Below, one piece after another: positions 1-64,000 of a stretch of 64,000 bases of DNA; position 1 is the first letter of the stretch, and every line of letters begins with the position of its first letter. The translations under genes and the position numbers were made by a program. This stretch comes from Prauserella halophila (GTDB taxonomy: Bacteria > Actinomycetota > Actinomycetes > Mycobacteriales > Pseudonocardiaceae). Where the stretch lies: NCBI RefSeq assembly GCF_024171895.1, contig NZ_JAMTCQ010000009.1:533318-597317 (forward strand), read 5' to 3'. The notes under the pieces are model-generated. The model was not told the DNA's origin. It did not search any database and saw nothing but the letters and a program-made list of their open reading frames with translations.

Positions 1-91
1 GGATTCAGGGGTGCGGCCGAGTGTCAACCACGGCTGCCACGGTGCGGCCGCTCCTGCGACTCGGCGCGCCGGGGCGGGGCGCCGTTCCGAA

Positions 92-126
92 GTCACGAGC
101 CACGAGTCACGAGCCACGAGCCACGA
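92..126. repeat. 7-bp tandem repeat, five copies
   Basis: Five head-to-tail copies alternate between GTCACGA and GCCACGA. They lie in the noncoding stretch before the first gene and share the CCACGA core with the 10-bp array that follows. No gene is assigned to 1-350; beyond the two repeat arrays I see nothing convincing there. Confidence 0.9.
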
Positions 127-160
127 GTCGCCTCGTCACGAATCGCGCCGTGACGGCGAC

Positions 161-227
161 GCCACGAGACGCCACGAGACGCCACGAGACGCCACGAGAC
201 GCCACGAGACGCCACGAGACGCCACGA
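161..227. repeat. 10-bp tandem repeat GCCACGAGAC, six copies plus a partial
   Basis: Six perfect copies of GCCACGAGAC run from 161 to 220, followed by a broken seventh. The period is not a multiple of three, so the array is open in several frames, but those frames are repeat artefacts rather than genes. Arrays like this tend to vary in copy number by slippage. It sits about 125 bp upstream of the lipoprotein gene start. Confidence 0.9.
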
Positions 228-350
228 ACGGTGCCGCTGCGAGCTCCGGCACCGCGGCCGCGGTGAGTTTCCGGTTTCCGGGAGGATGTCGCGCCCGTGG
301 TTGCGTCGGACGGTGGGGGATGTGCGAGGCTCACGCCTGTGATCCGGACC

Positions 351-1286
351 ATGCGTCGCCCCCTCGCGTTGTTCACCGCCCTGCTCGCAGGCCTTGTGCT
401 GGCCGGATGCGGTTCCGGGCCGAGTCAGGTCCATTCGGCGGCCATCGTCGGTGACCGGTCGGTGCCGCTCGACGACGTGCAGCAGGAAATCGACTGGCTG
501 CTCGACAACGTGGACCAGGCACAGCAGGCACAGCGGCAGGGCAAGGTTGACTTGTACGCGCGCGAGGTCGTCCGTGGCCGCGTGATCCACGAACTGGCGC
601 AGATCGCAGCGAAACGGGAAGGTATCCGGGCCGACCGGTCCGAGGTCGACGAGCTGATCCGGGGCAGTGGTGGCGCCGACGAGGTGTCCCGCTCGGCCGG
701 TGTCGAGCCCGACCGGGTACGTGATGTCGCCTCGGACCAGGTCGTGTTGCAGGAGCTGGCACGCAAGTACCTCGGCAGGCTCTCGGTCGATCTGCTGGGC
801 ACCGTGATCACCGGTGACGAGCCCGGAAACAGTGCCAAGGAGAAGGCGACCGCGCTCGGCAGGCGGATCGCGGACGATCCGGACCGTGCGCGGGCGACGG
901 TTCGTGAAGCGGGTCATCAGCTGGTCGACGAGGAGCTCGACTTCGCCGAAACGCTCCAGAACGACCCGGAACTGGCGACCACCGCGGTGTTCGGATCGCA
1001 GGAGGGCACCGTCGTGGTGATCCAGCCGAGCCGGCAACAGGCGGGCTGGCTGGTGGGCCTGGTGTCCGAGCGGCGGACCGGCGGGCAGGCGGATGCGGCC
1101 GAGCCGCAGGTCAATCCCGAGTACCTCTACTTCGCAGGCCTTCGGATGCTGCAGCCGATCGCGGAGGAGGCCGGGGTACGGATCAACCCGCGCTACGGAG
1201 TGTGGGACGAGGCTGCGTTGTCGCCGGCTCCGAATGAGGACGAGTTGGCCGGGAGGCTGTTGCGGTCACGTACCGTGAACTCATGA
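351..1286 (+). CDS. SurA N-terminal-like lipoprotein
   Basis: Exported protein of 311 aa. The ATG at 351 puts a lipoprotein signal at the N-terminus: basic MRR, a hydrophobic stretch and the lipobox LAGC with the lipidated Cys at residue 20. Residues about 29-180 resemble the SurA_N/trigger-factor-like chaperone domain (start AAIVGDRSVPLDDVQQEID, then helices). I see no parvulin PPIase domain after it. It is probably a membrane-anchored folding helper for secreted proteins. An upstream in-frame start at 297 would bury the signal peptide, so it was not used. The stop overlaps the mazG start (ATGA), so the two are translationally coupled. Confidence 0.75.
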   Translation: MRRPLALFTALLAGLVLAGCGSGPSQVHSAAIVGDRSVPLDDVQQEIDWLLDNVDQAQQAQRQGKVDLYAREVVRGRVIHELAQIAAKREGIRADRSEVDELIRGSGGADEVSRSAGVEPDRVRDVASDQVVLQELARKYLGRLSVDLLGTVITGDEPGNSAKEKATALGRRIADDPDRARATVREAGHQLVDEELDFAETLQNDPELATTAVFGSQEGTVVVIQPSRQQAGWLVGLVSERRTGGQADAAEPQVNPEYLYFAGLRMLQPIAEEAGVRINPRYGVWDEAALSPAPNEDELAGRLLRSRTVNS

Positions 1287-2248
1287 CCTGGCGATCGGCG
1301 ACGGTGGTGCTGTGCAGTCCGGCGCTGCCGGATCATGTCCCCGCCGCTGCGCTGAGCGTGGTCCGTGGGGCGGAGCACGTCTACGCGGCCGCAGGGCTGC
1401 CGGACGGTCTGCGGGCGGCACTGGATGCGAAGCCCGCGCCGCATCCCGACGAACTCGCGCGGCAGAGCGGTGTGGTCCTGGTGTCCGCGGACGCCGGCGA
1501 ACCCGGCGCTGCGGAACTCATCGCAGAAGGCGCCACGGTGATCGACGCCCCGGCGCCGCCGCTCGAACGGGCCGTCGAGGTGATGGACCGGCTCCGCTCG
1601 CCCGGCGGATGTCCGTGGGACGGGGCCCAGACGCACGAGTCGCTGGGCCGCTACCTCGTCGAGGAGACCTACGAACTGCTCGAGGCCATCGAGGACGGCG
1701 ACCGGAACGCGCTTCGCGAGGAACTCGGTGACGTGCTGCTGCAGGTGCTGTTCCACGCCCGCGTCGCGGCCGAGGACGGGGCCGACGCGTTCGACATCGA
1801 CGAGGTCGCGACCCAGTTGGTGACGAAGCTCGTCGGCAGACATCCGTACCTGTTCACCGGCGAGGACCGGGTCGATTCGACCGAGCAGCAGCAGGTGACC
1901 TGGGAAGAGCGGAAACAGCAGGAGAAGCAGCGCGAATCGCTTGTGGACGGGGTCGCGCTCGGGCAGCCCGCCGCCGCGCTCGCGGGCAAGCTCGGTCAGC
2001 GGACCGGCCGTGCCGGGGTGCCGTTCGATCTGATGCCCGCGAACGCCGACGACGGGTCCCGGCTGTTCCGGATTGCGGCGGCAACCGCACGTACGGGCGC
2101 CGACCCGGAAGGTTCCCTGCGCGGGGTGGCCAAGGAGTTCGCGGCGCGGGTCCGGGAGGCCGAACGTGCCGCGCGGGCCGCGGGCCGTGAACCGGCCGAG
2201 CTCGATGCCGACGGATGGCGGGAGTTCTGGCAGGCGTCTTCCGCGTAG
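1283..2248 (+). CDS. mazG: Nucleoside triphosphate pyrophosphohydrolase MazG
   Basis: Cytoplasmic house-cleaning enzyme that hydrolyses (d)NTPs, including damaged ones, to the monophosphate and pyrophosphate. The 321-aa length fits the mycobacterial form, which has a non-catalytic N-terminal extension of about 95 aa. The catalytic MazG fold starts near residue 95 with PGGCPWD, and the metal-binding signature follows: EETYELLEAIE (127-137) then EELGD (146-150). A second, weaker MazG repeat lies towards the C-terminus. The gene starts inside the stop of the lipoprotein gene, and the order mazG - transglycosylase - eno matches M. tuberculosis Rv1021-Rv1023. Confidence 0.93.
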   Translation: MTWRSATVVLCSPALPDHVPAAALSVVRGAEHVYAAAGLPDGLRAALDAKPAPHPDELARQSGVVLVSADAGEPGAAELIAEGATVIDAPAPPLERAVEVMDRLRSPGGCPWDGAQTHESLGRYLVEETYELLEAIEDGDRNALREELGDVLLQVLFHARVAAEDGADAFDIDEVATQLVTKLVGRHPYLFTGEDRVDSTEQQQVTWEERKQQEKQRESLVDGVALGQPAAALAGKLGQRTGRAGVPFDLMPANADDGSRLFRIAAATARTGADPEGSLRGVAKEFAARVREAERAARAAGREPAELDADGWREFWQASSA

Positions 2249-2257
2249 CCTGGCCGC

Positions 2258-3109
2258 GTGAGCGAACGCCCTTCGTCCTCGACATCCCCTGGCGATGGCG
2301 GGCCGTCGTGGCCGCTGCCCGGTCCGGCGTTGTCGCGCCTCGCTCTGGCTCTCGGCCTCATCGCGACCGGACTGCTCCTCGTGTTCACCGTCGGCATGAA
2401 CCGCGACGAGCAACCGAACGCCGAAGGCGCTGCACCGTCGCCCGAGCGGGAGTCGCGGACGCGCGCGAAGCAGACCGTGCCCGCGGCGGCCACGCCGGCA
2501 CCTGTCGACCGGCCTTCCGAGTCCGATGAGGACGAGCTCGACACGTGGTCCCGGAAGATCGAGCGCTCCACCGGGATTCCGGCGCGGGCCGCAGCCGCGT
2601 ACGGGCGTGCCGAGATGTGGTTGCGCGGTGACCGGCCGGACTGTCACCTGTCGTGGAGCACCCTCGCGGCGATCGGCCAGGTCGAGTCGCGGCACGGTGC
2701 CGCAGGCGGCGATCGGGGGATCGGCATCGACGGACGGCCGGCTACGCGGATCGTCGGTCCGCCGCTCGACGGGTCGCAGGGACGCGCCCAGGTCCGGGAC
2801 ACCGACCGTGGTGAGATCGACGGCGATTCGACGTGGGACCGGGCCGTCGGGCCGATGCGGTTCCTGCCGGCACAGTGGCAGCGTTGGGGAGAGCGGGCGA
2901 CCGGGGACGGGGGCGGCCCCGATCCGCAGGACATCGACGACGCGGCGCTCACCGCGGGCCGGTATCTCTGCGCCGACGGCCGGGATCTGGACACCGCCGG
3001 CGACTGGTGGAAGGCGGTCGACGGCTTCCGCGGCCCCGCCGCCCCGGACGGCTACGCCCGCCGGATCGTCGAGCGGGCGGACGTCTACGCGGGCCAGGCG
3101 CCGGGGTGA
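2258..3109 (+). CDS. Membrane-anchored lytic transglycosylase (LpqU-like)
   Basis: Protein of 283 aa starting at GTG 2258. One transmembrane segment (about 26-46) is followed by a Ser/Pro/Glu-rich linker and a soluble-lytic-transglycosylase type 2 domain from about residue 100. The probable catalytic glutamate is E143 in GQVESRHG; the family hallmark WDRAVGPMRFLPAQW follows, then the AAGRYLC-like segment near the end. It should cleave glycan strands outside the membrane to give 1,6-anhydro ends. It occupies the lpqU (Rv1022) position, but the anchor is a membrane helix without a lipobox. Confidence 0.85.
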   Translation: MSERPSSSTSPGDGGPSWPLPGPALSRLALALGLIATGLLLVFTVGMNRDEQPNAEGAAPSPERESRTRAKQTVPAAATPAPVDRPSESDEDELDTWSRKIERSTGIPARAAAAYGRAEMWLRGDRPDCHLSWSTLAAIGQVESRHGAAGGDRGIGIDGRPATRIVGPPLDGSQGRAQVRDTDRGEIDGDSTWDRAVGPMRFLPAQWQRWGERATGDGGGPDPQDIDDAALTAGRYLCADGRDLDTAGDWWKAVDGFRGPAAPDGYARRIVERADVYAGQAPG

Positions 3110-3221
3110 CTCGCGGCGAGAGGCGCGAGGCGCGAGGCGGCAGCGGCCGGCAGGACGGAACCAACCGGTGGGCCGTGGGTGGCAGGCGCAGCGGGGAGCG
3201 TGGTCTGCGGCCGGTGGGCCG

Positions 3222-3668
3222 TCAGCCGTTGCCGAGCGCCAACCGGGACGACACCTCGCCGATGGCGTCCTGGTACTCGGCCTGCGGATGCATCGCCGAG
3301 GCCATCCGGAGCTGGCCGAGGGCTTCGGCGAGTCTGCCGAGCCGTTGCAGGGTCTTACCGAGTACGAACCGGGCGTAGTGGTCGGACGGGTCGTGCTCGA
3401 TGACTTTGCTCAGGGCGTGCTCGGCCCTTCGCAGTTGTGCGGAATGAAAGTAGGCACGCCCCGCGAGCAACTGGACGCTCGGCTTGTCGTGTTCGGCCTC
3501 GAGCACCGGTTCGAGCGCATCGAGCGCGTCGAGCGGACGACGCCGTTTCACCAGTTCCTCGGCTCGCCGGAATGCGTGGACAGGAGAGTGGCCCACGTCC
3601 GCCGGCTGCCGGCCGGAAGTCCGCGCAGGGCCTGCCGGAGGTGGGTTCGATGGCGTCGATTCACCCAT
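3222..3668 (-). CDS. TPR repeat protein
   Basis: Small cytoplasmic protein of 148 aa. After a Pro-rich leader of about 30 aa it contains three tetratricopeptide-like helix pairs (RAEELVKRRRPLDALDALEP, then YFHSAQLRRAEHALSKVIE, then FVLGKTLQRLGRLAEALGQL). TPR units mediate protein-protein contacts; the partner is not apparent from the sequence. It is transcribed against its neighbours and sits alone between the transglycosylase and a VOC gene. Confidence 0.8.
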   Translation of the reverse strand: MGESTPSNPPPAGPARTSGRQPADVGHSPVHAFRRAEELVKRRRPLDALDALEPVLEAEHDKPSVQLLAGRAYFHSAQLRRAEHALSKVIEHDPSDHYARFVLGKTLQRLGRLAEALGQLRMASAMHPQAEYQDAIGEVSSRLALGNG

Positions 3669-3822
3669 GGTTCAGCGACGGTACCCGCGTCGGAGGCGCT
3701 TATCGAGACCTTGACTCGGCACCGAATCGATGATCGCCCCGGTGGGTCCGGTGCGCGGCGGGTGCCGGCACCGGCCGGGGTCGTGATAGCCGGCGATCGT
3801 TCGTGTGGTGGACTAGCCCGCC

Positions 3823-4392
3823 ATGAGCGACCCCGCGATGAGTAATGACGGCCCGAGGTATCTCGGGATCGCGCCGTACCTCTACTACACGGACGCCACC
3901 GAGGCGGTGGAGTGGCTCACCCGCGTCTTCGGGTTCACCGAGAAGGTTCGCTACGTCGACGCGGTGGGCGAGGTGTTCCAGGCGACCCTGAACGCGGGCG
4001 GCTCCGACATCCACCTTGCCGGTGTCGGTGACGAGTACTGGCCCGCGAAGGGCGTCGACGGCCCGGTGGGCCAGCTGAACGTGGTGTACGTCGACGACGT
4101 CGACGCCCAGTTCGAGCGGGTCAACGACACGGTCGGCGACGGCTTCGAGGTGTCGCGTCCGCAGGACCAGCCCTACGGGGCGAGGCTGTTCACGGTGCAG
4201 GACATCGGCGGAAACGGCTGGACGTTCTGGCAGCACATCTCCGACATCGCCGATCTGCCGGCGGGCTGGCGGGAGATCCGCAACGGCGAAACCGTCTCCG
4301 GTGGAGACCCGGCCGGAACCGCCGACGGCACCGGCGCGGGTGACGGCGAGGCGGACAGCGAAGCCGGGGCCGGTGAATCCGCTGCAGGCTGA
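3823..4392 (+). CDS. VOC/glyoxalase-fold protein
   Basis: Protein of 189 aa. Residues 10-130 form a vicinal-oxygen-chelate fold of the PhnB/YybH-like group: YLGIAPYLYYTDATEAVEWL begins the first beta-alpha-beta-beta-beta unit, and GYGARLFTVQDIGGNGWTFW-like residues end the second. The C-terminal 45 aa are Gly/Asp/Ala-rich and probably disordered. The substrate cannot be named; such proteins include glyoxalases, resistance proteins and dioxygenases. ATG 3823 is used; a second Met five codons later is possible. Confidence 0.8.
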   Translation: MSDPAMSNDGPRYLGIAPYLYYTDATEAVEWLTRVFGFTEKVRYVDAVGEVFQATLNAGGSDIHLAGVGDEYWPAKGVDGPVGQLNVVYVDDVDAQFERVNDTVGDGFEVSRPQDQPYGARLFTVQDIGGNGWTFWQHISDIADLPAGWREIRNGETVSGGDPAGTADGTGAGDGEADSEAGAGESAAG

Positions 4393-5883
<1,491 letters not shown>

Positions 5884-5890
5884 CGCGACC

Positions 5891-6430
5891 GTGGCCGACC
5901 GGGGGAGAACGCGGACCAGGCGTGGTGGGGGCCGAGCACGTGGCTCGGCCCCCCGCGACCTGCGGTCGCCGCAGCGCACTCGACGTTCCGGCGGCCGCAG
6001 GTCGGCCCTGCGCAGCTCCGCGGCCAAGAAGCGTGCCGCGAGTGCAGCCAAGGTGCTCGGGATGTCCACGACGCGCCGCGCGGCCGTCGTGGCGATCGTG
6101 GTCTGCGCGCTGGCGTTCACCATCGCCGTGCCGCTGCGCACGTATCTGTCGCAGCGCGCGGAGGTGGTCGAACAGGAGGACAGGCAGGAGCAACTGCAGG
6201 AGCAGGTCGAACGCCTCGAACAGCGGAAGGCCGAACTGTCCGACCCGGCGCAGGTGGAGGCCGAGGCGAGGCGCAGACTTCGGTATGTGATGCCCGGTGA
6301 GACGCCGTACATCGTGCAGCTGCCGTCCGACGAGGGGAGCGAACGGCAGCCTGTGCGGGGAGACGGCTCGCCGAAGCGTCACGGGGCCTGGTACGAGCAA
6401 CTGTGGGATGGCGTGACCGAAGGTGAATGA
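5891..6430 (+). CDS. FtsB/DivIC-type septum formation protein
   Basis: Divisome component of 179 aa starting at GTG 5891, eight bases after the eno stop. A basic, Arg-rich cytoplasmic tail (1-60) is followed by one transmembrane helix (about 62-82), a coiled coil of Glu/Gln heptads (about 88-118) and the hallmark RRRLRYVMPGE (127-137) of the DivIC/FtsB family. It should link the FtsL/FtsQ complex to septal peptidoglycan synthesis. The open frame extends upstream into eno, but starting there would overlap a highly conserved gene in another frame. Equivalent to Rv1024. Confidence 0.9.
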   Translation: MADRGRTRTRRGGGRARGSAPRDLRSPQRTRRSGGRRSALRSSAAKKRAASAAKVLGMSTTRRAAVVAIVVCALAFTIAVPLRTYLSQRAEVVEQEDRQEQLQEQVERLEQRKAELSDPAQVEAEARRRLRYVMPGETPYIVQLPSDEGSERQPVRGDGSPKRHGAWYEQLWDGVTEGE

Positions 6431-6929
6431 CACCGATTTCGAACCGGTGACCGACGCGGACCGGGAGATCGTCGCGGAGCAGCTGGGCAGGCCGCCCAGG
6501 GCGTTGCGGGCGGTCGCGGCGCGGTGCCCGGGCGGGCATCCCAGCGTCGTCCAGACCAGTCCGCGGCTCGAGGACGGCACACCGTTCCCGACGTTGTACT
6601 ACCTGACGTGCCCGAATCTGAACTCCCTCGTCGGCGGACTCGAGGCACACGGCGTGATGCGGGAGATGAGTGAGCGGCTCGAACGGGACGAGGATCTCGC
6701 CGACGCCTACCGCCGCGCACACGAGAAGTACCTGGCCGAACGCGACGCGATCGACCCGCTCGGCCACGAGGTCACCGCGGGCGGAATGCCGAGCAGGGTC
6801 AAGTGCCTGCACGTCCACCTCGCGCACACGCTCGCACGTGGCGAGGGTGTGAACCCGTTCGGCGACGAGACGTTGCGATTGCTGCACGAGCTCGGCTGGC
6901 CGAACGGCGACTGCCTCGCCCGCGCCTGA
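6423..6929 (+). CDS. DUF501 family protein
   Basis: Protein of 168 aa that overlaps the end of the ftsB-like gene by 8 bases (GTG start at 6423), so it is translationally coupled. It matches the DUF501 family: GRPPRALRAVAARCPGGHPS at the N-terminus, the conserved PTLYYLTCPNLN, and CLHVHLAHTLARG with conserved Cys and His residues that look metal-binding. The function is unknown; the family nearly always sits between ftsB and ppx in actinobacteria (Rv1025), which suggests a link to cell growth. Confidence 0.9.
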   Translation: MNDTDFEPVTDADREIVAEQLGRPPRALRAVAARCPGGHPSVVQTSPRLEDGTPFPTLYYLTCPNLNSLVGGLEAHGVMREMSERLERDEDLADAYRRAHEKYLAERDAIDPLGHEVTAGGMPSRVKCLHVHLAHTLARGEGVNPFGDETLRLLHELGWPNGDCLARA

Positions 6930-7074
6930 CCTCGGCCCTGCCTCCCGGGTGATGCCGGTGTGATGCCCGGCCGGGCCAACCGGCGAGTAGGTGTCCCTGC
7001 GCGTGTGGGAGCCGCTCCCGCTGGGCATTCCTCCGGTGGAGACGAGCGTCGCCGGCACACGTGGGGGAGCGGGC

Positions 7075-8601
7075 GTGAACAGACCGTGCAGAGCCGGGTT
7101 CCGGGGGAAGACGGTTGCCACCGTGATGGCGGGGCTGCTTGCCGTGGCGCCCGCGGCGTTGTCGAGTGATCGGGCCGATCACGCGTACGACCGGGCGGAG
7201 GCGACCGCTTCGGCGGACTCCGGCGACGGCGCAGGCAGTACGGAGAGCAGGAATCGGGCGGCGGTCGACGGCAGTCTGCCGTCGCCGCCGATGGCCGAGG
7301 AACTGCTGATCGAACTGCCGGGACCGGGCCCGTTGGGGATCCCCCGCAGCATGCTCGAGGCATACCGGCAGGCCGCGCGCACGGTCGGTTCCGAGCTGCC
7401 GGACTGTGGCGCCGACTGGGCGCTGCTGGCCAGCGTCGGCCGGTCGGAGTCGAACCACGCGCGCGGCGGGTTCGTCGACGCGGAGGGCACGGCGCGGGAA
7501 CGGATCACCGGGCCCGCGCTGAACGGCGGTGATGGTGTCGCGAAGATCCGTGACACCGACGGTGGCGTAGTCGACGGCGACACGACGTGGGACCGCGCCG
7601 TCGGTCCGATGCAGTTCGTTCCGGAGACCTGGCGCAAGTACGGCGCAGACGGCAACGGCGACGGCCGGGCCGATCCGAACAACGTGCACGACGCGACGCT
7701 CGCCGCTGGGCGGTACCTGTGTTCGGGCGGGCTCAACCTGCAGGCAGGCGGTCAACTGCGGGCCTCGTTGCACCGCTACAACGACTCGCGCTCGTATGTC
7801 GAGACGGTGATCCGCTGGGCGCAGGCCTACCGGGACGGCGTACTCCCGATCCCGGACAGCGACGTGCCGCTGGGTGTGCCACCGGAGCTCGTGGCCGAGG
7901 CGCCCGAGCCGGAGTCGTCCCCGGCCGAGCGGCCGCCACGGGACGTGATCGCCGCGCCCGGCCCGCAGCAGGACGGGTCCGACGGCGGTGGTCCCGGTGG
8001 AGACTCCGCTGCCGGAGGCAGTCCGGACGGCGGCCGGGGCGAGGTCACCGTGACGAGGCCGCGCCCGCCGAACGGTCCCGGCAGCGACGGTGGCAGCGAC
8101 GGTGGCAGTGGCGGCGACGGTGGCGACCACAGCCTCCCGCCCGGCGGTGGACACGGTGACGGTGGTGCGCCCGGTGGCGGACAGAGCGACGGTCCGTCGT
8201 CGGCCGATCCCGCACCGCCGGACGGTTCGCCTCCGCCGGGCCCGGGCGACTCACCGACTCCGTCACCGACCCCGACTCCGTCACCTACTCCTACTCCGAC
8301 TCCGCCGGACGAGTGTCCGACGCCGGACGAACCGGAGACGACGACCGAGGAGACCGGGGAGCGCGAAGAGGCCGGAGAGCGCGAAGAGGCCGGAGAGCGC
8401 GAAGAGGCAGGGGAGGCCGCGGAGCGCGAGGAGACCAAGGCGACCGAGGGCTCGCCCCCGCCGTGTCTGTGCCCCGGCGATCCGGAGACCGACGAGGACG
8501 ACGAGATCGTCGCGCCCGACGAGTGCGAGTGGCCCGCGACGGGGCCGGAACCGGACCAGGACGGAAAGCCAGGGCTGCGGAGGAGTCCGGAGAACCGGTG
8601 A
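7075..8601 (+). CDS. Secreted lytic transglycosylase with acidic Pro-rich tail
   Basis: Protein of 508 aa from GTG 7075, chosen because it gives a signal peptide (VNRPCRAGFRGKTVATVMAG) and has GGGGGAG upstream; an upstream in-frame start at 6991 would mask it. A transglycosylase domain spans about 80-260: E125 in GRSESNHARGG is the likely catalytic acid, with WDRAVGPMQFVPETW and AAGRYLCSGG downstream. The remaining 240 residues are low complexity: Gly/Asp-rich, then PTPSPT repeats, then three copies of EREEAG. Such a tail could span or bind the cell wall. It is a paralogue of the 2258-3109 gene. Confidence 0.85.
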   Translation: MNRPCRAGFRGKTVATVMAGLLAVAPAALSSDRADHAYDRAEATASADSGDGAGSTESRNRAAVDGSLPSPPMAEELLIELPGPGPLGIPRSMLEAYRQAARTVGSELPDCGADWALLASVGRSESNHARGGFVDAEGTARERITGPALNGGDGVAKIRDTDGGVVDGDTTWDRAVGPMQFVPETWRKYGADGNGDGRADPNNVHDATLAAGRYLCSGGLNLQAGGQLRASLHRYNDSRSYVETVIRWAQAYRDGVLPIPDSDVPLGVPPELVAEAPEPESSPAERPPRDVIAAPGPQQDGSDGGGPGGDSAAGGSPDGGRGEVTVTRPRPPNGPGSDGGSDGGSGGDGGDHSLPPGGGHGDGGAPGGGQSDGPSSADPAPPDGSPPPGPGDSPTPSPTPTPSPTPTPTPPDECPTPDEPETTTEETGEREEAGEREEAGEREEAGEAAEREETKATEGSPPPCLCPGDPETDEDDEIVAPDECEWPATGPEPDQDGKPGLRRSPENR

Positions 8602-8670
8602 CTCCCGCTCCCCGCCGGGTTCGTCGTGGGCGCTACGGGTGGGCGGCGCGAAGCGTCTAGTGTTGGCCGC

Positions 8671-9624
8671 ATGCCTCGTGTAGCCGCCATCGACTGTGGG
8701 ACCAACTCGATCCGCCTGCTGGTCGCGGAGCTGACACACCGCCACGACGGCAGTGTCGACCTGCGTGACCTGCACCGGGAGATGAAGGTGGTGCGGCTCG
8801 GTCAGGGCGTGGACGCCACGGGCCGGCTCGCACCGGAAGCGCTGGAGCGCACTCGGGAGGCGTTGGCTTCCTACGCGGTCGCGGCCCGGAGAAAGGGCGC
8901 CGAGAAGGTGCGCATGGTCGCCACGTCGGCGACCCGCGACGCGAGCAACCGCGACGAGTTCTTCGCCATGACCCGCGAGGTGCTCGGCGTGGAAGCGGAG
9001 ATCATCACCGGAGACGAAGAGGCGCGCCTGTCGTTCACCGGTGCCGTGGGCGAGCAGGACCCTGACGACGGGCCGTTCCTCGTCGTGGACGTCGGCGGCG
9101 GGTCGACCGAGCTCGTGCTGGGCACCTGGGACGGTGCGCAGGCCGAGATCCTGGGCGCCAAGTCCGTCGACATCGGGTGCGTGCGCCTCACCGAGCGGGC
9201 GTTGCCGAACGACCCGCCGACCGCCGAGGACGTCGATACCGCCCGCGGGGTCGCGCGCGAGGTGCTGGCCGAGGCGTTCGAGGTGGTCGACGTCGCGAAG
9301 GCGCAGACGTGGATCGGTGTGGCGGGAACGATCACCACGCTGTCGGCGCTCGCTCAGGACCTGCCGGAATACGATTCGCAGGCCACACACCTGTCGCTGC
9401 TGTCGCACGCCACGGTCGATCGCGTCACCGCCGAGCTGCTCGCCGCCGACCACGACGCGCGCGCGGCCCGGAAGGTCATCCACCCGGGCCGGGTCGACGT
9501 CATCGGAGCGGGCTCAGTCGTCGTGCAAACGCTTGCCGAGGAGCTGCAGGCCCGCGGCGGCCCCGATTCCCTGGTGGTCAGCGAACACGACATCCTCGAC
9601 GGCATCGCACTGTCGCTGGCCTGA
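8671..9624 (+). CDS. ppx: Exopolyphosphatase / pppGpp phosphohydrolase (Ppx/GppA)
   Basis: ASKHA-fold phosphatase of 317 aa that removes terminal phosphate from polyphosphate or pppGpp. The N-terminal phosphate loop AAIDCGTNSIRLLVAEL and second loop VDVGGGSTELVLG are intact, and VAGTITTLSAL forms the third nucleotide-site element. It is the short two-domain form, like Rv1026, without the HD domain of E. coli Ppx. ATG 8671 is used because it starts immediately before the conserved core; 8626 is an in-frame alternative. Confidence 0.93.
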   Translation: MPRVAAIDCGTNSIRLLVAELTHRHDGSVDLRDLHREMKVVRLGQGVDATGRLAPEALERTREALASYAVAARRKGAEKVRMVATSATRDASNRDEFFAMTREVLGVEAEIITGDEEARLSFTGAVGEQDPDDGPFLVVDVGGGSTELVLGTWDGAQAEILGAKSVDIGCVRLTERALPNDPPTAEDVDTARGVAREVLAEAFEVVDVAKAQTWIGVAGTITTLSALAQDLPEYDSQATHLSLLSHATVDRVTAELLAADHDARAARKVIHPGRVDVIGAGSVVVQTLAEELQARGGPDSLVVSEHDILDGIALSLA

Positions 9625-9695
9625 GAACCGGCGCGACGCGGTCCGGCGTGACGTCCTCGTCGAGCTGGTCGCGCTGCTGGGCGACGGCGCTGCGG

Positions 9696-9743
9696 TGCTC
9701 AGGCCTAGGGGTGCTTAGGCGTAGGGGTGCTCAGGCGTAGGGG
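9696..9743. repeat. 16-bp tandem repeat, three copies
   Basis: Three copies of TGCTCAGGCGTAGGGG (one base different in copies one and two) lie just after the ppx gene, in the 243-bp convergent gap before the S10 peptidase gene. No gene fits this gap; its other feature is the terminator at 9797-9840. Confidence 0.85.
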
Positions 9744-9796
9744 TGCGCACCGGAGTTGTGTGGTGCGGGGTGGTTGTGTGGCGCGGGTGACGAGAA

Positions 9797-9840
9797 GGGC
9801 TCCGCACGCGCGGTCGTGTCGACGTTCGCGTGCGGAGCCC
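9797..9840. terminator. Bidirectional hairpin between ppx and the S10 peptidase gene
   Basis: A perfect 14-bp inverted repeat (GGGCTCCGCACGCG and its complement) flanks a 16-nt loop. It lies between two converging genes, as expected for a shared terminator. There is no long T run, which is usual in high-GC actinobacteria. Confidence 0.75.
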
Positions 9841-9867
9841 GTTCGTGTCCCTGCGTGAGCCGGCGGA

Positions 9868-11361
9868 TCAGCGGTTGGACGCCGACTTCACGAACGCGGC
9901 CAGGTCCTTGCCCTGCTGGACCCGTGACTCGGGGTGGACGTACATCATGTGCCCCGCCGGGTAGTAGGCCGTGTCGACGTTCGCCTGCAGCTGGTCGGGG
10001 ATCTGCAGCTGGGCGATGACGTGTTCGGCCGCGTAGTACGGCGTGGCACCGTCGTAGTGACCGAGCGCGACGTGCACCTTCAGGTGGGGGTTCTCGCGCA
10101 TCGCACCGCTGAGCGAGTCGACGACCGACACGGCGCGTCCCTCGAAGTCCGAATAGGACCACGTCCGGGTCACGTCGGTGGACAGGATCTCGTACGGCAG
10201 GTCGTTATCGTACTGCAGCTCGGCGCGCACGTAGTGGTTGAACGCCGCGGAGTAGGCCCCGATGATCCGTGACACCGCCGCGTCGTCGCTCATGTGCTCG
10301 CGTCCACCGTCGGGCTCCCACGTGGTGAACCGACCGTCCATGCGGCCCGTGACGAGCCCCTCGTCGCGCAGCAGTTCGGTGAAGAACCGCACGTGCTCGA
10401 TGCGCAGGTTGACGCGGTCGACGTAGGACTCCGACAGGCCGGTCAGCTCGGCGAGTTTCGCCACGATCTCCGCGCGCTCGTCGGCCTCCAGCCGCGCGCC
10501 GCGCTGCAACGCCCACGGCAGGTCGCGCGAGGCGAAGTCCTCGGCCTCGGCCAGGACGTCGCCGAGCTCCCGGTCGCCGTGTTTGCCGTGGTAGTGCGCG
10601 ATCGCGGCGTAAGTGGGCACGAACAGCGAGTACGGCAGGTCGTTGCCTTCCGAGAACCGGATCGTGCCCATGTCCAGCACGGACGAGAGGAGCAGCAGGC
10701 CGTTCAGGTACAGCCCGTGGCGGCTTTGCAGATGCGCGGCGAGCGCAGCCGCACGCAGGGTGCCGTACGACTCGCCCGCGACGAACTTCGGCGACAGCCA
10801 CCGCTGGTTGCGCGAGGTCCACAGCCGGATCACCTCGCCCACGGATTCCACGTCGGGTGTGAAGCCGTGGTAATCGGCAGGCTTCTCCCCGCCCACTGCG
10901 CGCGAGTAGCCCGTCGACACCGGGTCGATGAACACCAGGTCGCTGTGGGCCAGCAGGGTGTCCGGGTTGTCGGCGAGGCCGTACGGTGGGGGCTCCGGGT
11001 CGTTCACGTCACCGGACACGACGCGCCGAGGGCCGAGCACGCCCAGGTGCAGCCAGATGCTCGACGAGCCGGGACCGCCGTTGAACGCGAACGTCACGGG
11101 CCGGGTCGTCGGGTCCGCGCCGTCGAGCGTGTAGGCGGTCACGTAGACCTCGGCCTTCGGCTTGTGCCCGTCGAACGTCCCGTCGTTGAGGACTTCCTTG
11201 CGCAGCACGATCCGTCCCGTCTGCGCCGTGTACGCGAGCTTGCGGCGCTTGACGGTGATCGAGTGCTGGGTGGTGACCAGATCGTCGGTCGGTTCGGTCT
11301 GCTGTGCAGCTGCCGGGGTCTCGGTGGTGCCGTTCGAGCCGGTATCAGGGGTTTCTGGCAT
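9868..11361 (-). CDS. Peptidase S10 family serine carboxypeptidase-like protein
   Basis: Alpha/beta-hydrolase of 497 aa. The oxyanion motif FNGGPGSSS (93-101) and nucleophile motif GESYG (Ser198) match family S10. The acid is probably the Asp in GHYDGATPYY and the base the His in YPAGHMMYV near the C-terminus, both in the expected places. Such enzymes release C-terminal residues from peptides; the natural substrate is unknown. No signal peptide is seen: the first 25 residues are Thr/Pro/Glu-rich and hydrophilic. It diverges from the glycosyltransferase gene across 83 bp. Confidence 0.88.
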   Translation of the reverse strand: MPETPDTGSNGTTETPAAAQQTEPTDDLVTTQHSITVKRRKLAYTAQTGRIVLRKEVLNDGTFDGHKPKAEVYVTAYTLDGADPTTRPVTFAFNGGPGSSSIWLHLGVLGPRRVVSGDVNDPEPPPYGLADNPDTLLAHSDLVFIDPVSTGYSRAVGGEKPADYHGFTPDVESVGEVIRLWTSRNQRWLSPKFVAGESYGTLRAAALAAHLQSRHGLYLNGLLLLSSVLDMGTIRFSEGNDLPYSLFVPTYAAIAHYHGKHGDRELGDVLAEAEDFASRDLPWALQRGARLEADERAEIVAKLAELTGLSESYVDRVNLRIEHVRFFTELLRDEGLVTGRMDGRFTTWEPDGGREHMSDDAAVSRIIGAYSAAFNHYVRAELQYDNDLPYEILSTDVTRTWSYSDFEGRAVSVVDSLSGAMRENPHLKVHVALGHYDGATPYYAAEHVIAQLQIPDQLQANVDTAYYPAGHMMYVHPESRVQQGKDLAAFVKSASNR

Positions 11362-11444
11362 GCCTACAACCTATGTGTTCGCGGCGATCGGAACCGCCGA
11401 AATTCGTTGTGCCCGGCATCGCCGGTGCTGCGAGGATCCCCGGC

Positions 11445-12584
11445 ATGCAGCTGGTCATGGTCGGCGTCACCGCACCGAGTCATGTGTATCCCGGGCTCGG
11501 GCTGATCACCGAGCTCGTCGCGAGAGGGCACCGGGTGACGTATGTCGTCGGTGACCGGCTGGCCGACCTGGTCGCCCCGACAGGTGCCGAGGTGGTCACG
11601 CACCCGTCGACCATGCCGGCGGCCGACGAGCACTGGCCCGAGGACCTGGGCGAGGCGATGCAGGTGTTCCTCGACGACGCGATCAGGGCGTTGCCCGTCG
11701 CGGTCGGGATCGACCGGCCCGACGCCGTGCTCTACGACATCGGCGGGTTCGCGGGCCGCACGGCCGCCCACCACTGGGGAGTGCCCGCCGTGCAGCTGTC
11801 CACCGCGTACGTCGCGTGGGAGGGTATGGCCGAGGAGATGATGGAGTTCAACGAGGCGCTCAGGGCGTCACCGTCGGGGGAGAAGTACTACGCGACGCTG
11901 CGCGCGTGGCTCGATGAGAACGGCATGGACATCGACGCCGACGAGTTCACCGGAACGCCGCCGTCCTGCGTGGTGCTGATCCCGCGGGTGCTGCAGCCGA
12001 ACGCCGAGCGCGTGGCCGACCGGTACGTGTTCGCCGGTCCGTGCGTCGACCCGGCCCGCCGCACCGGCTGGAAACCCGAACCGGGCGACGACCGCCCGCT
12101 CGTGTACGTGGCGCTGGGCACGAGCTACACCGAACGTCCCGACATCTACCGCGCGTGTATCGACGGGCTGGCCGGCGACTACCGAGTCGTGCTCGCCACG
12201 GGCAAGGTCGACCCGGCCGACCTCGGCGAACTGCCGCAGGGTGTGACGGCTGCGCGCACCCAGCCGCAGCCGGACGTGCTGGAGCACGCGTCGGTGTTCG
12301 TCAGCCACGCCGGGATGGGCAGTGCGGCGGAGTCGCTGTGGTTCGGCGTGCCGACGGTGCTCGTACCGCAGGCCGTCGACCAGTCCACGAACGCGGGCAT
12401 GCTCGCTGCAATCGGAGCGGGCGTGCAGCCCGGGGAGCCGTGGGACGCGCCGACCCTCCGCGCGGCCGTCGACGCCGCCTGCGGCAAGGCCGAGCGGGTG
12501 CGCGAGCTGCGGGACGAGGTCCGCGCGGGCGGCGGCATCGAGCGGGCGGCCGACGCGGTGGAACGACTGTGCGCACGCGGCTGA
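11445..12584 (+). CDS. MGT-type glycosyltransferase (GT1, GT-B fold)
   Basis: Protein of 379 aa. The N-terminal half opens with MQLVMVGVTAPSHVYPGLGL, the acceptor-domain start of UGT/macrolide glycosyltransferases, including the His of the catalytic HxxP-like motif. The C-terminal half has HAGMGSAAESLWFGVPTVLV followed by PQAVDQ, the nucleotide-sugar binding signature. It probably transfers a hexose to a small molecule or natural product, as MGT enzymes do in antibiotic self-protection. ATG 11445 begins exactly at the domain; longer in-frame starts would run into the divergent gene. Confidence 0.9.
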   Translation: MQLVMVGVTAPSHVYPGLGLITELVARGHRVTYVVGDRLADLVAPTGAEVVTHPSTMPAADEHWPEDLGEAMQVFLDDAIRALPVAVGIDRPDAVLYDIGGFAGRTAAHHWGVPAVQLSTAYVAWEGMAEEMMEFNEALRASPSGEKYYATLRAWLDENGMDIDADEFTGTPPSCVVLIPRVLQPNAERVADRYVFAGPCVDPARRTGWKPEPGDDRPLVYVALGTSYTERPDIYRACIDGLAGDYRVVLATGKVDPADLGELPQGVTAARTQPQPDVLEHASVFVSHAGMGSAAESLWFGVPTVLVPQAVDQSTNAGMLAAIGAGVQPGEPWDAPTLRAAVDAACGKAERVRELRDEVRAGGGIERAADAVERLCARG

Positions 12585-12644
12585 CGGTCACGGGCGGCCG
12601 CAGGGTGCGAGCGGTTGTCGGGTGCGCGCGGCCGGCGGGTGAGA

Positions 12645-13358
12645 ATGGCGGGCGTGGGACGGACGCTGGCTGAACTGGACGCGGACCTGACCGGATGCCG
12701 TGCGTGCCCGCGGCTGGTCGAGTGGCGGGAGCACGTCGCCGAGACCAAACGTGCCGCCTACGCCGACGAGACGTACTGGGGAAGGCCGGTCCCCGGGTTC
12801 GGTCCGGCCGATGCCGCGCTGGTGATCATCGGGCTGGCGCCTGCGGCCCACGGAGCCAACCGCACGGGCCGGATGTTCACCGGGGACCGCTCTGGTGATG
12901 TCCTGTACCAGGCGTTGTACGACGTCGGTCTGGCGTCGCAGCCGACCGCGACTCATGCCCACGACGGTCTCGAGCTGTACGGCACGCGGATCACGTCGCC
13001 GGTGCACTGCGCCCCGCCCGCCAACAAGCCGACGCCCGCCGAACGGGACACCTGCGGCGGCTGGCTCGCCGAGGAGCTCGAGCTGCTCGCGCCGGCCATG
13101 CGCACGGTCGTCGTGCTGGGCGGGTTCGGCTGGCAGGCGGTGTTGCCGGTGCTCACCCGGGCGGGCTGGGAGGTGCCGCGGCCGCGGCCGGCGTTCGGCC
13201 ACGCCGTCCACGTCGAGCTGGCTGGCCCGGCGCCGCTGCACCTGGTCGGTTGTTACCACGTCAGCCAGCAGAACACCTTCACCGGACGGCTCACCCCGGC
13301 GATGCTCCGCGACGTGCTGAGTCGGGCGAAGGAGCTCGCCGACCTCGACGACGGTTGA
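12645..13358 (+). CDS. Type 5 uracil-DNA glycosylase (UdgB)
   Basis: DNA repair enzyme of 237 aa that excises uracil and other deaminated bases. The iron-sulfur cluster ligands are Cys18 and Cys21 (CRACP), Cys122 and Cys137. Motif A is GLAPAAHGANRTGRMFTG (63-80), typical of family 5 in lacking the catalytic Asp of other families, and the C-terminal motif is CYHVSQQNTFTGR. The M. tuberculosis counterpart is Rv1259. ATG 12645 was preferred over 12615 because the helix before the first Cys pair then has the usual length. Confidence 0.9.
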   Translation: MAGVGRTLAELDADLTGCRACPRLVEWREHVAETKRAAYADETYWGRPVPGFGPADAALVIIGLAPAAHGANRTGRMFTGDRSGDVLYQALYDVGLASQPTATHAHDGLELYGTRITSPVHCAPPANKPTPAERDTCGGWLAEELELLAPAMRTVVVLGGFGWQAVLPVLTRAGWEVPRPRPAFGHAVHVELAGPAPLHLVGCYHVSQQNTFTGRLTPAMLRDVLSRAKELADLDDG

Positions 13359-13376
13359 CTTGACCGGGAATGCACT

Positions 13377-13397
13377 ATGACTGCAAAATGCAGTCAT
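13377..13397. promoter_or_regulatory. Palindromic operator overlapping the antitoxin start codon
   Basis: A perfect inverted repeat, ATGACTGCA - AAA - TGCAGTCAT, ends inside the ATG at 13396. A ribbon-helix-helix antitoxin is encoded directly after it, so this is very probably the site for autorepression by the toxin-antitoxin complex. TTGACT at 13355 could be part of the promoter. Confidence 0.7.
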
Positions 13398-13680
13398 GAC
13401 GGTGTTGACGATTCGGGACGTGCCGGACGATGTCAAGGATGCGCTTGCGCGCGACGCACGGGAACGCGGGCAGTCGCTGCAGGCCTTCCTGTTGGGCGTG
13501 CTGCAACGGCAGGCTGCGTTCAGTGGTAATCGGCAGCTGCTCGCGGAGATCGAACGTGATCTGACCGAAGGTGGCGGTGCGGAGAGCGACGCTCAGGACG
13601 CCGCGGAACTCTTGGAGCAGGCAAGGCCGGAGACACGAGGTGGCGAGGTCGGAACATCCGGCGCGGGTGGCGCCGCGTGA
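13396..13680 (+). CDS. FitA/VapB-like ribbon-helix-helix antitoxin
   Basis: Protein of 94 aa. Residues 1-40 fit the FitA-like ribbon-helix-helix DNA-binding fold: beta strand MTVLTIRDVP, then helix VKDALARDARERG and helix SLQAFLLGVLQRQ. The C-terminal half is acidic and Gly-rich and should wrap around and neutralise the toxin. The toxin gene starts within its stop codon (GTGA at 13677). The complex probably represses its own promoter through the palindrome that overlaps this start. Confidence 0.85.
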   Translation: MTVLTIRDVPDDVKDALARDARERGQSLQAFLLGVLQRQAAFSGNRQLLAEIERDLTEGGGAESDAQDAAELLEQARPETRGGEVGTSGAGGAA

Positions 13681-14078
13681 TCGTCGTCGACGCTTCGGCC
13701 CTGGCGAACATGTTGCTGTATGCGGACGCTCGCGGACGCGGCGCGCGGGCCGTGTTGGCACGAGACCTCGAGTGGGTGGCACCCGAACACTGGAAGGCGG
13801 AGGTCTTCTCGGTAGCCAGGGGGCTCACGCTCGGTGGCAAGATCAAGGAAGGGCAGGGCGCCCGCGCGGTGGAGCGGCTCCCGTTGCTCGGGGTCGAGTC
13901 CGTTCCGCTGGACGATCTACTCGTCCGGATGTGGCAGTTGCGCGATGCCGTCAGTGGGTACGACGCGGCGTACGTCGCAGTGGCCGAAGGGCGTGGCATT
14001 CCACTCGTGACCGCCGATGCGCGGCTCGCGCGTGCGGCGACGAGCCACTGTCGCGTCGAACTGGTCGCGCAGCGTTGA
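13677..14078 (+). CDS. VapC-like PIN-domain toxin
   Basis: Ribonuclease toxin of 133 aa. The PIN active-site acids are all present: D5 in VVDASAL, E42 in WKAEVFS, D96 in GYDAAYVAVAE and D114 in TADARLA. VapC toxins cut tRNA or rRNA when the antitoxin is degraded. The gene starts inside the antitoxin stop codon. The pair stands alone between a DNA glycosylase and a GNAT gene, and may have been acquired laterally. Confidence 0.88.
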   Translation: MIVVDASALANMLLYADARGRGARAVLARDLEWVAPEHWKAEVFSVARGLTLGGKIKEGQGARAVERLPLLGVESVPLDDLLVRMWQLRDAVSGYDAAYVAVAEGRGIPLVTADARLARAATSHCRVELVAQR

Positions 14079-14190
14079 CGGGCTCCTGCGCAGCGTTGAC
14101 GGACTCTTGCGTAGTGCCGGAGCGTGTACCCGGCGGGGGCCGGTCGCCGCGGGGCGGCGTTCGGCCGCGCTCCGGCAGGTGTGATCCGAG

Positions 14191-14685
14191 ATGACGGTCT
14201 CGCGGTGCGAGTTGCGCCCGCTCGACGCGCGCAACCTCGCCGACCTGCTGGCGGTCGCCGTCGCAGAGACCGACCCGCTCGAGGTCATGCCGCCGGTTTC
14301 CGGGGAGCCGGGCTGGAACGAGACGCGGCGGCAGGCGTTCCGTGAGTTTCACCTGACCAGGTCGATCGAGGCGGCGGAACCGGTGGAGCGTACGTACGTG
14401 GTGGTGGCCGACGATCGGGTCGTCGGTGCCGCGCGCATCGAACCGGCCGGCGAGGCCGCCGAGATCGGATTGTGGCTGGGGCGGTCGCACCGTGGTCTGC
14501 ACCTCGGTCGCGCGGTGCTGGTCGAACTGCTGGTCATGGCGCGTGCGTCGGGGATGGCACGAGTGATCGCGAGTACCACTACGGCGAACGTCGCGGCTCG
14601 TCGACTGCTCGGCGGTGGGGGAGCGGGACTCACCGTCGACGGGGACCGGGTCGACGCGGTGCTGGACCTGCCGGATGCCCGGTGA
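14191..14685 (+). CDS. GNAT family N-acetyltransferase
   Basis: Protein of 164 aa with the GNAT fold: the segment EIGLWLGRSHRGLHLGRAVL carries the acetyl-CoA pyrophosphate loop (here RSHRGLHLG, a variant of the Q/RxxGxG/A motif), followed by VELLVMARASGMARVIASTT and a C-terminal NVAARRLL helix. It resembles RimJ/RimL-type acetyltransferases. The substrate is unknown. Confidence 0.75.
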   Translation: MTVSRCELRPLDARNLADLLAVAVAETDPLEVMPPVSGEPGWNETRRQAFREFHLTRSIEAAEPVERTYVVVADDRVVGAARIEPAGEAAEIGLWLGRSHRGLHLGRAVLVELLVMARASGMARVIASTTTANVAARRLLGGGGAGLTVDGDRVDAVLDLPDAR

Positions 14686-14835
14686 CCACGGAAAAGGCCC
14701 GCCGACGTCTTGCGCTCGCCGCTCAGGACGGTGTAAAGGTCCTGTCAACTGAATCGTTTGGGTCGCGGCGGCGATACCGATCACACCTGGCCAACCCGGT
14801 TAGTGGGGATCGGTGGTTAGTGGGAAACTGAGCGT

Positions 14836-16158
14836 ATGGCAGCCAAGTCGGAACCGACGAGGATCCTCATCCTCGGCGGCGGGTACGTCGGCCTCTACAC
14901 GGCACTGGGCCTTCAGAAGAAGCTCGGGGCCAACGAGGCGTCCGTGACGATCGTCGATCCGCAGCCGCACATGACCTACCAGCCGTTCCTCCCGGAGGCG
15001 GCCGCCGGGTCGATCGAACCGCGACACGTGGTGGTGCCGCTGCGCCGGGTGCTCCGACGCTGCCACGTGCTCACTGCGCGGGTGAACAAGATCGAGCACG
15101 AGCGCAAGACCGTGACGGTCGAAGCCGCCGACGGCCACATCGAGCAGCTCGGCTACGACGTCCTCGTCGTGGCGCTCGGCTCCGTGCCGCGCCTGCTGCC
15201 GATCCCCGGTCTCGCCGAGCAGGGCATCGGCATCAAGACGGTCGGCGAGGCCATCTACCTGCGCAACCACGTGCTCACCAAACTCGACGAAGCGTCCAGC
15301 ACGCTCGACCCGGACCTGCGCAAACGCTTGCTGACGTTCACGGTCGTCGGTGGCGGCTTCGCCGGCATCGAGGCGCTGGCCGAGCTCGAGGACATGACCC
15401 GCGACGCTTCGACCTACTACGAGAACATCGATCCCGACGACATCCGCTGGGTACTCGTCGAGGCCGCGGGCCGCATCCTGCCGGAGGTGCGCGACACGCT
15501 CGGCGTGTGGACGGTGGAGCAGCTCGAGAAGCGCGGCATCGAGGTGTACCTGTCGACGGCGGCGAAGTCGTTCGAGAACGGTCACGTCGTGCTGTCCGAC
15601 GGCACCGAGTTCGACAGCGACACGATCATCTGGACCGCGGGTGTGAAGGCCAACCCGGTCGTCGCCGAGTCCGACCTGCCGAGTGACAAGCGGGGCCGCC
15701 TCGAGGCGACCGCGGCGCTGAACGTCGTCGGCCACCCGGATGTCTGGACCTCCGGTGACGTCTCCGCCGTGCCGGACCTCTCGCGCACCGAGGAGGACCC
15801 GACGGCCACGTGCCCGCCGAACGCGCAGCACGCCGTCCGGCAGGCCCGTCACCTGTCGAAGAACATCATCGCCTCGCTGCGGGGTGGCAAACCGACGGAC
15901 TACTACCACAAGAACCTGGGCGCCGTCGCCGGTCTCGGCCTGCACAAGGGTGTCGCCGACGCGATGAAGATGAAGATCAAGGGCTTCCCCGCCTGGCTCT
16001 TCCACCGCGCCTACCACGTCCACGCGATGCCGACCTTCAACCGCAAGGTCCGCATCATGCTGGACTGGGCTCTCGGCGGACTGTTCAAGCGCGAGACGAT
16101 CTCGCTCGGGCAGATCAACAACCCGAAGGAAGAGTTCAACCGGGCGTCCAAGTCCTGA
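14836..16158 (+). CDS. ndh: Type II NADH dehydrogenase (FAD-dependent)
   Basis: Peripheral membrane flavoprotein of 440 aa that passes electrons from NADH to menaquinone without pumping protons. The FAD-binding motif is ILILGGGYVGLYTAL near residue 10, the NADH-binding motif FTVVGGGFAGIEALAELE near 170, and the second FAD segment WTSGDVSAVPD near 300, followed by the quinone-site-like CPPNAQHAVRQA. The C-terminal amphipathic stretch (FKRETISLGQINN) fits membrane attachment. The gene is monocistronic and ends in a strong terminator at 16181-16218. Confidence 0.9.
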   Translation: MAAKSEPTRILILGGGYVGLYTALGLQKKLGANEASVTIVDPQPHMTYQPFLPEAAAGSIEPRHVVVPLRRVLRRCHVLTARVNKIEHERKTVTVEAADGHIEQLGYDVLVVALGSVPRLLPIPGLAEQGIGIKTVGEAIYLRNHVLTKLDEASSTLDPDLRKRLLTFTVVGGGFAGIEALAELEDMTRDASTYYENIDPDDIRWVLVEAAGRILPEVRDTLGVWTVEQLEKRGIEVYLSTAAKSFENGHVVLSDGTEFDSDTIIWTAGVKANPVVAESDLPSDKRGRLEATAALNVVGHPDVWTSGDVSAVPDLSRTEEDPTATCPPNAQHAVRQARHLSKNIIASLRGGKPTDYYHKNLGAVAGLGLHKGVADAMKMKIKGFPAWLFHRAYHVHAMPTFNRKVRIMLDWALGGLFKRETISLGQINNPKEEFNRASKS

Positions 16159-16180
16159 CCGCGACCCGCGATGTGACTGC

Positions 16181-16218
16181 CGAATGCGGCTCCGAGGATC
16201 ACCTCGGAGCCGCATTCG
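16181..16218 (+). terminator. Terminator of the ndh gene
   Basis: A perfect 17-bp inverted repeat with an ATCA loop lies 23 bases after the ndh stop codon. Confidence 0.85.
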
Positions 16219-16275
16219 TGTGCGGTGGCGGGGTTCACGGTCGCGGCCGGTGCCCAGGGGCTTAAGCTGCAGGGT

Positions 16276-16349
16276 GCCCCCGTAGCCCAACCGGCAGAGG
16301 CAGTCGGCTTAAAACCGATCCAGTGCGGGTTCGAACCCCGTCGGGGGCA
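16276..16349 (+). tRNA. tRNA with anticodon UAA and a short variable loop
   Basis: A 74-nt cloverleaf: acceptor GCCCCCG/CGGGGGC, D arm with GCC/GGC, anticodon stem GTCGG/CCGAT with loop CTTAAAA (anticodon TAA), variable region CCAGT, T arm GCGGG-TTCGAAC-CCCGT, discriminator A. CCA is not encoded. The anticodon reads the leucine codon UUA. However, the variable region is only five bases, while bacterial leucine tRNAs are class II with a long variable arm. Automated callers would label it tRNA-Leu(UAA). Its true charging identity is uncertain. Confidence 0.9.
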
Positions 16350-16370
16350 CTTCGTACCTGGTCAGAGGGC

Positions 16371-16402
16371 GGGTCCGACGATCACACAAGATCATCGGAC
16401 CC
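16371..16402 (+). terminator. Hairpin after the tRNA gene
   Basis: A 13-bp inverted repeat with one G-T pair (GGGTCCGACGATC against GATCATCGGACCC) lies 21 bases after the tRNA and is followed by GTTT. Confidence 0.7.
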
Positions 16403-16459
16403 GTTTACGCCCCACTTTGCCCGAACCCTCACCAGGTGTCTTCGAGCGCGCCCGGACTG

Positions 16460-17311
16460 TCAGAACAGGGTCTCCGGTTCGACCGGCTCCGGCTCGGGCA
16501 ACGGGTCGAGGTCGGGCACCAGGGTTCGGACGTCGTGGTGGAATCGGCGGGCCAGCCTGGGCGCGTCGCGGTTGTCGGGAGTGTGCAGGAAGACTGTGGG
16601 CGAGCGGCCCTCGCGCAGCCAGTCGGCTACCACCGTGGTCCACGGCTCCCAGCCCGCGATCGTCTCGTCGACCGAGTCCCTGCCGAGGTAGCGCACGATC
16701 GGCCGGTCGGTCAGCGCGCGTGTTCGCCGCGGCAGCTGTGGCTTCTGCCTCCATGCTTCCTGTTCGGCGGCACTGGTCGGCGGGCTGCGGAACAGCAGGG
16801 TCGTGTCGAAGGGAACCCACTCGGCGTTCGCGCCCGTGAGCGTGGCCTCGAGTCGAGAGGCTGCGTCGGCGTCGGTGAAGAACACGGGATCCCGCACCTC
16901 GACCGCACGCGGGAGGCCGGGCGGAAGCCTGCGCAGGAACCGGCCGAGCGCGTCGAGCGCAGGTGGGCCGAACGACCGCGGCAGCTGTGTCCACAGCACC
17001 GCCCGCTCGCCGAGTGGTTCGATCGCGTCGAGGAACGCGCGCATCTCGGTCTCGACGCCGGCGAACCGGCGCTCGTGCGTGGCGATCTTCGGCAGTTTCA
17101 GTACGAACCGGAAGTCGGAGTCGGTCTGGGCCACCCAGCCCGCGACGGCGTCGCGCGTGGGCGTGGCGTAGAAGGTGGTGTTGCCCTCGACCGCGTTGCA
17201 CCAGCCGGCGTAGGCGCGCAGGCGTCGTGCGGCCGGCAGGGACGGTGGCACGAACCGTCCCTGCCAGGCCTGGTGTGTCCACATCGCACAGCCGACATGA
17301 AGACGTGGCAC
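16460..17311 (-). CDS. DUF72 family protein
   Basis: TIM-barrel-like protein of 283 aa matching DUF72: LHVGCAMWTHQAWQGRF at the N-terminus, the NAVEGNTTFYATP strand, FRFVLKLPKIATHERRF, and RPIVRYLGRD. The biochemical role is unknown; the fold resembles divalent-metal sugar-phosphate isomerases and endonuclease IV. The C-terminal tail is a short Pro/Glu run. Transcribed towards the tRNA. Confidence 0.85.
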   Translation of the reverse strand: MPRLHVGCAMWTHQAWQGRFVPPSLPAARRLRAYAGWCNAVEGNTTFYATPTRDAVAGWVAQTDSDFRFVLKLPKIATHERRFAGVETEMRAFLDAIEPLGERAVLWTQLPRSFGPPALDALGRFLRRLPPGLPRAVEVRDPVFFTDADAASRLEATLTGANAEWVPFDTTLLFRSPPTSAAEQEAWRQKPQLPRRTRALTDRPIVRYLGRDSVDETIAGWEPWTTVVADWLREGRSPTVFLHTPDNRDAPRLARRFHHDVRTLVPDLDPLPEPEPVEPETLF

Positions 17312-17385
17312 CCGATCAGCTCCCTCCGATCGCCACCGACGCCTCCACCCGTCGGTGGCTACGCGCTATGCCTGTCGCCCCGCGC

Positions 17386-18408
17386 TCAGTGCCAGCCGAG
17401 TGCCGGCGCCACGTGGGTGAGGATGCTGTCGAGGATGTGTGCGTTGTAGTCGACCCCGAGCTGGTTGGGCACGGTGACGAGCAGCGTGTCGGCGGCAGCG
17501 ATCGCCTCGTCCTCGGCCAGCCGCTTGATGAGCACGTCCGGTTCACCGGCGTACGAGCGCCCGAAGACGGCGCGGGTGCCCGCATCGAGGTAGCCGACCT
17601 TGTCCTCGGACTCGCCTGCGTCGCCGAAGTACATGTCGTCGAGGTCGCTGACGATGGGGAAGATGCTGCGGCTGACCGAGACTCGCGGTGTACGTTCGTG
17701 TCCTGCTGCGTGCCACGCCTCGCGGTAGGCGTCGATCTGCTTGCGTTGCTGGACGTGCAGCGGCTCGCCGCTCTCGTCGTCCTTGAGCGTCGAGCTCTGC
17801 AGGTTCATGCCGAGCCGTGCCGCCCACTCCGCTGTGATGTTGGAGCCCGAGCCCCACCAGATGCGCTCGCGCAGGCCGTCCGAATGCGGCTCGACGCGCA
17901 GCAGACCGGGCGGGTTGGGGAACATGGGGCGCGGGTGTGGCCGCGCGAAGCCCTTGCCGTCGAGGGTCGAGAGCAGCGTCTCGGTGTGCTCGCGGGCCAT
18001 GTCCGCGTCGCTCGCGCCATCCCGGGGCTCGAAGCCGAAGTAGCGCCAGCCGTCGACGACCTGCTCGGGCGAGCCGCGGCTGATGCCGAGCTGCAGCCGC
18101 CCGCCCGCGATGAGGTCGGCGGAGCCGGCATCCTCGGCGGTGTAGAGCGGATTCTCGTAGCGCATGTCGATCACGCCGGTGCCGATCTCGATGCGGCTCG
18201 TGCGCGCGCCGATCGCGGCCAGCAACGGAAACGGCGACGAGTGCTGCTTCGCGAAGTGGTGGACGCGGAAGTAGGCGCCGTCGGCCCCGAGCTCCTCCGC
18301 CGCGACGGCGAGCTCGATCGCCTGAGTCAACGAGTCCGCGGCCGAGCGGGTCTGCGAGTGCGGCGCGTCGGACCAGTGGCCGAAAGACAGGAATCCGATC
18401 TTCTTCAC
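17386..18408 (-). CDS. LLM-class flavin-dependent oxidoreductase
   Basis: Luciferase-like F420- or FMN-dependent oxidoreductase of 340 aa. GTG 18408 starts the barrel with VKKIGFLSFGHW; typical features follow: ELGADGAYFRVHHFA, the IEIGTGVIDMRYENP substrate loop, and GRLQLGISRGSPEQV. The gene belongs to the group annotated as LLM monooxygenases, several of which use F420 in actinobacteria. The frame stays open far upstream to 18936, but nothing conserved lies there. The substrate is unknown. Confidence 0.87.
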   Translation of the reverse strand: MKKIGFLSFGHWSDAPHSQTRSAADSLTQAIELAVAAEELGADGAYFRVHHFAKQHSSPFPLLAAIGARTSRIEIGTGVIDMRYENPLYTAEDAGSADLIAGGRLQLGISRGSPEQVVDGWRYFGFEPRDGASDADMAREHTETLLSTLDGKGFARPHPRPMFPNPPGLLRVEPHSDGLRERIWWGSGSNITAEWAARLGMNLQSSTLKDDESGEPLHVQQRKQIDAYREAWHAAGHERTPRVSVSRSIFPIVSDLDDMYFGDAGESEDKVGYLDAGTRAVFGRSYAGEPDVLIKRLAEDEAIAAADTLLVTVPNQLGVDYNAHILDSILTHVAPALGWH

Positions 18409-18617
18409 TCCCCGTGCAACGCGCCCGCAATGAGATCTGTTCCGCCGCACGGCGGAACGGCCTCGCGGCGGCGTTGCGGGAGATCGTCCGGAAGCTCGCG
18501 CCCGTGATATTCCGTCGCGCCGGTGTGATTGGTCCGGGTACGGTTCCGCATCGCTGCGGCCGGGGAGCCTGTCGCAGCGGCCGTCAGCTGATCCCACGGT
18601 GAAAGCAGGTTTCGTCC

Positions 18618-18767
18618 ATGGCGTGTCGGATGGGTGAGCTCGTGCTCGATTGCCGCGACCCGGAGGTGCTGGCGCGGTTCTGGTGCGAGGTCCTGGACTT
18701 CGTCGAGCTCGGCCGCGAATATCCCGACGGGGTGGACGGCTACGCCATCGAGATCGGCCCGCTCTGA
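18618..18767 (+). pseudogene. N-terminal fragment of a VOC-family gene
   Basis: A short frame of 49 codons encodes MGELVLDCRDPEVLARFWCE and then VLDFVELGRE and YAIEIGPL before a TGA. This is the first beta-alpha-beta unit of a Glyoxalase_6/VOC protein, normally at least 110 aa. The downstream 150 bp do not continue the domain in any frame I can read, so this is a truncated remnant. Confidence 0.6.
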
Positions 18768-18916
18768 CGACCGCGGGTCCCGGTGTGTCCCGGGCCGGGA
18801 GCGGCAGGTCCGGCCCCGGCACGTTCGCCGGCCTCGCGCCGGGCCGTGCCCGCGCTGGGTAGGCAGTCCGCAGGCGCGGCGCACGGTGCTGTTGCTGCCC
18901 CGGGTTTCCCGCGTGC

Positions 18917-19495
18917 CTACCCGGGCCGGTAGGCACGCAGGAACACCTTCACGCCGGCCGTGACGATCGCGTCGCGCTCGGCTTCGTCGATGGGCAGGGC
19001 GCCGTAGTGGGTCCGGCCCTGCACCTCACTGCCGACCAATGCGACGAAATGCCGGGCTGCCCGGTGGGCGTCCTCGATCTCCAGCAGGCCGCGTTCGGCC
19101 AGCTCGGCCAGCCGGCGCGCGAGGTCCGCCTGTACCGGTCCGGGCCCGGTCTCCTGCCACGACCGCAGCACGTCGTCCGGCACGTGCCCGATCTCGGCCT
19201 GAATCTGTCGCACCAGGGCGAAGTGCGCGCCGAACCGGGGCATCACGAGTGTGAACGCGTGGCCGAGCGCGATCAGGTCCGATTCCAGGTCGACGATCTT
19301 GCCGAGGTGCCGGTCGAGATCGGCGAGCTGCGCTTCGCGGACCTGCTCCGCGCTTTCCAGGATGACCGCGCGGAACAGCTCCTTCTTGTCGGTGAAGTGG
19401 TTGTAGATGGTGCGGGTCGACACCGCTGCCTCGCTCGCGATGGCACCGATGCTGGCGCGGCTGTAGCCGTCGCGTCCGAATACCTGGCGGGCCCC
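18917..19495 (-). pseudogene. TetR-family regulator with missing N-terminus
   Basis: The frame encodes most of a TetR repressor: from ARQVFGRDGYSRASIGAIA through the recognition helix VSTRTIYNHFTDKKELF and about 150 aa of ligand domain ending FLRAYRPG. The usual first 12-20 residues before the first helix are missing. Upstream of about 19495 the DNA instead encodes, on the other strand, a piece of an FMN reductase. The frame stays open to 19759, giving a 280-aa readthrough form, but its first 90 residues have no TetR similarity. A deletion appears to have fused two divergent genes. A product with a partial helix-turn-helix cannot be excluded. Confidence 0.6.
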
Positions 19496-19588
19496 GTCGC
19501 CTACGTCGTCGTCACGCCCGAGTACAACCACAGCTTCCCCGCGCCGCTGAAGAACCTGATCGACCTCTACCGCACGGAGTGGCAGGCA
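19496..19588 (+). pseudogene. Internal fragment of an NADPH-dependent FMN reductase gene
   Basis: Thirty-one codons encode the conserved core VVVTPEYNHSFPAPLKNLID followed by LYRTEWQA, the flavin/active-site segment of the NADPH-dependent FMN reductase family (usually about 180 aa). Neither the N-terminal flavodoxin-like half nor the C-terminal part is present. It abuts the truncated TetR gene head to head, marking a deletion junction. Confidence 0.65.
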
Positions 19589-19736
19589 GGTGCCGAGCGC
19601 CGTGGTCGTATCCGCCGCGGCGCGGCCGGCGCACCCTGCGCTGCACGACCGCTGTGCCGATACGACTGCTGTGCCGATGTCACGACCACGATAAGGCAGT
19701 AAAATGCGCGTGGGTATCAGAAAGGCGGCGGCGCAC

Positions 19737-19973
19737 ATGATGGACGGCATGATGGGCATGGGGTGGTTGTGGATGGCGCTGTGGGGCCTGGCGGCCCTGG
19801 CAGTGCTCGCCCTCGCTGTGTTCGTCGGCGCCCGGTTCCTCGGTAACCTCGCTGCGGGCCGGAACGGGTCCGAGATCGACGGTGCCGAGCAGGAAGTCCG
19901 CCGGCTCTATGCGGCGGGGCAGATCGATCGCGAGGTGTACCTCCAGCGGCTCGACGACCTCCGGCACCGTTAG
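19737..19973 (+). CDS. Small membrane protein with SHOCT-like C-terminus
   Basis: Protein of 78 aa starting at ATG 19737 (an alternative Met lies 11 codons upstream). A Met-rich start (MMDGMMGMGWLW) leads into one transmembrane helix ending in VFVGARFL. The last 35 residues, AEQEVRRLYAAGQIDREVYL plus QRLDDL, match the SHOCT domain, a short two-helix oligomerisation or binding motif seen at the C-terminus of many small membrane proteins. Function unknown. Confidence 0.75.
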   Translation: MMDGMMGMGWLWMALWGLAALAVLALAVFVGARFLGNLAAGRNGSEIDGAEQEVRRLYAAGQIDREVYLQRLDDLRHR

Positions 19974-20089
19974 CCGGCCTGCGCGGCCGGGCTGCGCATC
20001 CCACCGGGGTTCGACGTCCCGTTTCCCGTCACAACTACTGCACGAGAAGTCGCAAGTTCGGTTCGACGGAAGAAGGGAGTGTGGGGTCC

Positions 20090-20716
20090 GTGGCAACGGA
20101 GGATCCGGCGCGGGTGCGGCGGTTCTGGGACAAGCAATCGGGTCGCTACGACAGGCAAATGAGGTTCTGGGAACTCCGGCTCCTCCGGGACACCCGGACG
20201 TGGCTGTGCGGCCGGGCCACCGGTGAGGTACTCGAAGTGGCGATCGGGACCGGGCTGAACCTGTCGTCGTATCCATCCGGCGTCACGGTGCACGGGATCG
20301 ACCTCAGTCCCGGGATGCTGAAGCAGGCCCGGAGCCGCGCCGAGGAACTCGGGCTCGACGTTGACGTGGCCGAAGGGAACGCGCAACGACTCGAATTCCC
20401 CGACGCCTCCTTCGACACGGTCGTGTGCACGCTGTCGCTGTGCAGCGTGCCGGACGACCGTGCCGTCGTGGCCGAGATGTGGCGCGTGTTGCGGCCTGGC
20501 GGCCGGCTACTGCTGGCAGATCACGTGGTCAGCACCTCGGCACCGTTGCGCGTCGTGCAGCGGTTGCTCGAGCTGGTCACCGTTCCGATGGGGGAGGAGC
20601 ATTTCCGGCGCAGGCCGTTCGACCACGTCCGCGCGCAGGGTTTCTCGATCGAAGACCACGACCGGTTCAACCGCGGGATCGTCGAGCGGCTGATCGCGCG
20701 AAAACCGGAACACTGA
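20090..20716 (+). CDS. Class I SAM-dependent methyltransferase
   Basis: Protein of 208 aa with a Rossmann methyltransferase fold: motif I is VLEVAIGTGLNLSSYP, motif II PGMLKQARSRAEELG, then VAEGNAQRLEFPDASFDTVV and the VLRPGGRLLLADHV strand. It most resembles UbiE/phospholipid-methyltransferase-like enzymes; the substrate is not evident. GTG 20090 is preferred because AAGGGAG lies ten bases upstream; GTG 20081 is too close to that ribosome site. Confidence 0.85.
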   Translation: MATEDPARVRRFWDKQSGRYDRQMRFWELRLLRDTRTWLCGRATGEVLEVAIGTGLNLSSYPSGVTVHGIDLSPGMLKQARSRAEELGLDVDVAEGNAQRLEFPDASFDTVVCTLSLCSVPDDRAVVAEMWRVLRPGGRLLLADHVVSTSAPLRVVQRLLELVTVPMGEEHFRRRPFDHVRAQGFSIEDHDRFNRGIVERLIARKPEH

Positions 20717-20815
20717 GCGGTGTGCGGGCAGGCGCTCGTCCCGGCGCCGACCGCTGACGGGCGGGCGGCGGGTCCGTTCACCGGCGCGGCGCGGGCTCCG
20801 CTCAGGACTGCCTGC

Positions 20816-21190
20816 TCAGCACTTCTCCTCGGGGATGTAGCCCTGCTCGCAGGCGTACTCGAGTTGCGCTTCCCCCGCGGTGTCGTCTCGACCCCGGCCG
20901 CCGGGGTCGAGATGGCCCTGGTATTCCTTGCAATCCGGGTTGAACTCGCCCGCCTCGAGTGCGCGCTCCCCGCAGCCGCGCCCGGTGTCCGCACCGCCGC
21001 CGGTCCCGGCCGAGGGTGGCCGCGGCGACATCGGCGACCGCGAATGCGGCACCGATCCGGAGGGCGGTGCGGCGGACGCGGACGTGTGAGGAGCCGGTCC
21101 GGGGCTCGGGTCTCCGGCGCATGCGGCACCCCCGGCCAGCACGACGGCAGGCAGCAGGAGTGCCGGTACGAGCCGTGCCCAGGTCGTCAT
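20816..21190 (-). CDS. Small secreted or lipid-anchored protein
   Basis: Protein of 124 aa with a signal sequence (MTTWARLVPALLLPAVVLAG) and a Cys at residue 24 in GGAAC, a weak lipobox. The mature part is Ser/Pro-rich, then has a Cys-containing C-terminal module (FNPDCKEYQGHLDPGG ... YACEQGYIPEEKC) with four cysteines that could form two disulfides. I do not recognise a family. The last third is the conserved-looking part. Confidence 0.55.
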   Translation of the reverse strand: MTTWARLVPALLLPAVVLAGGAACAGDPSPGPAPHTSASAAPPSGSVPHSRSPMSPRPPSAGTGGGADTGRGCGERALEAGEFNPDCKEYQGHLDPGGRGRDDTAGEAQLEYACEQGYIPEEKC

Positions 21191-21316
21191 TCATCCATTG
21201 TGAGGCTCAGTGGGGCCCGGTCGTCGGTGCGGGTGCCTACCACGGGGTCGTCCACGGCAGGCAACCCGCAGCGCAGGTTCCATTTCGGTGAGCCGCCCGC
21301 GCAGGCCGCGGCCCGG

Positions 21317-21781
21317 TCACCGGCGGAGGATCGGCTGCGAAACCCCTCGTTCGGGCGATGCCGGCGGTGCGAACGGCAACTCCGCCCACACGACCTTGCC
21401 GCGCGGGTCCACCGAGTGATCGGCCTGATCGACACCCCAGTCGTCGGCCAGAGCCGCGACGAGCAGCAGGCCGCGGCCGTGATCGACGTCGGGCCCGGGG
21501 TGCAGCAGCACGGGGCGCCGCGGGTCCGCGTCGGACACCTCGATGCGCAGGCGCTCCGCGCCGGTGCGCACCCGCAGCGTGCACGGCGGGCGGCCGTGCA
21601 CGACCGCGTTCGTCACCAGCTCGGTGACCAGCAGTAACACGTTCTGTCGCGTGGACTCGTCGCCGCTGTCGAGTGCGGTGTCGACGGCGTGCCGGGCCTC
21701 GGTGGGACTGCGCGGGTCGATGTCCAGCGCGATGTCGACCACGAGGGTGTCGGCCGCGACGCGGCTCTGCTCAATCATCAT
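21317..21781 (-). CDS. RsbW-like histidine-kinase-fold ATPase (anti-sigma factor type)
   Basis: Protein of 154 aa with a GHKL ATP-binding fold: N-box VLLLVTELVTNAVVHG, G1 box VSDADPRRPV, and G2-like GRGLLLVAALADDWGV. Such proteins are RsbW/SpoIIAB-type anti-sigma or anti-anti-sigma kinases, usually partnered with SpoIIE-type phosphatases. One of these is encoded divergently 264 bp away, which supports a partner-switching role. The frame is open much farther upstream, but the domain starts at MMIEQSRVAADTLVV. Confidence 0.82.
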   Translation of the reverse strand: MMIEQSRVAADTLVVDIALDIDPRSPTEARHAVDTALDSGDESTRQNVLLLVTELVTNAVVHGRPPCTLRVRTGAERLRIEVSDADPRRPVLLHPGPDVDHGRGLLLVAALADDWGVDQADHSVDPRGKVVWAELPFAPPASPERGVSQPILRR

Positions 21782-22045
21782 CGTCGGCCCCGTCGGCTCG
21801 GCGGTCCTCGCCGTGACCGAGGCGGGAGCCGGTCCGGACGGGCTGTGGAACGGCCCGGTGTCCCGGTGACTCCGCCGATCGGGCGTCGACCGCGGATCGT
21901 TCACAACACCCGTGTGCCCTCTGTCGCGGATCGATACACCCATTTGCACAGGGCCGTTCGAGTGACACCCGCGGAGGTGATGACGAGACATCCTCGCTGG
22001 CAGCGGGCATAGTGGAGGCTCGGCTTGTGGCGGAGGTGAATCCCG
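21782..22045. other. Divergent promoter region between the RsbW-like and SpoIIE-type genes
   Basis: This 264-bp gap must hold both promoters. I see no convincing -35/-10 elements or palindromes. GGAGGTGAATCCC precedes the phosphatase GTG. Confidence 0.35.
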
Positions 22046-23458
22046 GTGAGCGTCGAGCGTGGAGTGGGCGGGCCGCTCAGCAGGGAGCTCGCACGAGCCG
22101 TGCGTGCGGGACGACTTCCCGCGAACGCCTGGGCGGCGCTGGCCGATGTGCTCGAGAGCCTCGATCCGGCGATCCCCGTCGGGGACGTCGTCGCGTCGTT
22201 GACCGACGTCGTGCCGAGCGAACTGGGCGAGATCGACCTGCCCGGCCAGGAGGTGCGCACACCTGCGCGCGGCAGGGGCGACCGGGACCTGCGGTGGCGA
22301 CTGACCGACAAACCCGATGCCGGGTCGCCGTCGCGGGACGACATCGACCGCACGGCGTTTCTCGACGAGGTCAGCCGTGCGTCCGCGACTTCGCTCAACA
22401 GTGCCGAGATGCTCACCCAGGTCTCGGCGCTCGTCCAGTCCCACCGGCTCGCCGACGTCACGCGCGTGTGGCGCTCGACCGACGACGGACTGCTGTGCGC
22501 GACGTCGTCGTCGGGGGACGTGCAGGCCGACGTGACCGCCCAGCAGGCGTTGATCACGCGCCGTTCCGTCCGGACCGGAGCGCACCGGCTGAGCGTGCCG
22601 CTGCTGGCGGGCCGCCATGCTCTCGGGGTGCTGGATCTGGAACGCCGGCACCGCGGCTTCACCGCCGACGACATCTCGCTCGCGCACGCCGTCGCGGGCC
22701 GTGCCGCGCTCGGACTGCGCAACGCCTACGAGTACGAGCGGGAGCACGAGCTCGCGGAACGCCTGCAGTACGCGATGCTGCCCGCTCTGGTCGAATCGGA
22801 CGAGCTGGACATCGCCGCGCGATACCGCTCGTCGACGCGTGGCGTGCACATCGGCGGTGACTGGTACGACGCGTTCAGCCGTTCCGACGGGACGGTCGTG
22901 CTCACCGTCGGCGACGTCACCGGGCACGGACTCGATGCCGCTGTCGTGATGGGCCAGCTGCAGAACGCGCTGCGCGCCTACGCACTGGAAGGCCACGGCC
23001 CGGCGTCGTCGTTGCGGCTCGTGCACGGCTTGCTGCGCGAGAGCCGCGGCTCGCTGTACGCCACGGCCGTGGTCGTGGAGGTGCAGGTGTGCACCGGGAC
23101 GATCCGGTGGGCGAGTGCGGGGCATCCGCCGCCGCTGGTGCAGGACGCCTCCGGTGCCGTCGCGTATCTGGACGCCGACCACGGTCCGATGCTCGGCATC
23201 GGCCTGTCGCCGTCGATCCCCGAGCACGCGCGTGCGCTCACCCCGGACTCGGCCGTGGCGCTGTACACCGACGGGCTCATCGAACGCCGGACCAGTGACA
23301 TCGACGCCGGGATGGCGCGCCTCGCGGCGGCGTTCGAGCGGTGCGGCGACGGCAAGGTCGGCGAACGCACCGACAACGTGCTGCACGAAATGCTCGGCGG
23401 TACCGATCACGACGACGACGTCTGCCTGCTGTTGTGCCGCTGGCTGGGCTCGGCCTGA
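22046..23458 (+). CDS. GAF-PP2C (SpoIIE-type) serine phosphatase
   Basis: Signalling protein of 470 aa. An N-terminal region of about 110 aa is followed by a GAF-like sensor domain (about 110-235, ending ALGLRNAYEYEREHELAERL) and a SpoIIE/RsbU PP2C domain from about 240. Metal-binding motifs are intact: HIGGDWYDAF, VGDVTGHGLDAA, WASAGHPPPL and GTDHDDDVCLLL. It should dephosphorylate an anti-anti-sigma factor in response to a signal sensed by the GAF domain. The RsbW-like kinase on the opposite strand is a likely pathway partner, although no STAS protein lies in this window. Confidence 0.9.
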   Translation: MSVERGVGGPLSRELARAVRAGRLPANAWAALADVLESLDPAIPVGDVVASLTDVVPSELGEIDLPGQEVRTPARGRGDRDLRWRLTDKPDAGSPSRDDIDRTAFLDEVSRASATSLNSAEMLTQVSALVQSHRLADVTRVWRSTDDGLLCATSSSGDVQADVTAQQALITRRSVRTGAHRLSVPLLAGRHALGVLDLERRHRGFTADDISLAHAVAGRAALGLRNAYEYEREHELAERLQYAMLPALVESDELDIAARYRSSTRGVHIGGDWYDAFSRSDGTVVLTVGDVTGHGLDAAVVMGQLQNALRAYALEGHGPASSLRLVHGLLRESRGSLYATAVVVEVQVCTGTIRWASAGHPPPLVQDASGAVAYLDADHGPMLGIGLSPSIPEHARALTPDSAVALYTDGLIERRTSDIDAGMARLAAAFERCGDGKVGERTDNVLHEMLGGTDHDDDVCLLLCRWLGSA

Positions 23459-23539
23459 CGCCGGGCAGAAGGTGCGCCCCGTCGAATCGCCGGGTGTCGA
23501 TACGACCGACCCTGCTGTTCGTCACAGGGGGCTAGGTTT

Positions 23540-23558
23540 TTAACTTAGGCTTGCCTAT
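23540..23558. promoter_or_regulatory. Iron box (DtxR/IdeR-type operator)
   Basis: TTAACTTAGGCTTGCCTAT matches 14 of 19 positions of the actinobacterial iron-box consensus TTAGGTTAGGCTCACCTAA as I recall it. It ends ten bases before the ATG of a siderophore-binding protein gene, so an iron-loaded DtxR/IdeR repressor should block transcription. With so little room before the ATG, the mRNA is probably leaderless. Confidence 0.75.
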
Positions 23559-23568
23559 CTTGGTCGGC

Positions 23569-24591
23569 ATGTCTGCAACACTGCCCGGTCCCTACCGGAT
23601 GTCCCGCCGGAGCCTGTTCAGCGGTGCCGCCGCGCTCGCCGCCACCGGATTCCTGTCCGCCTGCGGCCCCAACAGCTCGGACGACGAGAACAGTGGCGGC
23701 GGTTCGGGCGGCTGGTCGTTCACCGACGACCGCGGCGAGAAGATCACCCTCGACCGCACGCCCACTCGCATCGCGGGCCTCAACGACGCCGTCGCGTCCC
23801 TGTGGAACTACGGCATCGTGCCCGTCGCCTCGTTCGGCTACACCGGCCTGGACGCCGACGTGAACTTCGACGGCAAGGACACCTCGAAGGTCACCGAGGT
23901 CGGCGCGACGTACGGCGAGATCAACCTGGTGCGGCTGGAGGCGCAGAAGCCGGACCTGATCATCACGCACGCCTACCCCGAGGACGATTCCGGCAAGGTC
24001 GACCCGAAGAAGCCGCTGTACGGGTTCAAGGACGTCAAGCAGCAGGAGGACGCCGCGAAGATCGCGCCGATCGTGGCGCTGTCGATGACCGGCTCGGCCG
24101 ACAAGGTCGTCGAGCGCACCACCGAGTTCGCCACGTCACTCGGCGCCGACCGGAAGCTGGTCGACGAGAAGAAGCGGGAGTACGACTCCGCGCGCGACCG
24201 GCTCCGCGAGGCCGCGTCGTCCGGCCTGACCGTCATGGCCGTCGCGGCCTACGAGACCGACGGCGTGCACATCGCCAAGGCCGAAGACGACCCGGCACTG
24301 CGCAGCTACACCGAACTCGGCGTGAAGTACCCCGACCCCGGCGGCGACACGTACTACTGGCGCCAGGTGGCGTGGGAGAACATCACCGACTTCCGCACCG
24401 ATGTCGTGCTGTACTCGCTGCGCGCGATGAGCGGTGACGAGATGCTCAAGCAGCCGACGTTCGCGAACATGCCCGCGGCCGAGGCAGGCCAGGTCTACCC
24501 GTGGGAGTTCAGCGCGATGGACTACGTCGCACAGGCTGCCACGATCAACCGCCTCGCCGAGAACCTGGAAAACGCCGACCGGGTCGTGTGA
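23569..24591 (+). CDS. Iron-siderophore ABC transporter substrate-binding lipoprotein
   Basis: Extracellular FecB/FhuD-like binding protein of 340 aa. The N-terminus carries a twin-arginine-like SRRSLF followed by a hydrophobic stretch and lipobox LSAC. The two-lobe FecB fold follows: ITLDRTPTRIAGLNDAVASL, then NLVRLEAQKPDLIITHAYPE and VMAVAAYETDGVHIAKAEDD. ATG 23569 is used; the upstream in-frame TTG at 23551 lies inside the iron box. No permease or ATPase is adjacent, so it must work with a transporter encoded elsewhere. Induction by iron starvation is expected. Confidence 0.88.
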   Translation: MSATLPGPYRMSRRSLFSGAAALAATGFLSACGPNSSDDENSGGGSGGWSFTDDRGEKITLDRTPTRIAGLNDAVASLWNYGIVPVASFGYTGLDADVNFDGKDTSKVTEVGATYGEINLVRLEAQKPDLIITHAYPEDDSGKVDPKKPLYGFKDVKQQEDAAKIAPIVALSMTGSADKVVERTTEFATSLGADRKLVDEKKREYDSARDRLREAASSGLTVMAVAAYETDGVHIAKAEDDPALRSYTELGVKYPDPGGDTYYWRQVAWENITDFRTDVVLYSLRAMSGDEMLKQPTFANMPAAEAGQVYPWEFSAMDYVAQAATINRLAENLENADRVV

Positions 24592-24600
24592 GGTTGCCGC

Positions 24601-24630
24601 GGTGGGCCCGTCACCCGCAGCGGGCCCACC
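24601..24630 (+). terminator. Terminator after the siderophore-binding protein gene
   Basis: GGTGGGCCCG and its exact complement flank a 10-nt loop nine bases after the stop codon. Confidence 0.7.
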
Positions 24631-24709
24631 GCGCAAGCGGCATCACCGAGCGAACGGCATCAGCGCGCAGGCGGTACCGCCGAGCGAGTGGCGGGCCCAC
24701 CAGCCACGG

Positions 24710-25972
24710 TCACCGGGACGACGGATCCTTCGGGTCGGGTGACGGCCGCTGCGCGGGCGTGCCGGGGGTCGTCGCCTCGGCGGACGAGTCCGCTGCATCC
24801 GGCGCGGCGGACTCGTCCGACTCCGCACCGGTGTTGTCCGAACCTGCCGCGTCACCTGCCGTGCCGTCGTCGGACGCCGCGCTGTTCGCGCCGACCTTCA
24901 CCGGTTGCTGTGCGGGGCGCGTGGCCTCGGCATCACCGGAACCGTCGGCGTCACCGGAACCGTCGGACGAATCGGCTGCCGGGTCGTTCGTGGCGCCGTT
25001 GCCTGCGGCATGGGAGAGCTGGACGGCGTTGGCGGTCTTGGCCGCGTCGAACGGCGTGGTCAGCGACTCCGGCAGTTCCGAGAGCTCGGTATCCTCGTCG
25101 TCGACGGGGTCCAGGGCCGATTCGCCCGCGTGCAGTGCGTCCTCTGCGGCCTTCAGCCGGGAACGTGCCTCGTTGCGGATCTTGGTGAGCCGTTCGACGA
25201 CCCCGTTCGCCTCGGTCGTCCGGCGTTCGGCGTCCGCGGTGGCGTCGTCGACGAGCTTCTTGGCCTTCGCCGTGGCCTCGTCCACCATGCGCTTGGCCTC
25301 GGTGGTCGCCTCCGAGATCCGGCGTTCCGCGGCGTTCTTGCTGGCTTCCTTGGTGTCGGCGACGTGCTTCTCGAGCGCGGCCTTCTCGGCGGTCATCTTC
25401 TTGTCGAACTCGCGCTCGATGGTGCGGCGCTTTTCCTCGGCCTCGCGGTCGAGCCGCTCCTGCCGCTCGGCGGCCTCCGTGGTCATCTTCTGCACGTCGG
25501 CCTTCGTGGCCGCGAGCGCGTCGGTGTGCTCGCGCTGCAGTTCCTCGGCGTGCTGGTCGAGGGTCTCGACCAGTTTCATGTAGCGCTCGTGCAGCTTCTT
25601 CGAGACCTCGCCGCTCTCGGCCCACGTCTTCGTGGCGGCTTCCTCGGCACGATTGACGACTTCCTCCGCCCGAGTGTTGGCGAGATCGACGGAACGCTGC
25701 ATGCGCTCGTCGAGGTCCTCGGGACGCTCCGGCGGTTTCTTCAGCTCCTCGACCCGGCTCTGCAGCCGGGTCACCTCCAGGCGGGCGTTCTCGAGCTCTC
25801 GGGACAGGGTCGTGAGCCGGGCGTTCGTGTTGTCGCGATCGGCCACGATCTGCTGTACCTGAGCCTCGAGGTGCTCGACGTACTGCAGGACCTGGGCGCG
25901 GTCGAACCCGTGCCACGCCTGGTTGAATTCCCGCCGTAGCGGCAGCAGCCGGTTCTCGTGCTCGGAAGCCAT
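24710..25972 (-). CDS. DivIVA-like coiled-coil protein
   Basis: Protein of 420 aa. Residues 10-60 (LPLRREFNQAWHGFDRAQVL and following QYVEHLE) resemble the N-terminal DivIVA lipid-binding and first coiled-coil segment, with the FxxxxxGFD-type motif. Residues 35-330 are a long, almost continuous coiled coil rich in Glu, Lys and Ala, comparable to the Scy/FilP/Wag31 group of polar growth proteins. The C-terminal 90 aa are acidic Asp/Ser/Gly-rich and disordered. It probably organises the cell pole or envelope synthesis. ATG 25972 is the start; an upstream extension of the frame has no coiled-coil character. Confidence 0.8.
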   Translation of the reverse strand: MASEHENRLLPLRREFNQAWHGFDRAQVLQYVEHLEAQVQQIVADRDNTNARLTTLSRELENARLEVTRLQSRVEELKKPPERPEDLDERMQRSVDLANTRAEEVVNRAEEAATKTWAESGEVSKKLHERYMKLVETLDQHAEELQREHTDALAATKADVQKMTTEAAERQERLDREAEEKRRTIEREFDKKMTAEKAALEKHVADTKEASKNAAERRISEATTEAKRMVDEATAKAKKLVDDATADAERRTTEANGVVERLTKIRNEARSRLKAAEDALHAGESALDPVDDEDTELSELPESLTTPFDAAKTANAVQLSHAAGNGATNDPAADSSDGSGDADGSGDAEATRPAQQPVKVGANSAASDDGTAGDAAGSDNTGAESDESAAPDAADSSAEATTPGTPAQRPSPDPKDPSSR

Positions 25973-26027
25973 ACTCAAGACCGTACCTTTGCGAGCGTGG
26001 GCTGTGGTGACAGGAGTATGGCCCGAC

Positions 26028-26069
26028 CGGTTGTGGTCGGCGACCCCTACGGGCCGCCGACCACAACCG
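26028..26069 (-). terminator. Terminator of the sortase operon
   Basis: A perfect 15-bp inverted repeat (CGGTTGTGGTCGGCG and complement) with a 12-nt loop begins at the base next to the sortase stop codon. Confidence 0.8.
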
Positions 26070-26801
26070 TCAGGCGGGTTCGGCGATGACGACGCGGTTC
26101 TCCTCGTAACCGGTCTCGCCGCCCTGCCACCTGCCACCGCAGGTGACCAGCACGGCACGGTGCCTGCCGCTCTGCCCGAACAGTTCGTGTGCCCGTGCGG
26201 GCACCTCGTCCTTGTCCAGCGTCAGAATCCGCGAGACTTGGTAGCGGAACTTCTTCCCGCCGTTGCCGGCAACGGTGACCCGGTCGCCGACCTGCACCTG
26301 CCACAGCTCCGAGAACGGGCCTTTCCGGCCCTGCCAGTCGACGTGGCCGGCGAAGACGCTGGCGCCGCTCGGGGCATCGAGGCCTGCGCCCCACCACGTC
26401 GCCTCGCCGAGGTTCTCGGGAACGGGAAGTACCGCGTCGGGGCCGAGTTCGTGGCGGACGAGTGTCGCCGATCCGCCGTCGGGAAGCCGGATCGTCCCGG
26501 GCCGTTGCCCGCTCGGCGCAGGCACCACCTCGGGGTCGGCGCGGCGGTCCCGCTTCTCGCCGGATTCCGGTTCGTCGCGAGATGCCGCCGATTCGTCCGA
26601 TTCCTCCTCTTCGGTCTCAGGTGCCGCCGACTCCGCCCCGGTGTGCTGTTGCCGGGTGGTCTGCTGCTCGACGGCGGGCTCGGCGGTGCCGGCGACGGCG
26701 TCGGTGGGCGGCATCAGCACCGCCGTGCCCACCAACGCCTGCGCCGCCAGCACGGACGCCGCGCCCAGCAGATAGCCGGCGACCCGGTCACGCCTCGCCA
26801 C
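26070..26801 (-). CDS. Class F-like sortase
   Basis: Membrane-bound transpeptidase of 243 aa. A transmembrane segment (about 8-30) is followed by an acidic linker (45-90) and the sortase beta barrel. The catalytic triad is visible: His153 in VFAGHVDW, Cys221 in AVLVTCGG and Arg236 in YEENRVV. It would cleave a C-terminal sorting signal and attach the protein to cell-wall peptide. GTG 26801 starts one base after the stop of the upstream surface-protein gene, so the two are cotranscribed and that protein is its probable substrate. Confidence 0.88.
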   Translation of the reverse strand: MARRDRVAGYLLGAASVLAAQALVGTAVLMPPTDAVAGTAEPAVEQQTTRQQHTGAESAAPETEEEESDESAASRDEPESGEKRDRRADPEVVPAPSGQRPGTIRLPDGGSATLVRHELGPDAVLPVPENLGEATWWGAGLDAPSGASVFAGHVDWQGRKGPFSELWQVQVGDRVTVAGNGGKKFRYQVSRILTLDKDEVPARAHELFGQSGRHRAVLVTCGGRWQGGETGYEENRVVIAEPA

Positions 26802-26802
26802 G

Positions 26803-28314
26803 TCAGTCCCCGGACAGCTGCCGGCGGCGTACCAGAAGTCCGGCCGCGACGGCGATCGCGAGTGCCAGGCCGCCCATGCCGACGAGCGCGCCCGTCGGCG
26901 TCGCCGTCGTCGTCGGACTCTGCGCCATCGGCTGGCCCTGTTCACCGGCCGGGATCACGGTCGGTACCTGATCCGCTTCGTTGCTGATCGTCAGTGCGAG
27001 CGTGCCGTCCGGCTTCACCTTGCCGCATGCCGACGGCGGGTCGTCGGGATCGAACGCGTCGGCGTAGCCGTTCGGCGGGCTCACTTCGATCACGCAGATC
27101 CGCTGCGGTGCCTGCAGTTCGTCGACGGTGGCGACGCCGCCGTCGCCCTCGGTCGTCACCACGGTGGGGTTGCCGTCCTCACCCACCAGTGGCTCGCCGT
27201 CATCGCCCTCGGCAGGCGATTCCTCGTCGCCCGCGGTGAGGCGCAGCGGGACACCGGCGATGCCCTTCTCCGACTCCGCGTCGACCTTGGTGACCTCGAC
27301 GCCGCCGGGAGCGTTTTTCGCCGCGCCGGTGGCCGATGCCGTCAGCTCCTGCTCGCCACCGGTCGAAACCACTCGTTGAGTGTCGGCGGTGACCGGGTCC
27401 TGGACGTACGGGCGCGCGGCCGGTGCCGACATCGTGGCCGTCACCGACGGTTCTTCGGCCTCCGGCGTGACCTGGAACGTGGCGGTACCGTCCTCGCCGG
27501 TCGTCACGTCCGCGCGCTCGGCGCCGACCTGGGCGCCCTCGGCCGAGAGCGTCACCGGCACGCCCGGCACGCCCTTGCCCGCCGCATTGGTCACCGACAC
27601 CGACCATTCGCCTGCCTCGCCGATGGTCTGCTCCTGTTCGGGAGCCGTGACCTCGGCCGTCCACGGACCGCGGTTGGCTTCGGCGTCGGTGCGGAGTCGT
27701 TCCACCGCATCCTTCGCGCCCTGCGGCAGTTTCGCGAACTGCCCGTCGACGTTGTAGGCGATCCGGTCGAACGGGAGATTTCGGTCGAGGTCCGCAGGCG
27801 TGCGCGGGGCCGCCGTCCACGAGTGCAGCAGATGCGCGAGCGCGGCCGCCTCGTCGGCATCCTGCGTGTCGCCGTAGCGCAGCAGCAGGTACGAGATGTT
27901 CGCCGCGGTGTCGGCCGGGATCTCCTCGCCCCACTTGGTCAGCAGCTCGTCGCCGGGCTGGTACTGCTCGCCCGAATCCGGTGCCTTCAGCGCGAACTGC
28001 ACGCAGAAGACCTGCTTGCCGCCGACGACGTAGGAGCCGAGCCAGTCGCTGTCACGATTTTGGTCGCCGTAGGGCTGGCCCGGCGTGGTGGTGTGGCCGT
28101 TGCCCTCCTGCACTTCGGCCGAGGCCGCAGGCGTGACAATGACCAGTGAGAACGCGGCGAGCGCGAGCGTCACGAGCAGTCGTAGCGCGACGGCGGCACG
28201 CCGGGTGATGCTCGCCGGCAGCGGGGCGGAGGGCAGGGTGGCGGAGGGCAGGGTGGCGGAACTCTGCGCGCCGGCAGAGCCCCGGGTACTGGAAGGGCGC
28301 AGGGTAGGCGCCAC
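26803..28314 (-). CDS. Cell-surface adhesin/pilin-like protein, probable sortase substrate
   Basis: Secreted protein of 503 aa from GTG 28314, with AGGGGGA upstream. A long signal peptide ends TPAASA-EVQ. Residues 75-190 resemble the thioester/Cys-containing adhesin heads (GGKQVFCVQFAL), 200-300 look like an Ig-like or big-domain repeat (AGKGVPGVPVTLS), and 330-440 a Cna-B/SpaA-type module (VEVTKVDAESEKGIAGVPLRL). The C-terminus is a typical wall-anchor tail: hydrophobic helix GLALAIAVAAGLLV and RRRQ. The LPXTG motif itself is missing; VIPAG and ATPTG are the nearest matches. The coupled sortase gene follows. Confidence 0.8.
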   Translation of the reverse strand: MAPTLRPSSTRGSAGAQSSATLPSATLPSAPLPASITRRAAVALRLLVTLALAAFSLVIVTPAASAEVQEGNGHTTTPGQPYGDQNRDSDWLGSYVVGGKQVFCVQFALKAPDSGEQYQPGDELLTKWGEEIPADTAANISYLLLRYGDTQDADEAAALAHLLHSWTAAPRTPADLDRNLPFDRIAYNVDGQFAKLPQGAKDAVERLRTDAEANRGPWTAEVTAPEQEQTIGEAGEWSVSVTNAAGKGVPGVPVTLSAEGAQVGAERADVTTGEDGTATFQVTPEAEEPSVTATMSAPAARPYVQDPVTADTQRVVSTGGEQELTASATGAAKNAPGGVEVTKVDAESEKGIAGVPLRLTAGDEESPAEGDDGEPLVGEDGNPTVVTTEGDGGVATVDELQAPQRICVIEVSPPNGYADAFDPDDPPSACGKVKPDGTLALTISNEADQVPTVIPAGEQGQPMAQSPTTTATPTGALVGMGGLALAIAVAAGLLVRRRQLSGD

Positions 28315-28696
28315 GGGAATCCCCCTATAGGGTCACGAACGCGCCCGCGGTGCAGCGCGCCCCAGAGGCGGCCGAGTCGTGGTCGGCCGGGGAGGCCGGG
28401 TGGCCACGGTCGACGGCTCGGGCGGCACACGTCTCGGGCGGAACAGTGGTTGGACGGCACAGCGGGCATACGCGTTCGGTAATCGGTCGGATACGGCTCG
28501 CGATACTCGCTGCCCGCGGGTCGAGGCGGCAATCGGCCACTTGAGTGGACCTGGTTCCATCGCGATACACGATGTTTCCCACGTCCCCGCCACCCATCCC
28601 GGGATCGTGGGTAAAGTCGGTTTTACCGACCTACGGGAACCGGCCGGCGCGCCCGGTCGTTGTACCGGTGCAAGGCCAGTAGATCCAGGAGGATCA
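28315..28696. other. Divergent intergenic region, surface protein / BI-1 genes
   Basis: This 382-bp gap holds no gene I can support. A short palindrome, GGTAAA-GTCGGT-TTTACC at 28610-28627, lies 70 bases before the Bax-inhibitor gene start and could be an operator. No clear promoter hexamers were found. Confidence 0.4.
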
Positions 28697-29518
28697 GTGC
28701 GAACCTCAAGCAACCCCGCCTTCCGTAACCTGCCGCAGGGCGCGGTGGGCCAGGCGCCGTACGCGGGCTTCCAGCAGCCCCAGGGCGGTGTCCCCGGCCA
28801 CGGAGCGCCGCAGGCTCCCTCGGGCGAGGCCGACCGCCCGATGACCGTCGACGACGTCGTCATGAAGACCGGTGCCAGCCTCGGTGTGACGCTGCTCATC
28901 GGCATCGTCACCGCGATCTGGGCCCAGACTCAGATCGCGGCCGGTTCCATGGGCGCCGTCACCGGCGCCATGATCGGCGGCATGATCGTCGGCCTGATCC
29001 TGGCTCTGGTGATCATCTTCAAGCAGAAGGCCAGTGCGGCGATGACGCTCGCCTACTCGGCCGCCGAGGGTGTGTTCCTCGGTGCGATCAGCGGCGTGTT
29101 CGAGATGATCGTCGACGGTGTCGCGCTGCAGGCCGTCGTCGGCACCGCCGCGGTGTTCGTCGTGATGCTGGTCGTCTACAAGACCGGCGCCGTGAAGGTC
29201 ACGCCGAAGTTCCGCAAGTGGATGATCGGCGCCATCGGCGGTGTCGCGGTCCTGATGCTGTTCAACCTCGTGATGGGCCTGTTCGGCGTGAACGTGGGCC
29301 TGCGCGACGGCGGCAGCACGCTGGCGATCATCTTCAGCATCGTCTGCATCGGCGTGGCCGCGTTCAGCTTCCTGCTGGACTTCGACATGGCCGACCAGGC
29401 CATCCGTCAGGGCGTGCCCGCCAAGTTCGCCTGGTACGTGGCCTTCGGCCTGATGACGACGCTGGTCTGGCTGTACCTGGAGATCCTGCGCCTGCTGACC
29501 TACCTGCAGGGCGAATAG
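28697..29518 (+). CDS. Bax inhibitor-1/YccA family membrane protein
   Basis: Integral membrane protein of 273 aa from GTG 28697, preceded by AGGAGGA. The first 55 residues are hydrophilic (Gln/Pro/Gly-rich). Seven hydrophobic helices follow, with the family features AYSAAEGVFLGAISGVFE and FSFLLDFDMADQAIRQG, the latter carrying the conserved acidic residues thought to gate calcium or proton leak. The physiological role in bacteria is not established. It ends with the strong terminator at 29541-29577. Confidence 0.9.
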   Translation: MRTSSNPAFRNLPQGAVGQAPYAGFQQPQGGVPGHGAPQAPSGEADRPMTVDDVVMKTGASLGVTLLIGIVTAIWAQTQIAAGSMGAVTGAMIGGMIVGLILALVIIFKQKASAAMTLAYSAAEGVFLGAISGVFEMIVDGVALQAVVGTAAVFVVMLVVYKTGAVKVTPKFRKWMIGAIGGVAVLMLFNLVMGLFGVNVGLRDGGSTLAIIFSIVCIGVAAFSFLLDFDMADQAIRQGVPAKFAWYVAFGLMTTLVWLYLEILRLLTYLQGE

Positions 29519-29540
29519 GACTCTCCGCATATCCCTCCTG

Positions 29541-29577
29541 CGGCAGCCGCCCGGCCGATTCGGCCGGGCGGCTGCCG
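29541..29577 (+). terminator. Terminator of the BI-1 gene
   Basis: A perfect 17-bp inverted repeat (CGGCAGCCGCCCGGCCG and complement) with an ATT loop lies 22 bases after the stop. The rest of the 372-bp convergent gap (29578-29807) shows nothing further. Confidence 0.88.
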
Positions 29578-29807
29578 TCGCTGTCGGGGGTGTGCCGGGT
29601 GGTCGCCCGACCCGGAGCGGTCCGGCGTGGTCCCGGTGAATGCCGGACAACACCACCCGGGTGTCCGGCGACGAAGGTAGGCATCCGGTCGAGTGAGCGC
29701 CCGCGGTTCAGGTGCGCTCCGCCGAGCCGGCTTGGTGATCCCGCCCGGCCCGCGGCGACCCCGGCCCGCGACGAGCACCCTCCGACAGTGCCCGGCCCGC
29801 GACTGAA

Positions 29808-29847
29808 AGCGGCTCCCCGGTGACGGTCACGCCGCCGGGGAGCCGCT
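29808..29847 (-). terminator. Terminator of the NlpC/P60 operon
   Basis: AGCGGCTCCCCGG and its exact complement flank a 14-nt loop, 43 bases downstream of the NlpC/P60 stop codon. Confidence 0.75.
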
Positions 29848-29890
29848 CGTCGGCGCCGCTGCAGCAGCCGCTCGTCGGCGCAGCGGTCGC

Positions 29891-30922
29891 TCAGGTCATG
29901 CGCTTGGCGCCGGAGAACTCGTCGTCGACGTCCCAGTCCTGCCAGTCGACGACCGACACCGATTCGGACGCGTTGGGGGCGTGGATCATCTTCCCGTCCC
30001 CGATGTACATGCCCACGTGGTGCACGCTGCCGATTCCGCCGGGCTGGGCGAAGAACAACAGGTCACCGGGCTGCAGATCCTCGACGGCGACGTCCTGGCC
30101 GTGTTCGGCCTGCGCCGACGAGTCCCGTGGGATCGATACGCCGTGGGCGCGGTGGACGCTGTAGGTGAAGCCCGAGCAGTCGAACCCGTACGCGGACACA
30201 CCCGCCCACAGGTAGCGCAGGCCCAGGAACTGTTTCGCGGTGGCCACCAGGTCCTCACCGGTCGGCTCGGCGGGCTGCTCGCCCTGGCCGTAGACGTCGA
30301 CCGCGTCTTGTTCGAGCCAGGCGCCGGAGCCGTCCGGCAGGGCGACCCGCACCGCTCGCGGTGTCTCGGCGAGCACGGGAAGCCGCGTGTTGAAGCTGAT
30401 CTCCGACAGCGGCCGCGAGCCGGTGGGGGTGCCTGTCAGCCACGTCCTGTCGTCGGTCACCTGCGCGCGCGGACGGGTGTCGGTCAGACTGTCGAACCGG
30501 TCGTTCTGGACGAGCTGGTCGACGGGCATCCAGCCGGGATAGCCGCGGTCGTCGCGCGGGGTGTCCTGCCCCTCGACCACGACATGGGCCCAGTCGCCGT
30601 CGACCTCGGTGACTTCGACCTCGGAACCGAGCACGGCCTGTGTCTCGAGCTTGCCGGTGAGCCAGCGCCGTGTCTCGGTGTCGGCCATGTTCCGGTTCCA
30701 CCGGTCCAGGTCGACCGGGTTGGTCAGCGACGGGGCGTCGACCGGCCGGTCGAGTCCGGGCTCGACCCACAGGGTCGCGGTGGTCACGTCGACGAACGCG
30801 TGGTCACCCGCCTCGATCCCGTGTCTCTGTGCGGCCTCGTGCGGCGCGGCTGCCGCCGTGCCGGCGCTCGCGCCGACCAGCCCCGTGGCCAGCAGCGCGA
30901 CCGTCGTTCTGCGGAGGTTCAT
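29891..30922 (-). CDS. SH3-NlpC/P60 peptidoglycan endopeptidase (YkfC-like)
   Basis: Exported protein of 343 aa with a signal peptide (MNLRRTTVALLATGLVGASA). Two SH3-like regions (about 45-210) precede an NlpC/P60 domain: catalytic Cys in YGFDCSGFTYSV, His in GSVHHVGMYIGDG, and a third polar residue in MIHAPNASE. The domain order matches Bacillus YkfC, which cuts the gamma-D-Glu-diamino acid bond of free muropeptides to release L-Ala-D-Glu. The gene overlaps the end of an L-Ala-D/L-Glu-type epimerase gene by four bases, exactly the pairing expected for muropeptide salvage. Confidence 0.9.
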   Translation of the reverse strand: MNLRRTTVALLATGLVGASAGTAAAAPHEAAQRHGIEAGDHAFVDVTTATLWVEPGLDRPVDAPSLTNPVDLDRWNRNMADTETRRWLTGKLETQAVLGSEVEVTEVDGDWAHVVVEGQDTPRDDRGYPGWMPVDQLVQNDRFDSLTDTRPRAQVTDDRTWLTGTPTGSRPLSEISFNTRLPVLAETPRAVRVALPDGSGAWLEQDAVDVYGQGEQPAEPTGEDLVATAKQFLGLRYLWAGVSAYGFDCSGFTYSVHRAHGVSIPRDSSAQAEHGQDVAVEDLQPGDLLFFAQPGGIGSVHHVGMYIGDGKMIHAPNASESVSVVDWQDWDVDDEFSGAKRMT

Positions 30923-32013
30923 TCCTGTTCTCCTTTCACTCGTGGAGCGAAACCGATTCCCGGGCCGGGATGGAGATGCATCTCGCCGCCGTGCAGGGTG
31001 TAGCCGCCGTCGAGATCCGGGTCGTCGATCCACTCGGCCGAATCGAGGTCGACGAGGGTGACCGCGGGATGAGCGGCCGCGACGTGGGCGGCTGCCGCGA
31101 TGGAGATCCGCGGCTCCATCATCGCGCCGACCATGCAGTCGACTCCGGCCGCGCGTGCGATGTCGGCGATGGCCAGCGCCTCGCCGATCCCGCCGCACTT
31201 GGCCAGCTTGATGTTGAGCAGGTCCGCGGCCCTCCGCTGCACGATCTCCAGCGCGCTGCGCGGCGACGACACCGATTCGTCCGCCATCACCGGCACGTCG
31301 ACCGCGGCGGTCACGGCGGCCATTCCAGCCAGGTCGTGCTTGCCGACCGGCTGTTCGACCAGTTCGAGGGGGATCCCCGCGTCCTCGATGGCCCGGATCA
31401 CGCGGATCGCCGACTTCACGTCCCAGCCCTGGTTGGCGTCGAGGCGGAACCGCACGTCCGGCGCGGCGTCGCGGACTGCACGGAGACGTTCGAGGTCGGC
31501 GTGCCGGTCGTCGCCGAGTTTGATCTTCAGCACGTCGAAGCCGTCGCCGGCCGCCTCGAGGGCGGCCGCGGCCATGCGCTGCGGCGTGTCGAGGCTCACG
31601 GTCATGTCGGTGCGCAGTACCGACGCGGCGTCGCCGCCGAGCGCTTCGGTCAGCGGCACGCCGAGCGTGCGGGACCAGGCGTCGTGCAGCGCCACGTCGG
31701 CCGCCGCCTTGGCGGCGACGTTCCCGACACAGGAGTCCGCGACGGCGCAGGTGACCCCGCGCAGTCCCGCAGCCGGCCGTTCGATCAGCGCCTGTGTCAC
31801 CGGTCCGTTCAGCGCAGCCAGGATCGACTCGACCGACTCGCCGGTGACGCCGAAGGACTGGCCCGCCGAGCCGTGGCCGACGGTCCCGTCGGCCAGTTCG
31901 AGCTCGACGAGCACGCCCAGCATCGTGTCGACCCGTCGACGAGCCGTGATGAACGGGCGGGCGAGCGGTGCCGAATAGGGCCGGGCACGCAGCTCGGTGA
32001 CGGCGGGCAGCAC
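30919..32013 (-). CDS. Dipeptide epimerase (L-Ala-D/L-Glu epimerase type)
   Basis: Enolase-superfamily enzyme of 364 aa. The general acid/base lysines are in VLKIKLGDD and in NIKLAKCGG; metal ligands are the Asp in RLDANQGW, the Glu in LELVEQPV and the Asp in VMADESV. This arrangement is that of the dipeptide epimerases (YcjG/YkfB) which convert L-Ala-D-Glu to L-Ala-L-Glu, a form ordinary peptidases can digest. Its position between a DUF819 permease and an NlpC/P60 enzyme supports the assignment. Confidence 0.9.
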   Translation of the reverse strand: MLPAVTELRARPYSAPLARPFITARRRVDTMLGVLVELELADGTVGHGSAGQSFGVTGESVESILAALNGPVTQALIERPAAGLRGVTCAVADSCVGNVAAKAAADVALHDAWSRTLGVPLTEALGGDAASVLRTDMTVSLDTPQRMAAAALEAAGDGFDVLKIKLGDDRHADLERLRAVRDAAPDVRFRLDANQGWDVKSAIRVIRAIEDAGIPLELVEQPVGKHDLAGMAAVTAAVDVPVMADESVSSPRSALEIVQRRAADLLNIKLAKCGGIGEALAIADIARAAGVDCMVGAMMEPRISIAAAAHVAAAHPAVTLVDLDSAEWIDDPDLDGGYTLHGGEMHLHPGPGIGFAPRVKGEQE

Positions 32014-32014
32014 G

Positions 32015-33160
32015 TCAGATCACCCCCAGCACGTTCACCGTCGCCAGGCCGATGAACGTGCCCGAGAACGCGCCGATCAGGGCGAACAGCACACCCACGG
32101 GGACCATCTGCCGGTGGAAGGCGCTGGCCACGACCGGTGCGGAGGCCATGCCGCCGAGGTTCGCGGTGCTCGCCACGGCGAGACTGGACAGTTCGGACTT
32201 CGTGAGCTTGGCGTAGCCGACCATGACGACGGCGTGCACGAGCAGCGCGATGACGCCGATCAGCAGGTACAGGGGAGCCTCGGCCAGCGACGAGAAGTCG
32301 GAGCCGGACGCGATGATGCCGATGATCACGTACAGCATCACCATCGCGAGTTCGGCCGAGCCCGCGGTCCTGCCGAACCGGCTCGAGGCAATGACGAGGC
32401 CGAGCACGCTGACGATCAGGATCGTCCAGGTGGTGCCGGTGACGACGTCGCCGAGCTCCGGCAGCAGGCCGCCGACCCAGGTCGCGACGGCGGAGACGAG
32501 CAGGCTGAAGCCGATCAACGTCATCAGCGACGTCAGGTCGATCGACCGTTCCTGTTCGTCGGCAGCGTGCCCGTCGAAGGTGATCGCCTTCGCCTTGGTC
32601 CACCGGTTGAACCGGTCGGCGACGCCGACGGAACTGAACATCACCAGCAGCCACACCGAGTAGAGCACGGTGTCGACGATGAGCACGTAGCCGACCAGCG
32701 ATTCCGGTGCGTCCACGATCGACTGGACGGCGACCAGGTTGGCCGAACCGCCGGTCCACGAAGCCGTGAGCGCTCCGAGCGCCTTGTACGCGTCGGGGTC
32801 GAGCGTCGCCTGGAAGATCAGGAACGCGATGACGAAGCCCACGGCGATGCTGAGTGCCGAGACCACGAACGTCAGCAGGAGCTTCGGGCCGAGCTTGATG
32901 ATCTTGCGTATGTCGCATTTGAACAGCAGGAGCAGGATCATCGCCGGCAGCAGTGCATCCTTCACCGCATCGCCGGTCGCCTCGACCGAATCGGACTCGC
33001 CGAACAGGCCGACGGTGTTCAGCAGTGCTGCTCCGAGGTAGAGCAGCACGAAGCCGGGTACGTACTTGAGGAATCGGTACTGCTTGCGCTGGGTGACGTA
33101 GACGATGGCCGCGGCCAGTCCCACCAGCACACCGAGATAGAGGAATCCGTCCGTAATCAT
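32015..33160 (-). CDS. DUF819 family permease
   Basis: Integral membrane protein of 381 aa with about ten hydrophobic helices, matching DUF819 (Bacillus YjcL). Conserved features are ASWTGGSANLVAVQ and ASTANLGGMASAPVVAS, two similar Gly/Ser/Asn-rich re-entrant-loop-like motifs in the two halves of the protein, as in secondary transporters. The epimerase gene follows with a 1-base gap. Context suggests that it imports muropeptides or a related dipeptide; this is inference. ATG 33160 is preferred because the upstream extension overlaps the hairpin region. Confidence 0.85.
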   Translation of the reverse strand: MITDGFLYLGVLVGLAAAIVYVTQRKQYRFLKYVPGFVLLYLGAALLNTVGLFGESDSVEATGDAVKDALLPAMILLLLFKCDIRKIIKLGPKLLLTFVVSALSIAVGFVIAFLIFQATLDPDAYKALGALTASWTGGSANLVAVQSIVDAPESLVGYVLIVDTVLYSVWLLVMFSSVGVADRFNRWTKAKAITFDGHAADEQERSIDLTSLMTLIGFSLLVSAVATWVGGLLPELGDVVTGTTWTILIVSVLGLVIASSRFGRTAGSAELAMVMLYVIIGIIASGSDFSSLAEAPLYLLIGVIALLVHAVVMVGYAKLTKSELSSLAVASTANLGGMASAPVVASAFHRQMVPVGVLFALIGAFSGTFIGLATVNVLGVI

Positions 33161-33196
33161 GTTCGCTTCGCCGTCGTCCTTTCGTCCCTGAAACAC

Positions 33197-33249
33197 AAAA
33201 AAGTCGGAAACACGCACCGACCGCGCAGGTCGTGTGCGTGTTTCCGACT
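33197..33249 (-). terminator. Strong hairpin between DUF3870 and DUF819 genes
   Basis: On the minus strand a perfect 16-bp stem (AGTCGGAAACACGCAC and complement), continued by a 5-bp inner stem after a one-base bulge, has a GCGCA loop and is followed by six Ts. This is a textbook intrinsic terminator, unusual for this GC-rich genome. It ends the DUF3870 transcript or acts as an attenuator before the DUF819 operon. Confidence 0.88.
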
Positions 33250-33298
33250 GGGTCCGGCCCGGTCAGGGGCCAGGCAATCGCTGGGTCTTACGGAGACG

Positions 33299-33619
33299 TC
33301 AGTCTGCGGCGAGTCCGACCGCGCTGCGGTACTTGGCCGCGGCGTGGTGCAGTGCCGCGATCAAGGCTCGCTGCGACGAACCGTGGTAACGCGTGGTGAT
33401 GCGCTCCGTAAGAAGACCTTCGTCCGTGATGCACTCTCGAGTGAACAAGCCCCTGACGAACTTGTTCGTCAGTGCCAACGTCGCCGAGCATTCGGCATCA
33501 AGGATTCGGTGCGTGTCCGGATCGATCTCGAAGGCGATGAAGAACAGCCCGAACTGGCTGGTGATCGGATTGTTCGAGGGTGCTTTGGCCTCGCCCGTGA
33601 CGAAGACCGATGTGGACAT
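33299..33619 (-). CDS. DUF3870 family protein
   Basis: Protein of 106 aa matching DUF3870: SVFVTGEAKAPSNNPIT, then FFIAFEIDPDTHRILDAECS and the C-terminal YHGSSQRALIAALHHAAAKY. The function is unknown; the family is often encoded beside amino-acid or peptide catabolism genes. It lies upstream of, and in the same direction as, the muropeptide-type operon, separated by the hairpin at 33197-33249. Confidence 0.82.
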   Translation of the reverse strand: MSTSVFVTGEAKAPSNNPITSQFGLFFIAFEIDPDTHRILDAECSATLALTNKFVRGLFTRECITDEGLLTERITTRYHGSSQRALIAALHHAAAKYRSAVGLAAD

Positions 33620-33778
33620 GGCGAGACATTAGGACAGGGCCGCCGCCTCCCGGTAGTCCCCACCGAAATCTCACCGGAAGACGTTACCCAACCGTCACCT
33701 GCGCCCGCAGGTTCGCGGCCGCGCAACGTGCATGCAGGAGCAGGACTCATGCGCAGCTCCGGTGGAACCCTTCCGGTC

Positions 33779-34999
33779 TCAGCTGAGGCGTTCGAGGACG
33801 AGGGCCATACCTTGGCCGCCGCCGACGCACATGGTTTCGAGGCCGAACTGCTTGTCGTGGTGCTGCAGCGAGTTGATGAGTGTCGAGCTGATGCGGGCGC
33901 CGGTCATGCCGAACGGGTGGCCGACGGCGATGGCGCCGCCGTTGACGTTCAGCTTGTCGACGTCGATGCCCAGGTCACGGTAGGAGGGGATGACCTGTGC
34001 GGCGAACGCCTCGTTGATTTCGACGAGGTCCATGTCGCCGATGGACATGCCCGCGCGGGACAGTGCCTGCTTCGAGGCCTCGACGGGGCCGTAACCCATG
34101 ATCTCGGGTGAGAGTCCGGACACACCGGTGGATACGACGCGGGCGAGCGGCGTGATACCGAGCTGCTCGGCCTTCGTGTCGCTCATGATCACCAGCGCGG
34201 CGGCGCCGTCGTTGAGCGGGCAGGCGTTGGCGGCCGTGATCCGGCCGTCGGGGCGGAACACCGGCTTCAGCCCCGACACGCCCTCGACCGTCACACCGGC
34301 TCGCGGGCCGTCGTCGGAGTCGACGACGGTGCCGTCCGGAAGGGTCACGGGCGTGATGTCCTTGGCCCAGAAGCCGTCGGCGATGCCCTTCTCGGCGAGG
34401 TTCTGCGAGCGCACGCCGAACTCGTCCATCTCCTCGCGCGAGATGCCCTTGACCCGCGCCAGGTTCTCCGCGGTCTGTCCCATCGCGATGTAGGTGTCCG
34501 GCAGTTGGCCGTTGGCGCGCGGGTCGGTCCAGCTGTCGGTGACCTGCTCGGCGGTCGCGGCCGTGCGTGCTTCGGCGTCGGCGAACAGCGGGTTGTGCGT
34601 GTCGGGCAGGGAGTCGGAGTTGCCCTTCGCGAATCGCGACACGGCCTCGACGCCCGCCGAGATGAACACGTCGCCCTCGCCGGCCCTGATCGCGTGCAGG
34701 GCCATGCGCGTGGTCTGCAGGCTCGACGAGCAGTAGCGTGTGATGGTGCAGCCGGGCAGGTGGTCGTAGCCGAGCAGGGTCGCGACCACGCGGCCCATGT
34801 TGAAACCGGACTCACCGCCGGGCAGGCCGCAGCCGAGCATCAGGTCGTCGATGTCGGACGGGTCGAGCTGGGGAACCTTGTCGAGCGCGGCGCGGACCAT
34901 GTCCGCGGTGAGATCGTCGGGGCGCTTGTCCACCAGCGATCCCTTGCCGGCCCTGCCGATGGGCGAACGGGCTGCGGAGACGATCACGGCTTCGGGCAT
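33779..34999 (-). CDS. Acetyl-CoA acetyltransferase (thiolase)
   Basis: Thiolase of 406 aa, catalysing thiolytic cleavage of 3-ketoacyl-CoA in fatty acid degradation or the reverse condensation. The acylation Cys is C90 in [12 protein letters not shown]; the C-terminal catalytic His is in [12 protein letters not shown] and the second Cys in [13 protein letters not shown]. It corresponds to Rv1074c (FadA3) in position. ATG 34999 has AAGGAG upstream at good distance. A TAAGC-GGGT-GCTTA palindrome just upstream may be a TetR-type operator. Confidence 0.93.
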
Positions 35000-35023
35000 G
35001 GCGGATACTCCTTCGGATCTACC

Positions 35024-35037
35024 TAAGCGGGTGCTTA
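35024..35037. promoter_or_regulatory. Palindrome TAAGC-N4-GCTTA upstream of the thiolase gene
   Basis: An inverted repeat of 5 bp with a 4-bp spacer lies 25 bases before the thiolase ATG. This spacing and half-site are like operators of TetR-type regulators of fatty-acid genes in actinobacteria. No such regulator gene is adjacent, so the assignment rests on form alone. Confidence 0.45.
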
Positions 35038-35111
35038 CGTACATCCTGCCTTGTGGCGCCCGCGCTGGCCAGTGGTGTTATCGCGGGTCACGTCACTGGC
35101 ATGATCACGCC

Positions 35112-35480
35112 GTGTCGACCCACCGGAGCAGGGCGTTGCGCCCGCGGACCATCGGTCTCTGGGCCGCCGGCCTGTTGGTGGTGGCGGCCGCGGCGGCCAC
35201 CACGATGCTGTCGTTGCTCGGCGGCGGCAGGCCCGAGGACCGGGCCAGGCTGGACGCGCTGCGGACCGCGTCGAGCCTCGTCATCGGTACGGGCGGCAGA
35301 GCCGCGTTGTTGCTGGCGGCGCGGCGGCAGCGGTCGGCCGAGCTCGACCTCGAACAGCGCGATTACGACGCGACCGAACGGCGCATCACCGAGCTGTACG
35401 GCCGGGCCGCCGAGCAGCTCGGGCACGAGAGTGCCGCGGTCCGGTTGGCCGGGGCACCGGGATCACCCCGGTACCGGTGA
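35112..35480 (+). CDS. Short membrane protein, like the N-terminal part of pentapeptide-repeat proteins
   Basis: Protein of 122 aa from GTG 35112. One transmembrane helix (about 17-40) is followed by a charged helix with GRAALLLAARRQRSAELDLE and ITELYGRAAEQLGHESAAVR plus LAG. In larger actinobacterial membrane proteins this stretch precedes a pentapeptide-repeat or similar domain, continuing AVRLAGVYAL and so on. Here it stops after APGSPRYR. It is either a naturally short form or a truncated gene. Confidence 0.5.
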   Translation: MSTHRSRALRPRTIGLWAAGLLVVAAAAATTMLSLLGGGRPEDRARLDALRTASSLVIGTGGRAALLLAARRQRSAELDLEQRDYDATERRITELYGRAAEQLGHESAAVRLAGAPGSPRYR

Positions 35481-35566
35481 CGGGGGCGCGGCGGTGCGGT
35501 GCGCTCCGGCGGGATGCGTGGTGGCAGCCGGCGGGCTTTCGACGTCGACCCGTGGTTTGGTGATCG

Positions 35567-35608
35567 CGGGATGGCGCGAGGAGCCTGCAGGCTCCCCGCG
35601 CCACCCCG
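35567..35608 (-). terminator. Terminator of the 5'-nucleotidase gene
   Basis: A long imperfect inverted repeat (19 of 21 pairs) centred on CCTGCAGG lies about ten bases after the stop codon. Confidence 0.65.
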
Positions 35609-35617
35609 TGGGAATCA

Positions 35618-37495
35618 TCAGCCGGTCGTGGTGATGCGGCCGTTGCCGCCCTCCGGGTACTGCTCGGCGGTGATCGAGCCGTTCAGTCCCTCGGTGACGT
35701 AGCCCTCGACGGCCTGCTGGTACGTGGTGCCGACCGAGGTGAAGTCCCGGTCGCCGAACGGGTAGCCGTCGCCGCCGCGGGCCGAGAAGTCGTTGGTGGC
35801 CACCGAGATCGGTGCGCCCTCCACGACCTGGCCGCCGGAGACCACGACCGTGCCGTCGTCGAGCGTCACCTCCTGCACCCGTTCGCCCGGCTCGAGCACC
35901 TCACCGCTGTTCTCGTCGACGACCTGGGCCTTGGCGCTCGGGTCGTAGGCGAACTTCACGCCCGAGACCTGCATGAACGCGCCTGCGGCGTCGGGCGAGG
36001 CGGCCACGCCGCGTTCGAGCAGCTGGCGGAACACGTCCCGCGGCACCTCGGGCACGACCGCGACGAAGTTCGAGAACGGTGCCACGTCGTAGGTGTCGAG
36101 CGCGCTGATCTCGCCCGCGGGCAGCGTCGAGTCGTTGCGGATTCCGCCGCCGTTCTGGATGCCGACCTGCGGCGCTGCCACGCCGTACTCCCCGGCCTTC
36201 TGTTCGCCCGTCCAGCGGAGGCCGTCGGCGACGAGGTTGCCGAGGTTCGTCTCCCTGGAACGCACGTCGTTCCGGACGCCGTTGAGTGGCACCTCGCTGG
36301 TCGCGACCGTCGTGTCGGCCAGTTCCTCCAGGTGCTGTGCCACGGGCTGTTCGACCTCGGAGCGGATCTTCTTGTCGCCGTGGACCGCATCGGGGCCGAC
36401 ACCGGACACCCGCACCGGGCCGCTCTCGGCATCGTCGACCCCGATGACCTCGCCGCGCCGGTCGAAGTTCAGCACCAGTTTGCCGACGTACTTGTAGTCG
36501 CCGGTCGTGGTGACGACGGGGACGCTGTTGCCGTTCGCGTCGTCGGCGTACAGCGGGAAGCCCCGCTCGGCCTCGTCGCCGGGGATGAGCCGGTCGCCGT
36601 CGTCGGCGAGGATCTCGCCGCCGCCCGCACCGACGACCGCGTCCACGCCCTTCAGCTGCGGCACCAGGTCGAGCTCGTTGTCGATGTCCTGCAGGTGCGA
36701 GACGAGCAGTACCTTGTCGATACCGCGATCGGCGAAGTCGGCGGACAGCGCGTTCGTCAGCTCGGCCATCCGGGGGTCGACCTCGACGTCGCGCGGGCTC
36801 GACAGTGACGGCAGCTCCGGCGTCGTCAGGCCGATCATGCCGATCCGCTGGCCGCGGGAACGCAGCACCTTGCTCTTGAGGATCGTGCCGTCCTTGGCGT
36901 GCGCGTCGAGGGTGGGTTCACCGGAGACGTCGACGTTCGTGCTCACGAACTCCAGCGAACCGTCGAATGCGGAGATGAAGTCGGCGAACACATCGGGGCC
37001 GAAGTCGAACTCGTGATTGCCGATCGTGGTGGCGTCGAAGCCGATCTCCTCGACCGCGCGAGCGTCGTAGAACGGGGCGTCCTCCTCCTGGCCGGCCGAG
37101 AACTCGGGGCCGGCGAGGAAGTTGTCGCCGCCGGAGAGGGCCACCTCGCCCCGCCACGGCGACTGGCCCGGCTTCGGCCAGCCCGTGACGGCATCCTTGC
37201 GCAGGTCGTCCATCACGGTGGCCATGCGCGACGGGCTGCCGTACGGGCGCTGCCCGCCGTCGACGATCTCGCCCTCGTCGGTGCCGTCTCCGGACACTCC
37301 CAGCAGGGCGGACTCCATGTCGTTGGCGAACAGGACGTTGAGGGTGAACACGGGGACGTCGTCGAAGAACCAGAACGCCTTGGCGCCCGGTGCGGCTCCG
37401 GCGACGCCGCCGGATGTCGCCAGCAGGGCGCTCGCGAGCGCGGTGGCGGTGGCAGCTCGCGCCACCCGCTTGTGTCGTCTCGGAAGGGCTTTCAC
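35618..37495 (-). CDS. Secreted 5'-nucleotidase / UshA-family metallophosphatase
   Basis: Exported protein of 625 aa with a signal peptide (ending GGVAGAAPGA). The N-terminal calcineurin-like phosphoesterase domain has FTLNVLFANDMESALLG (variant of the HxNDxH motif), GGDNFLAGP, and TIGNHEFDFG, and the C-terminal 5_nucleotid_C domain starts near residue 380 with TNLGNLVADGLR and NGGGIRND. It should dephosphorylate extracellular nucleotides. The first motif has NDME rather than NDxH, as in the actinobacterial NDGES-type subgroup. It diverges from cbs. Confidence 0.88.
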   Translation of the reverse strand: MKALPRRHKRVARAATATALASALLATSGGVAGAAPGAKAFWFFDDVPVFTLNVLFANDMESALLGVSGDGTDEGEIVDGGQRPYGSPSRMATVMDDLRKDAVTGWPKPGQSPWRGEVALSGGDNFLAGPEFSAGQEEDAPFYDARAVEEIGFDATTIGNHEFDFGPDVFADFISAFDGSLEFVSTNVDVSGEPTLDAHAKDGTILKSKVLRSRGQRIGMIGLTTPELPSLSSPRDVEVDPRMAELTNALSADFADRGIDKVLLVSHLQDIDNELDLVPQLKGVDAVVGAGGGEILADDGDRLIPGDEAERGFPLYADDANGNSVPVVTTTGDYKYVGKLVLNFDRRGEVIGVDDAESGPVRVSGVGPDAVHGDKKIRSEVEQPVAQHLEELADTTVATSEVPLNGVRNDVRSRETNLGNLVADGLRWTGEQKAGEYGVAAPQVGIQNGGGIRNDSTLPAGEISALDTYDVAPFSNFVAVVPEVPRDVFRQLLERGVAASPDAAGAFMQVSGVKFAYDPSAKAQVVDENSGEVLEPGERVQEVTLDDGTVVVSGGQVVEGAPISVATNDFSARGGDGYPFGDRDFTSVGTTYQQAVEGYVTEGLNGSITAEQYPEGGNGRITTTG

Positions 37496-37629
37496 GGCGG
37501 GGACTCCTCGCTACGGACTTGACGGTCGAGACGACGTGAGCCAATCACAGTGGTCCTTTTCGGACAATGAAATCGAAAAGAACCCCGACTAACGATGTGC
37601 AACGGTCACCGGCTGATTACTCTGGCGGC

Positions 37630-39003
37630 ATGGAATACGCAGAACACGTCATCGACCTCGTGGGCGACACCCCGTTGGTCAAGCTCAACTCCGTGACCGA
37701 CGGAACGGGCCCGCTCGTGCTCGCCAAGGTCGAGTACGTCAACCCGGGCGGCAGTGTGAAGGACCGCATCGCGCTGCGGATGGTCGAGGCCGCCGAGGCG
37801 TCCGGGGAGCTGAAACCGGGCGGCACGATCGTCGAACCCACCTCCGGCAACACCGGCATCGGGCTCGCGATGGTCGCGCAGCGCAAGGGGTACCACTGCG
37901 TGTTCGTGTGTCCCGACAAGGTCAGTGAGGACAAGCGCAACGTCCTCGAGGCCTACGGTGCGCGGGTGGTCGTGTGCCCGACCGCCGTGCCGCCCGAGCA
38001 CCCCGAGTCGTACTACAGCGTCTCCGACCGGCTCGTCACCGAGATCGAGGGCGCGTGGAAGCCCAATCAGTACGCCAATTCGAGCAACCCCGAGAGTCAC
38101 TACCACTCGACCGGCCCCGAACTGTGGCAGCAGACCGAAGGCAAGATCACCCATTTCGTCGCGGGTGTCGGTACCGGCGGCACGATCTCCGGCACCGGTC
38201 GCTACCTCAAGGACGTCTCCGAGGGGAAGGTCCGGATCGTCGGCGCCGACCCGGAGGGTTCGGTGTACTCCGGCGGCACCGGGCGGCCGTATCTCGTCGA
38301 AGGTGTTGGTGAGGACTTCTGGCCCGAGACCTACGACCGTGACATCGCCGACGAGATCATCGCGATCTCGGACGCCGATTCGTTCATCATGACGCGCCGT
38401 CTGGCCGCCGAGGAAGGCCTCCTCGTCGGCGGGTCGTGCGGCATGGCCGTCGGGGCTGCGGTGGAGCTGGCCAAACGGTGCGATCCCGACGACGTCATCG
38501 TCGTACTGCTGCCCGACGGTGGCCGCGGCTACCTCGGCAAGGTGTTCAACGACTCGTGGATGGCCGCCTACGGTTTCCTGCCGCCCGACTCGACGGACGC
38601 CACGGTCGGTGACGTGCTGCGCCGCAAGGACGGCACGCTGCCCGACCTCGTGCACACGCATCCCCACGAGACCATGACGGAGGCCGTGGCGATCATGCGT
38701 GAGTTCGGTGTGAGCCAGATGCCGGTCGTCAGCGCCGAGCCGCCGGTGATGGCGGCCGAGGTCGTCGGTGCCGTCAACGAGCGTGATCTGCTCGACAAAC
38801 TGTTCGGCGGTGAGGTGGCGCTCGCCGACATGTTGCAGGGCCACATGTCGCCGCCACTGCCCACGATCGGCGCCGGGATGTCCGTCACTGCGGCCATCAG
38901 TGCACTGACCTCGGCCGACGGTGCCCTGGTGCTCGAGGGTGGCAAGCCCGCGGGCGTCGTGACCCGGCAGGACCTCTTGGCGTTCATCTCCGGTCGCGAG
39001 TGA
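37630..39003 (+). CDS. cbs: Cystathionine beta-synthase with CBS domains
   Basis: PLP enzyme of 457 aa that condenses serine and homocysteine to cystathionine, the first step of reverse transsulfuration. The PLP lysine is K44 in [24 protein letters not shown] and [16 protein letters not shown] are the substrate and phosphate loops. A pair of CBS domains occupies about 335-457 ([20 protein letters not shown] and [18 protein letters not shown]). The heme-binding leader of the human enzyme is absent, as in bacteria. With metB 1.9 kb downstream the region encodes transsulfuration (Rv1077 and Rv1079). Confidence 0.94.
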
Positions 39004-39121
39004 ATGCAGCTCGTTTTTGCGCGCTGCCCAGCGGGGCGTTCCCGGTCACGATGGGGTGTATCCGCTAGCGTGTGCTCGAGCTAGAGACAAGAAGGTCCTC
39101 GTCAAGGGGGTTCAAGCCCAC

Positions 39122-40741
39122 ATGAGTGCTCCGCAGCCACCGAACCAGCCAGGGGGTGGCGAGCAGCAGCCGCCGGAGGGGCCGCCGAGTGGTTCCCAGC
39201 CCGCCCAGGACGGTCCGTTCGAGTCGGCCGAGCCGACGCAGGTCGTGCAGCCTGGCCAGTCGGATCAGGGTGGCGAGACGCCCCAGCATCCTGCCGACCA
39301 GGGTGGCGAGGCGACGCAGGTCGTCCAGCCTGGACAGGCCGGCCAGCAGGCGTCACCGCAGGGCGGCGGCTCCGAGTCGACGCAGCTGGTGTCACCCGAC
39401 ATGCAGCCGCAGGCGTCGATCCCGTACGCCCCGCCGCCGAGTGCGGCCGACAACCCGGCTGCGGTGAACCCCCAGGGCTACGGCGCTCCACAGGGCTACG
39501 GCGCTCCACAGGGCCAACAGGGCTTCGACCCCTCGCAGGGCCAGCCGGGCGGTTTCGACCCGTCACAGGGGCAGCCCGGCGGGTTCGCTCCGGCGCAGGG
39601 GCAGCAGGGCTTCGGTGCACCCGGTCAGCCGGGTGGGTTCGACCCGGCGCAGGGCCAGCCGGGTTTCGGGGCACCCGGCCAGCCGCCGCAGGGCTACGGC
39701 CCGCCTCCCGGGCAGCCGGGTGGCTTCGGCGCTCCGGGCCAGCCGGGTGGGTTCGACCCGGCGCAGGGCCAGCCGGGTTTCGGGGCACCCGGCCAGCCGC
39801 CGCAGGGCTACGGCCCACCTCCCGGGCAGCCGGGTGGCTTCGGTGGTCCGCCTCCCGGCCAGTTCGGTGGCCAGCCCGGCTTCGGCGGCCAGCAGGGTGG
39901 CGGCAACGAGACGACGAAGATCATCTCGTGGGTTATCGCTGGTGTCCTTGCCTTGCTGGCAGCCATTTCGCTGATCGTGAACCTCGTCCAAGTGATCGAT
40001 ATGGCGAACGCGACTTCCAGTGCGAGTTCCCGCGCGAGCGAGATGGGTTCGAGCTGTGAGGGGCTGTCGGGGCCGGCTGCGGAGATGTGTAACCGGACGG
40101 CTGAGTCGGCGCAGCGGGCTGCCGAGGATGCCGGTCCCGGTGCTGGGACGATCATTCTCTGGATCTTGTTGCTGCTCGCCCTGGCCGGCACGGTCGCCGG
40201 ATCGGTCTTCGTCTTCCTGCGGAAGACGTTCCAGCACTTCATTTACCTCGGTTCGGGAGCAGTGCTGGCCGTCTTCGCGATCATTGTCGGCGCCATGTAC
40301 CTATTCGCTGGCGGCATCGTCTTCAACATGATCATTGGTTTCGTCGCGATTGCTGCTGGTGTGCTCGGTTTCTTCCCGCAGACACGCGAGTACGTGGGGT
40401 TGCCGGCCGGCCCCGGCGGCCCGGGTCAGCCCGGCGGCCCTGGTGGTCCCGGCGGCTTCGGGCAGCCGCCGCACGGCCAGCCCGGCGGGTTCGGCCCGCC
40501 GCCGCAGCAGCCCGGTCCGCCCGGTGGCTTCGCCCCGCCGTCCGGTGGGTTCGCCCAGCCCGGTGGTCAGAACCCGCCGTCCGGTGGTTTCGGCCAGCCT
40601 GGTGGGCCCAACCCGCAGTCGGGTGGCTTCGGTGCTCCCGGTCAGCCGCCGCAGCAGCCGGGGCAGCCCGGTGGCTACGGTCCGCCGCCGCAGGGGCCGC
40701 CGCCCGGCCAGCCGCCGCAGGGCCCGCCGCCGCAGTGGTGA
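39122..40741 (+). CDS. Pro/Gln/Gly-rich multi-pass membrane protein (Pra-like)
   Basis: Protein of 539 aa between cbs and metB, the place of the proline-rich antigen gene Rv1078. The first 260 residues are repeats of [14 protein letters not shown]-type sequence. Residues about 265-450 hold four transmembrane helices ([72 protein letters not shown]) with a loop between the first two that contains two Cys. The last 90 residues are again Pro/Gly-rich. ATG 39122 is used. A 114-bp near-perfect duplication lies at 39631-39845. Function unknown. Confidence 0.8.
39631..39845 (+). repeat. 114-bp near-perfect coding repeat, about 1.9 copies
   Basis: The 38-residue unit starting [20 protein letters not shown] is encoded twice with very few base differences, offset by exactly 114 bp. 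This in-frame duplication lies in the Pro-rich domain of the membrane protein and is likely to vary in copy number. Confidence 0.8.
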
Positions 40742-40762
40742 GGCACTGAGCACGACGCGCTA

Positions 40763-40794
40763 CGGAGCCCCGGTCGCCTGCGGCCGGGGCTCCG
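40763..40794 (+). terminator. Terminator of the Pra-like gene
   Basis: CGGAGCCCCGG and its complement flank a 10-nt loop, followed by TCTTTC, 22 bases after the stop. Confidence 0.8.
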
Positions 40795-40862
40795 TCTTTC
40801 CCGTTTCGGGGTCTTTCCCGTGTCGGGGTGTCCGACGCGGGCGCCCGCAATAGGGTGGGCAC

Positions 40863-42020
40863 ATGTCCCACGAATCCGCCGACATCGGCTTCTCCACCCG
40901 CGCCATTCACACCGGTCAGGAGCCCGACCCGCGAACCGGGTCGGTCATCGTGCCGATCTACCAGACCTCCACGTACGCCCAGGACGGTGTCGGCGGCACC
41001 AGGGAAGGCGACTACGAGTACTCGCGTACCGCCAACCCCACCCGAACCGCACTCGAGGAAGCGCTCGCCGCGCTGGAGAACGGCCGCCACGCGCTGGCCT
41101 TCGGCTCCGGGATGGCCGCCAGCGACGCCGTGCTGCGCACCACGCTGCGGCCCGGCGACCACCTGGTGCTCGGTAACGACGTCTACGGCGGCACGTTCCG
41201 GCTCATCGACAAGGTCCTCACCGGCTGGGGTGTGACCTACAGCGTCGCGCATTTGTCCGATGTGGACGAGGTGCGCGCCGCGATGCGCCCCGAGACGAAG
41301 CTGATCTGGTGCGAATCTCCCACAAACCCGCTGCTGGGCATTTCCGACATCAGCGCGCTCGCCGGGATCGCGCACGAGGGTGGTGCGAAGCTCGTCGTGG
41401 ACAACACGTTCGCGACGCCGTACCTGCAGACGCCGCTCGATCTGGGCGCGGACGTCGTCGTGCACTCGACGACGAAGTACCTCGGCGGGCACTCCGACGT
41501 CGTCGGCGGCGCGGTCGTGACCAGTGACGACGACCTGCGCGAGCAGCTGTTCTTCCTGCGTAACTCGGCCGGAGCCGTGCCGGGCGCGTTCGACGCATGG
41601 TTGACGCTGCGCGGCCTGAAGACGCTGTCGGTGCGCATGGAGCGGCACTGCGACAACGCCGAGCGCATCGCCGCGATGCTGCAGAGCCACCCGAAGGTCG
41701 CGCGGGTGTACTACCCGGGCCTGGACGAGCACCCCGGACACGACGTCGCGGCCAAGCAGATGCGCCGGTTCGGCGCGATGGTCGCGTTCGACCACGTCGA
41801 CGGGGAGCAGGCGGCACTGAAGGCCGCCGCGGGTACGAACGTGTTCATCCTCGCCGAGTCGCTGGGCGGGGTGGAATCACTGATCGAACACCCGGGCCGC
41901 ATGACCCATGCGTCGGCAGAGGGGTCGTTGCTGCAGGTTCCCGCCGAACTCGTGCGCCTGTCGGTGGGGATCGAGGACGCCGAGGACCTCATCGACGATC
42001 TGCGGCAGGCGCTGGGCTGA
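40863..42020 (+). CDS. metB: Cystathionine gamma-synthase/lyase
   Basis: PLP-dependent transsulfuration enzyme of 385 aa. The PLP lysine is K205 in HSTTKYLGGHSD, preceded by the cofactor Asp in VVDNTFATPYLQ; the phosphate-binding YEYSRTANPTR and AFGSGMAASDAV are also typical. Enzymes of this fold act as gamma-synthase (methionine synthesis) or gamma-lyase (cysteine from cystathionine). The linkage with cbs favours a lyase role in making cysteine, while the name metB follows Rv1079. Confidence 0.92.
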   Translation: MSHESADIGFSTRAIHTGQEPDPRTGSVIVPIYQTSTYAQDGVGGTREGDYEYSRTANPTRTALEEALAALENGRHALAFGSGMAASDAVLRTTLRPGDHLVLGNDVYGGTFRLIDKVLTGWGVTYSVAHLSDVDEVRAAMRPETKLIWCESPTNPLLGISDISALAGIAHEGGAKLVVDNTFATPYLQTPLDLGADVVVHSTTKYLGGHSDVVGGAVVTSDDDLREQLFFLRNSAGAVPGAFDAWLTLRGLKTLSVRMERHCDNAERIAAMLQSHPKVARVYYPGLDEHPGHDVAAKQMRRFGAMVAFDHVDGEQAALKAAAGTNVFILAESLGGVESLIEHPGRMTHASAEGSLLQVPAELVRLSVGIEDAEDLIDDLRQALG

Positions 42021-42034
42021 CGCCGGAGTTGCGG

Positions 42035-42310
42035 TTACGGCCGGTAGTTGCTCGGCGCCTCGTCGTCACCGCCGGCCGGGCCGCGCTGCTCGCCGGGGCC
42101 GGTGGCCGGCAGGTCCTCACCGTCCACGCAACCGCCGATGAACTGCACGTTGTCGGCGTGGCGCACGTACTGGCCCGTGTCTCCGCACGAGGCGTAGCCC
42201 ACCGTGAACACGGCCGCACCGGCGAGCGCCATAGCCGAGACGATGCCGGCGAGCAGCGGTGTGACACGGCCCTGTAAGCGTGCGTCCCGCGGTGCCGACG
42301 GCCGTGCCAT
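42035..42310 (-). CDS. Small single-pass membrane protein
   Basis: Protein of 91 aa. A basic N-terminus is followed by one transmembrane helix (LLAGIVSAMALAGAAVFTVGYA) and an outside domain with two Cys (SCGDTGQYVRHADNVQFIGG then CVDGED). The mature part ends in an acidic, Pro-rich tail. I do not recognise the family; the CGDTG...C pattern looks conserved. It converges with metB across 14 bases and diverges from ilvA across 110 bp. Confidence 0.6.
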   Translation of the reverse strand: MARPSAPRDARLQGRVTPLLAGIVSAMALAGAAVFTVGYASCGDTGQYVRHADNVQFIGGCVDGEDLPATGPGEQRGPAGGDDEAPSNYRP

Positions 42311-42420
42311 GCTGTTCCTCCGGTCGTGGATTCGTCCCCCTGGTTCGCCACCAGAGTACCCAATCCTCACGCGCGACATACACGCAAGCTCCGATCTCGG
42401 AGGGAGAGGCGTCACAAGCG

Positions 42421-43644
42421 ATGACCGCCACGCGACTCGTCGAACTCGACCGCATCCTGCAAGCACGCGACCTGCTCAGCGGCGTCGTTCGCCGGACACC
42501 GATGGAGCAGGCGCGCGAGTTCGCCGACTCCTTCGGCGGACCTGTCCACATCAAATGTGAGAATCTGCAGCGCACGGGTTCGTTCAAGGTGCGCGGCGCG
42601 TACGCGCGGATTCACGGGCTGTCGGCCGAGGAGCGGGCTCGCGGCGTCGTGGCCGCCAGCGCGGGCAATCACGCACAGGGTGTGGCGCTCGCGGCCTCAC
42701 TGGTGGATACGCAGGCCACCGTGTTCATGTCGCGAAAGGCACCCTTGCCGAAGGTCGCCGCCACGCGCGGTTACGGCGCCGACGTCCATCTCGTGGGCAC
42801 GGCGTTCGAGGAGGCGTTCGCGGGCGCGGTCGAATTCGCGGAGCAGACCGGTGCGGTGTTCATCCCCCCGTTCGACCACCCGGACATCATCGCTGGTCAA
42901 GGAACCGTCGGGCTGGAGATCCTCGAGCAGGTGCCGGACGTCGGCACGGTGCTGGTCTCCACCGGCGGTGGCGGACTCGTGTCCGGCGTGGCGAGCGCCA
43001 TCAAGGCGCAGCGCCCCGGGGTGCGGCTGGTCGGCGTGCAGGCGGACGCCGCGGCCGCGTTCCCGCCGTCCCTGGCTGCCGGTGCTCCGGTGGGGCTGAG
43101 CAGCACGCACACGCTCGCCGACGGGATCGCTGTGGCCAGGCCCGGGGAGCTGACGTTCGAGCACGTGACGTCGCTGGTGGACGACGTGGTGACGGTCAGT
43201 GAGGAGGCGTTGTCGCGGGCCGTGCTGAACTGTCTGGAGCGGCGCAAGCTCGTCGCCGAACCCGCGGGTGCGGCGCCGGTGGCGGCCCTGCTGGAGCACG
43301 AGGGGGCGTTCGAGCCGCCGATCGTCGCCGTGCTGTCCGGCGGGAACGTCGATCCGCTGCTGCTGATGCAGATCATTCAGCACGGTATGACCGCAGCGGC
43401 GCGCTATCTCTCCGTACGGCTGTGGGTTCCGGACCGGCCGGGCTCGCTCGCGGGTGTGGTGACGTGCCTCAGCGAGCTCGGTGCCAACATCGTCGACATC
43501 GAGCACTCGCGGATCTCCGGCAGGCTCGGGATCGGCGAGGTCGAGGTGGCGCTGAAACTGGAGACCCGTGGTCCGCAGCACTGCGACGACGTCATCGCGG
43601 AACTGCAGCGTGCCGGCTACACGGTCGCCTCCGCAGACCACTGA
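42421..43644 (+). CDS. ilvA: Threonine ammonia-lyase (biosynthetic/catabolic type with ACT-like domain)
   Basis: PLP enzyme of 407 aa that converts threonine to 2-oxobutanoate and ammonia. The PLP lysine is K56 in RTGSFKVRGAY; AASAGNHAQGVA and STGGGGLVSGVA are the phosphate and Gly loops. The C-terminal 80 residues form an ACT-like domain (LSVRLWVPDRPGSLAGVVTC), giving a one-ACT form about 400 aa long, like the TdcB-type lyases with ACT. GGAGGGAGAGG precedes the ATG. The product feeds isoleucine synthesis or propionate metabolism. Confidence 0.92.
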   Translation: MTATRLVELDRILQARDLLSGVVRRTPMEQAREFADSFGGPVHIKCENLQRTGSFKVRGAYARIHGLSAEERARGVVAASAGNHAQGVALAASLVDTQATVFMSRKAPLPKVAATRGYGADVHLVGTAFEEAFAGAVEFAEQTGAVFIPPFDHPDIIAGQGTVGLEILEQVPDVGTVLVSTGGGGLVSGVASAIKAQRPGVRLVGVQADAAAAFPPSLAAGAPVGLSSTHTLADGIAVARPGELTFEHVTSLVDDVVTVSEEALSRAVLNCLERRKLVAEPAGAAPVAALLEHEGAFEPPIVAVLSGGNVDPLLLMQIIQHGMTAAARYLSVRLWVPDRPGSLAGVVTCLSELGANIVDIEHSRISGRLGIGEVEVALKLETRGPQHCDDVIAELQRAGYTVASADH

Positions 43645-43659
43645 CCACGCACGGTCGTA

Positions 43660-43680
43660 CCCCCAAGGGCACCTTGGGGG
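43660..43680. terminator. Hairpin between ilvA and hppD
   Basis: CCCCCAAGG-GCA-CCTTGGGGG lies between the two converging genes, serving either or both. Confidence 0.75.
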
Positions 43681-43699
43681 CGTTCCGCACCTCGTCGGG

Positions 43700-45507
<1,808 letters not shown>

Positions 45508-45587
45508 CCAGGAAGAAGCACAGCCGACGGCAGGCGTCCGAGGCGCGCCGTCCGGGGCCTGTCCACCGGGCGACGTGCCGCGTGGCG

Positions 45588-46394
45588 TCAGCCGGAGGTC
45601 TGTTCCAGGTAGCGCGTCACCGACCGGTCGACGACCCGGTGGGCCCCGCCGATGATCGTCGCGTCCCACCAGGCGCCGTGGATGTCGTCGAACGCGAAGC
45701 CGGCGAGTAGTTGTCCGGCGCGGCGTACGACGCCGGGCCGCTCGGGAATGTGGTTCGGGTAGCTGTACATGAACGCGACGAGCTCGCGGTTCGGCACGAC
45801 CTGCACGATGTCACCGCTGCACAATGCGCCCGCGCCGCCTGCTCCGTCGCTCCAGTGCAGTACGGTTCCGCCCGCGAAATGCACGCCGAGGTTCACGAGC
45901 GTCAGGTCGTCGGCCAGGCGCATCGTGTCGCCCTCCCAGAACCGGATGCGCCCGCTCGGCCTGCCGACCCATCGGCGGTCGCGTTCGTGCAGGTGGATCG
46001 GCACGTCGAACGCATCGGCCCAGTCGACCATGGTCGTGTAGTAGTGCGGGTGGCTGATCGCTATCGCGGTGATCCCGCCCAGCTCGGTGACCCGCCGGAG
46101 CGTCTCGTCGTCCAGGTAGGCGACGCAGTCCCACAGCACATTGCCGGACGTGGCTGCCACGAGGAGTGCTCGCTGTCCGATCGCGAACCGCTCCCGGGTT
46201 CCGACCCCGTACACGCCGGGTGCCTGCTGCTCGACCGCGACCGTGTAGCCGGCCGAGCGCAGCCGGGTCAGGTTCGTCCACTGCTGGCCCGACGGCGGCA
46301 CGTACTGGCGTTCGTCCTCGCAGATCGGGCAGTCCGGCCGAGGCTCGGCGTACTGCGTCCCGCAGGTGAGGCAGATCGGCAGGTCGGCGCTCAT
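45588..46394 (-). CDS. MBL-fold hydrolase-like protein with N-terminal zinc ribbon
   Basis: Protein of 268 aa. Residues 6-26 have a CxxC pair at each end (CLTCGTQYAEPRPDCPIC), a rubredoxin-like zinc site. A metallo-beta-lactamase fold follows: AIAISHPHYYTTMVDWAD in place of the usual HxHxDH, then DVPIHLHERD, LVNLGVHFAGGTVLHW and LCSGDIVQVV. The metal site seems altered (HPHYY), so the catalytic power is uncertain. Function unknown. Confidence 0.75.
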   Translation of the reverse strand: MSADLPICLTCGTQYAEPRPDCPICEDERQYVPPSGQQWTNLTRLRSAGYTVAVEQQAPGVYGVGTRERFAIGQRALLVAATSGNVLWDCVAYLDDETLRRVTELGGITAIAISHPHYYTTMVDWADAFDVPIHLHERDRRWVGRPSGRIRFWEGDTMRLADDLTLVNLGVHFAGGTVLHWSDGAGGAGALCSGDIVQVVPNRELVAFMYSYPNHIPERPGVVRRAGQLLAGFAFDDIHGAWWDATIIGGAHRVVDRSVTRYLEQTSG

Positions 46395-46470
46395 GGCACC
46401 AGACTGGCAGAGGTCGCGGGCGGGGACCTGTCACGACCGCGCCGCGTGGGGTGCGGTCGTCCCCGATACG

Positions 46471-46514
46471 ACGAACGGCGCGCCCGGGCCGCAGAGCCCG
46501 GGCGCGCCGTTCGT
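46471..46514 (-). terminator. Terminator of greA
   Basis: A perfect 18-bp inverted repeat (ACGAACGGCGCGCCCGGG and complement) with an 8-nt loop lies 21 bases after the greA stop codon. Confidence 0.88.
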
Positions 46515-46535
46515 GGTCGTCAGCGCGGGTGGTCG

Positions 46536-47027
46536 TCAGTTCGCGCCGTAGGGCACCGCCTTGAGCAGCTTGACCTTCTCGGTCTTGCCGTTCGGCAGCG
46601 GGTACTCCCGCGTTTCGCCCTCCTTGGCGCCGAGCAGCGCCTGTCCGAGCGGCGAGTCCGGCGAGTAGGTCTCGAAGTCGCCTCCGCCGCCTTCCTCGCG
46701 TGTCGCGAGCAGGAACGTCTCGGACTCGTCATCGCCGTCGTACTGGATGGTCAACACCATGCCCGGCTCGGCGATCCCGTCGTTGGACGGAGCCTCGCCG
46801 ACCTTCGCGTTGCGCAGGAGCTCCTGCAGATGACGGATGCGGGCTTCCTGCTGCCCCTGCTCCTCGCGGGCCGCGTGGTAGCCACCGTTCTCCTTGAGGT
46901 CGCCTTCCTCGCGGCTGTCGTTGATCTTCGCGGCGATGACCGGACGATTCTCGATCAACTCATCGAGCTCGCTCTTGAGCCTGTCGTAGGCATCCTGGGT
47001 CAGCCAGGTCACCTTGGCGTCGCTCAC
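46536..47027 (-). CDS. greA: Transcription elongation factor GreA
   Basis: Factor of 163 aa that stimulates cleavage of backtracked RNA by RNA polymerase. The N-terminal coiled coil holds the catalytic acids in [19 protein letters not shown], and the C-terminal FKBP-like domain ends [18 protein letters not shown] with [15 protein letters not shown] 47027 is preferred: AGGAGGAG abuts an upstream ATG (47036), which is too close, and [11 protein letters not shown] matches the mycobacterial start. Corresponds to Rv1080c. Confidence 0.95.
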
Positions 47028-47224
47028 GGTCACCATCTCCTCCTAGCCTGCCGAGCCTGGGTATGCAGACCCGCCGCCACGCTCGACGGCGTGGCTCGAA
47101 ATAAGGAAAGACACGGCCCCGCTAGGACCGTGCCGATAGCCACAGGCTACCACGAAACCGTGGCCGAATGCCGCTCAACACAACTGATGAGGGGCATTCG
47201 GCGCCCGTTTCACTCCGTTGGCCG

Positions 47225-47884
47225 CTAGGGGCTTGACAGATATTGCGGAATATCGTAGCTGCAGCCGTAGATGTCTGCCGTGACCGGCCTGTCGATGCTG
47301 CGGATCACCGTCGAGACGCGTCCCTGGCCCGGTGCGACCAGGATCTCTTTTCGTCCGCTTTCCTGGCCGGACTGGTTGCGTGTGCGTACAATGCACACCC
47401 CTTTACGGTCCGGGTCGTTCCGCGAGACGTCGATCGTGATCTCCATGGCATCGCCCGGCCGCTCGTCGTAGGTCACCCGCTGTGCGTCGATCGGTGCGCC
47501 CGCCAGGTTCTGGTACCCGACGTAGGCGGCGATACCGCTCGCGACCAGGGCTATCGCCGTGAACGTCCACACCTGCCACCGCCGGTGACGCGGCTTCGGC
47601 TTCCCGCCCGTGCCGTAGCGGTCGGCCAGCCGGTCCCGGGCCCGCTGTGGGCCGGCCGCTGCGGCGTCGGCCGCCGGCGTGGTGCCTGCGGCGTCGTCGG
47701 ACGTCGGCTCCTCTGGCAAAACGGAGGCCTCCCGGTCGGGGCTGTCGTGGCTACCAGGAAGATGGACGTCATCCCCGGCGTTACGAGTATCCGGGGAGGC
47801 CTCCCGGGTGCGGGCTCCGGGGTCGGCAGGCGCAGTGGACAGCAGTGGATACAGCACAGGTGTGAGAGGGGTCTGGTCGGCCAT
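47225..47884 (-). CDS. DUF4307 family membrane protein
   Basis: Protein of 219 aa. A hydrophilic Pro/Ala-rich leader of about 85 aa and the stretch [20 protein letters not shown] precede one transmembrane helix ([20 protein letters not shown]) and an extracytoplasmic domain of about 95 aa with [20 protein letters not shown]. It matches DUF4307 (Rv1081c), which always accompanies mca in actinobacteria. Function unknown. The ATG at 47884 shares the CCATGG palindrome with the divergent mca start; a later start is possible since the leader is poorly conserved. Confidence 0.85.
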
Positions 47885-48812
47885 GGCTGGATCGAACGGA
47901 ACCGGGTCGGTCGAAACCGGGCGGTCGGGGGCGAGCAAGGGGTTGCGGCTCATGGCCGTGCACGCCCATCCCGACGACGAATCGAGCAAGGGTGCGGCCA
48001 CGATGGCCCGGTACGTGGCCGAGGGTGCCGAGGTGATGGTCGTCACCTGCACCGGCGGTGAGGCCGGTGACGTGCTCAACCCGGCGATGGACCGGCCCGA
48101 GGTGCACGAGCACATGGACGAGATCCGGCGAGAGGAGATGGCCAACGCCGCGAAGATCCTCGGCGTCCAGCACCGCTGGCTCGGCTTCGTCGACTCGGGC
48201 CTGCCGGAGGGCGACCCGCCCCCGCCGCTGCCGGAAGGCTGCTTCGCCACGGTGCCGCTGGCCGAGCCCACGGAATCACTGGTGCGGGTCATGCGGGAGT
48301 TCCGCCCGCACGTCGTGATCACCTACGACGAGAACGGCGGCTACCCGCACCCGGACCACATCCGCACCTACGAGGTGTCGATGGCCGCGTTCGACGCCGC
48401 TGCCGACCCCGGACAGTTCCCCGACGCGGGCGAGCCGTGGCAGGCGCTGAAGGTCTACTACGTCCACGGGTTCTCCCGTGCCCGCATCACCGCGTTCCAC
48501 GAGGCGCTGCTCGAGGCGGGGCAGGAATCACCGTGGACCGAGTGGCTGGAGCGGTGGGACCCGGACAAGCCCGACATCCTGGAACGCGTGACCACGCAGG
48601 TCCCGTGCGCCGAGTACTTCGAGCAGCGCGACGACGCACTGCGCGCACACGCGACCCAGATCGACCCGACCAGCCGGTGGTTCGCCGTTCCGCTCGAGAC
48701 TCAGCGCAGGCTGTGGCCGACCGAGGAGTACGAACTCGCCCGCTCGCTTGTCGACAGCACCGTTCCCGAGGACGATCTGTTCGCGGGAGTGCGAGAGAAG
48801 GTGGACCCCTGA
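47883..48812 (+). CDS. mca: Mycothiol S-conjugate amidase
   Basis: Zinc enzyme of 309 aa that cleaves mycothiol S-conjugates to release a mercapturic acid for export, a detoxification step specific to actinobacteria. The metal motif is AHPDDE (28-33), with the third ligand in [23 protein letters not shown] is the family loop. ATG 47883 is used since the mycobacterial enzyme begins just before [12 protein letters not shown]. The next gene starts at the last base of its stop codon (TGATG). Confidence 0.94.
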
Positions 48813-49168
48813 TGTTGCCTGCGGCGATGACCGGACCGGCGATGGCGGCGACCGAGGTGCTGGCCCAGCAGCAGGACACCGGCGGGCAGGGACAGGACTT
48901 CGGCAAGTCCTCCCCGGTCGGGCTGCTGCTGATGCTCGTGTTCCTGATCGCGGTCGTCTTCCTGGTGCGTTCGATGACCAAACACCTCAAGCGGGTGCCC
49001 GCGAACTTCGGTGAGGCCGGCGGCGACGGCTCGGAGGGGACCGGCGAGGCCGGATCCGGCGACGGCGACGGCGACGCGGCAGGCGAGGCAGGCGCGGCCG
49101 ATGCGGCAGGCGAGACCGAGGCGGTGTCGGCCGGGCCCGGCGACAAGGCCAAATCCGACGACACCTGA
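48812..49168 (+). CDS. Small membrane protein downstream of mca (Rv1083-like)
   Basis: Protein of 118 aa coupled to mca by a TGATG overlap. It has a hydrophilic Gln-rich start, one transmembrane helix (VGLLLMLVFLIAVVFLVRSM), the basic TKHLKRVPANFG, and an acidic Gly/Ala/Asp-rich tail. It matches the gene that follows mca in mycobacteria (Rv1083). Function unknown. It is the last backbone gene before the island. Confidence 0.8.
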   Translation: MLPAAMTGPAMAATEVLAQQQDTGGQGQDFGKSSPVGLLLMLVFLIAVVFLVRSMTKHLKRVPANFGEAGGDGSEGTGEAGSGDGDGDAAGEAGAADAAGETEAVSAGPGDKAKSDDT

Positions 49169-49181
49169 TGTTCGCCGGTCA

Positions 49182-49236
49182 CGGCCGGGCGGTCGTCAGG
49201 CGAACAGGAACCTGTGCCCGGACGGCAGTCGCACGG
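49182..49236. repeat. Left copy of the 55-bp direct repeat (putative attL/attR)
   Basis: Identical in all 55 bases to 57765-57819. It duplicates the last 41 bases of the VOC gene, stop codon included, plus 14 bases beyond. Here it is detached from any VOC gene, 13 bases after the Rv1083-like gene. This is the structure left when an element integrates at the 3' end of a gene. Confidence 0.9.
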
Positions 49237-49256
49237 GTGCTGAAGCTTGATGTTGT

Positions 49257-49490
49257 TCATCTGGTCAGGAGGCGGGTCATGACCCGTCCGCTGATGTCGA
49301 GCGCGTTGTTCAGCTGTCCTTGAAAGGGGCTTGGGAGCATGCCGGTATCGAGTCCGGAGTCGTGTCGGACCGATTCCAACGCCGTGACTTGCGCGGCGGA
49401 GAGCCGGTTCCGGGCCGTGTCGAGCAGCTCGCGCGCTGCGTAGCCGTCGGCGGAGCGCAGCACCTGCGAAAACGGTTCTTTATCCAGCAA
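49257..49490 (-). CDS. Doubtful 77-aa hypothetical protein
   Basis: A stop-to-stop frame with a TTG start encodes EPFSQVLRSADGYAARELLD and RVMTRLLTR. No domain is recognised and no ribosome site is clear. It may be a fragment of a helical protein. It sits between the left repeat and the DUF397 gene. The following 190 bp (49491-49682) contain nothing I can identify. Confidence 0.3.
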   Translation of the reverse strand: MLDKEPFSQVLRSADGYAARELLDTARNRLSAAQVTALESVRHDSGLDTGMLPSPFQGQLNNALDISGRVMTRLLTR

Positions 49491-49682
49491 GCGCGATTAC
49501 CCGGGCATCGTAAGAACATAAGTTCGATCAGACGTGCAATCCGGCCCGCCCGGGGGGCGGAGACGAGGACTGCTTCGGCCGGGCGCACCGCGTGCTGCCC
49601 CGAGTCGCTGCGGGCTCTATGCCGCCCCTGGTCTGAAACCACGGAAGCACCCGGCGCACCAGCCATACAAGATCGGATCCCA

Positions 49683-49724
49683 AAAGATCGGCCACCCGCC
49701 GCAGTGGTCGGGTGGCCGATCTTT
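49683..49724 (-). terminator. Terminator of the left DUF397 gene
   Basis: A perfect 16-bp inverted repeat (AAAGATCGGCCACCCG and complement) with a 10-nt loop; on the minus strand it runs into TTTT. It lies 13 bases after the DUF397 stop codon. Confidence 0.88.
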
Positions 49725-49737
49725 GCTCGCTTGCCGT

Positions 49738-50100
49738 CTAGCTTGCGGCAAGCGTCGCCACGGAAGAAGGCGTGAACTCGCCGGCGATGACACCGAGCCG
49801 GAAGGCCGTCCATTCTTGCTGGCTGAACGCGAGCGTTGCGCCCGTGGTCGGTTCGTGGACGAGCCATGTGCTCTCACGAGTGGTAACGGTTACCGCGCCG
49901 TTGGTGTTGGTGATGTCGTCGACGATCTCGCCAAGCCAGTGTGACCATTGCTCGAAGCTGAAGCGGATCACCGGGCTCTCGGTGATCTTGTCGTCTCTGA
50001 CCTCTACTCCTTCGTCGGTGAAATCGACCTCGACGCAACCGTTGTGCTGTGCCGAGTACGACGACTTCCGCCACCCTGCGCGGCTGTGTGCGGTAGGCAT
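49738..50100 (-). CDS. DUF397 protein with two tandem units
   Basis: Protein of 120 aa. The first unit, AGWRKSSYSAQHNGCVEVDF, is a classic DUF397 start; after a degenerate linker a second unit ends WLVHEPTTGATLAFSQQEWT plus AFRLGVIAGEF, the usual end of the domain. Most DUF397 proteins have about 65 aa and one unit. They are encoded next to XRE/DUF5753 regulators, as here (17 bases apart), and are thought to act with them in actinobacterial development. GGAGGACATC precedes the ATG. Confidence 0.85.
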   Translation of the reverse strand: MPTAHSRAGWRKSSYSAQHNGCVEVDFTDEGVEVRDDKITESPVIRFSFEQWSHWLGEIVDDITNTNGAVTVTTRESTWLVHEPTTGATLAFSQQEWTAFRLGVIAGEFTPSSVATLAAS

Positions 50101-50116
50101 GATGTCCTCCGGTGAT

Positions 50117-50968
50117 TCAGTACGCATCGAGGCGTGCCCTGATCGCCTCAGCCGTTTGTGTCTCCGTCCAGGCGTGCTCTTCACGCAGTCGGGCGACGAT
50201 TCGAGTGTAACCGTCGACCTCTTCTTGATCTTGCACGTAGATCGCACCGTTGAGCAGCTCTACGTATGCGACTGCCTGCGCCGCAGAGAACTCCAGCAGC
50301 GTGAACGGCCCGGTGGTGGCGTCATGAAGGCCAATCGAGGTCGGCAGCACCCGTAGCTCGATGTTCGCGCGCTCTGCCGACGTGATCAGGTGTTCAAGCT
50401 GGGCACGCATCGTCTCAGGTGTGCCGATCGGCCGATCGAGCACCGACTCCTCGATGAACGCAGTGAGGTGCAGGGGCTCGGTCTCCGCGTAGAGCCTCCG
50501 CTGTCGCTCCATTCGCAGATTCACCGTGCGCTCGGAGTGATCGGGCCGAACGCGCCCGGACCCTTGCGTCACACCGAGCGAATAGCCCTCGGTCTGTAGC
50601 AGAGCAGGCACGACCGCGGTTGCATAGTCAGTCACCCGCGACGCGAGGCCCTCCAAGCCGACGAAGGTCCGCAACCAGTCCGGGACCACGGCTGTCCACG
50701 GCGCCCACCACGTCTGCTGGTCAGCGCTCGCCGCGAGGCTCGCGAGCCGATCGATATTGGCCTGATCAGCATCGTAGAACCGCAGCAGCTCCGTAACCTC
50801 GGACGGCTGCTGCTGGTTACGGCCACCCTCCAGGTGGCCGACCTTCCCTGGCGAGCACCCGATCGCCTTCGACGCTGCAGTGATCGTCTTCCCTGCTCGC
50901 TTGCGGTAGTTGGTGAGTTCAACACCAACGAGCCAGCGCAGCGCCGACGGGTCGCCCCGATCTGCCAC
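50117..50968 (-). CDS. XRE-family regulator with DUF5753 domain
   Basis: Protein of 283 aa. An N-terminal helix-turn-helix (LTNYRKRAGKTITAASKAIG, recognition CSPGKVGHLEGGRNQ) is followed by a DUF5753 ligand-like domain of about 180 aa: VPDWLRTFVGLEGLASRVTD, PALLQTEGYS, FTLLEFSAAQAVAYVELLNG. This is the standard actinobacterial Scr1/WhiJ-like regulator paired with DUF397. It diverges from the rightward island operon and may repress it through palindromes near 51060. Confidence 0.9.
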   Translation of the reverse strand: MADRGDPSALRWLVGVELTNYRKRAGKTITAASKAIGCSPGKVGHLEGGRNQQQPSEVTELLRFYDADQANIDRLASLAASADQQTWWAPWTAVVPDWLRTFVGLEGLASRVTDYATAVVPALLQTEGYSLGVTQGSGRVRPDHSERTVNLRMERQRRLYAETEPLHLTAFIEESVLDRPIGTPETMRAQLEHLITSAERANIELRVLPTSIGLHDATTGPFTLLEFSAAQAVAYVELLNGAIYVQDQEEVDGYTRIVARLREEHAWTETQTAEAIRARLDAY

Positions 50969-51049
50969 CGGTCTACCTCCGATTCGTCTCCGCTGCCGTA
51001 GTCAGTTTGCACGTAGCGGCACAGCGAAGAACATACCGTGGCCTGATCG

Positions 51050-51112
51050 GAGTATAGACGTACGTAAAATTCTACGTACGATCATCTTAGTGCGGTTATA
51101 CAGAAGATCGTA
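51050..51112. promoter_or_regulatory. AT-rich region with nested palindromes between XRE gene and operon
   Basis: CGTACGTA-AAATTC-TACGTACG (51059-51080) is a perfect inverted repeat; GTACGATC at 51077 and GATCGTAC at 51107-51114 form a second, wider pair. The surroundings (TATAGACGTACGTAAAATTC) are among the most AT-rich in the window. This is the natural place for operators of the XRE protein and promoters in both directions. The rest of the 291-bp gap shows nothing else. Confidence 0.65.
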
Positions 51113-51259
51113 CGCCGGGTTGGCGGGACGAGGGTCGAACCCCGAGTTCGACCAGCAGGACCCCGCCGACTCGGCAGTCGTGGGACCCGGGCTAGCTCCC
51201 CTGGCCTGGCTCGGGCCCCACGGCATCCAGAAGATGAACCAACCCTTGATCGGGGACCG

Positions 51260-51685
51260 ATGGGGAACCGCAGCCTCAGAACAGCTTCGACGCGACCGTT
51301 TGCAGTAGCAATTCAGTACTCCGCCACCAAGCAGCAGCAACTTGCGGTGAGCGACCCGGAAACCGCATTCGGCGCGCTGTTGGAGCTTCTCCGCGAAACA
51401 CCGGAGGACGCGCATGGCGGTTGGGGAGTCGCGGCCGACTGGCCCGAGCCGATTTCGCTCGTCGTTCGCTACCGCCCCGGCGTCGTCGGCGAAACCCGAC
51501 GTGTCGCGCACGTCGTGCCGATGAGGCCCGGCGAGTGGCACGACTACACCCTCACGGCTTGGGGCGGAACGGCACTCGACGTTCCTGAACTGGAGTTCCT
51601 CGCTCCAGGGAAAGGAATGCCCCGCGTTGAATGCATTCGTCGAACCCCGATCCCGCACGTGCCTCCCAAGGAGGTGCAGGCATGA
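51260..51685 (+). CDS. Unrecognised island protein, first gene of the operon
   Basis: Protein of 141 aa with GGGGACC before ATG 51260. Residues 25-95 look like a small alpha/beta fold (LAVSDPETAFGALLELLRET, then WPEPISLVVRYRPGVVGETR), and the C-terminus is VECIRRTPIPHVPPKEVQA. No family is recognised and there is no signal peptide or membrane segment. Its stop overlaps the next start (ATGA), so it is coupled to the rest of the operon. Confidence 0.65.
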   Translation: MGNRSLRTASTRPFAVAIQYSATKQQQLAVSDPETAFGALLELLRETPEDAHGGWGVAADWPEPISLVVRYRPGVVGETRRVAHVVPMRPGEWHDYTLTAWGGTALDVPELEFLAPGKGMPRVECIRRTPIPHVPPKEVQA

Positions 51686-51909
51686 CCGAACTGCCCGATC
51701 GACGAGAGCCGGGAAGCCGCCTGGCCGCGCCGCTCCGCAGTAACTCCGGTGCTGTCAGAGCCGGCGTGATCACACCTGCCGAACCGCTGTGGCCCAGCAC
51801 CGACCCGGAAGCCACCGGAGATCCCTACGCAGATCACCTTCAGCACGTGCTCGACGGGCTCAATGCGCTGGGCACGCCCAACGATGAGCAGGAAGGACTA
51901 CACCGTTGA
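51682..51909 (+). CDS. Small unrecognised island protein (75 aa)
   Basis: Overlaps both neighbours by four bases (ATGA before, TTGA after), which strongly supports translation. The sequence is hydrophilic: REPGSRLAAPLRSNSGAVRA, then a C-terminal helix DPYADHLQHVLDGLNALG. Not recognised. A small coupled gene next to glycosyltransferases could encode a peptide substrate or an accessory protein; there is no Cys, and Ser/Thr occur mainly in the first half. Confidence 0.6.
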   Translation: MTELPDRREPGSRLAAPLRSNSGAVRAGVITPAEPLWPSTDPEATGDPYADHLQHVLDGLNALGTPNDEQEGLHR

Positions 51910-52283
51910 CCGCGACCGCAGATCCGGCGACGATCCCGCAGTTTGGAACCGAGATCCCGCTGCTGGAGCTACAGCACGTCGACCTCGACGAACGTCCTGC
52001 CTATGTACCGAGACACCTCGACCGGTTCGACGTTCGAGGATTGATTGCCGATGCGCACCCCGAGATCGACCAAGCACACCAGTTCCACCGCGCGCGGCGC
52101 GAGATCGTGCACGCCTACCGCGATCGCATCAATGGGGCGTGGGTGATCGCCTTCGAGCGACTCGACGCACAGTTCGGAGTCGTCAAAGAGTTCGGTGAGA
52201 CTTCGCTGTGGGACAAGATCCTCTCTCTGGTCGGCATGTGGAATGCCGCCGGACGGCCCGCCGACCACCGCTCGCTTCGCTGA
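51906..52283 (+). CDS. Unrecognised island protein (125 aa)
   Basis: Starts at TTG 51906 inside the preceding stop. A Pro-rich start leads to a mostly helical protein (LIADAHPEIDQAHQFHRARR, IVHAYRDRINGAWVIAFERL, GETSLWDKILSLVGMWNAAG). No domain is recognised. A 40-base gap separates it from the glycosyltransferase gene, the largest gap within the operon. Confidence 0.6.
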   Translation: MTATADPATIPQFGTEIPLLELQHVDLDERPAYVPRHLDRFDVRGLIADAHPEIDQAHQFHRARREIVHAYRDRINGAWVIAFERLDAQFGVVKEFGETSLWDKILSLVGMWNAAGRPADHRSLR

Positions 52284-52323
52284 CATTCGTCAAACCCGCG
52301 GGGACCATCGAAGGGATTGAGCT

Positions 52324-53229
52324 GTGAAGGTATCGGCGAGCGTCATTGTTGCCGTGCACGGAAACACCAACGAGGTCGACGGGCTGCTGCGATGCCTGGC
52401 GACGCAGGACTTTCTTCGGGATATCGAGGTCGTCGTGGTGGACAACCACCGGCGGCCATACGTCCCGCCGACGCTGCTGGCCGAGGCCGGGTTGTCCGGG
52501 ACCGTGGTCCACGAACCGCGGACAGGACTGAGCCGAGCCCGCAACACTGGTGTGGGCCACGCACGCGGCGAGTACGTCCTGTTCACGGACCCGGACTCCC
52601 GGCCCGAACCGGGATGGGTCCGCGGCTTGGTGGAGGCCCTGACGACCACGGGCGCCTACTGCGCCGGCGGCCGGGTCGAGTCGCTGTTCACCGACCTCAA
52701 CGAGCGGCCGGACCTCGACGCGGGGATCGAGCAGTTCTTCGTCCCCGACGCCTGGCCGGAACGAACCTGCGCCCTGCGGGCACCGTTCTGGCTGCTCGGC
52801 TGCAACCTCGCCACGAGATCCTCGCCGCCGCCAGTGTTCGATGAGCAGCTCGGCGCTCGCCCCCGCCGACATCTGTCGTGCGAGGACCTGGAACTGAGCA
52901 TTCGCGTCGAGCACGCCGGACTCGCGGTGATCGTAGTCCCGGACGCACTCGTGCATCGAGCCATCCATTCCGCCGATCTTCGCCTGCCGCGGGTGTTGGC
53001 CCGTGCCTTCTGGCACGGAGTCTCGATCGCTCGGGTTCGACACAGGCACCCGAATGCCGTGATCTACGACAGCGCGCAGGTGGCCGACGTGCTCGGCGAG
53101 TTCCGTCGCGAGCACTGGCGCACCGCAGCGACACACCTGGCCCGGATCGCGGGCTGGCGGTTGGAAGCCCTGCGGCCGACCCGCAGCACGCCCGCCGCTG
53201 GCGAGGACGAGGTGGTGATGAGCCGATGA
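52324..53229 (+). CDS. Family 2 glycosyltransferase
   Basis: GT-A enzyme of 301 aa. The nucleotide-binding start is SASVIVAVHGNTNEVDGLLR, followed by VEVVVVDNHRRP-like strand, GLSRARNTGVGHARGEYVLF and the metal-binding variant DPDS in FTDPDSRPEPGW. The acceptor half has RPRRHLSCEDLELSIRVEHA, a typical ED catalytic base motif (CEDLEL). It should transfer a sugar from a nucleotide donor to an unknown acceptor in the cytoplasm. GTG 52324 starts the domain. It overlaps the next gene (ATGA). Confidence 0.88.
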   Translation: MKVSASVIVAVHGNTNEVDGLLRCLATQDFLRDIEVVVVDNHRRPYVPPTLLAEAGLSGTVVHEPRTGLSRARNTGVGHARGEYVLFTDPDSRPEPGWVRGLVEALTTTGAYCAGGRVESLFTDLNERPDLDAGIEQFFVPDAWPERTCALRAPFWLLGCNLATRSSPPPVFDEQLGARPRRHLSCEDLELSIRVEHAGLAVIVVPDALVHRAIHSADLRLPRVLARAFWHGVSIARVRHRHPNAVIYDSAQVADVLGEFRREHWRTAATHLARIAGWRLEALRPTRSTPAAGEDEVVMSR

Positions 53230-55376
53230 CCGCGCACCCGTGGTCGGCTGTGGAAAGCGCACCGACGGTGGCAGTACTGTTCGACACCGCCGGATTCCTG
53301 CGCACCCTGCCGATAACCGGCGCCGCCGCCCGCACGGCACGGTTGAACCAGTGGCTTCACCATCACGGCGCCGACACCACGCTGCTGCTGTGCGATTTGA
53401 ACCCGGATTCGCGGCCGAGCGGAGCGTGGCCGCTGCCGGTGCGCTACCTGCCGTACGAGAGCGTCTACGAGCATCCGCAACGGCTGCGGCTGCATCTGGC
53501 TGAACTCGCGCCGGACGTGCTGGTCATGTCCAACACCCAGCTGACCGTGCGCTACGGCCGCGAGCTGGCCGACTCCGCCGGCTCGGCCCTGATCTACGAG
53601 CTGCACGACGACGAAGCCGCCCTGCTGTGCTCGATCGGCGACGAGGGGCACGACGACGCGGCCGTGTTGCAGGCGGCCGCCTGCGCCGCCGCCGACGGCG
53701 TGATCACCTTTACCGAGCGGGACGCCACGACCGCCCGCGCGCTCGGCGCAACCGCCGTTCACGTGGTGCCCTGCGGCGTCGACCCTGGCCCACCTCCGAT
53801 CCCACAGCCGGGCACCGCGGCGCGGGTCGTGTTCGTCGGTAACATGTACTACGAACCGAACCGCCGCGCGGTGCAGTGGTTGCACGACGTGCTCGCCCCC
53901 GCACTGCCGAACGGGGTCGTCATCGAGATCATCGGCCGGTACCCTTCCTCACTGCGGGCGCTGGCCGACCGGCTCCGGCTGCGCGGCCCGGTGCGCGACC
54001 TGCGGACGGTTCTGGAGACCGCGACCGTCGCCGTGGCTCCACTCGACACCGGCGCCGGGATGAAACTCAAGGTGCTCGACTACCTCGCCGCCGGCCTCCC
54101 GGTCGTCGGGACTGCCGAGGCGTTCGTCGGCATCGGTGAGCCTGAGCAGTGGGCGGTCGAGACCGGTCTCGCGGAGTTGCCCGAGCAGGTCGACGCACTC
54201 TTGCACGACGAAGTGCGGCGCCGCCGCTTGGGCAAGCAAGGACGCCGCCTGGTCGAGCAGCGCTATTCGTGGTCGACGCACGCCAGCAACGCGCGCGCCG
54301 CCTACCGCGCCATCGCCGAGCAGTACCGAACCCACCCGCGAGGCACGCCGCCGGGTGCGGCCGCGCGCGAACTCGCCGCGACCCCACCCTACTGGCTGCG
54401 CGAATGGCGCAGCCGCCGCACCACCCGCCCGACGACCACACACAAGGACCCAGGACGCGGAATGAGTGACTACACCACCGGCAACGATGACAGCATCGTC
54501 GGCGAGCTGGCCGAAGACATCGACTGCGCCCGGGTGGCTGCCGAAGCGGCCCTCGACCTGAAGTTCACCGAGAACGCCATCGTCGGCTACGGCCAGCGCA
54601 GCATGGTCTTCCTCGCTGAGACGGCCGTGCTCAAGGTCTACACCGACCGCGGGCAGGAACGGGCCTCCCGGGAATCGGCTGGCCTGCGCGTCGCCGCGCA
54701 CGCCGCCGACCTGTGCATCCCTGACGTCCTCGCCCATGACGAGATGCCCGGTCACCTGTCCTGGCTGGCCTGCACCCGCCTGGCCGGAACCCAGCCCGCA
54801 CCGGACGTGGAGAACACGACTCCGATCCTCGGCCAGGTCGCCGCCCGCCTGCACACCCTGCCGACCCACCGCTTCGACGAGCTGACCGGGCACCGCCGAC
54901 GGCTGCGCGAGCTGCCCGACGGCGCTACCCTGCCGCACCAGGCCGCGCGACAGCTCGACGCCGCGCTCGCCGAGATGGCCCCGCTCGCCGAGCAGCACTG
55001 CACCCGCGGGTTCGTGCACGGCGACTGCTCCAGTCGCAACGTCCTGCTCGCCGACGGCCAGTCTCCCGGCGTCATCGACTTCGAAGGCTCCGGTTCCGGC
55101 TGCTGCTACGACGATCTCGCCGCGTTGGTGCTGCACGAAAGCCTGCTCGGCCCCCGCGATCGGCACGCCCTGCTGGACGCCTACGACACCGAACGTCGCC
55201 GACTGGACCCGGCAGCGGCCGCAGTCCGCGGCGAGCACCTCGCCTATCACCTGGTGATCCGAGCCCGGTGGATCATGCAATGGGCCATCGACCTCGACCC
55301 CGACCTGGCCGCCGAGATCACCGAACTCACGCCGTGGCTGCTCACCGCGCTCGCCGGCACCGAGGAGGTCCGGTAA
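53226..55376 (+). CDS. Fusion of a GT4-type glycosyltransferase and an APH-type kinase
   Basis: One open frame of 716 aa. Residues 10-360 form a GT-B glycosyltransferase: AARTARLNQWLHHHGADTTL at the start, RVVFVGNMYYEPNRRAVQWL, then the donor-site VLDYLAAGLPVVGTAEAFVG. Residues 430-710 form an aminoglycoside-phosphotransferase-like kinase: VFLAETAVLKVYTDRGQERA (ATP lysine), HGDCSSRNVLL (catalytic loop) and VIDFEGSGSGCCYDD (metal Asp). M413 (ATG 54462), in MSDYTTGNDD, could serve as an internal start giving a separate kinase. No stop separates the two halves. Confidence 0.85.
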   Translation: MTAHPWSAVESAPTVAVLFDTAGFLRTLPITGAAARTARLNQWLHHHGADTTLLLCDLNPDSRPSGAWPLPVRYLPYESVYEHPQRLRLHLAELAPDVLVMSNTQLTVRYGRELADSAGSALIYELHDDEAALLCSIGDEGHDDAAVLQAAACAAADGVITFTERDATTARALGATAVHVVPCGVDPGPPPIPQPGTAARVVFVGNMYYEPNRRAVQWLHDVLAPALPNGVVIEIIGRYPSSLRALADRLRLRGPVRDLRTVLETATVAVAPLDTGAGMKLKVLDYLAAGLPVVGTAEAFVGIGEPEQWAVETGLAELPEQVDALLHDEVRRRRLGKQGRRLVEQRYSWSTHASNARAAYRAIAEQYRTHPRGTPPGAAARELAATPPYWLREWRSRRTTRPTTTHKDPGRGMSDYTTGNDDSIVGELAEDIDCARVAAEAALDLKFTENAIVGYGQRSMVFLAETAVLKVYTDRGQERASRESAGLRVAAHAADLCIPDVLAHDEMPGHLSWLACTRLAGTQPAPDVENTTPILGQVAARLHTLPTHRFDELTGHRRRLRELPDGATLPHQAARQLDAALAEMAPLAEQHCTRGFVHGDCSSRNVLLADGQSPGVIDFEGSGSGCCYDDLAALVLHESLLGPRDRHALLDAYDTERRRLDPAAAAVRGEHLAYHLVIRARWIMQWAIDLDPDLAAEITELTPWLLTALAGTEEVR

Positions 55377-55378
55377 CC

Positions 55379-56206
55379 GTGCTGGTAATCGACGGGATGC
55401 CCGGCGCCGGCAAGACCACAACACTCGGCACCGTAATCGCCCGGTGCTCCGAGGTCGTGGTCTTCCCCGAGGCCCAGCCACCCGAGCGCGGCGACGATGA
55501 CACCGTGATGCGGCGTCTGCTGGCCGAGGACTACGCCCGCACCGAGGCAGCACACCGCATCCGGACACACAGCCCGCACCGACTGGTCGCTTCCGACCGC
55601 TGCCACCTCGGCGTGTTCGCCTACCGCTACGCCCTGGCCCGGCTCACCGGAGAGTGGGCCGACTTCGAGCGCGCCCTGACACGCGGCCGCGAACTCGCGC
55701 TCGACGAACGTCACCACGACGACATCGTGCTGATCCTGCACCTCGACCCTGACAAGTCTCTGCGTCACCGCCGCGGCCGCGCCGGTGACCCGCGATACCG
55801 CACCTGGTACGACCCGGTCTTTCTCACCTACTACGCCGAGTTCTTCCGCGATCTGCACCGGTGGACCGAACCCGGTCCACACTGGGCACACCACCATGCC
55901 GCCGACCCAACCATCAGCGCCACCCTCCACGCGCTGCTGCCCACGCCGATAACACCGCCAGCGGCAGCGAACGGCGACCTGCACTGCGGCCGCGACTGCG
56001 GCAGCCCCCGCTCGGCCACGGTCGCCACCCCTGATGCCGCGGCACAACTGTGGAGTCGCGGCCTGCACCACCAACGTCCCGGCGAAGGAGTCCGCTGCCT
56101 GCGCGGCGCCGCCGCGATCACCGCACATACAGGAGATCTCGCCGATGAGCGATCCCAGCGGCGCCGCCAACCGCACCCTGCTGGCGACATTGGCGCGCGC
56201 ACCTGA
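55379..56206 (+). CDS. P-loop kinase-like protein (thymidylate-kinase-like)
   Basis: Protein of 275 aa from GTG 55379, with GAGGAGG upstream and a 2-base gap after the fusion gene. The Walker A motif is IDGMPGAGKTT (5-15); ASDRCHLGVFAYRYALA resembles the DR(Y/H) substrate motif of nucleotide kinases, and LHLDPDKSLRHRRGRAGDPR the lid region. It probably phosphorylates a small molecule or nucleotide. The last 80 residues are Pro/Ala/Arg-rich and overlap the next gene by 62 bp, so the fold probably ends near residue 190. Confidence 0.78.
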   Translation: MLVIDGMPGAGKTTTLGTVIARCSEVVVFPEAQPPERGDDDTVMRRLLAEDYARTEAAHRIRTHSPHRLVASDRCHLGVFAYRYALARLTGEWADFERALTRGRELALDERHHDDIVLILHLDPDKSLRHRRGRAGDPRYRTWYDPVFLTYYAEFFRDLHRWTEPGPHWAHHHAADPTISATLHALLPTPITPPAAANGDLHCGRDCGSPRSATVATPDAAAQLWSRGLHHQRPGEGVRCLRGAAAITAHTGDLADERSQRRRQPHPAGDIGART

Positions 56207-56540
56207 CCCGCACGCACTCGAAGCATGGGCGGCCCCCGCGCGCGAGGCCGCCGACGCGATCCGCGATCATCTCATCGGCGCTGGTCAGCATGGTCACGCC
56301 ACTGTGGCCTTTAGCGATCTGCACCGCTGGCGCAGCAGCTTGGATGCCGCTCTGGACCAGCTCGCGGCCGACGACCCCGACCTGTGGCAGCAGTGGCGCC
56401 GGCCCGGCACGTGGCTCGATGCACTGCTGCGACTGCGTTCCCTCATCGCCCACGTGCTCGGCAAGGCGTACTGGGACTCCCGCGAGCACGTTCCCTACGC
56501 CGACATGGACGTGCCCCGCTACCTCTGGGGCGCCCGATGA
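56145..56540 (+). CDS. Unrecognised helical island protein (131 aa)
   Basis: ATG 56145 is preceded by AGGAGATCTC. The protein is mostly helical and Trp/Ala/Arg-rich: AANRTLLATLARAPDPHALE, AWAAPAREAADAIRDHLIGA, TWLDALLRLRSLIAHVLGKA, ending ADMDVPRYLWGAR. I know no family. It starts inside the kinase tail and its stop overlaps the EIIB start (ATGA), so it belongs to the operon. Confidence 0.7.
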   Translation: MSDPSGAANRTLLATLARAPDPHALEAWAAPAREAADAIRDHLIGAGQHGHATVAFSDLHRWRSSLDAALDQLAADDPDLWQQWRRPGTWLDALLRLRSLIAHVLGKAYWDSREHVPYADMDVPRYLWGAR

Positions 56541-56827
56541 CACCACCGGAGAAGCCCAACGTGGACAAATACACCCGCACGGCCGCATACCTGGTTGCCT
56601 TGCTCGGCGACGCCGAGAACGTCGTCGCGGTGACCTACTGCGTCACCCGGTTGCGCATCACCCTGGCCGACCGCCAGGCCGTCGACGACAGCGGCCTCCA
56701 GCAGCACCCGGCCGTTCTGGGCCGTCTCGACGGCGACGACGCCCTCCACCTCATCGTCGGCCCCGCAGCCGCCGCGCCGCTCGCGCGGGCGTGCACCGAC
56801 CTCCTCGCACTCCCATCAGGGGAGTGA
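56537..56827 (+). CDS. Free-standing PTS EIIB domain (glucose/sucrose family type)
   Basis: Protein of 96 aa matching the PTS EIIB fold: DKYTRTAAYLVALLGDAENV, then VAVTYCVTRLRITLADRQAV, then HPAVLGRLDGDDALHLIVGP. The phosphorylated cysteine is in YCVTRLR, where standard EIIB has NCxTRLR; the following Thr-Arg-Leu-Arg is intact. In ordinary systems this domain is fused to an EIIC permease. Here no EIIC or EIIA is present, so it may be a phosphoryl acceptor or regulatory relay for the neighbouring kinases and glycosyltransferases. Confidence 0.88.
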   Translation: MTPPEKPNVDKYTRTAAYLVALLGDAENVVAVTYCVTRLRITLADRQAVDDSGLQQHPAVLGRLDGDDALHLIVGPAAAAPLARACTDLLALPSGE

Positions 56828-57334
56828 ATCTGGCGGCACATCGCCGGAGAGGAACAAGGCGTGCCAAAGCCGGCACGTTGTTGGGAAGGAGGGCGGAATG
56901 GCCACCGCATCCCCACTCAGGGGTTCGTCAACGATCCTGTGGTCTCGATCAGCGGCCAGATGGCGCTGGCGCGGCTCGATGACCTGGTATGCGAAGACCA
57001 GCTCTCACCGGAGGACGTGCGCCCGTGGAACCTGCGGCGTATGGGATCGCTCATGACCACCAACGGCCGGTGGTCGTCGGTCATCTACGACCACAACCAG
57101 CAGGTCGCGGTCACCGCATCCGGGCAGCCGGCGCTCGACGAGCACCGGCGGAGTGGTCGGACCGGTCGCCGGCCCGCCGACCGGTCCGACCACTCCGCCG
57201 GTGGATGGCGAAGACTCCCCCGAGTAGCGAAGACTGGATCAACGACTTCGCGCCGAGGAGCCCAGCCCGGCATGACGGTTCTCATCCTTGCTGGCGAAAG
57301 GCGATCCAGGCATGGCCTACCTGGAGTTGGTCAA
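56828..57334. other. Unassigned stretch in the right part of the island
   Basis: About 500 bp between the EIIB gene and an XRE fragment. A frame from 56861 stays open to 57463 (200 aa), but only its last 42 residues resemble a known domain and the middle runs through a 24-bp inverted repeat. It includes ISGQMALARLDDLVCEDQLS and VRPWNLRRMGSLMTTNGRW, which I do not recognise. It is probably decayed coding DNA around a terminator. Confidence 0.4.
57144..57202 (+). terminator. 24-bp perfect inverted repeat, probable operon terminator
   Basis: The arms (ACCGGCGGAGTGGTCGGACC plus GGTC, and complement) are identical over 24 bp and flank an 11-nt loop. It is the strongest stem in the island, lies about 320 bp after the EIIB gene and precedes a regulator remnant. 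No T run follows. It could also be the end of a lost insertion element. Confidence 0.65.
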
Positions 57335-57463
57335 CACTGGCTCTACCTCGAGGAACCCGAGGAAGTGGCCCTGTATGAGCGCACTCTGCGTCACGTCCAC
57401 GCCTTGGCCGCCAACCCCGAAGAGTCACGGGGGATCATTAAGAGCGCCATGAAGGAGGTGTGA
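57335..57463 (+). pseudogene. C-terminal remnant of an XRE/DUF5753 regulator
   Basis: The last 42 codons encode YLEEPEEVALYERTLRHVHA then NPEESRGIIKSAMKEV, the standard C-terminal end of DUF5753 regulators (YLEDPEEVxxYxxxFxxLxxxAxxPxxSRxLI). The helix-turn-helix and most of the domain are missing. A DUF397 gene starts three bases after its stop, the normal arrangement for an XRE-DUF397 pair, so the front of the regulator has been deleted. Confidence 0.7.
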
Positions 57464-57466
57464 GAA

Positions 57467-57685
57467 GTGATCAACAACGTGCACGATGTGCTGGAGCCTG
57501 AGCGGGTCGTCTTCCGCAAGTCGTCTTACAGCGGCGAGAACGGCCAGTGCGTCGAGGTCGGCCAGGCCGCCGATGGCGGCCGGTGGCTGAGGGACAGCAA
57601 GAGCCCTGCCAGTCCGCCGTACTACTTCACCGCAGGTGAATGGGACGCCTTCATCCGAGGCGTCAAGGACGGCGAGTTCGACTAA
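57467..57685 (+). CDS. DUF397 protein (single unit)
   Basis: Protein of 72 aa, the usual length: VVFRKSSYSGENGQCVEVGQ, then LRDSKSPASPPYYFTAGEWD and AFIRGVKDGEF, both ends of the DUF397 consensus. GGAGGTGTGA precedes GTG 57467. Its partner XRE gene is reduced to a remnant, so it may be an orphan or work with the intact XRE protein at the other end of the island. Confidence 0.88.
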   Translation: MINNVHDVLEPERVVFRKSSYSGENGQCVEVGQAADGGRWLRDSKSPASPPYYFTAGEWDAFIRGVKDGEFD

Positions 57686-57711
57686 CCACGAACACGCTGA
57701 ACGCGAGTGAA

Positions 57712-57752
57712 CGAGGCCCTCCCGGCCAGCCCGGGTGGCCGGGAGGGCCTCG
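57712..57752 (+). terminator. Terminator after the right DUF397 gene
   Basis: A perfect 17-bp inverted repeat (CGAGGCCCTCCCGGCCA and complement) with a GCCCGGG loop, 27 bases after the stop codon and just before the right direct repeat. Confidence 0.85.
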
Positions 57753-57764
57753 TGTTGTGAGCTC

Positions 57765-57819
57765 CGGCCGGGCGGTCGTCAGGCGAACAGGAACCTGTGC
57801 CCGGACGGCAGTCGCACGG
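57765..57819. repeat. Right copy of the 55-bp direct repeat
   Basis: Identical to 49182-49236. It includes the final 41 bases of the VOC gene (minus strand) with its stop codon at 57779-57781 and 14 bases beyond. This copy is the one still attached to its gene. Confidence 0.9.
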
Positions 57820-58408
57820 ATGCGAACGTCGTGCACGGCCGGTCGCCGACCTGGATGACGGCCGTCCATCCCGGCGGTTCGGCGCTTCGGGTGCTGAACA
57901 CGGCGCCCGTCATGGACAGGCCGAGTCGGCCGCGGTAGAAGCCGGCCGCCGTGGTCGGGGTGATCGACGTGTGCACCATGCGCCGCGGGGTACCCGCGCC
58001 CACCGCATGCGTCCAGCCCGCGAACGTACCGGGTTCCCACAGCGAGACGGCCGCACCGAACGGGTCGACGACGGTGGCGAGTACGCCCAGGTCTCCGATC
58101 GGCGACGGCGGGACTACCGAGGTGGCGCCCGCGGCGACGGCGGCGTCGTGCACGCGGGTGGCGTCGTCGACGGCCACGTAGTAGCCCACGTGGGGTTCGG
58201 TCCCCGGCGGACAGGCCCCGCTGTGGAGGCTGCTCAGCCCCGCCATCCAGTGGCCCTCGAACCGGGCTTTCCGTGCCGTCGCGGGATCGCGGTGGTCGTC
58301 CGGGTCGACGACGCATTCCCAACCCAAGGCGGTATCCAGTTCCCGCCCCGTCGCGTCGAGGTCGGGCGTCTTGATGTCCATCCAGCAGAACTCGCCGGCC
58401 GGGCGCAT
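57779..58408 (-). CDS. Two-domain VOC-family protein (island target gene)
   Basis: Protein of 209 aa from ATG 58408. Two VOC modules are visible: GEFCWMDIKTPDLDATGREL to AAVSLWEPGTFAGW, and MVHTSITPTTAAGFYRGRLG to SVRLPSGHRFLFA. The fold is that of glyoxalase/bleomycin-resistance-like proteins; the substrate is unknown. Its 3' end forms the right direct repeat, so the reading frame is unaffected by the island. Confidence 0.85.
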   Translation of the reverse strand: MRPAGEFCWMDIKTPDLDATGRELDTALGWECVVDPDDHRDPATARKARFEGHWMAGLSSLHSGACPPGTEPHVGYYVAVDDATRVHDAAVAAGATSVVPPSPIGDLGVLATVVDPFGAAVSLWEPGTFAGWTHAVGAGTPRRMVHTSITPTTAAGFYRGRLGLSMTGAVFSTRSAEPPGWTAVIQVGDRPCTTFASVRLPSGHRFLFA

Positions 58409-58520
58409 ATCGAGGATGGTGACCGTCCGGCCGGTCCGCTGCAACCGGAAGTGACGGGCCGTCGGGTGCGTGGAGGCGGGCACACGTGCGTGGCACCCGG
58501 CGACAGGGGAGACTCTCGGT

Positions 58521-60548
58521 ATGGCCAATCGCCTTGCGAACTCGACGAGCCCGTACCTGCTCCAGCACGCCGACAACCCGGTCGACTGGTGGCCCTGGTG
58601 CCCGGAAGCACTGGCCGAGGCGGCCGAACGGGACGTGCCGATCCTGCTGTCGATCGGCTACGCGGCCTGCCACTGGTGCCACGTCATGGCGCACGAGTCG
58701 TTCGAGGACGACGACATCGCCGCCGTGATGAACGAGCATTTCGTGAACATCAAGGTCGACCGTGAGGAACGTCCGGACCTCGACGCGGTCTACATGTCCG
58801 CCACCCAGGCGATGACCGGCCAGGGTGGTTGGCCGATGACGTGTTTCCTCACGCCGGACGGCAAACCGTTCCACTGCGGCACATACTTCCCGCCCCGGCC
58901 CGTGCACGGGATGCCCGCGTTCCACCAGGTGCTGGACGCGGTCGCGAAGGCGTGGTCGGAGCGACGGGAGGAACTCGTCGAAGGGGCGGGCAAGGTCGTC
59001 GACCACGTCGTCGAGCAGTCGGGCCCGTTGCGGCAGCAGACACTCGACGACGAGACACTCGCCGGGGCAGTGGGGAAGCTGCGGCAGGAGACCGACCCCG
59101 GCTACGGCGGTTTCGGCGGGGCGCCGAAGTTCCCGCCGTCGATGGTGCTGGAGTTCCTCATCCGCCACTACGAGCGCACCGCGGACCCGGCCGCGTTGTC
59201 CATTGTGGAACTGACGGCGGAGGGGATGGCGCGCGGCGGCATCTACGATCAACTCGCAGGTGGATTCTCACGCTACTCCGTGGACGGCCGGTGGGTCGTG
59301 CCGCACTTCGAGAAGATGCTGTACGACAACGCGTTGCTGTTGCGGGCATACACGCACATCGCGCGCCGCACCGGACATCCCGGAGCGCGCCGCATCGCCG
59401 CCGAGACGGCCGAGTTCCTGGTGCGGGACCTGCTCACCGAACAGGGCGGGTTCGCCGCCTCGCTCGATGCCGACACCGACGGCGTCGAAGGGCTCACGTA
59501 CGTGTGGACGCCGCAACAGCTCGTCGAGGTGCTGAGTGCCGACGACGGGGCGTGGGCCGCGGAGACGTTCGCCGTCACCGAGGAGGGCACGTTCGAGCAC
59601 GGCACGTCGACCTTGCAGTTGCCGGCCGACCCCGACGACACCGAACGCTGGCAGCGCGTGCGGGAGACCCTGCTGGCGGCACGCGACCGGCGGCCGCAGC
59701 CCGCGCGCGACGACAAGGTGATCGCCGCGTGGAACGGGCTGACGATCGCGGCGCTGGCCGAGGCGGGGGTGGCGCTGGACCGGCCCGAGTGGGTCGACGC
59801 CGCGGGTAAGGCGGCCCGGCTGCTGCTCAATGTCCACGACGTCGGCGGCCGGTTGCGGCGCAGTTCCCGCGACGGCGAGGTCGGCGACGCCGCCGGTGTG
59901 CTCGAGGACTACGCGTGCACTGCGGACGGGCTCCTCGCGCTGCACCAGGCCACCGGTGAGGCCGGGTGGCTGACCGAGGCGCTCCGGCTGCTGGACGAGG
60001 CGGTCGACCGGTTCGCCGCCGAGGCACCCGGATCGTTCCACGACACGGCGGACGACGCCGAGCAGCTGTTCAGCAGGCCTGCCGACCCGACGGACAACGC
60101 GAGCCCGTCGGGCGCCTCGGCACTGGCGAGTGCGCTGCTGACGGCGTCGGCGCTGGCGGGGCCGGACCGCGCGACCCGGTACCGGTCGATCTGCGAACAG
60201 GCGGTCTCCCGGGCGGGTGCGCTGGTGATGCAGGTGCCGCGGTTCGCGGGCACCTGGGCGGCCGTCGCGGAGTCGCTGCTGGCCGGGCCGGTGCAGGTCG
60301 CCGTTGTCGGGGAGACGGAAACCTCGCGTGCGGACCTGTTCGCGACGGCGGCGCGGCGCGTGCCGGGCGGCGCGGTCGTCGTGGCGGGCGGCCCCGAAGC
60401 CGGCGGGGAACTCGACGCGGGCAGGGTGCCGCTGTTGGCCGACCGGCCGCTGGTCGACGGGGAACCTGCCGCGTACGTGTGCCACGGGTACGTGTGCGAC
60501 CGGCCCGTGACCGGCCACGACGACCTCGTGCGCGCGCTCGCCCGCTGA
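58521..60548 (+). CDS. YyaL/DUF255 family protein with N-terminal thioredoxin domain
   Basis: Protein of 675 aa (Rv1084-like; human relative SPATA20). The thioredoxin-like domain (about 1-165) opens [20 protein letters not shown] and has the redox motif CHWC in [18 protein letters not shown], with [17 protein letters not shown] after it. An alpha/alpha-barrel resembling glycosidase or epimerase folds follows, with [27 protein letters not shown] and [14 protein letters not shown]. The substrate is not known. ATG 58521 begins right at the conserved start. Confidence 0.92.
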
Positions 60549-60596
60549 GCCCGGTGGCCGGGTCCCGGTGCCGCCGTCCCGGTGCCGCGGTGTCGA

Positions 60597-60652
60597 GCCG
60601 CAGTGGGTCAGTCGCAGTGGGTGAGTCGCAGTGGGTGAGTCGCAGTGGGTGA
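60597..60652. repeat. 14-bp tandem repeat GTCGCAGTGGGTGA, four copies
   Basis: Three perfect copies (60611-60652) follow one with two changes; a broken copy continues to 60660. It lies in the 237-bp gap between the YyaL-like gene and the acyl-CoA dehydrogenase gene, where I see no gene. Confidence 0.85.
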
Positions 60653-60785
60653 GTCGCAGTGTCGAACTGCAGTGCCGAGCCGCGGTGGATGACCGTGGTT
60701 CCCGCGGCGGGTGACTGTGGTTCCCGCGGAGGGGGCGGGAGCGTGTCGCAGTGCGCCCGCCGGGATCGTTCGGCACGCTGGCGGC

Positions 60786-62672
60786 ATGAACTCCCTGACT
60801 GACGTCCTCGACGGCCGGTGGGCGGGTATCCGCCGTGACGTGCGTGCACAGGTGGCGGGTACGGCCCAGCCCGATGCCTACGGCCTCGGCCGTGAGGCGC
60901 ACCGCGCGCAGGTGCTCGAGCAGCTGCACGAACTCGCCGCGACCGGCAGGCCGCACCTGGGTTTTCCCGTCGCCTACGGCGGCAAGGGCGACATCGGCGG
61001 GACGATCGTCGCGTTCGAGATGCTCGGGTTCGGAGACCTGTCGCTGATGGTCAAGGCCGGGGTGCAGTGGGGGCTGTTCGGCGGCGCGGTGGAACTGCTT
61101 GGCACCCGTGAGCACCACGAGCAGTACCTCCGGTCGATCATGGATCTGGAGCTGCCGGGGTGCTTCGCGATGACGGAGTACGGCCACGGTTCGGACGTGC
61201 AGAACCTGCGCACCACGGCCACGTACGATCCGGCCGCCGAGGAGTTCGTGATCGACACGCCGAACTTCTCGGCGCGCAAGGAGTACATCGGCAACGCCGC
61301 GCGGGACGGCCGGATGGCTGCGGTGTTCGCCCAGCTCGTCACGGGTGGCGAGAGCCGCGGCGTGCATGCGTTCCTGGTGCCGATCCGTGACGACGCGGGT
61401 GTCGCGATGCCGGGTGTGACGATCGAGGACTGCGGGCACAAGGCCGGGCTCAACGGCGTCGACAACGGACGGCTGACGTTCCACGAGGTGCGTGTGCCGC
61501 GGAAGGCGCTGCTGAACCGCTACGGTGACGTCGCCCCCGACGGCACGTACGTGAGCCCGATCGAAAGCGACGGCAGACGGTTCTTCACCATGCTCGGCAC
61601 GCTGGTGCGCGGCCGGGTCAGCGTCGCGGGCAGCGCGGGCAGTGCGACGAAACGGGCGTTGACGATCGCCGTGCGGTACGGCGACCGGCGCACGCAGTTC
61701 GAGCGCCCCGGCACCGGCGACGAGGTGGTCGTGCTCGACTATCTCGGTCATCAGCGGAAACTGCTGCCCGCGCTGGCCACGACGTATGCGCTGCACTTCG
61801 CGCAGGAGGAGCTCGTGGCCACGCTCGACGAGCTGCAGCGTGCCGAGGATCCCGGCGAGCGCGCTCGCCGGGAGTTCGAATCGCACGCCGCGGGTGTGAA
61901 GGCGGTCGCGACGTGGCATGCGACGTCGACGATCCAGGCCGCGCGGGAGGCGTGCGGCGGTGCAGGGTATCTCGCCGAGAACATCCTGCCGCAGCTCAAG
62001 GCCGACACCGACGTGTTCACCACGTTCGAGGGTGACAACACGGTGCTGTTGCAGCTCGTGGCGAAAGGGCTGCTGACGAGCTACAAGCAGGAGGTGCAGG
62101 ACCTCAGTCCACTCGAGACCGCACGGTTCGTGGCCGAGCAGGTCGTCGACACCGTGATCGAACGGACATCGGCGCGCAAGGTGATCGAACGGATCATGGA
62201 TGCGAGTCCGCGCCGCGACGACGAGGACTCGCTGTTCGACCGCGCCTGGCAGATCGCCGCGTTCGAGGATCGCGAGGAGCACGTGCTCGACAGTCTCGTG
62301 AAGCGGTTGCGGAATGCGGGCCGTGACAACAGTTTCGAGGTGTTCAACAGCGCGCAGGACCACGTGCTGCGCGCGGGCAGGGTGCACGTCGACCGGATCG
62401 TGCTGGAGGCGTTCGTCGGCGCGATCGACCGGTGCACCGACCCGGACACCAAGGCGCTCCTCGAGCGGGTGTGCGATCTCTACGCGTTGTCGAACATCGA
62501 GGCCGATCGCGCGTGGTTCCTCGAGCACGGGCGATTCACGGCCCAGCGCGCGAAGGCCGTTGTGGCCGCGGTGAACGAGTTGTGCGGCGAGTTGCGCCCG
62601 CGTGCGCGCGAACTCGCCGACGCGTTCGGGATCCCGGAGCAGTTCCTGGCTGCGCCGATCATCGCTGACTAG
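60786..62672 (+). CDS. Acyl-CoA dehydrogenase/oxidase family protein
   Basis: Flavoprotein of 628 aa, the length of acyl-CoA oxidases (ACOX). The FAD-binding region is visible in GCFAMTEYGHGSDVQNLRTT, the substrate domain in GHKAGLNGVDNGRLTFHEVR plus VPRKALLNRYG, and the catalytic loop in EACGGAGYLAENILPQLKAD with TTFEGDNTVLLQLVAKGLL. The C-terminal 200 aa form the second helical domain of ACOX enzymes. It probably oxidises fatty acyl-CoA with oxygen as acceptor. Confidence 0.92.
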   Translation: MNSLTDVLDGRWAGIRRDVRAQVAGTAQPDAYGLGREAHRAQVLEQLHELAATGRPHLGFPVAYGGKGDIGGTIVAFEMLGFGDLSLMVKAGVQWGLFGGAVELLGTREHHEQYLRSIMDLELPGCFAMTEYGHGSDVQNLRTTATYDPAAEEFVIDTPNFSARKEYIGNAARDGRMAAVFAQLVTGGESRGVHAFLVPIRDDAGVAMPGVTIEDCGHKAGLNGVDNGRLTFHEVRVPRKALLNRYGDVAPDGTYVSPIESDGRRFFTMLGTLVRGRVSVAGSAGSATKRALTIAVRYGDRRTQFERPGTGDEVVVLDYLGHQRKLLPALATTYALHFAQEELVATLDELQRAEDPGERARREFESHAAGVKAVATWHATSTIQAAREACGGAGYLAENILPQLKADTDVFTTFEGDNTVLLQLVAKGLLTSYKQEVQDLSPLETARFVAEQVVDTVIERTSARKVIERIMDASPRRDDEDSLFDRAWQIAAFEDREEHVLDSLVKRLRNAGRDNSFEVFNSAQDHVLRAGRVHVDRIVLEAFVGAIDRCTDPDTKALLERVCDLYALSNIEADRAWFLEHGRFTAQRAKAVVAAVNELCGELRPRARELADAFGIPEQFLAAPIIAD

Positions 62673-62681
62673 CGGCAGGTC

Positions 62682-63875
62682 TCATGCAAGGGCGTCTTGT
62701 CGTGCCCGTGTGGTTGCGCGTCGGCTGACGGCCCAGACGAGGAGTCCGCAGAGGGCGAACGTTCCGCCGGCAGCGGCGGATCCCGTCCACCCTGCAATGG
62801 CGTAGAGCGTGGACGTGGCGGTTGCTCCGAGAGCGGAGCCGAGCGAGTAGAACAGCATGTAGCCGCCGATGACGCTGCTCGTCCGGTGCGGATACGCCTC
62901 GGTGAGCACGTGCTGGTTGCTGACGTGCACCGCCTGGACTGCGAAGTCGAGGAGAACGACGCCCACGACGACCAGCCAGAGCGACCAGGTCGCCTGTCCG
63001 GATGCCGACCACGACACCGCGAGGAGCACGAGCGCGCTGACCGTGACGAGATCGGCGTGGCCGGAGTCAGCCCATCGTCCGGCTCGCGCGGCCCCCAGCG
63101 CACCGGCGAGTCCGGCGATTCCGAAGAGGCCGATCTGCGCCGTCGTCAGGTGCCACGGTTCGGCCGCGAGTGGGAGGGCGAGCCCGCTCCAGAGTGTGCC
63201 GAACGAGGCGAACAGGAAGAACGTGATCAGCCCGCGTGACACGAACAGGCGCTCACGGAACAGGCGCCCGAGTGAGCCCAGCACCTCGCCGTACGTCACG
63301 TGACCGGAGCGATGCTCTGCCGGCAGCAGCTTCAGGACGAGGACGGTGAGCCCGACGAGGAGCGCGGCGAGTGCGATGTAGACACTGCGCCGTCCCCAGA
63401 GTGCAGCGAGGCCTCCCGCGAACACGCGGGCTCCGAGAATACCGATGATGACGCCGGATGTGACGACTCCGATCGTCCGGCCCCGGTCGGTTGCCGTGGC
63501 GAGATCGGCGGCGAACGCGACGGTGGTTTGCACGACGACCGCGAACAGGCCGGCCACGGCAAGTCCGACGAGGAGGAACCAGAGCTGGTTCGCTGCCGCC
63601 GCCACCGCCATGCCGATCGTGGCGAGGAGCAGGTGGCCGGCAATGAGCTTGCGCCGATCGAGCATGTCTCCCAGCGGCACAAGGAAGACCAGGCCGGCCA
63701 GGTAGCCGACCTGTCCCGTCGCCACGATCCAGCCGAGGTCGGCTTCCGGCACTCCGAGATCGCGACCGACCTGAACGAGTACGGGCTGCGCGACGTAGAT
63801 CGTCGCAACGGCGACCGCGCAGATCATCGCGAGCAGCATCCGCCGACCGGACGTGAGACTCACTAGCACTCCCAT
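62682..63875 (-). CDS. MFS transporter
   Basis: Membrane protein of 397 aa with twelve hydrophobic helices. The cytoplasmic loop between helices 2 and 3 has FLVPLGDMLDRRKLIAGH, the MFS motif GxxxDRxGRR equivalent, and a second copy (GAARAGRWADSGHADLV) lies in the C-terminal half. It is of the drug:H+ antiporter type with 12 helices. GTG 63860 is an alternative start with GGGAG just upstream. The gene diverges from a probable HxlR regulator, the usual arrangement for an inducible efflux pump. Confidence 0.88.
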   Translation of the reverse strand: MGVLVSLTSGRRMLLAMICAVAVATIYVAQPVLVQVGRDLGVPEADLGWIVATGQVGYLAGLVFLVPLGDMLDRRKLIAGHLLLATIGMAVAAAANQLWFLLVGLAVAGLFAVVVQTTVAFAADLATATDRGRTIGVVTSGVIIGILGARVFAGGLAALWGRRSVYIALAALLVGLTVLVLKLLPAEHRSGHVTYGEVLGSLGRLFRERLFVSRGLITFFLFASFGTLWSGLALPLAAEPWHLTTAQIGLFGIAGLAGALGAARAGRWADSGHADLVTVSALVLLAVSWSASGQATWSLWLVVVGVVLLDFAVQAVHVSNQHVLTEAYPHRTSSVIGGYMLFYSLGSALGATATSTLYAIAGWTGSAAAGGTFALCGLLVWAVSRRATTRARQDALA

Positions 63876-63946
63876 TTGGTAGCAAAATGCAACTGATCGC
63901 ACGGTACGGCAGAATGGTTTCAATCCGCAACTCGTCAGGAGCAGTG

Positions 63947-64000
63947 ATGACCCACGCCGCCCGTGTCGACGACATGGACTGGACAGACGCGCCGTGTCCG
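63947..64000 (+). CDS. Start of a probable HxlR-type regulator (runs off the window)
   Basis: Eighteen codons from ATG 63947, preceded by AGGAGCAG, encode MTHAARVDDMDWTDAPCP and continue past the window edge. The W-DAPCP-type start is how many actinobacterial HxlR proteins begin, where the Cys senses redox or aldehyde stress and the winged helix follows. Too short for certainty. It probably controls the divergent MFS gene. Confidence 0.55.
   Translation, partial: MTHAARVDDMDWTDAPCP

Follow-up and report, generated by a model that had tools for sequence, protein, structure and literature searches.

A gene island between two copies of a VOC gene end in Prauserella halophila, probably the remnant of an integrative element

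The stretch of P. halophila DNA analysed here (the window, 64,000 nucleotides on a contig of 1.32 Mb, C2) contains an intact VOC/glyoxalase-like gene (57779..58432, reverse strand), whose Pfam glyoxalase matches fall below the cut-off, and a second copy of that gene's 3′ end. The two exact copies of this 55-bp direct repeat, at 49182-49236 and 57765-57819, bracket ~8.5 kb, and the match extends to 59 bp with a single mismatch (G49237 versus A57820). The right, attR-like copy (57765..57823) spans the final 15 codons of the VOC gene, stop codon included, and 14 bp beyond the stop; the left, attL-like copy (49182..49240) is a stray VOC 3′ end with the G at 49237 and no gene attached. An earlier note on this DNA had described two identical 55-bp copies, the left one severed from its gene, and both observations are borne out; its figure of 55 bp stands for the exact repeat, whilst the duplicated block is better stated as 59 bp.

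Repeats 55 bp long do not arise by chance in this window: in 20 first-order Markov sequences, the maximum length of an exact repeat ranged only from 16 to 19 bp. Among the 15 exact direct repeats of at least 20 bp in the 64 kb, only the 55-bp pair has copies more than ~1 kb apart; the others of at least 22 bp have spacings below 120 bp, whilst 0.9-1.0 kb separates the copies of two 21-bp matches. Across the whole genome (5,050,536 bases, 16 contigs), a 61-bp query finds exactly two places at E ≤ 0.001, hence the repeat is not a dispersed sequence, an eventuality that the earlier note had raised. The sole tRNA gene of the window, at 16276, is distant from the island. GC content is 67.5% in the interior, against 69.6% and 71.4% in the flanks, and falls to 63.8% in the left 3 kb of the island.

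We scanned the 15 interior ORFs, two of which are mechanical ORFs only, against Pfam. At the left edge, a 77-aa stub (49257..49490, reverse strand) ends 16 bp inside the left repeat; its N-terminal part is missing and the C-terminus alone remains. Relatives of the stub, found in 11 of 249 family genomes including its own, are mechanical ORFs of 369-586 aa, the best match being 51% over 63 aa to a 369-aa ORF (in G097). One stub relative (L078) is fused to a thiopeptide-type bacteriocin domain. Next on the reverse strand come a DUF397 protein (49738..50106, PF04149) and an XRE regulator with HTH_31 and DUF5753 domains in Pfam (50117..50968), for which an NCBIfam Sco1979-like match falls below the cut-off. 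The remaining genes lie on the forward strand, beginning with three small ones: a 141-aa protein (51260..51685) and a 92-aa ORF (51631..51909), neither with a family, and a 125-aa protein (51906..52283). A family 2 glycosyltransferase (52324..53229, PF00535) is followed by a protein that joins a glycosyltransferase with group 1/4 domains and an APH-type phosphotransferase in one frame (GT-APH; 53226..55376), a P-loop kinase-like protein for which every Pfam match is below cut-off (55379..56206), a conserved 131-aa protein with no family (56145..56540) and a stand-alone PTS EIIB domain (56537..56827, PF00367), whose cysteine 35 (CVTRLR) is invariant in 4 of 4 sequences. At the right end lie a degenerate XRE/DUF5753 C-terminus (56861..57463), which contains a 30-bp inverted repeat (57143..57203; 97% complementary, 1 nt between the arms), and a second DUF397 protein (57467..57685).

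With low confidence, we infer from these genes that the cargo may encode a small regulated biosynthetic or tailoring pathway, one that would glycosylate and phosphorylate a secondary metabolite or peptide. A role for the 125-aa protein as a RiPP methyltransferase domain was considered and dropped: it matches the C-terminal part of TIGR04188 weakly (22.8 bits against a cut-off of 380), and comparison with an FxLD methyltransferase of another genome, G067, was unconvincing, the best E value being 0.009 and coming from the G067 relative of the 125-aa protein. For the 10 of 15 interior ORFs submitted, PADLOC gave no match, and PHROGs assigned families to the two regulators and to one DUF397 protein, matched a glycosyltransferase weakly and gave nothing else.

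The region can be compared directly with its relatives. A search for the VOC gene and repeat covered 60 genomes, six of them other species of the genus, and gave strong matches in five of these six (G002-G006). In three of them (G003, G004 and G005) the left-flank match continues through a single copy of the repeat, which belongs to the VOC gene that follows; G002 and G006 show a gap of ~130-180 bp in the match where the left gene ends, after which it restarts at the single copy. In the sixth, G001, ~0.7 kb separates the left-flank genes from a thioredoxin-domain gene, with no match to the VOC gene or the island in between. The thioredoxin-domain gene lies to the right of the VOC gene in P. 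halophila, and the left-flank gene that the earlier note called mca-like encodes a PIG-L family protein. The interior of the island is absent from all six: the strongest match, in G005, covers 210 bp at 70% within the HTH gene, and nine others span 26-66 bp. Given the empty single-copy sites and an interior missing from all six congeners, the island is inserted DNA, placed at the VOC gene's 3′ end without disrupting the gene. The earlier note had proposed looking for just such an empty site, and had read the locus as site-specific integration into a protein gene: the insertion and its target are supported, with all six congeners free of the island and five holding a single-copy site, whilst a recombinase as the agent would still be a matter of inference. 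The target itself is nearly restricted to the genus, with matches at 1e-40 in 7 of 200 family genomes: its own, the five congeners and one at 47%.

Base changes within the repeats suggest how far the duplication extends and where its second copy came from. Both copies carry T at 49238/57821, where four congeners have C and one has G, so the homology extends past the mismatch; the duplicated block thus reaches at least 49238, and probably 49240. At the mismatch itself (49237/57820), the five congeners compared all have G, as in the left copy, so the change occurred on the VOC side, where it turns a proline into a serine in the gene's reading frame. Over 45 positions counted inward from the stop codon, comparing each congener with the right copy gives 6-8 differences and with the left copy 5-7, against one difference between the two copies. 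This contrast (1 of 59 between the copies, 5-8 of 45 with the congeners) points to P. halophila itself, or a very close relative, as the source of the second copy.

What could have carried the island in? The earlier note saw no recombinase inside, and this holds at the level of profiles. Searched in six frames across the whole genome at E ≤ 0.001, PF00589 (tyrosine recombinase) has eight matches, all of them outside contig C2 and hence outside the island, and PF00239 (serine recombinase) has one, on contig C7 and likewise outside the island; neither profile detects an integrase remnant in the island. Among the 15 interior ORFs, Pfam gives no match to an integrase, relaxase, TraB or Rep/replication gene, so none of the integrase, Rep and TraB genes of a complete AICE is found here, nor did PHROGs, on the 10 of 15 ORFs submitted, reveal structural or replication genes of a prophage. 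By blastn, the segment 49600-57400 matches no phage record and has one 54-bp plasmid match. Genes near both ends of the island are broken: the stub lies against the left repeat, and near the right end DUF5753 similarity is split between two frames (57300-57359 and 57344-57460). Material has thus been lost or broken within the repeats near both ends, which would offer a simple reason for the absent integrase. As for the kind of enzyme, the attB and attP of serine integrases are normally alike at a short core only, and the 55 bp of identity between the copies counts against a serine integrase as the inserter.

Relatives of the cargo are few, and they lie elsewhere. At 1e-60, matches to the GT-APH protein occur in 6 of 346 family genomes: its own and five of one other genus. 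In three of the five (G067, G174 and G200), the block from the 125-aa protein through EIIB is kept in order and orientation, at other loci, with 47-71% amino acid identity; identities are 47-54% for the 125-aa protein, 68-69% for the family 2 glycosyltransferase and 66-68% for the 131-aa protein. The 141-aa protein has a relative in G067 alone (56%), and the 92-aa ORF is unmatched in all three. Upstream of the block stands a divergent XRE regulator, at only 30-35%, and the DUF397 partner is matched in G174 and G200 (the island's second DUF397 protein is 61% identical to those at these loci), with no match in G067. In the other two genomes, G188 and G100, the GT-APH match is confined to the APH part. 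In G200 a stop separates the glycosyltransferase from the APH part, and one stop also falls within the matches of G174 and G067; the fusion is therefore, as far as these sequences indicate, seen only in this island. The G067 block is bordered on one side by a TIGR03299 phage/plasmid-like gene and on the other by a run of genes for an FxLD-system methyltransferase, a pair of thiopeptide-type proteins and a protein whose similarity to lanthionine synthetases stays below cut-off. A protein adjoining these FxLD genes was considered as a member of the stub's family and rejected, having no match to the stub.

Beyond the family, the GT-APH protein was found in its own genome only in a class sample (1 of 394) and the kinase likewise in a phylum sample (1 of 386), yet neither sample picked up the other genus's positives, and they are no proof that the cargo is absent. 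The GT-APH protein has five partial matches in plasmids, at 13-21% coverage, and one distant locus at 27% in GTDB contigs, from a single-sequence scan that reaches close relatives only and is not a measure of distribution. Three phage records match the family 2 glycosyltransferase at 26-35% identity, and none of 34 candidate stretches for its profile in viral contigs was confirmed. The att core, as a degenerate pattern, had no match in viral contigs; the left repeat with its flank had none in plasmids, and the right repeat with its flank none in phages.

Taken together, we consider that the island is probably the remnant of an integrative element which inserted at the 3′ end of the VOC gene and later lost its integrase. 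An element would have entered the gene end of this actinobacterium, most likely by means of a tyrosine recombinase, and its attP would have carried a copy of the gene's end, leaving the VOC gene whole on the right and the stray attL copy on the left. An internal deletion would later have taken out the integrase along with any transfer genes, leaving a regulated cargo between two att copies, similar to a CIME, and any ability to excise that it may still have would depend on a recombinase from another element. This reading draws support from the single-copy empty sites, the two copies genome-wide and the position of the repeat in an intact gene's 3′ end; from the stub near the left repeat, the frameshifted regulator near the right end and the lower GC of the interior; and from the relatives of the cargo operon at other loci in another genus, with a TIGR03299 gene nearby in G067. 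Several observations pull the other way. The profiles detect no piece of an integrase, only its absence. The attP would have to originate from the same or a very close species, the copies differing at 1 of 59 positions, and no relative with an integrase at the VOC-end site was found. Moreover, around the full blocks PF00589 is absent from the G067 contig and ~250-300 kb away in G174 and G200, and no exact direct repeats of at least 18 bp flank them: G200 has none in the 20 kb covered, and in G067 and G174 they lie elsewhere. PF00589 is closer to the partial copies (~2.5 kb in G188, 10-14 kb in G100), which adjoin 28-30-bp repeats that look like CRISPR arrays.

The main rival is an insertion without any integrase, precisely because the second copy must stem from the same or a very close species: a break in the VOC gene could have taken up a linear or circular foreign fragment, with 59 bp duplicated from the host. 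End joining with long-stagger fill-in, template switching or a single crossover over a short shared stretch are conceivable routes. A duplication copied from the host predicts that the copies be nearly identical whilst the congeners differ at 5-8 of 45 positions, and indeed 58 of the 59 bp agree, among them the 14 non-coding bp and the T at 49238 that none of the five congeners has; the lack of any integrase match fits as well. However, the insertion falls exactly at the 3′ end of a gene that stays whole, which is the usual signature of an integrase site, and a fill-in duplication of 59 bp is unusually long. We therefore rate capture without an integrase as unlikely, albeit the one competitor of substance. 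The near-identity of the copies accords with an element that circulates within the species just as well as with a duplication taken from the host during insertion, which makes the origin of the second copy the main point at issue between the two. It is very improbable that the region is ancestral and was lost in relatives: recombination between the repeats would yield an identical empty site, but loss would be needed in each of six congeners, the left copy is a gene fragment, and the matching cargo of the other genus has different neighbours. Least credible is an artefact joining unrelated sequence at the 55-bp repeat, as, even in a genome of 16 contigs, both flanks are collinear with the congeners on one 1.32-Mb contig and two copies of the repeat leave no third place for a mis-join.

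A decayed integrative element of this sort would have precedents. A CIME is described as an element lacking integration and transfer genes that retains attL and attR (PMC5704250), with TR1 of Streptomyces scabiei as a Streptomyces case (PMC8369830), and 15 ssrA islands of Dehalococcoides without integration modules have been suggested to be CIMEs (PMC3146451). Three traits of a CIME are present in our island: att-like repeats at one target gene with empty sites, the repeats being putative recombinase sites; no integrase of its own by PF00589 and PF00239, either in the island or on contig C2; and no transfer genes among the 15 interior ORFs by Pfam. Descent by deletion from an ICE, IME or AICE may be reflected in the broken genes near both ends, where no remnant of an integrase or transfer gene was found. 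The cargo kept between two repeats at a gene's 3′ end thus resembles a CIME, with the difference that no integrase-bearing partner element was found at the VOC site and that any mobility is putative. In Streptomyces, AICEs use protein genes for 14 of 51 insertion sites, and of some decayed elements only cargo and truncated integrases remain between two repeats (PMC9513070), so that the absent recombinase of our island is not strange. The likeness extends to the direct repeats, the protein-gene target and the empty sites in relatives; on the other hand, the Streptomyces elements described there keep partial integrases and a complete sister element at the same site (PMC9513070), neither of which is seen here. 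PAISt of Streptomyces turgidiscabies also occupies the 3′ end of a gene for a protein (bacA), but it is large, uses an 8-bp palindromic site and has been shown to excise in modules (PMC4057263). A narrow literature search, of titles and the openings of abstracts, turned up no integration site in a VOC or glyoxalase gene. Overall, the island fits a remnant of the CIME-like or decayed-AICE sort, which makes it a good instance of something known and not a new kind of mobile element.

Could the end of the VOC gene be the att site of an unseen family of elements confined to this genus, with the island as an integrase-less passenger moved in trans within the species, and its cargo an undescribed glycosylation and phosphorylation pathway with the lone PTS EIIB in its chemistry or control? 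As a whole, this scenario is a long shot. The locus offers a clean case of how an actinobacterium gains a cargo cluster, with target, duplication, empty sites in congeners and signs of decay all visible at once. The cargo is rare in the family genomes sampled (6 of 346, two of them partial), and stands as a lead for natural-product work.

Within the cargo block of the island, the glycosyltransferase and the APH phosphotransferase share a single frame (53226-55376), and in G200, one of the genomes of another genus that carry the full block, a stop lies between the two. The glycosyltransferase operon also holds a lone PTS EIIB domain whose cysteine is present (56537-56827); no PTS permease was found among the scanned ORFs of the island. 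Within the island's degenerate regulator lies an inverted repeat (57143-57203), whose 30-bp arms are 97% complementary and are separated by a spacer of 1 nt.

Repeats of other kinds occur in relatives that carry the block. In G174, which has it in full, a DUF397 gene is present in two copies (locus L070, reverse complement, 3284-5395), and this duplication comprises a 179-bp exact repeat with a spacing of 1.9 kb. The partial copies in G188 and G100, which retain the APH part, are adjoined by repeats that, judged from their form, appear CRISPR-like, as do the repeated motifs found on the contig of G067, some 13 kb past its full block. The loci concerned are L073 (reverse complement, 9271-9474), L074 (8845-8934) and L095 (7347-8996). 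The window itself contains a 77-bp exact repeat with copies 114 bp apart (39626-39816), an array with a 10-bp period close to its start (158-227), and another with a 14-bp period (60595-60664).

Congeners with the empty site also differ around it. To the left of the genes flanking the island on that side, at 45488-45586, G003 and G004 carry an extra ~3.2 kb and ~3.7 kb, respectively. In G005 and G006, an additional ~1 kb separates the VOC gene from the thioredoxin-domain gene (58450-58477); it contains an ORF resembling, by eye, an acetyltransferase.
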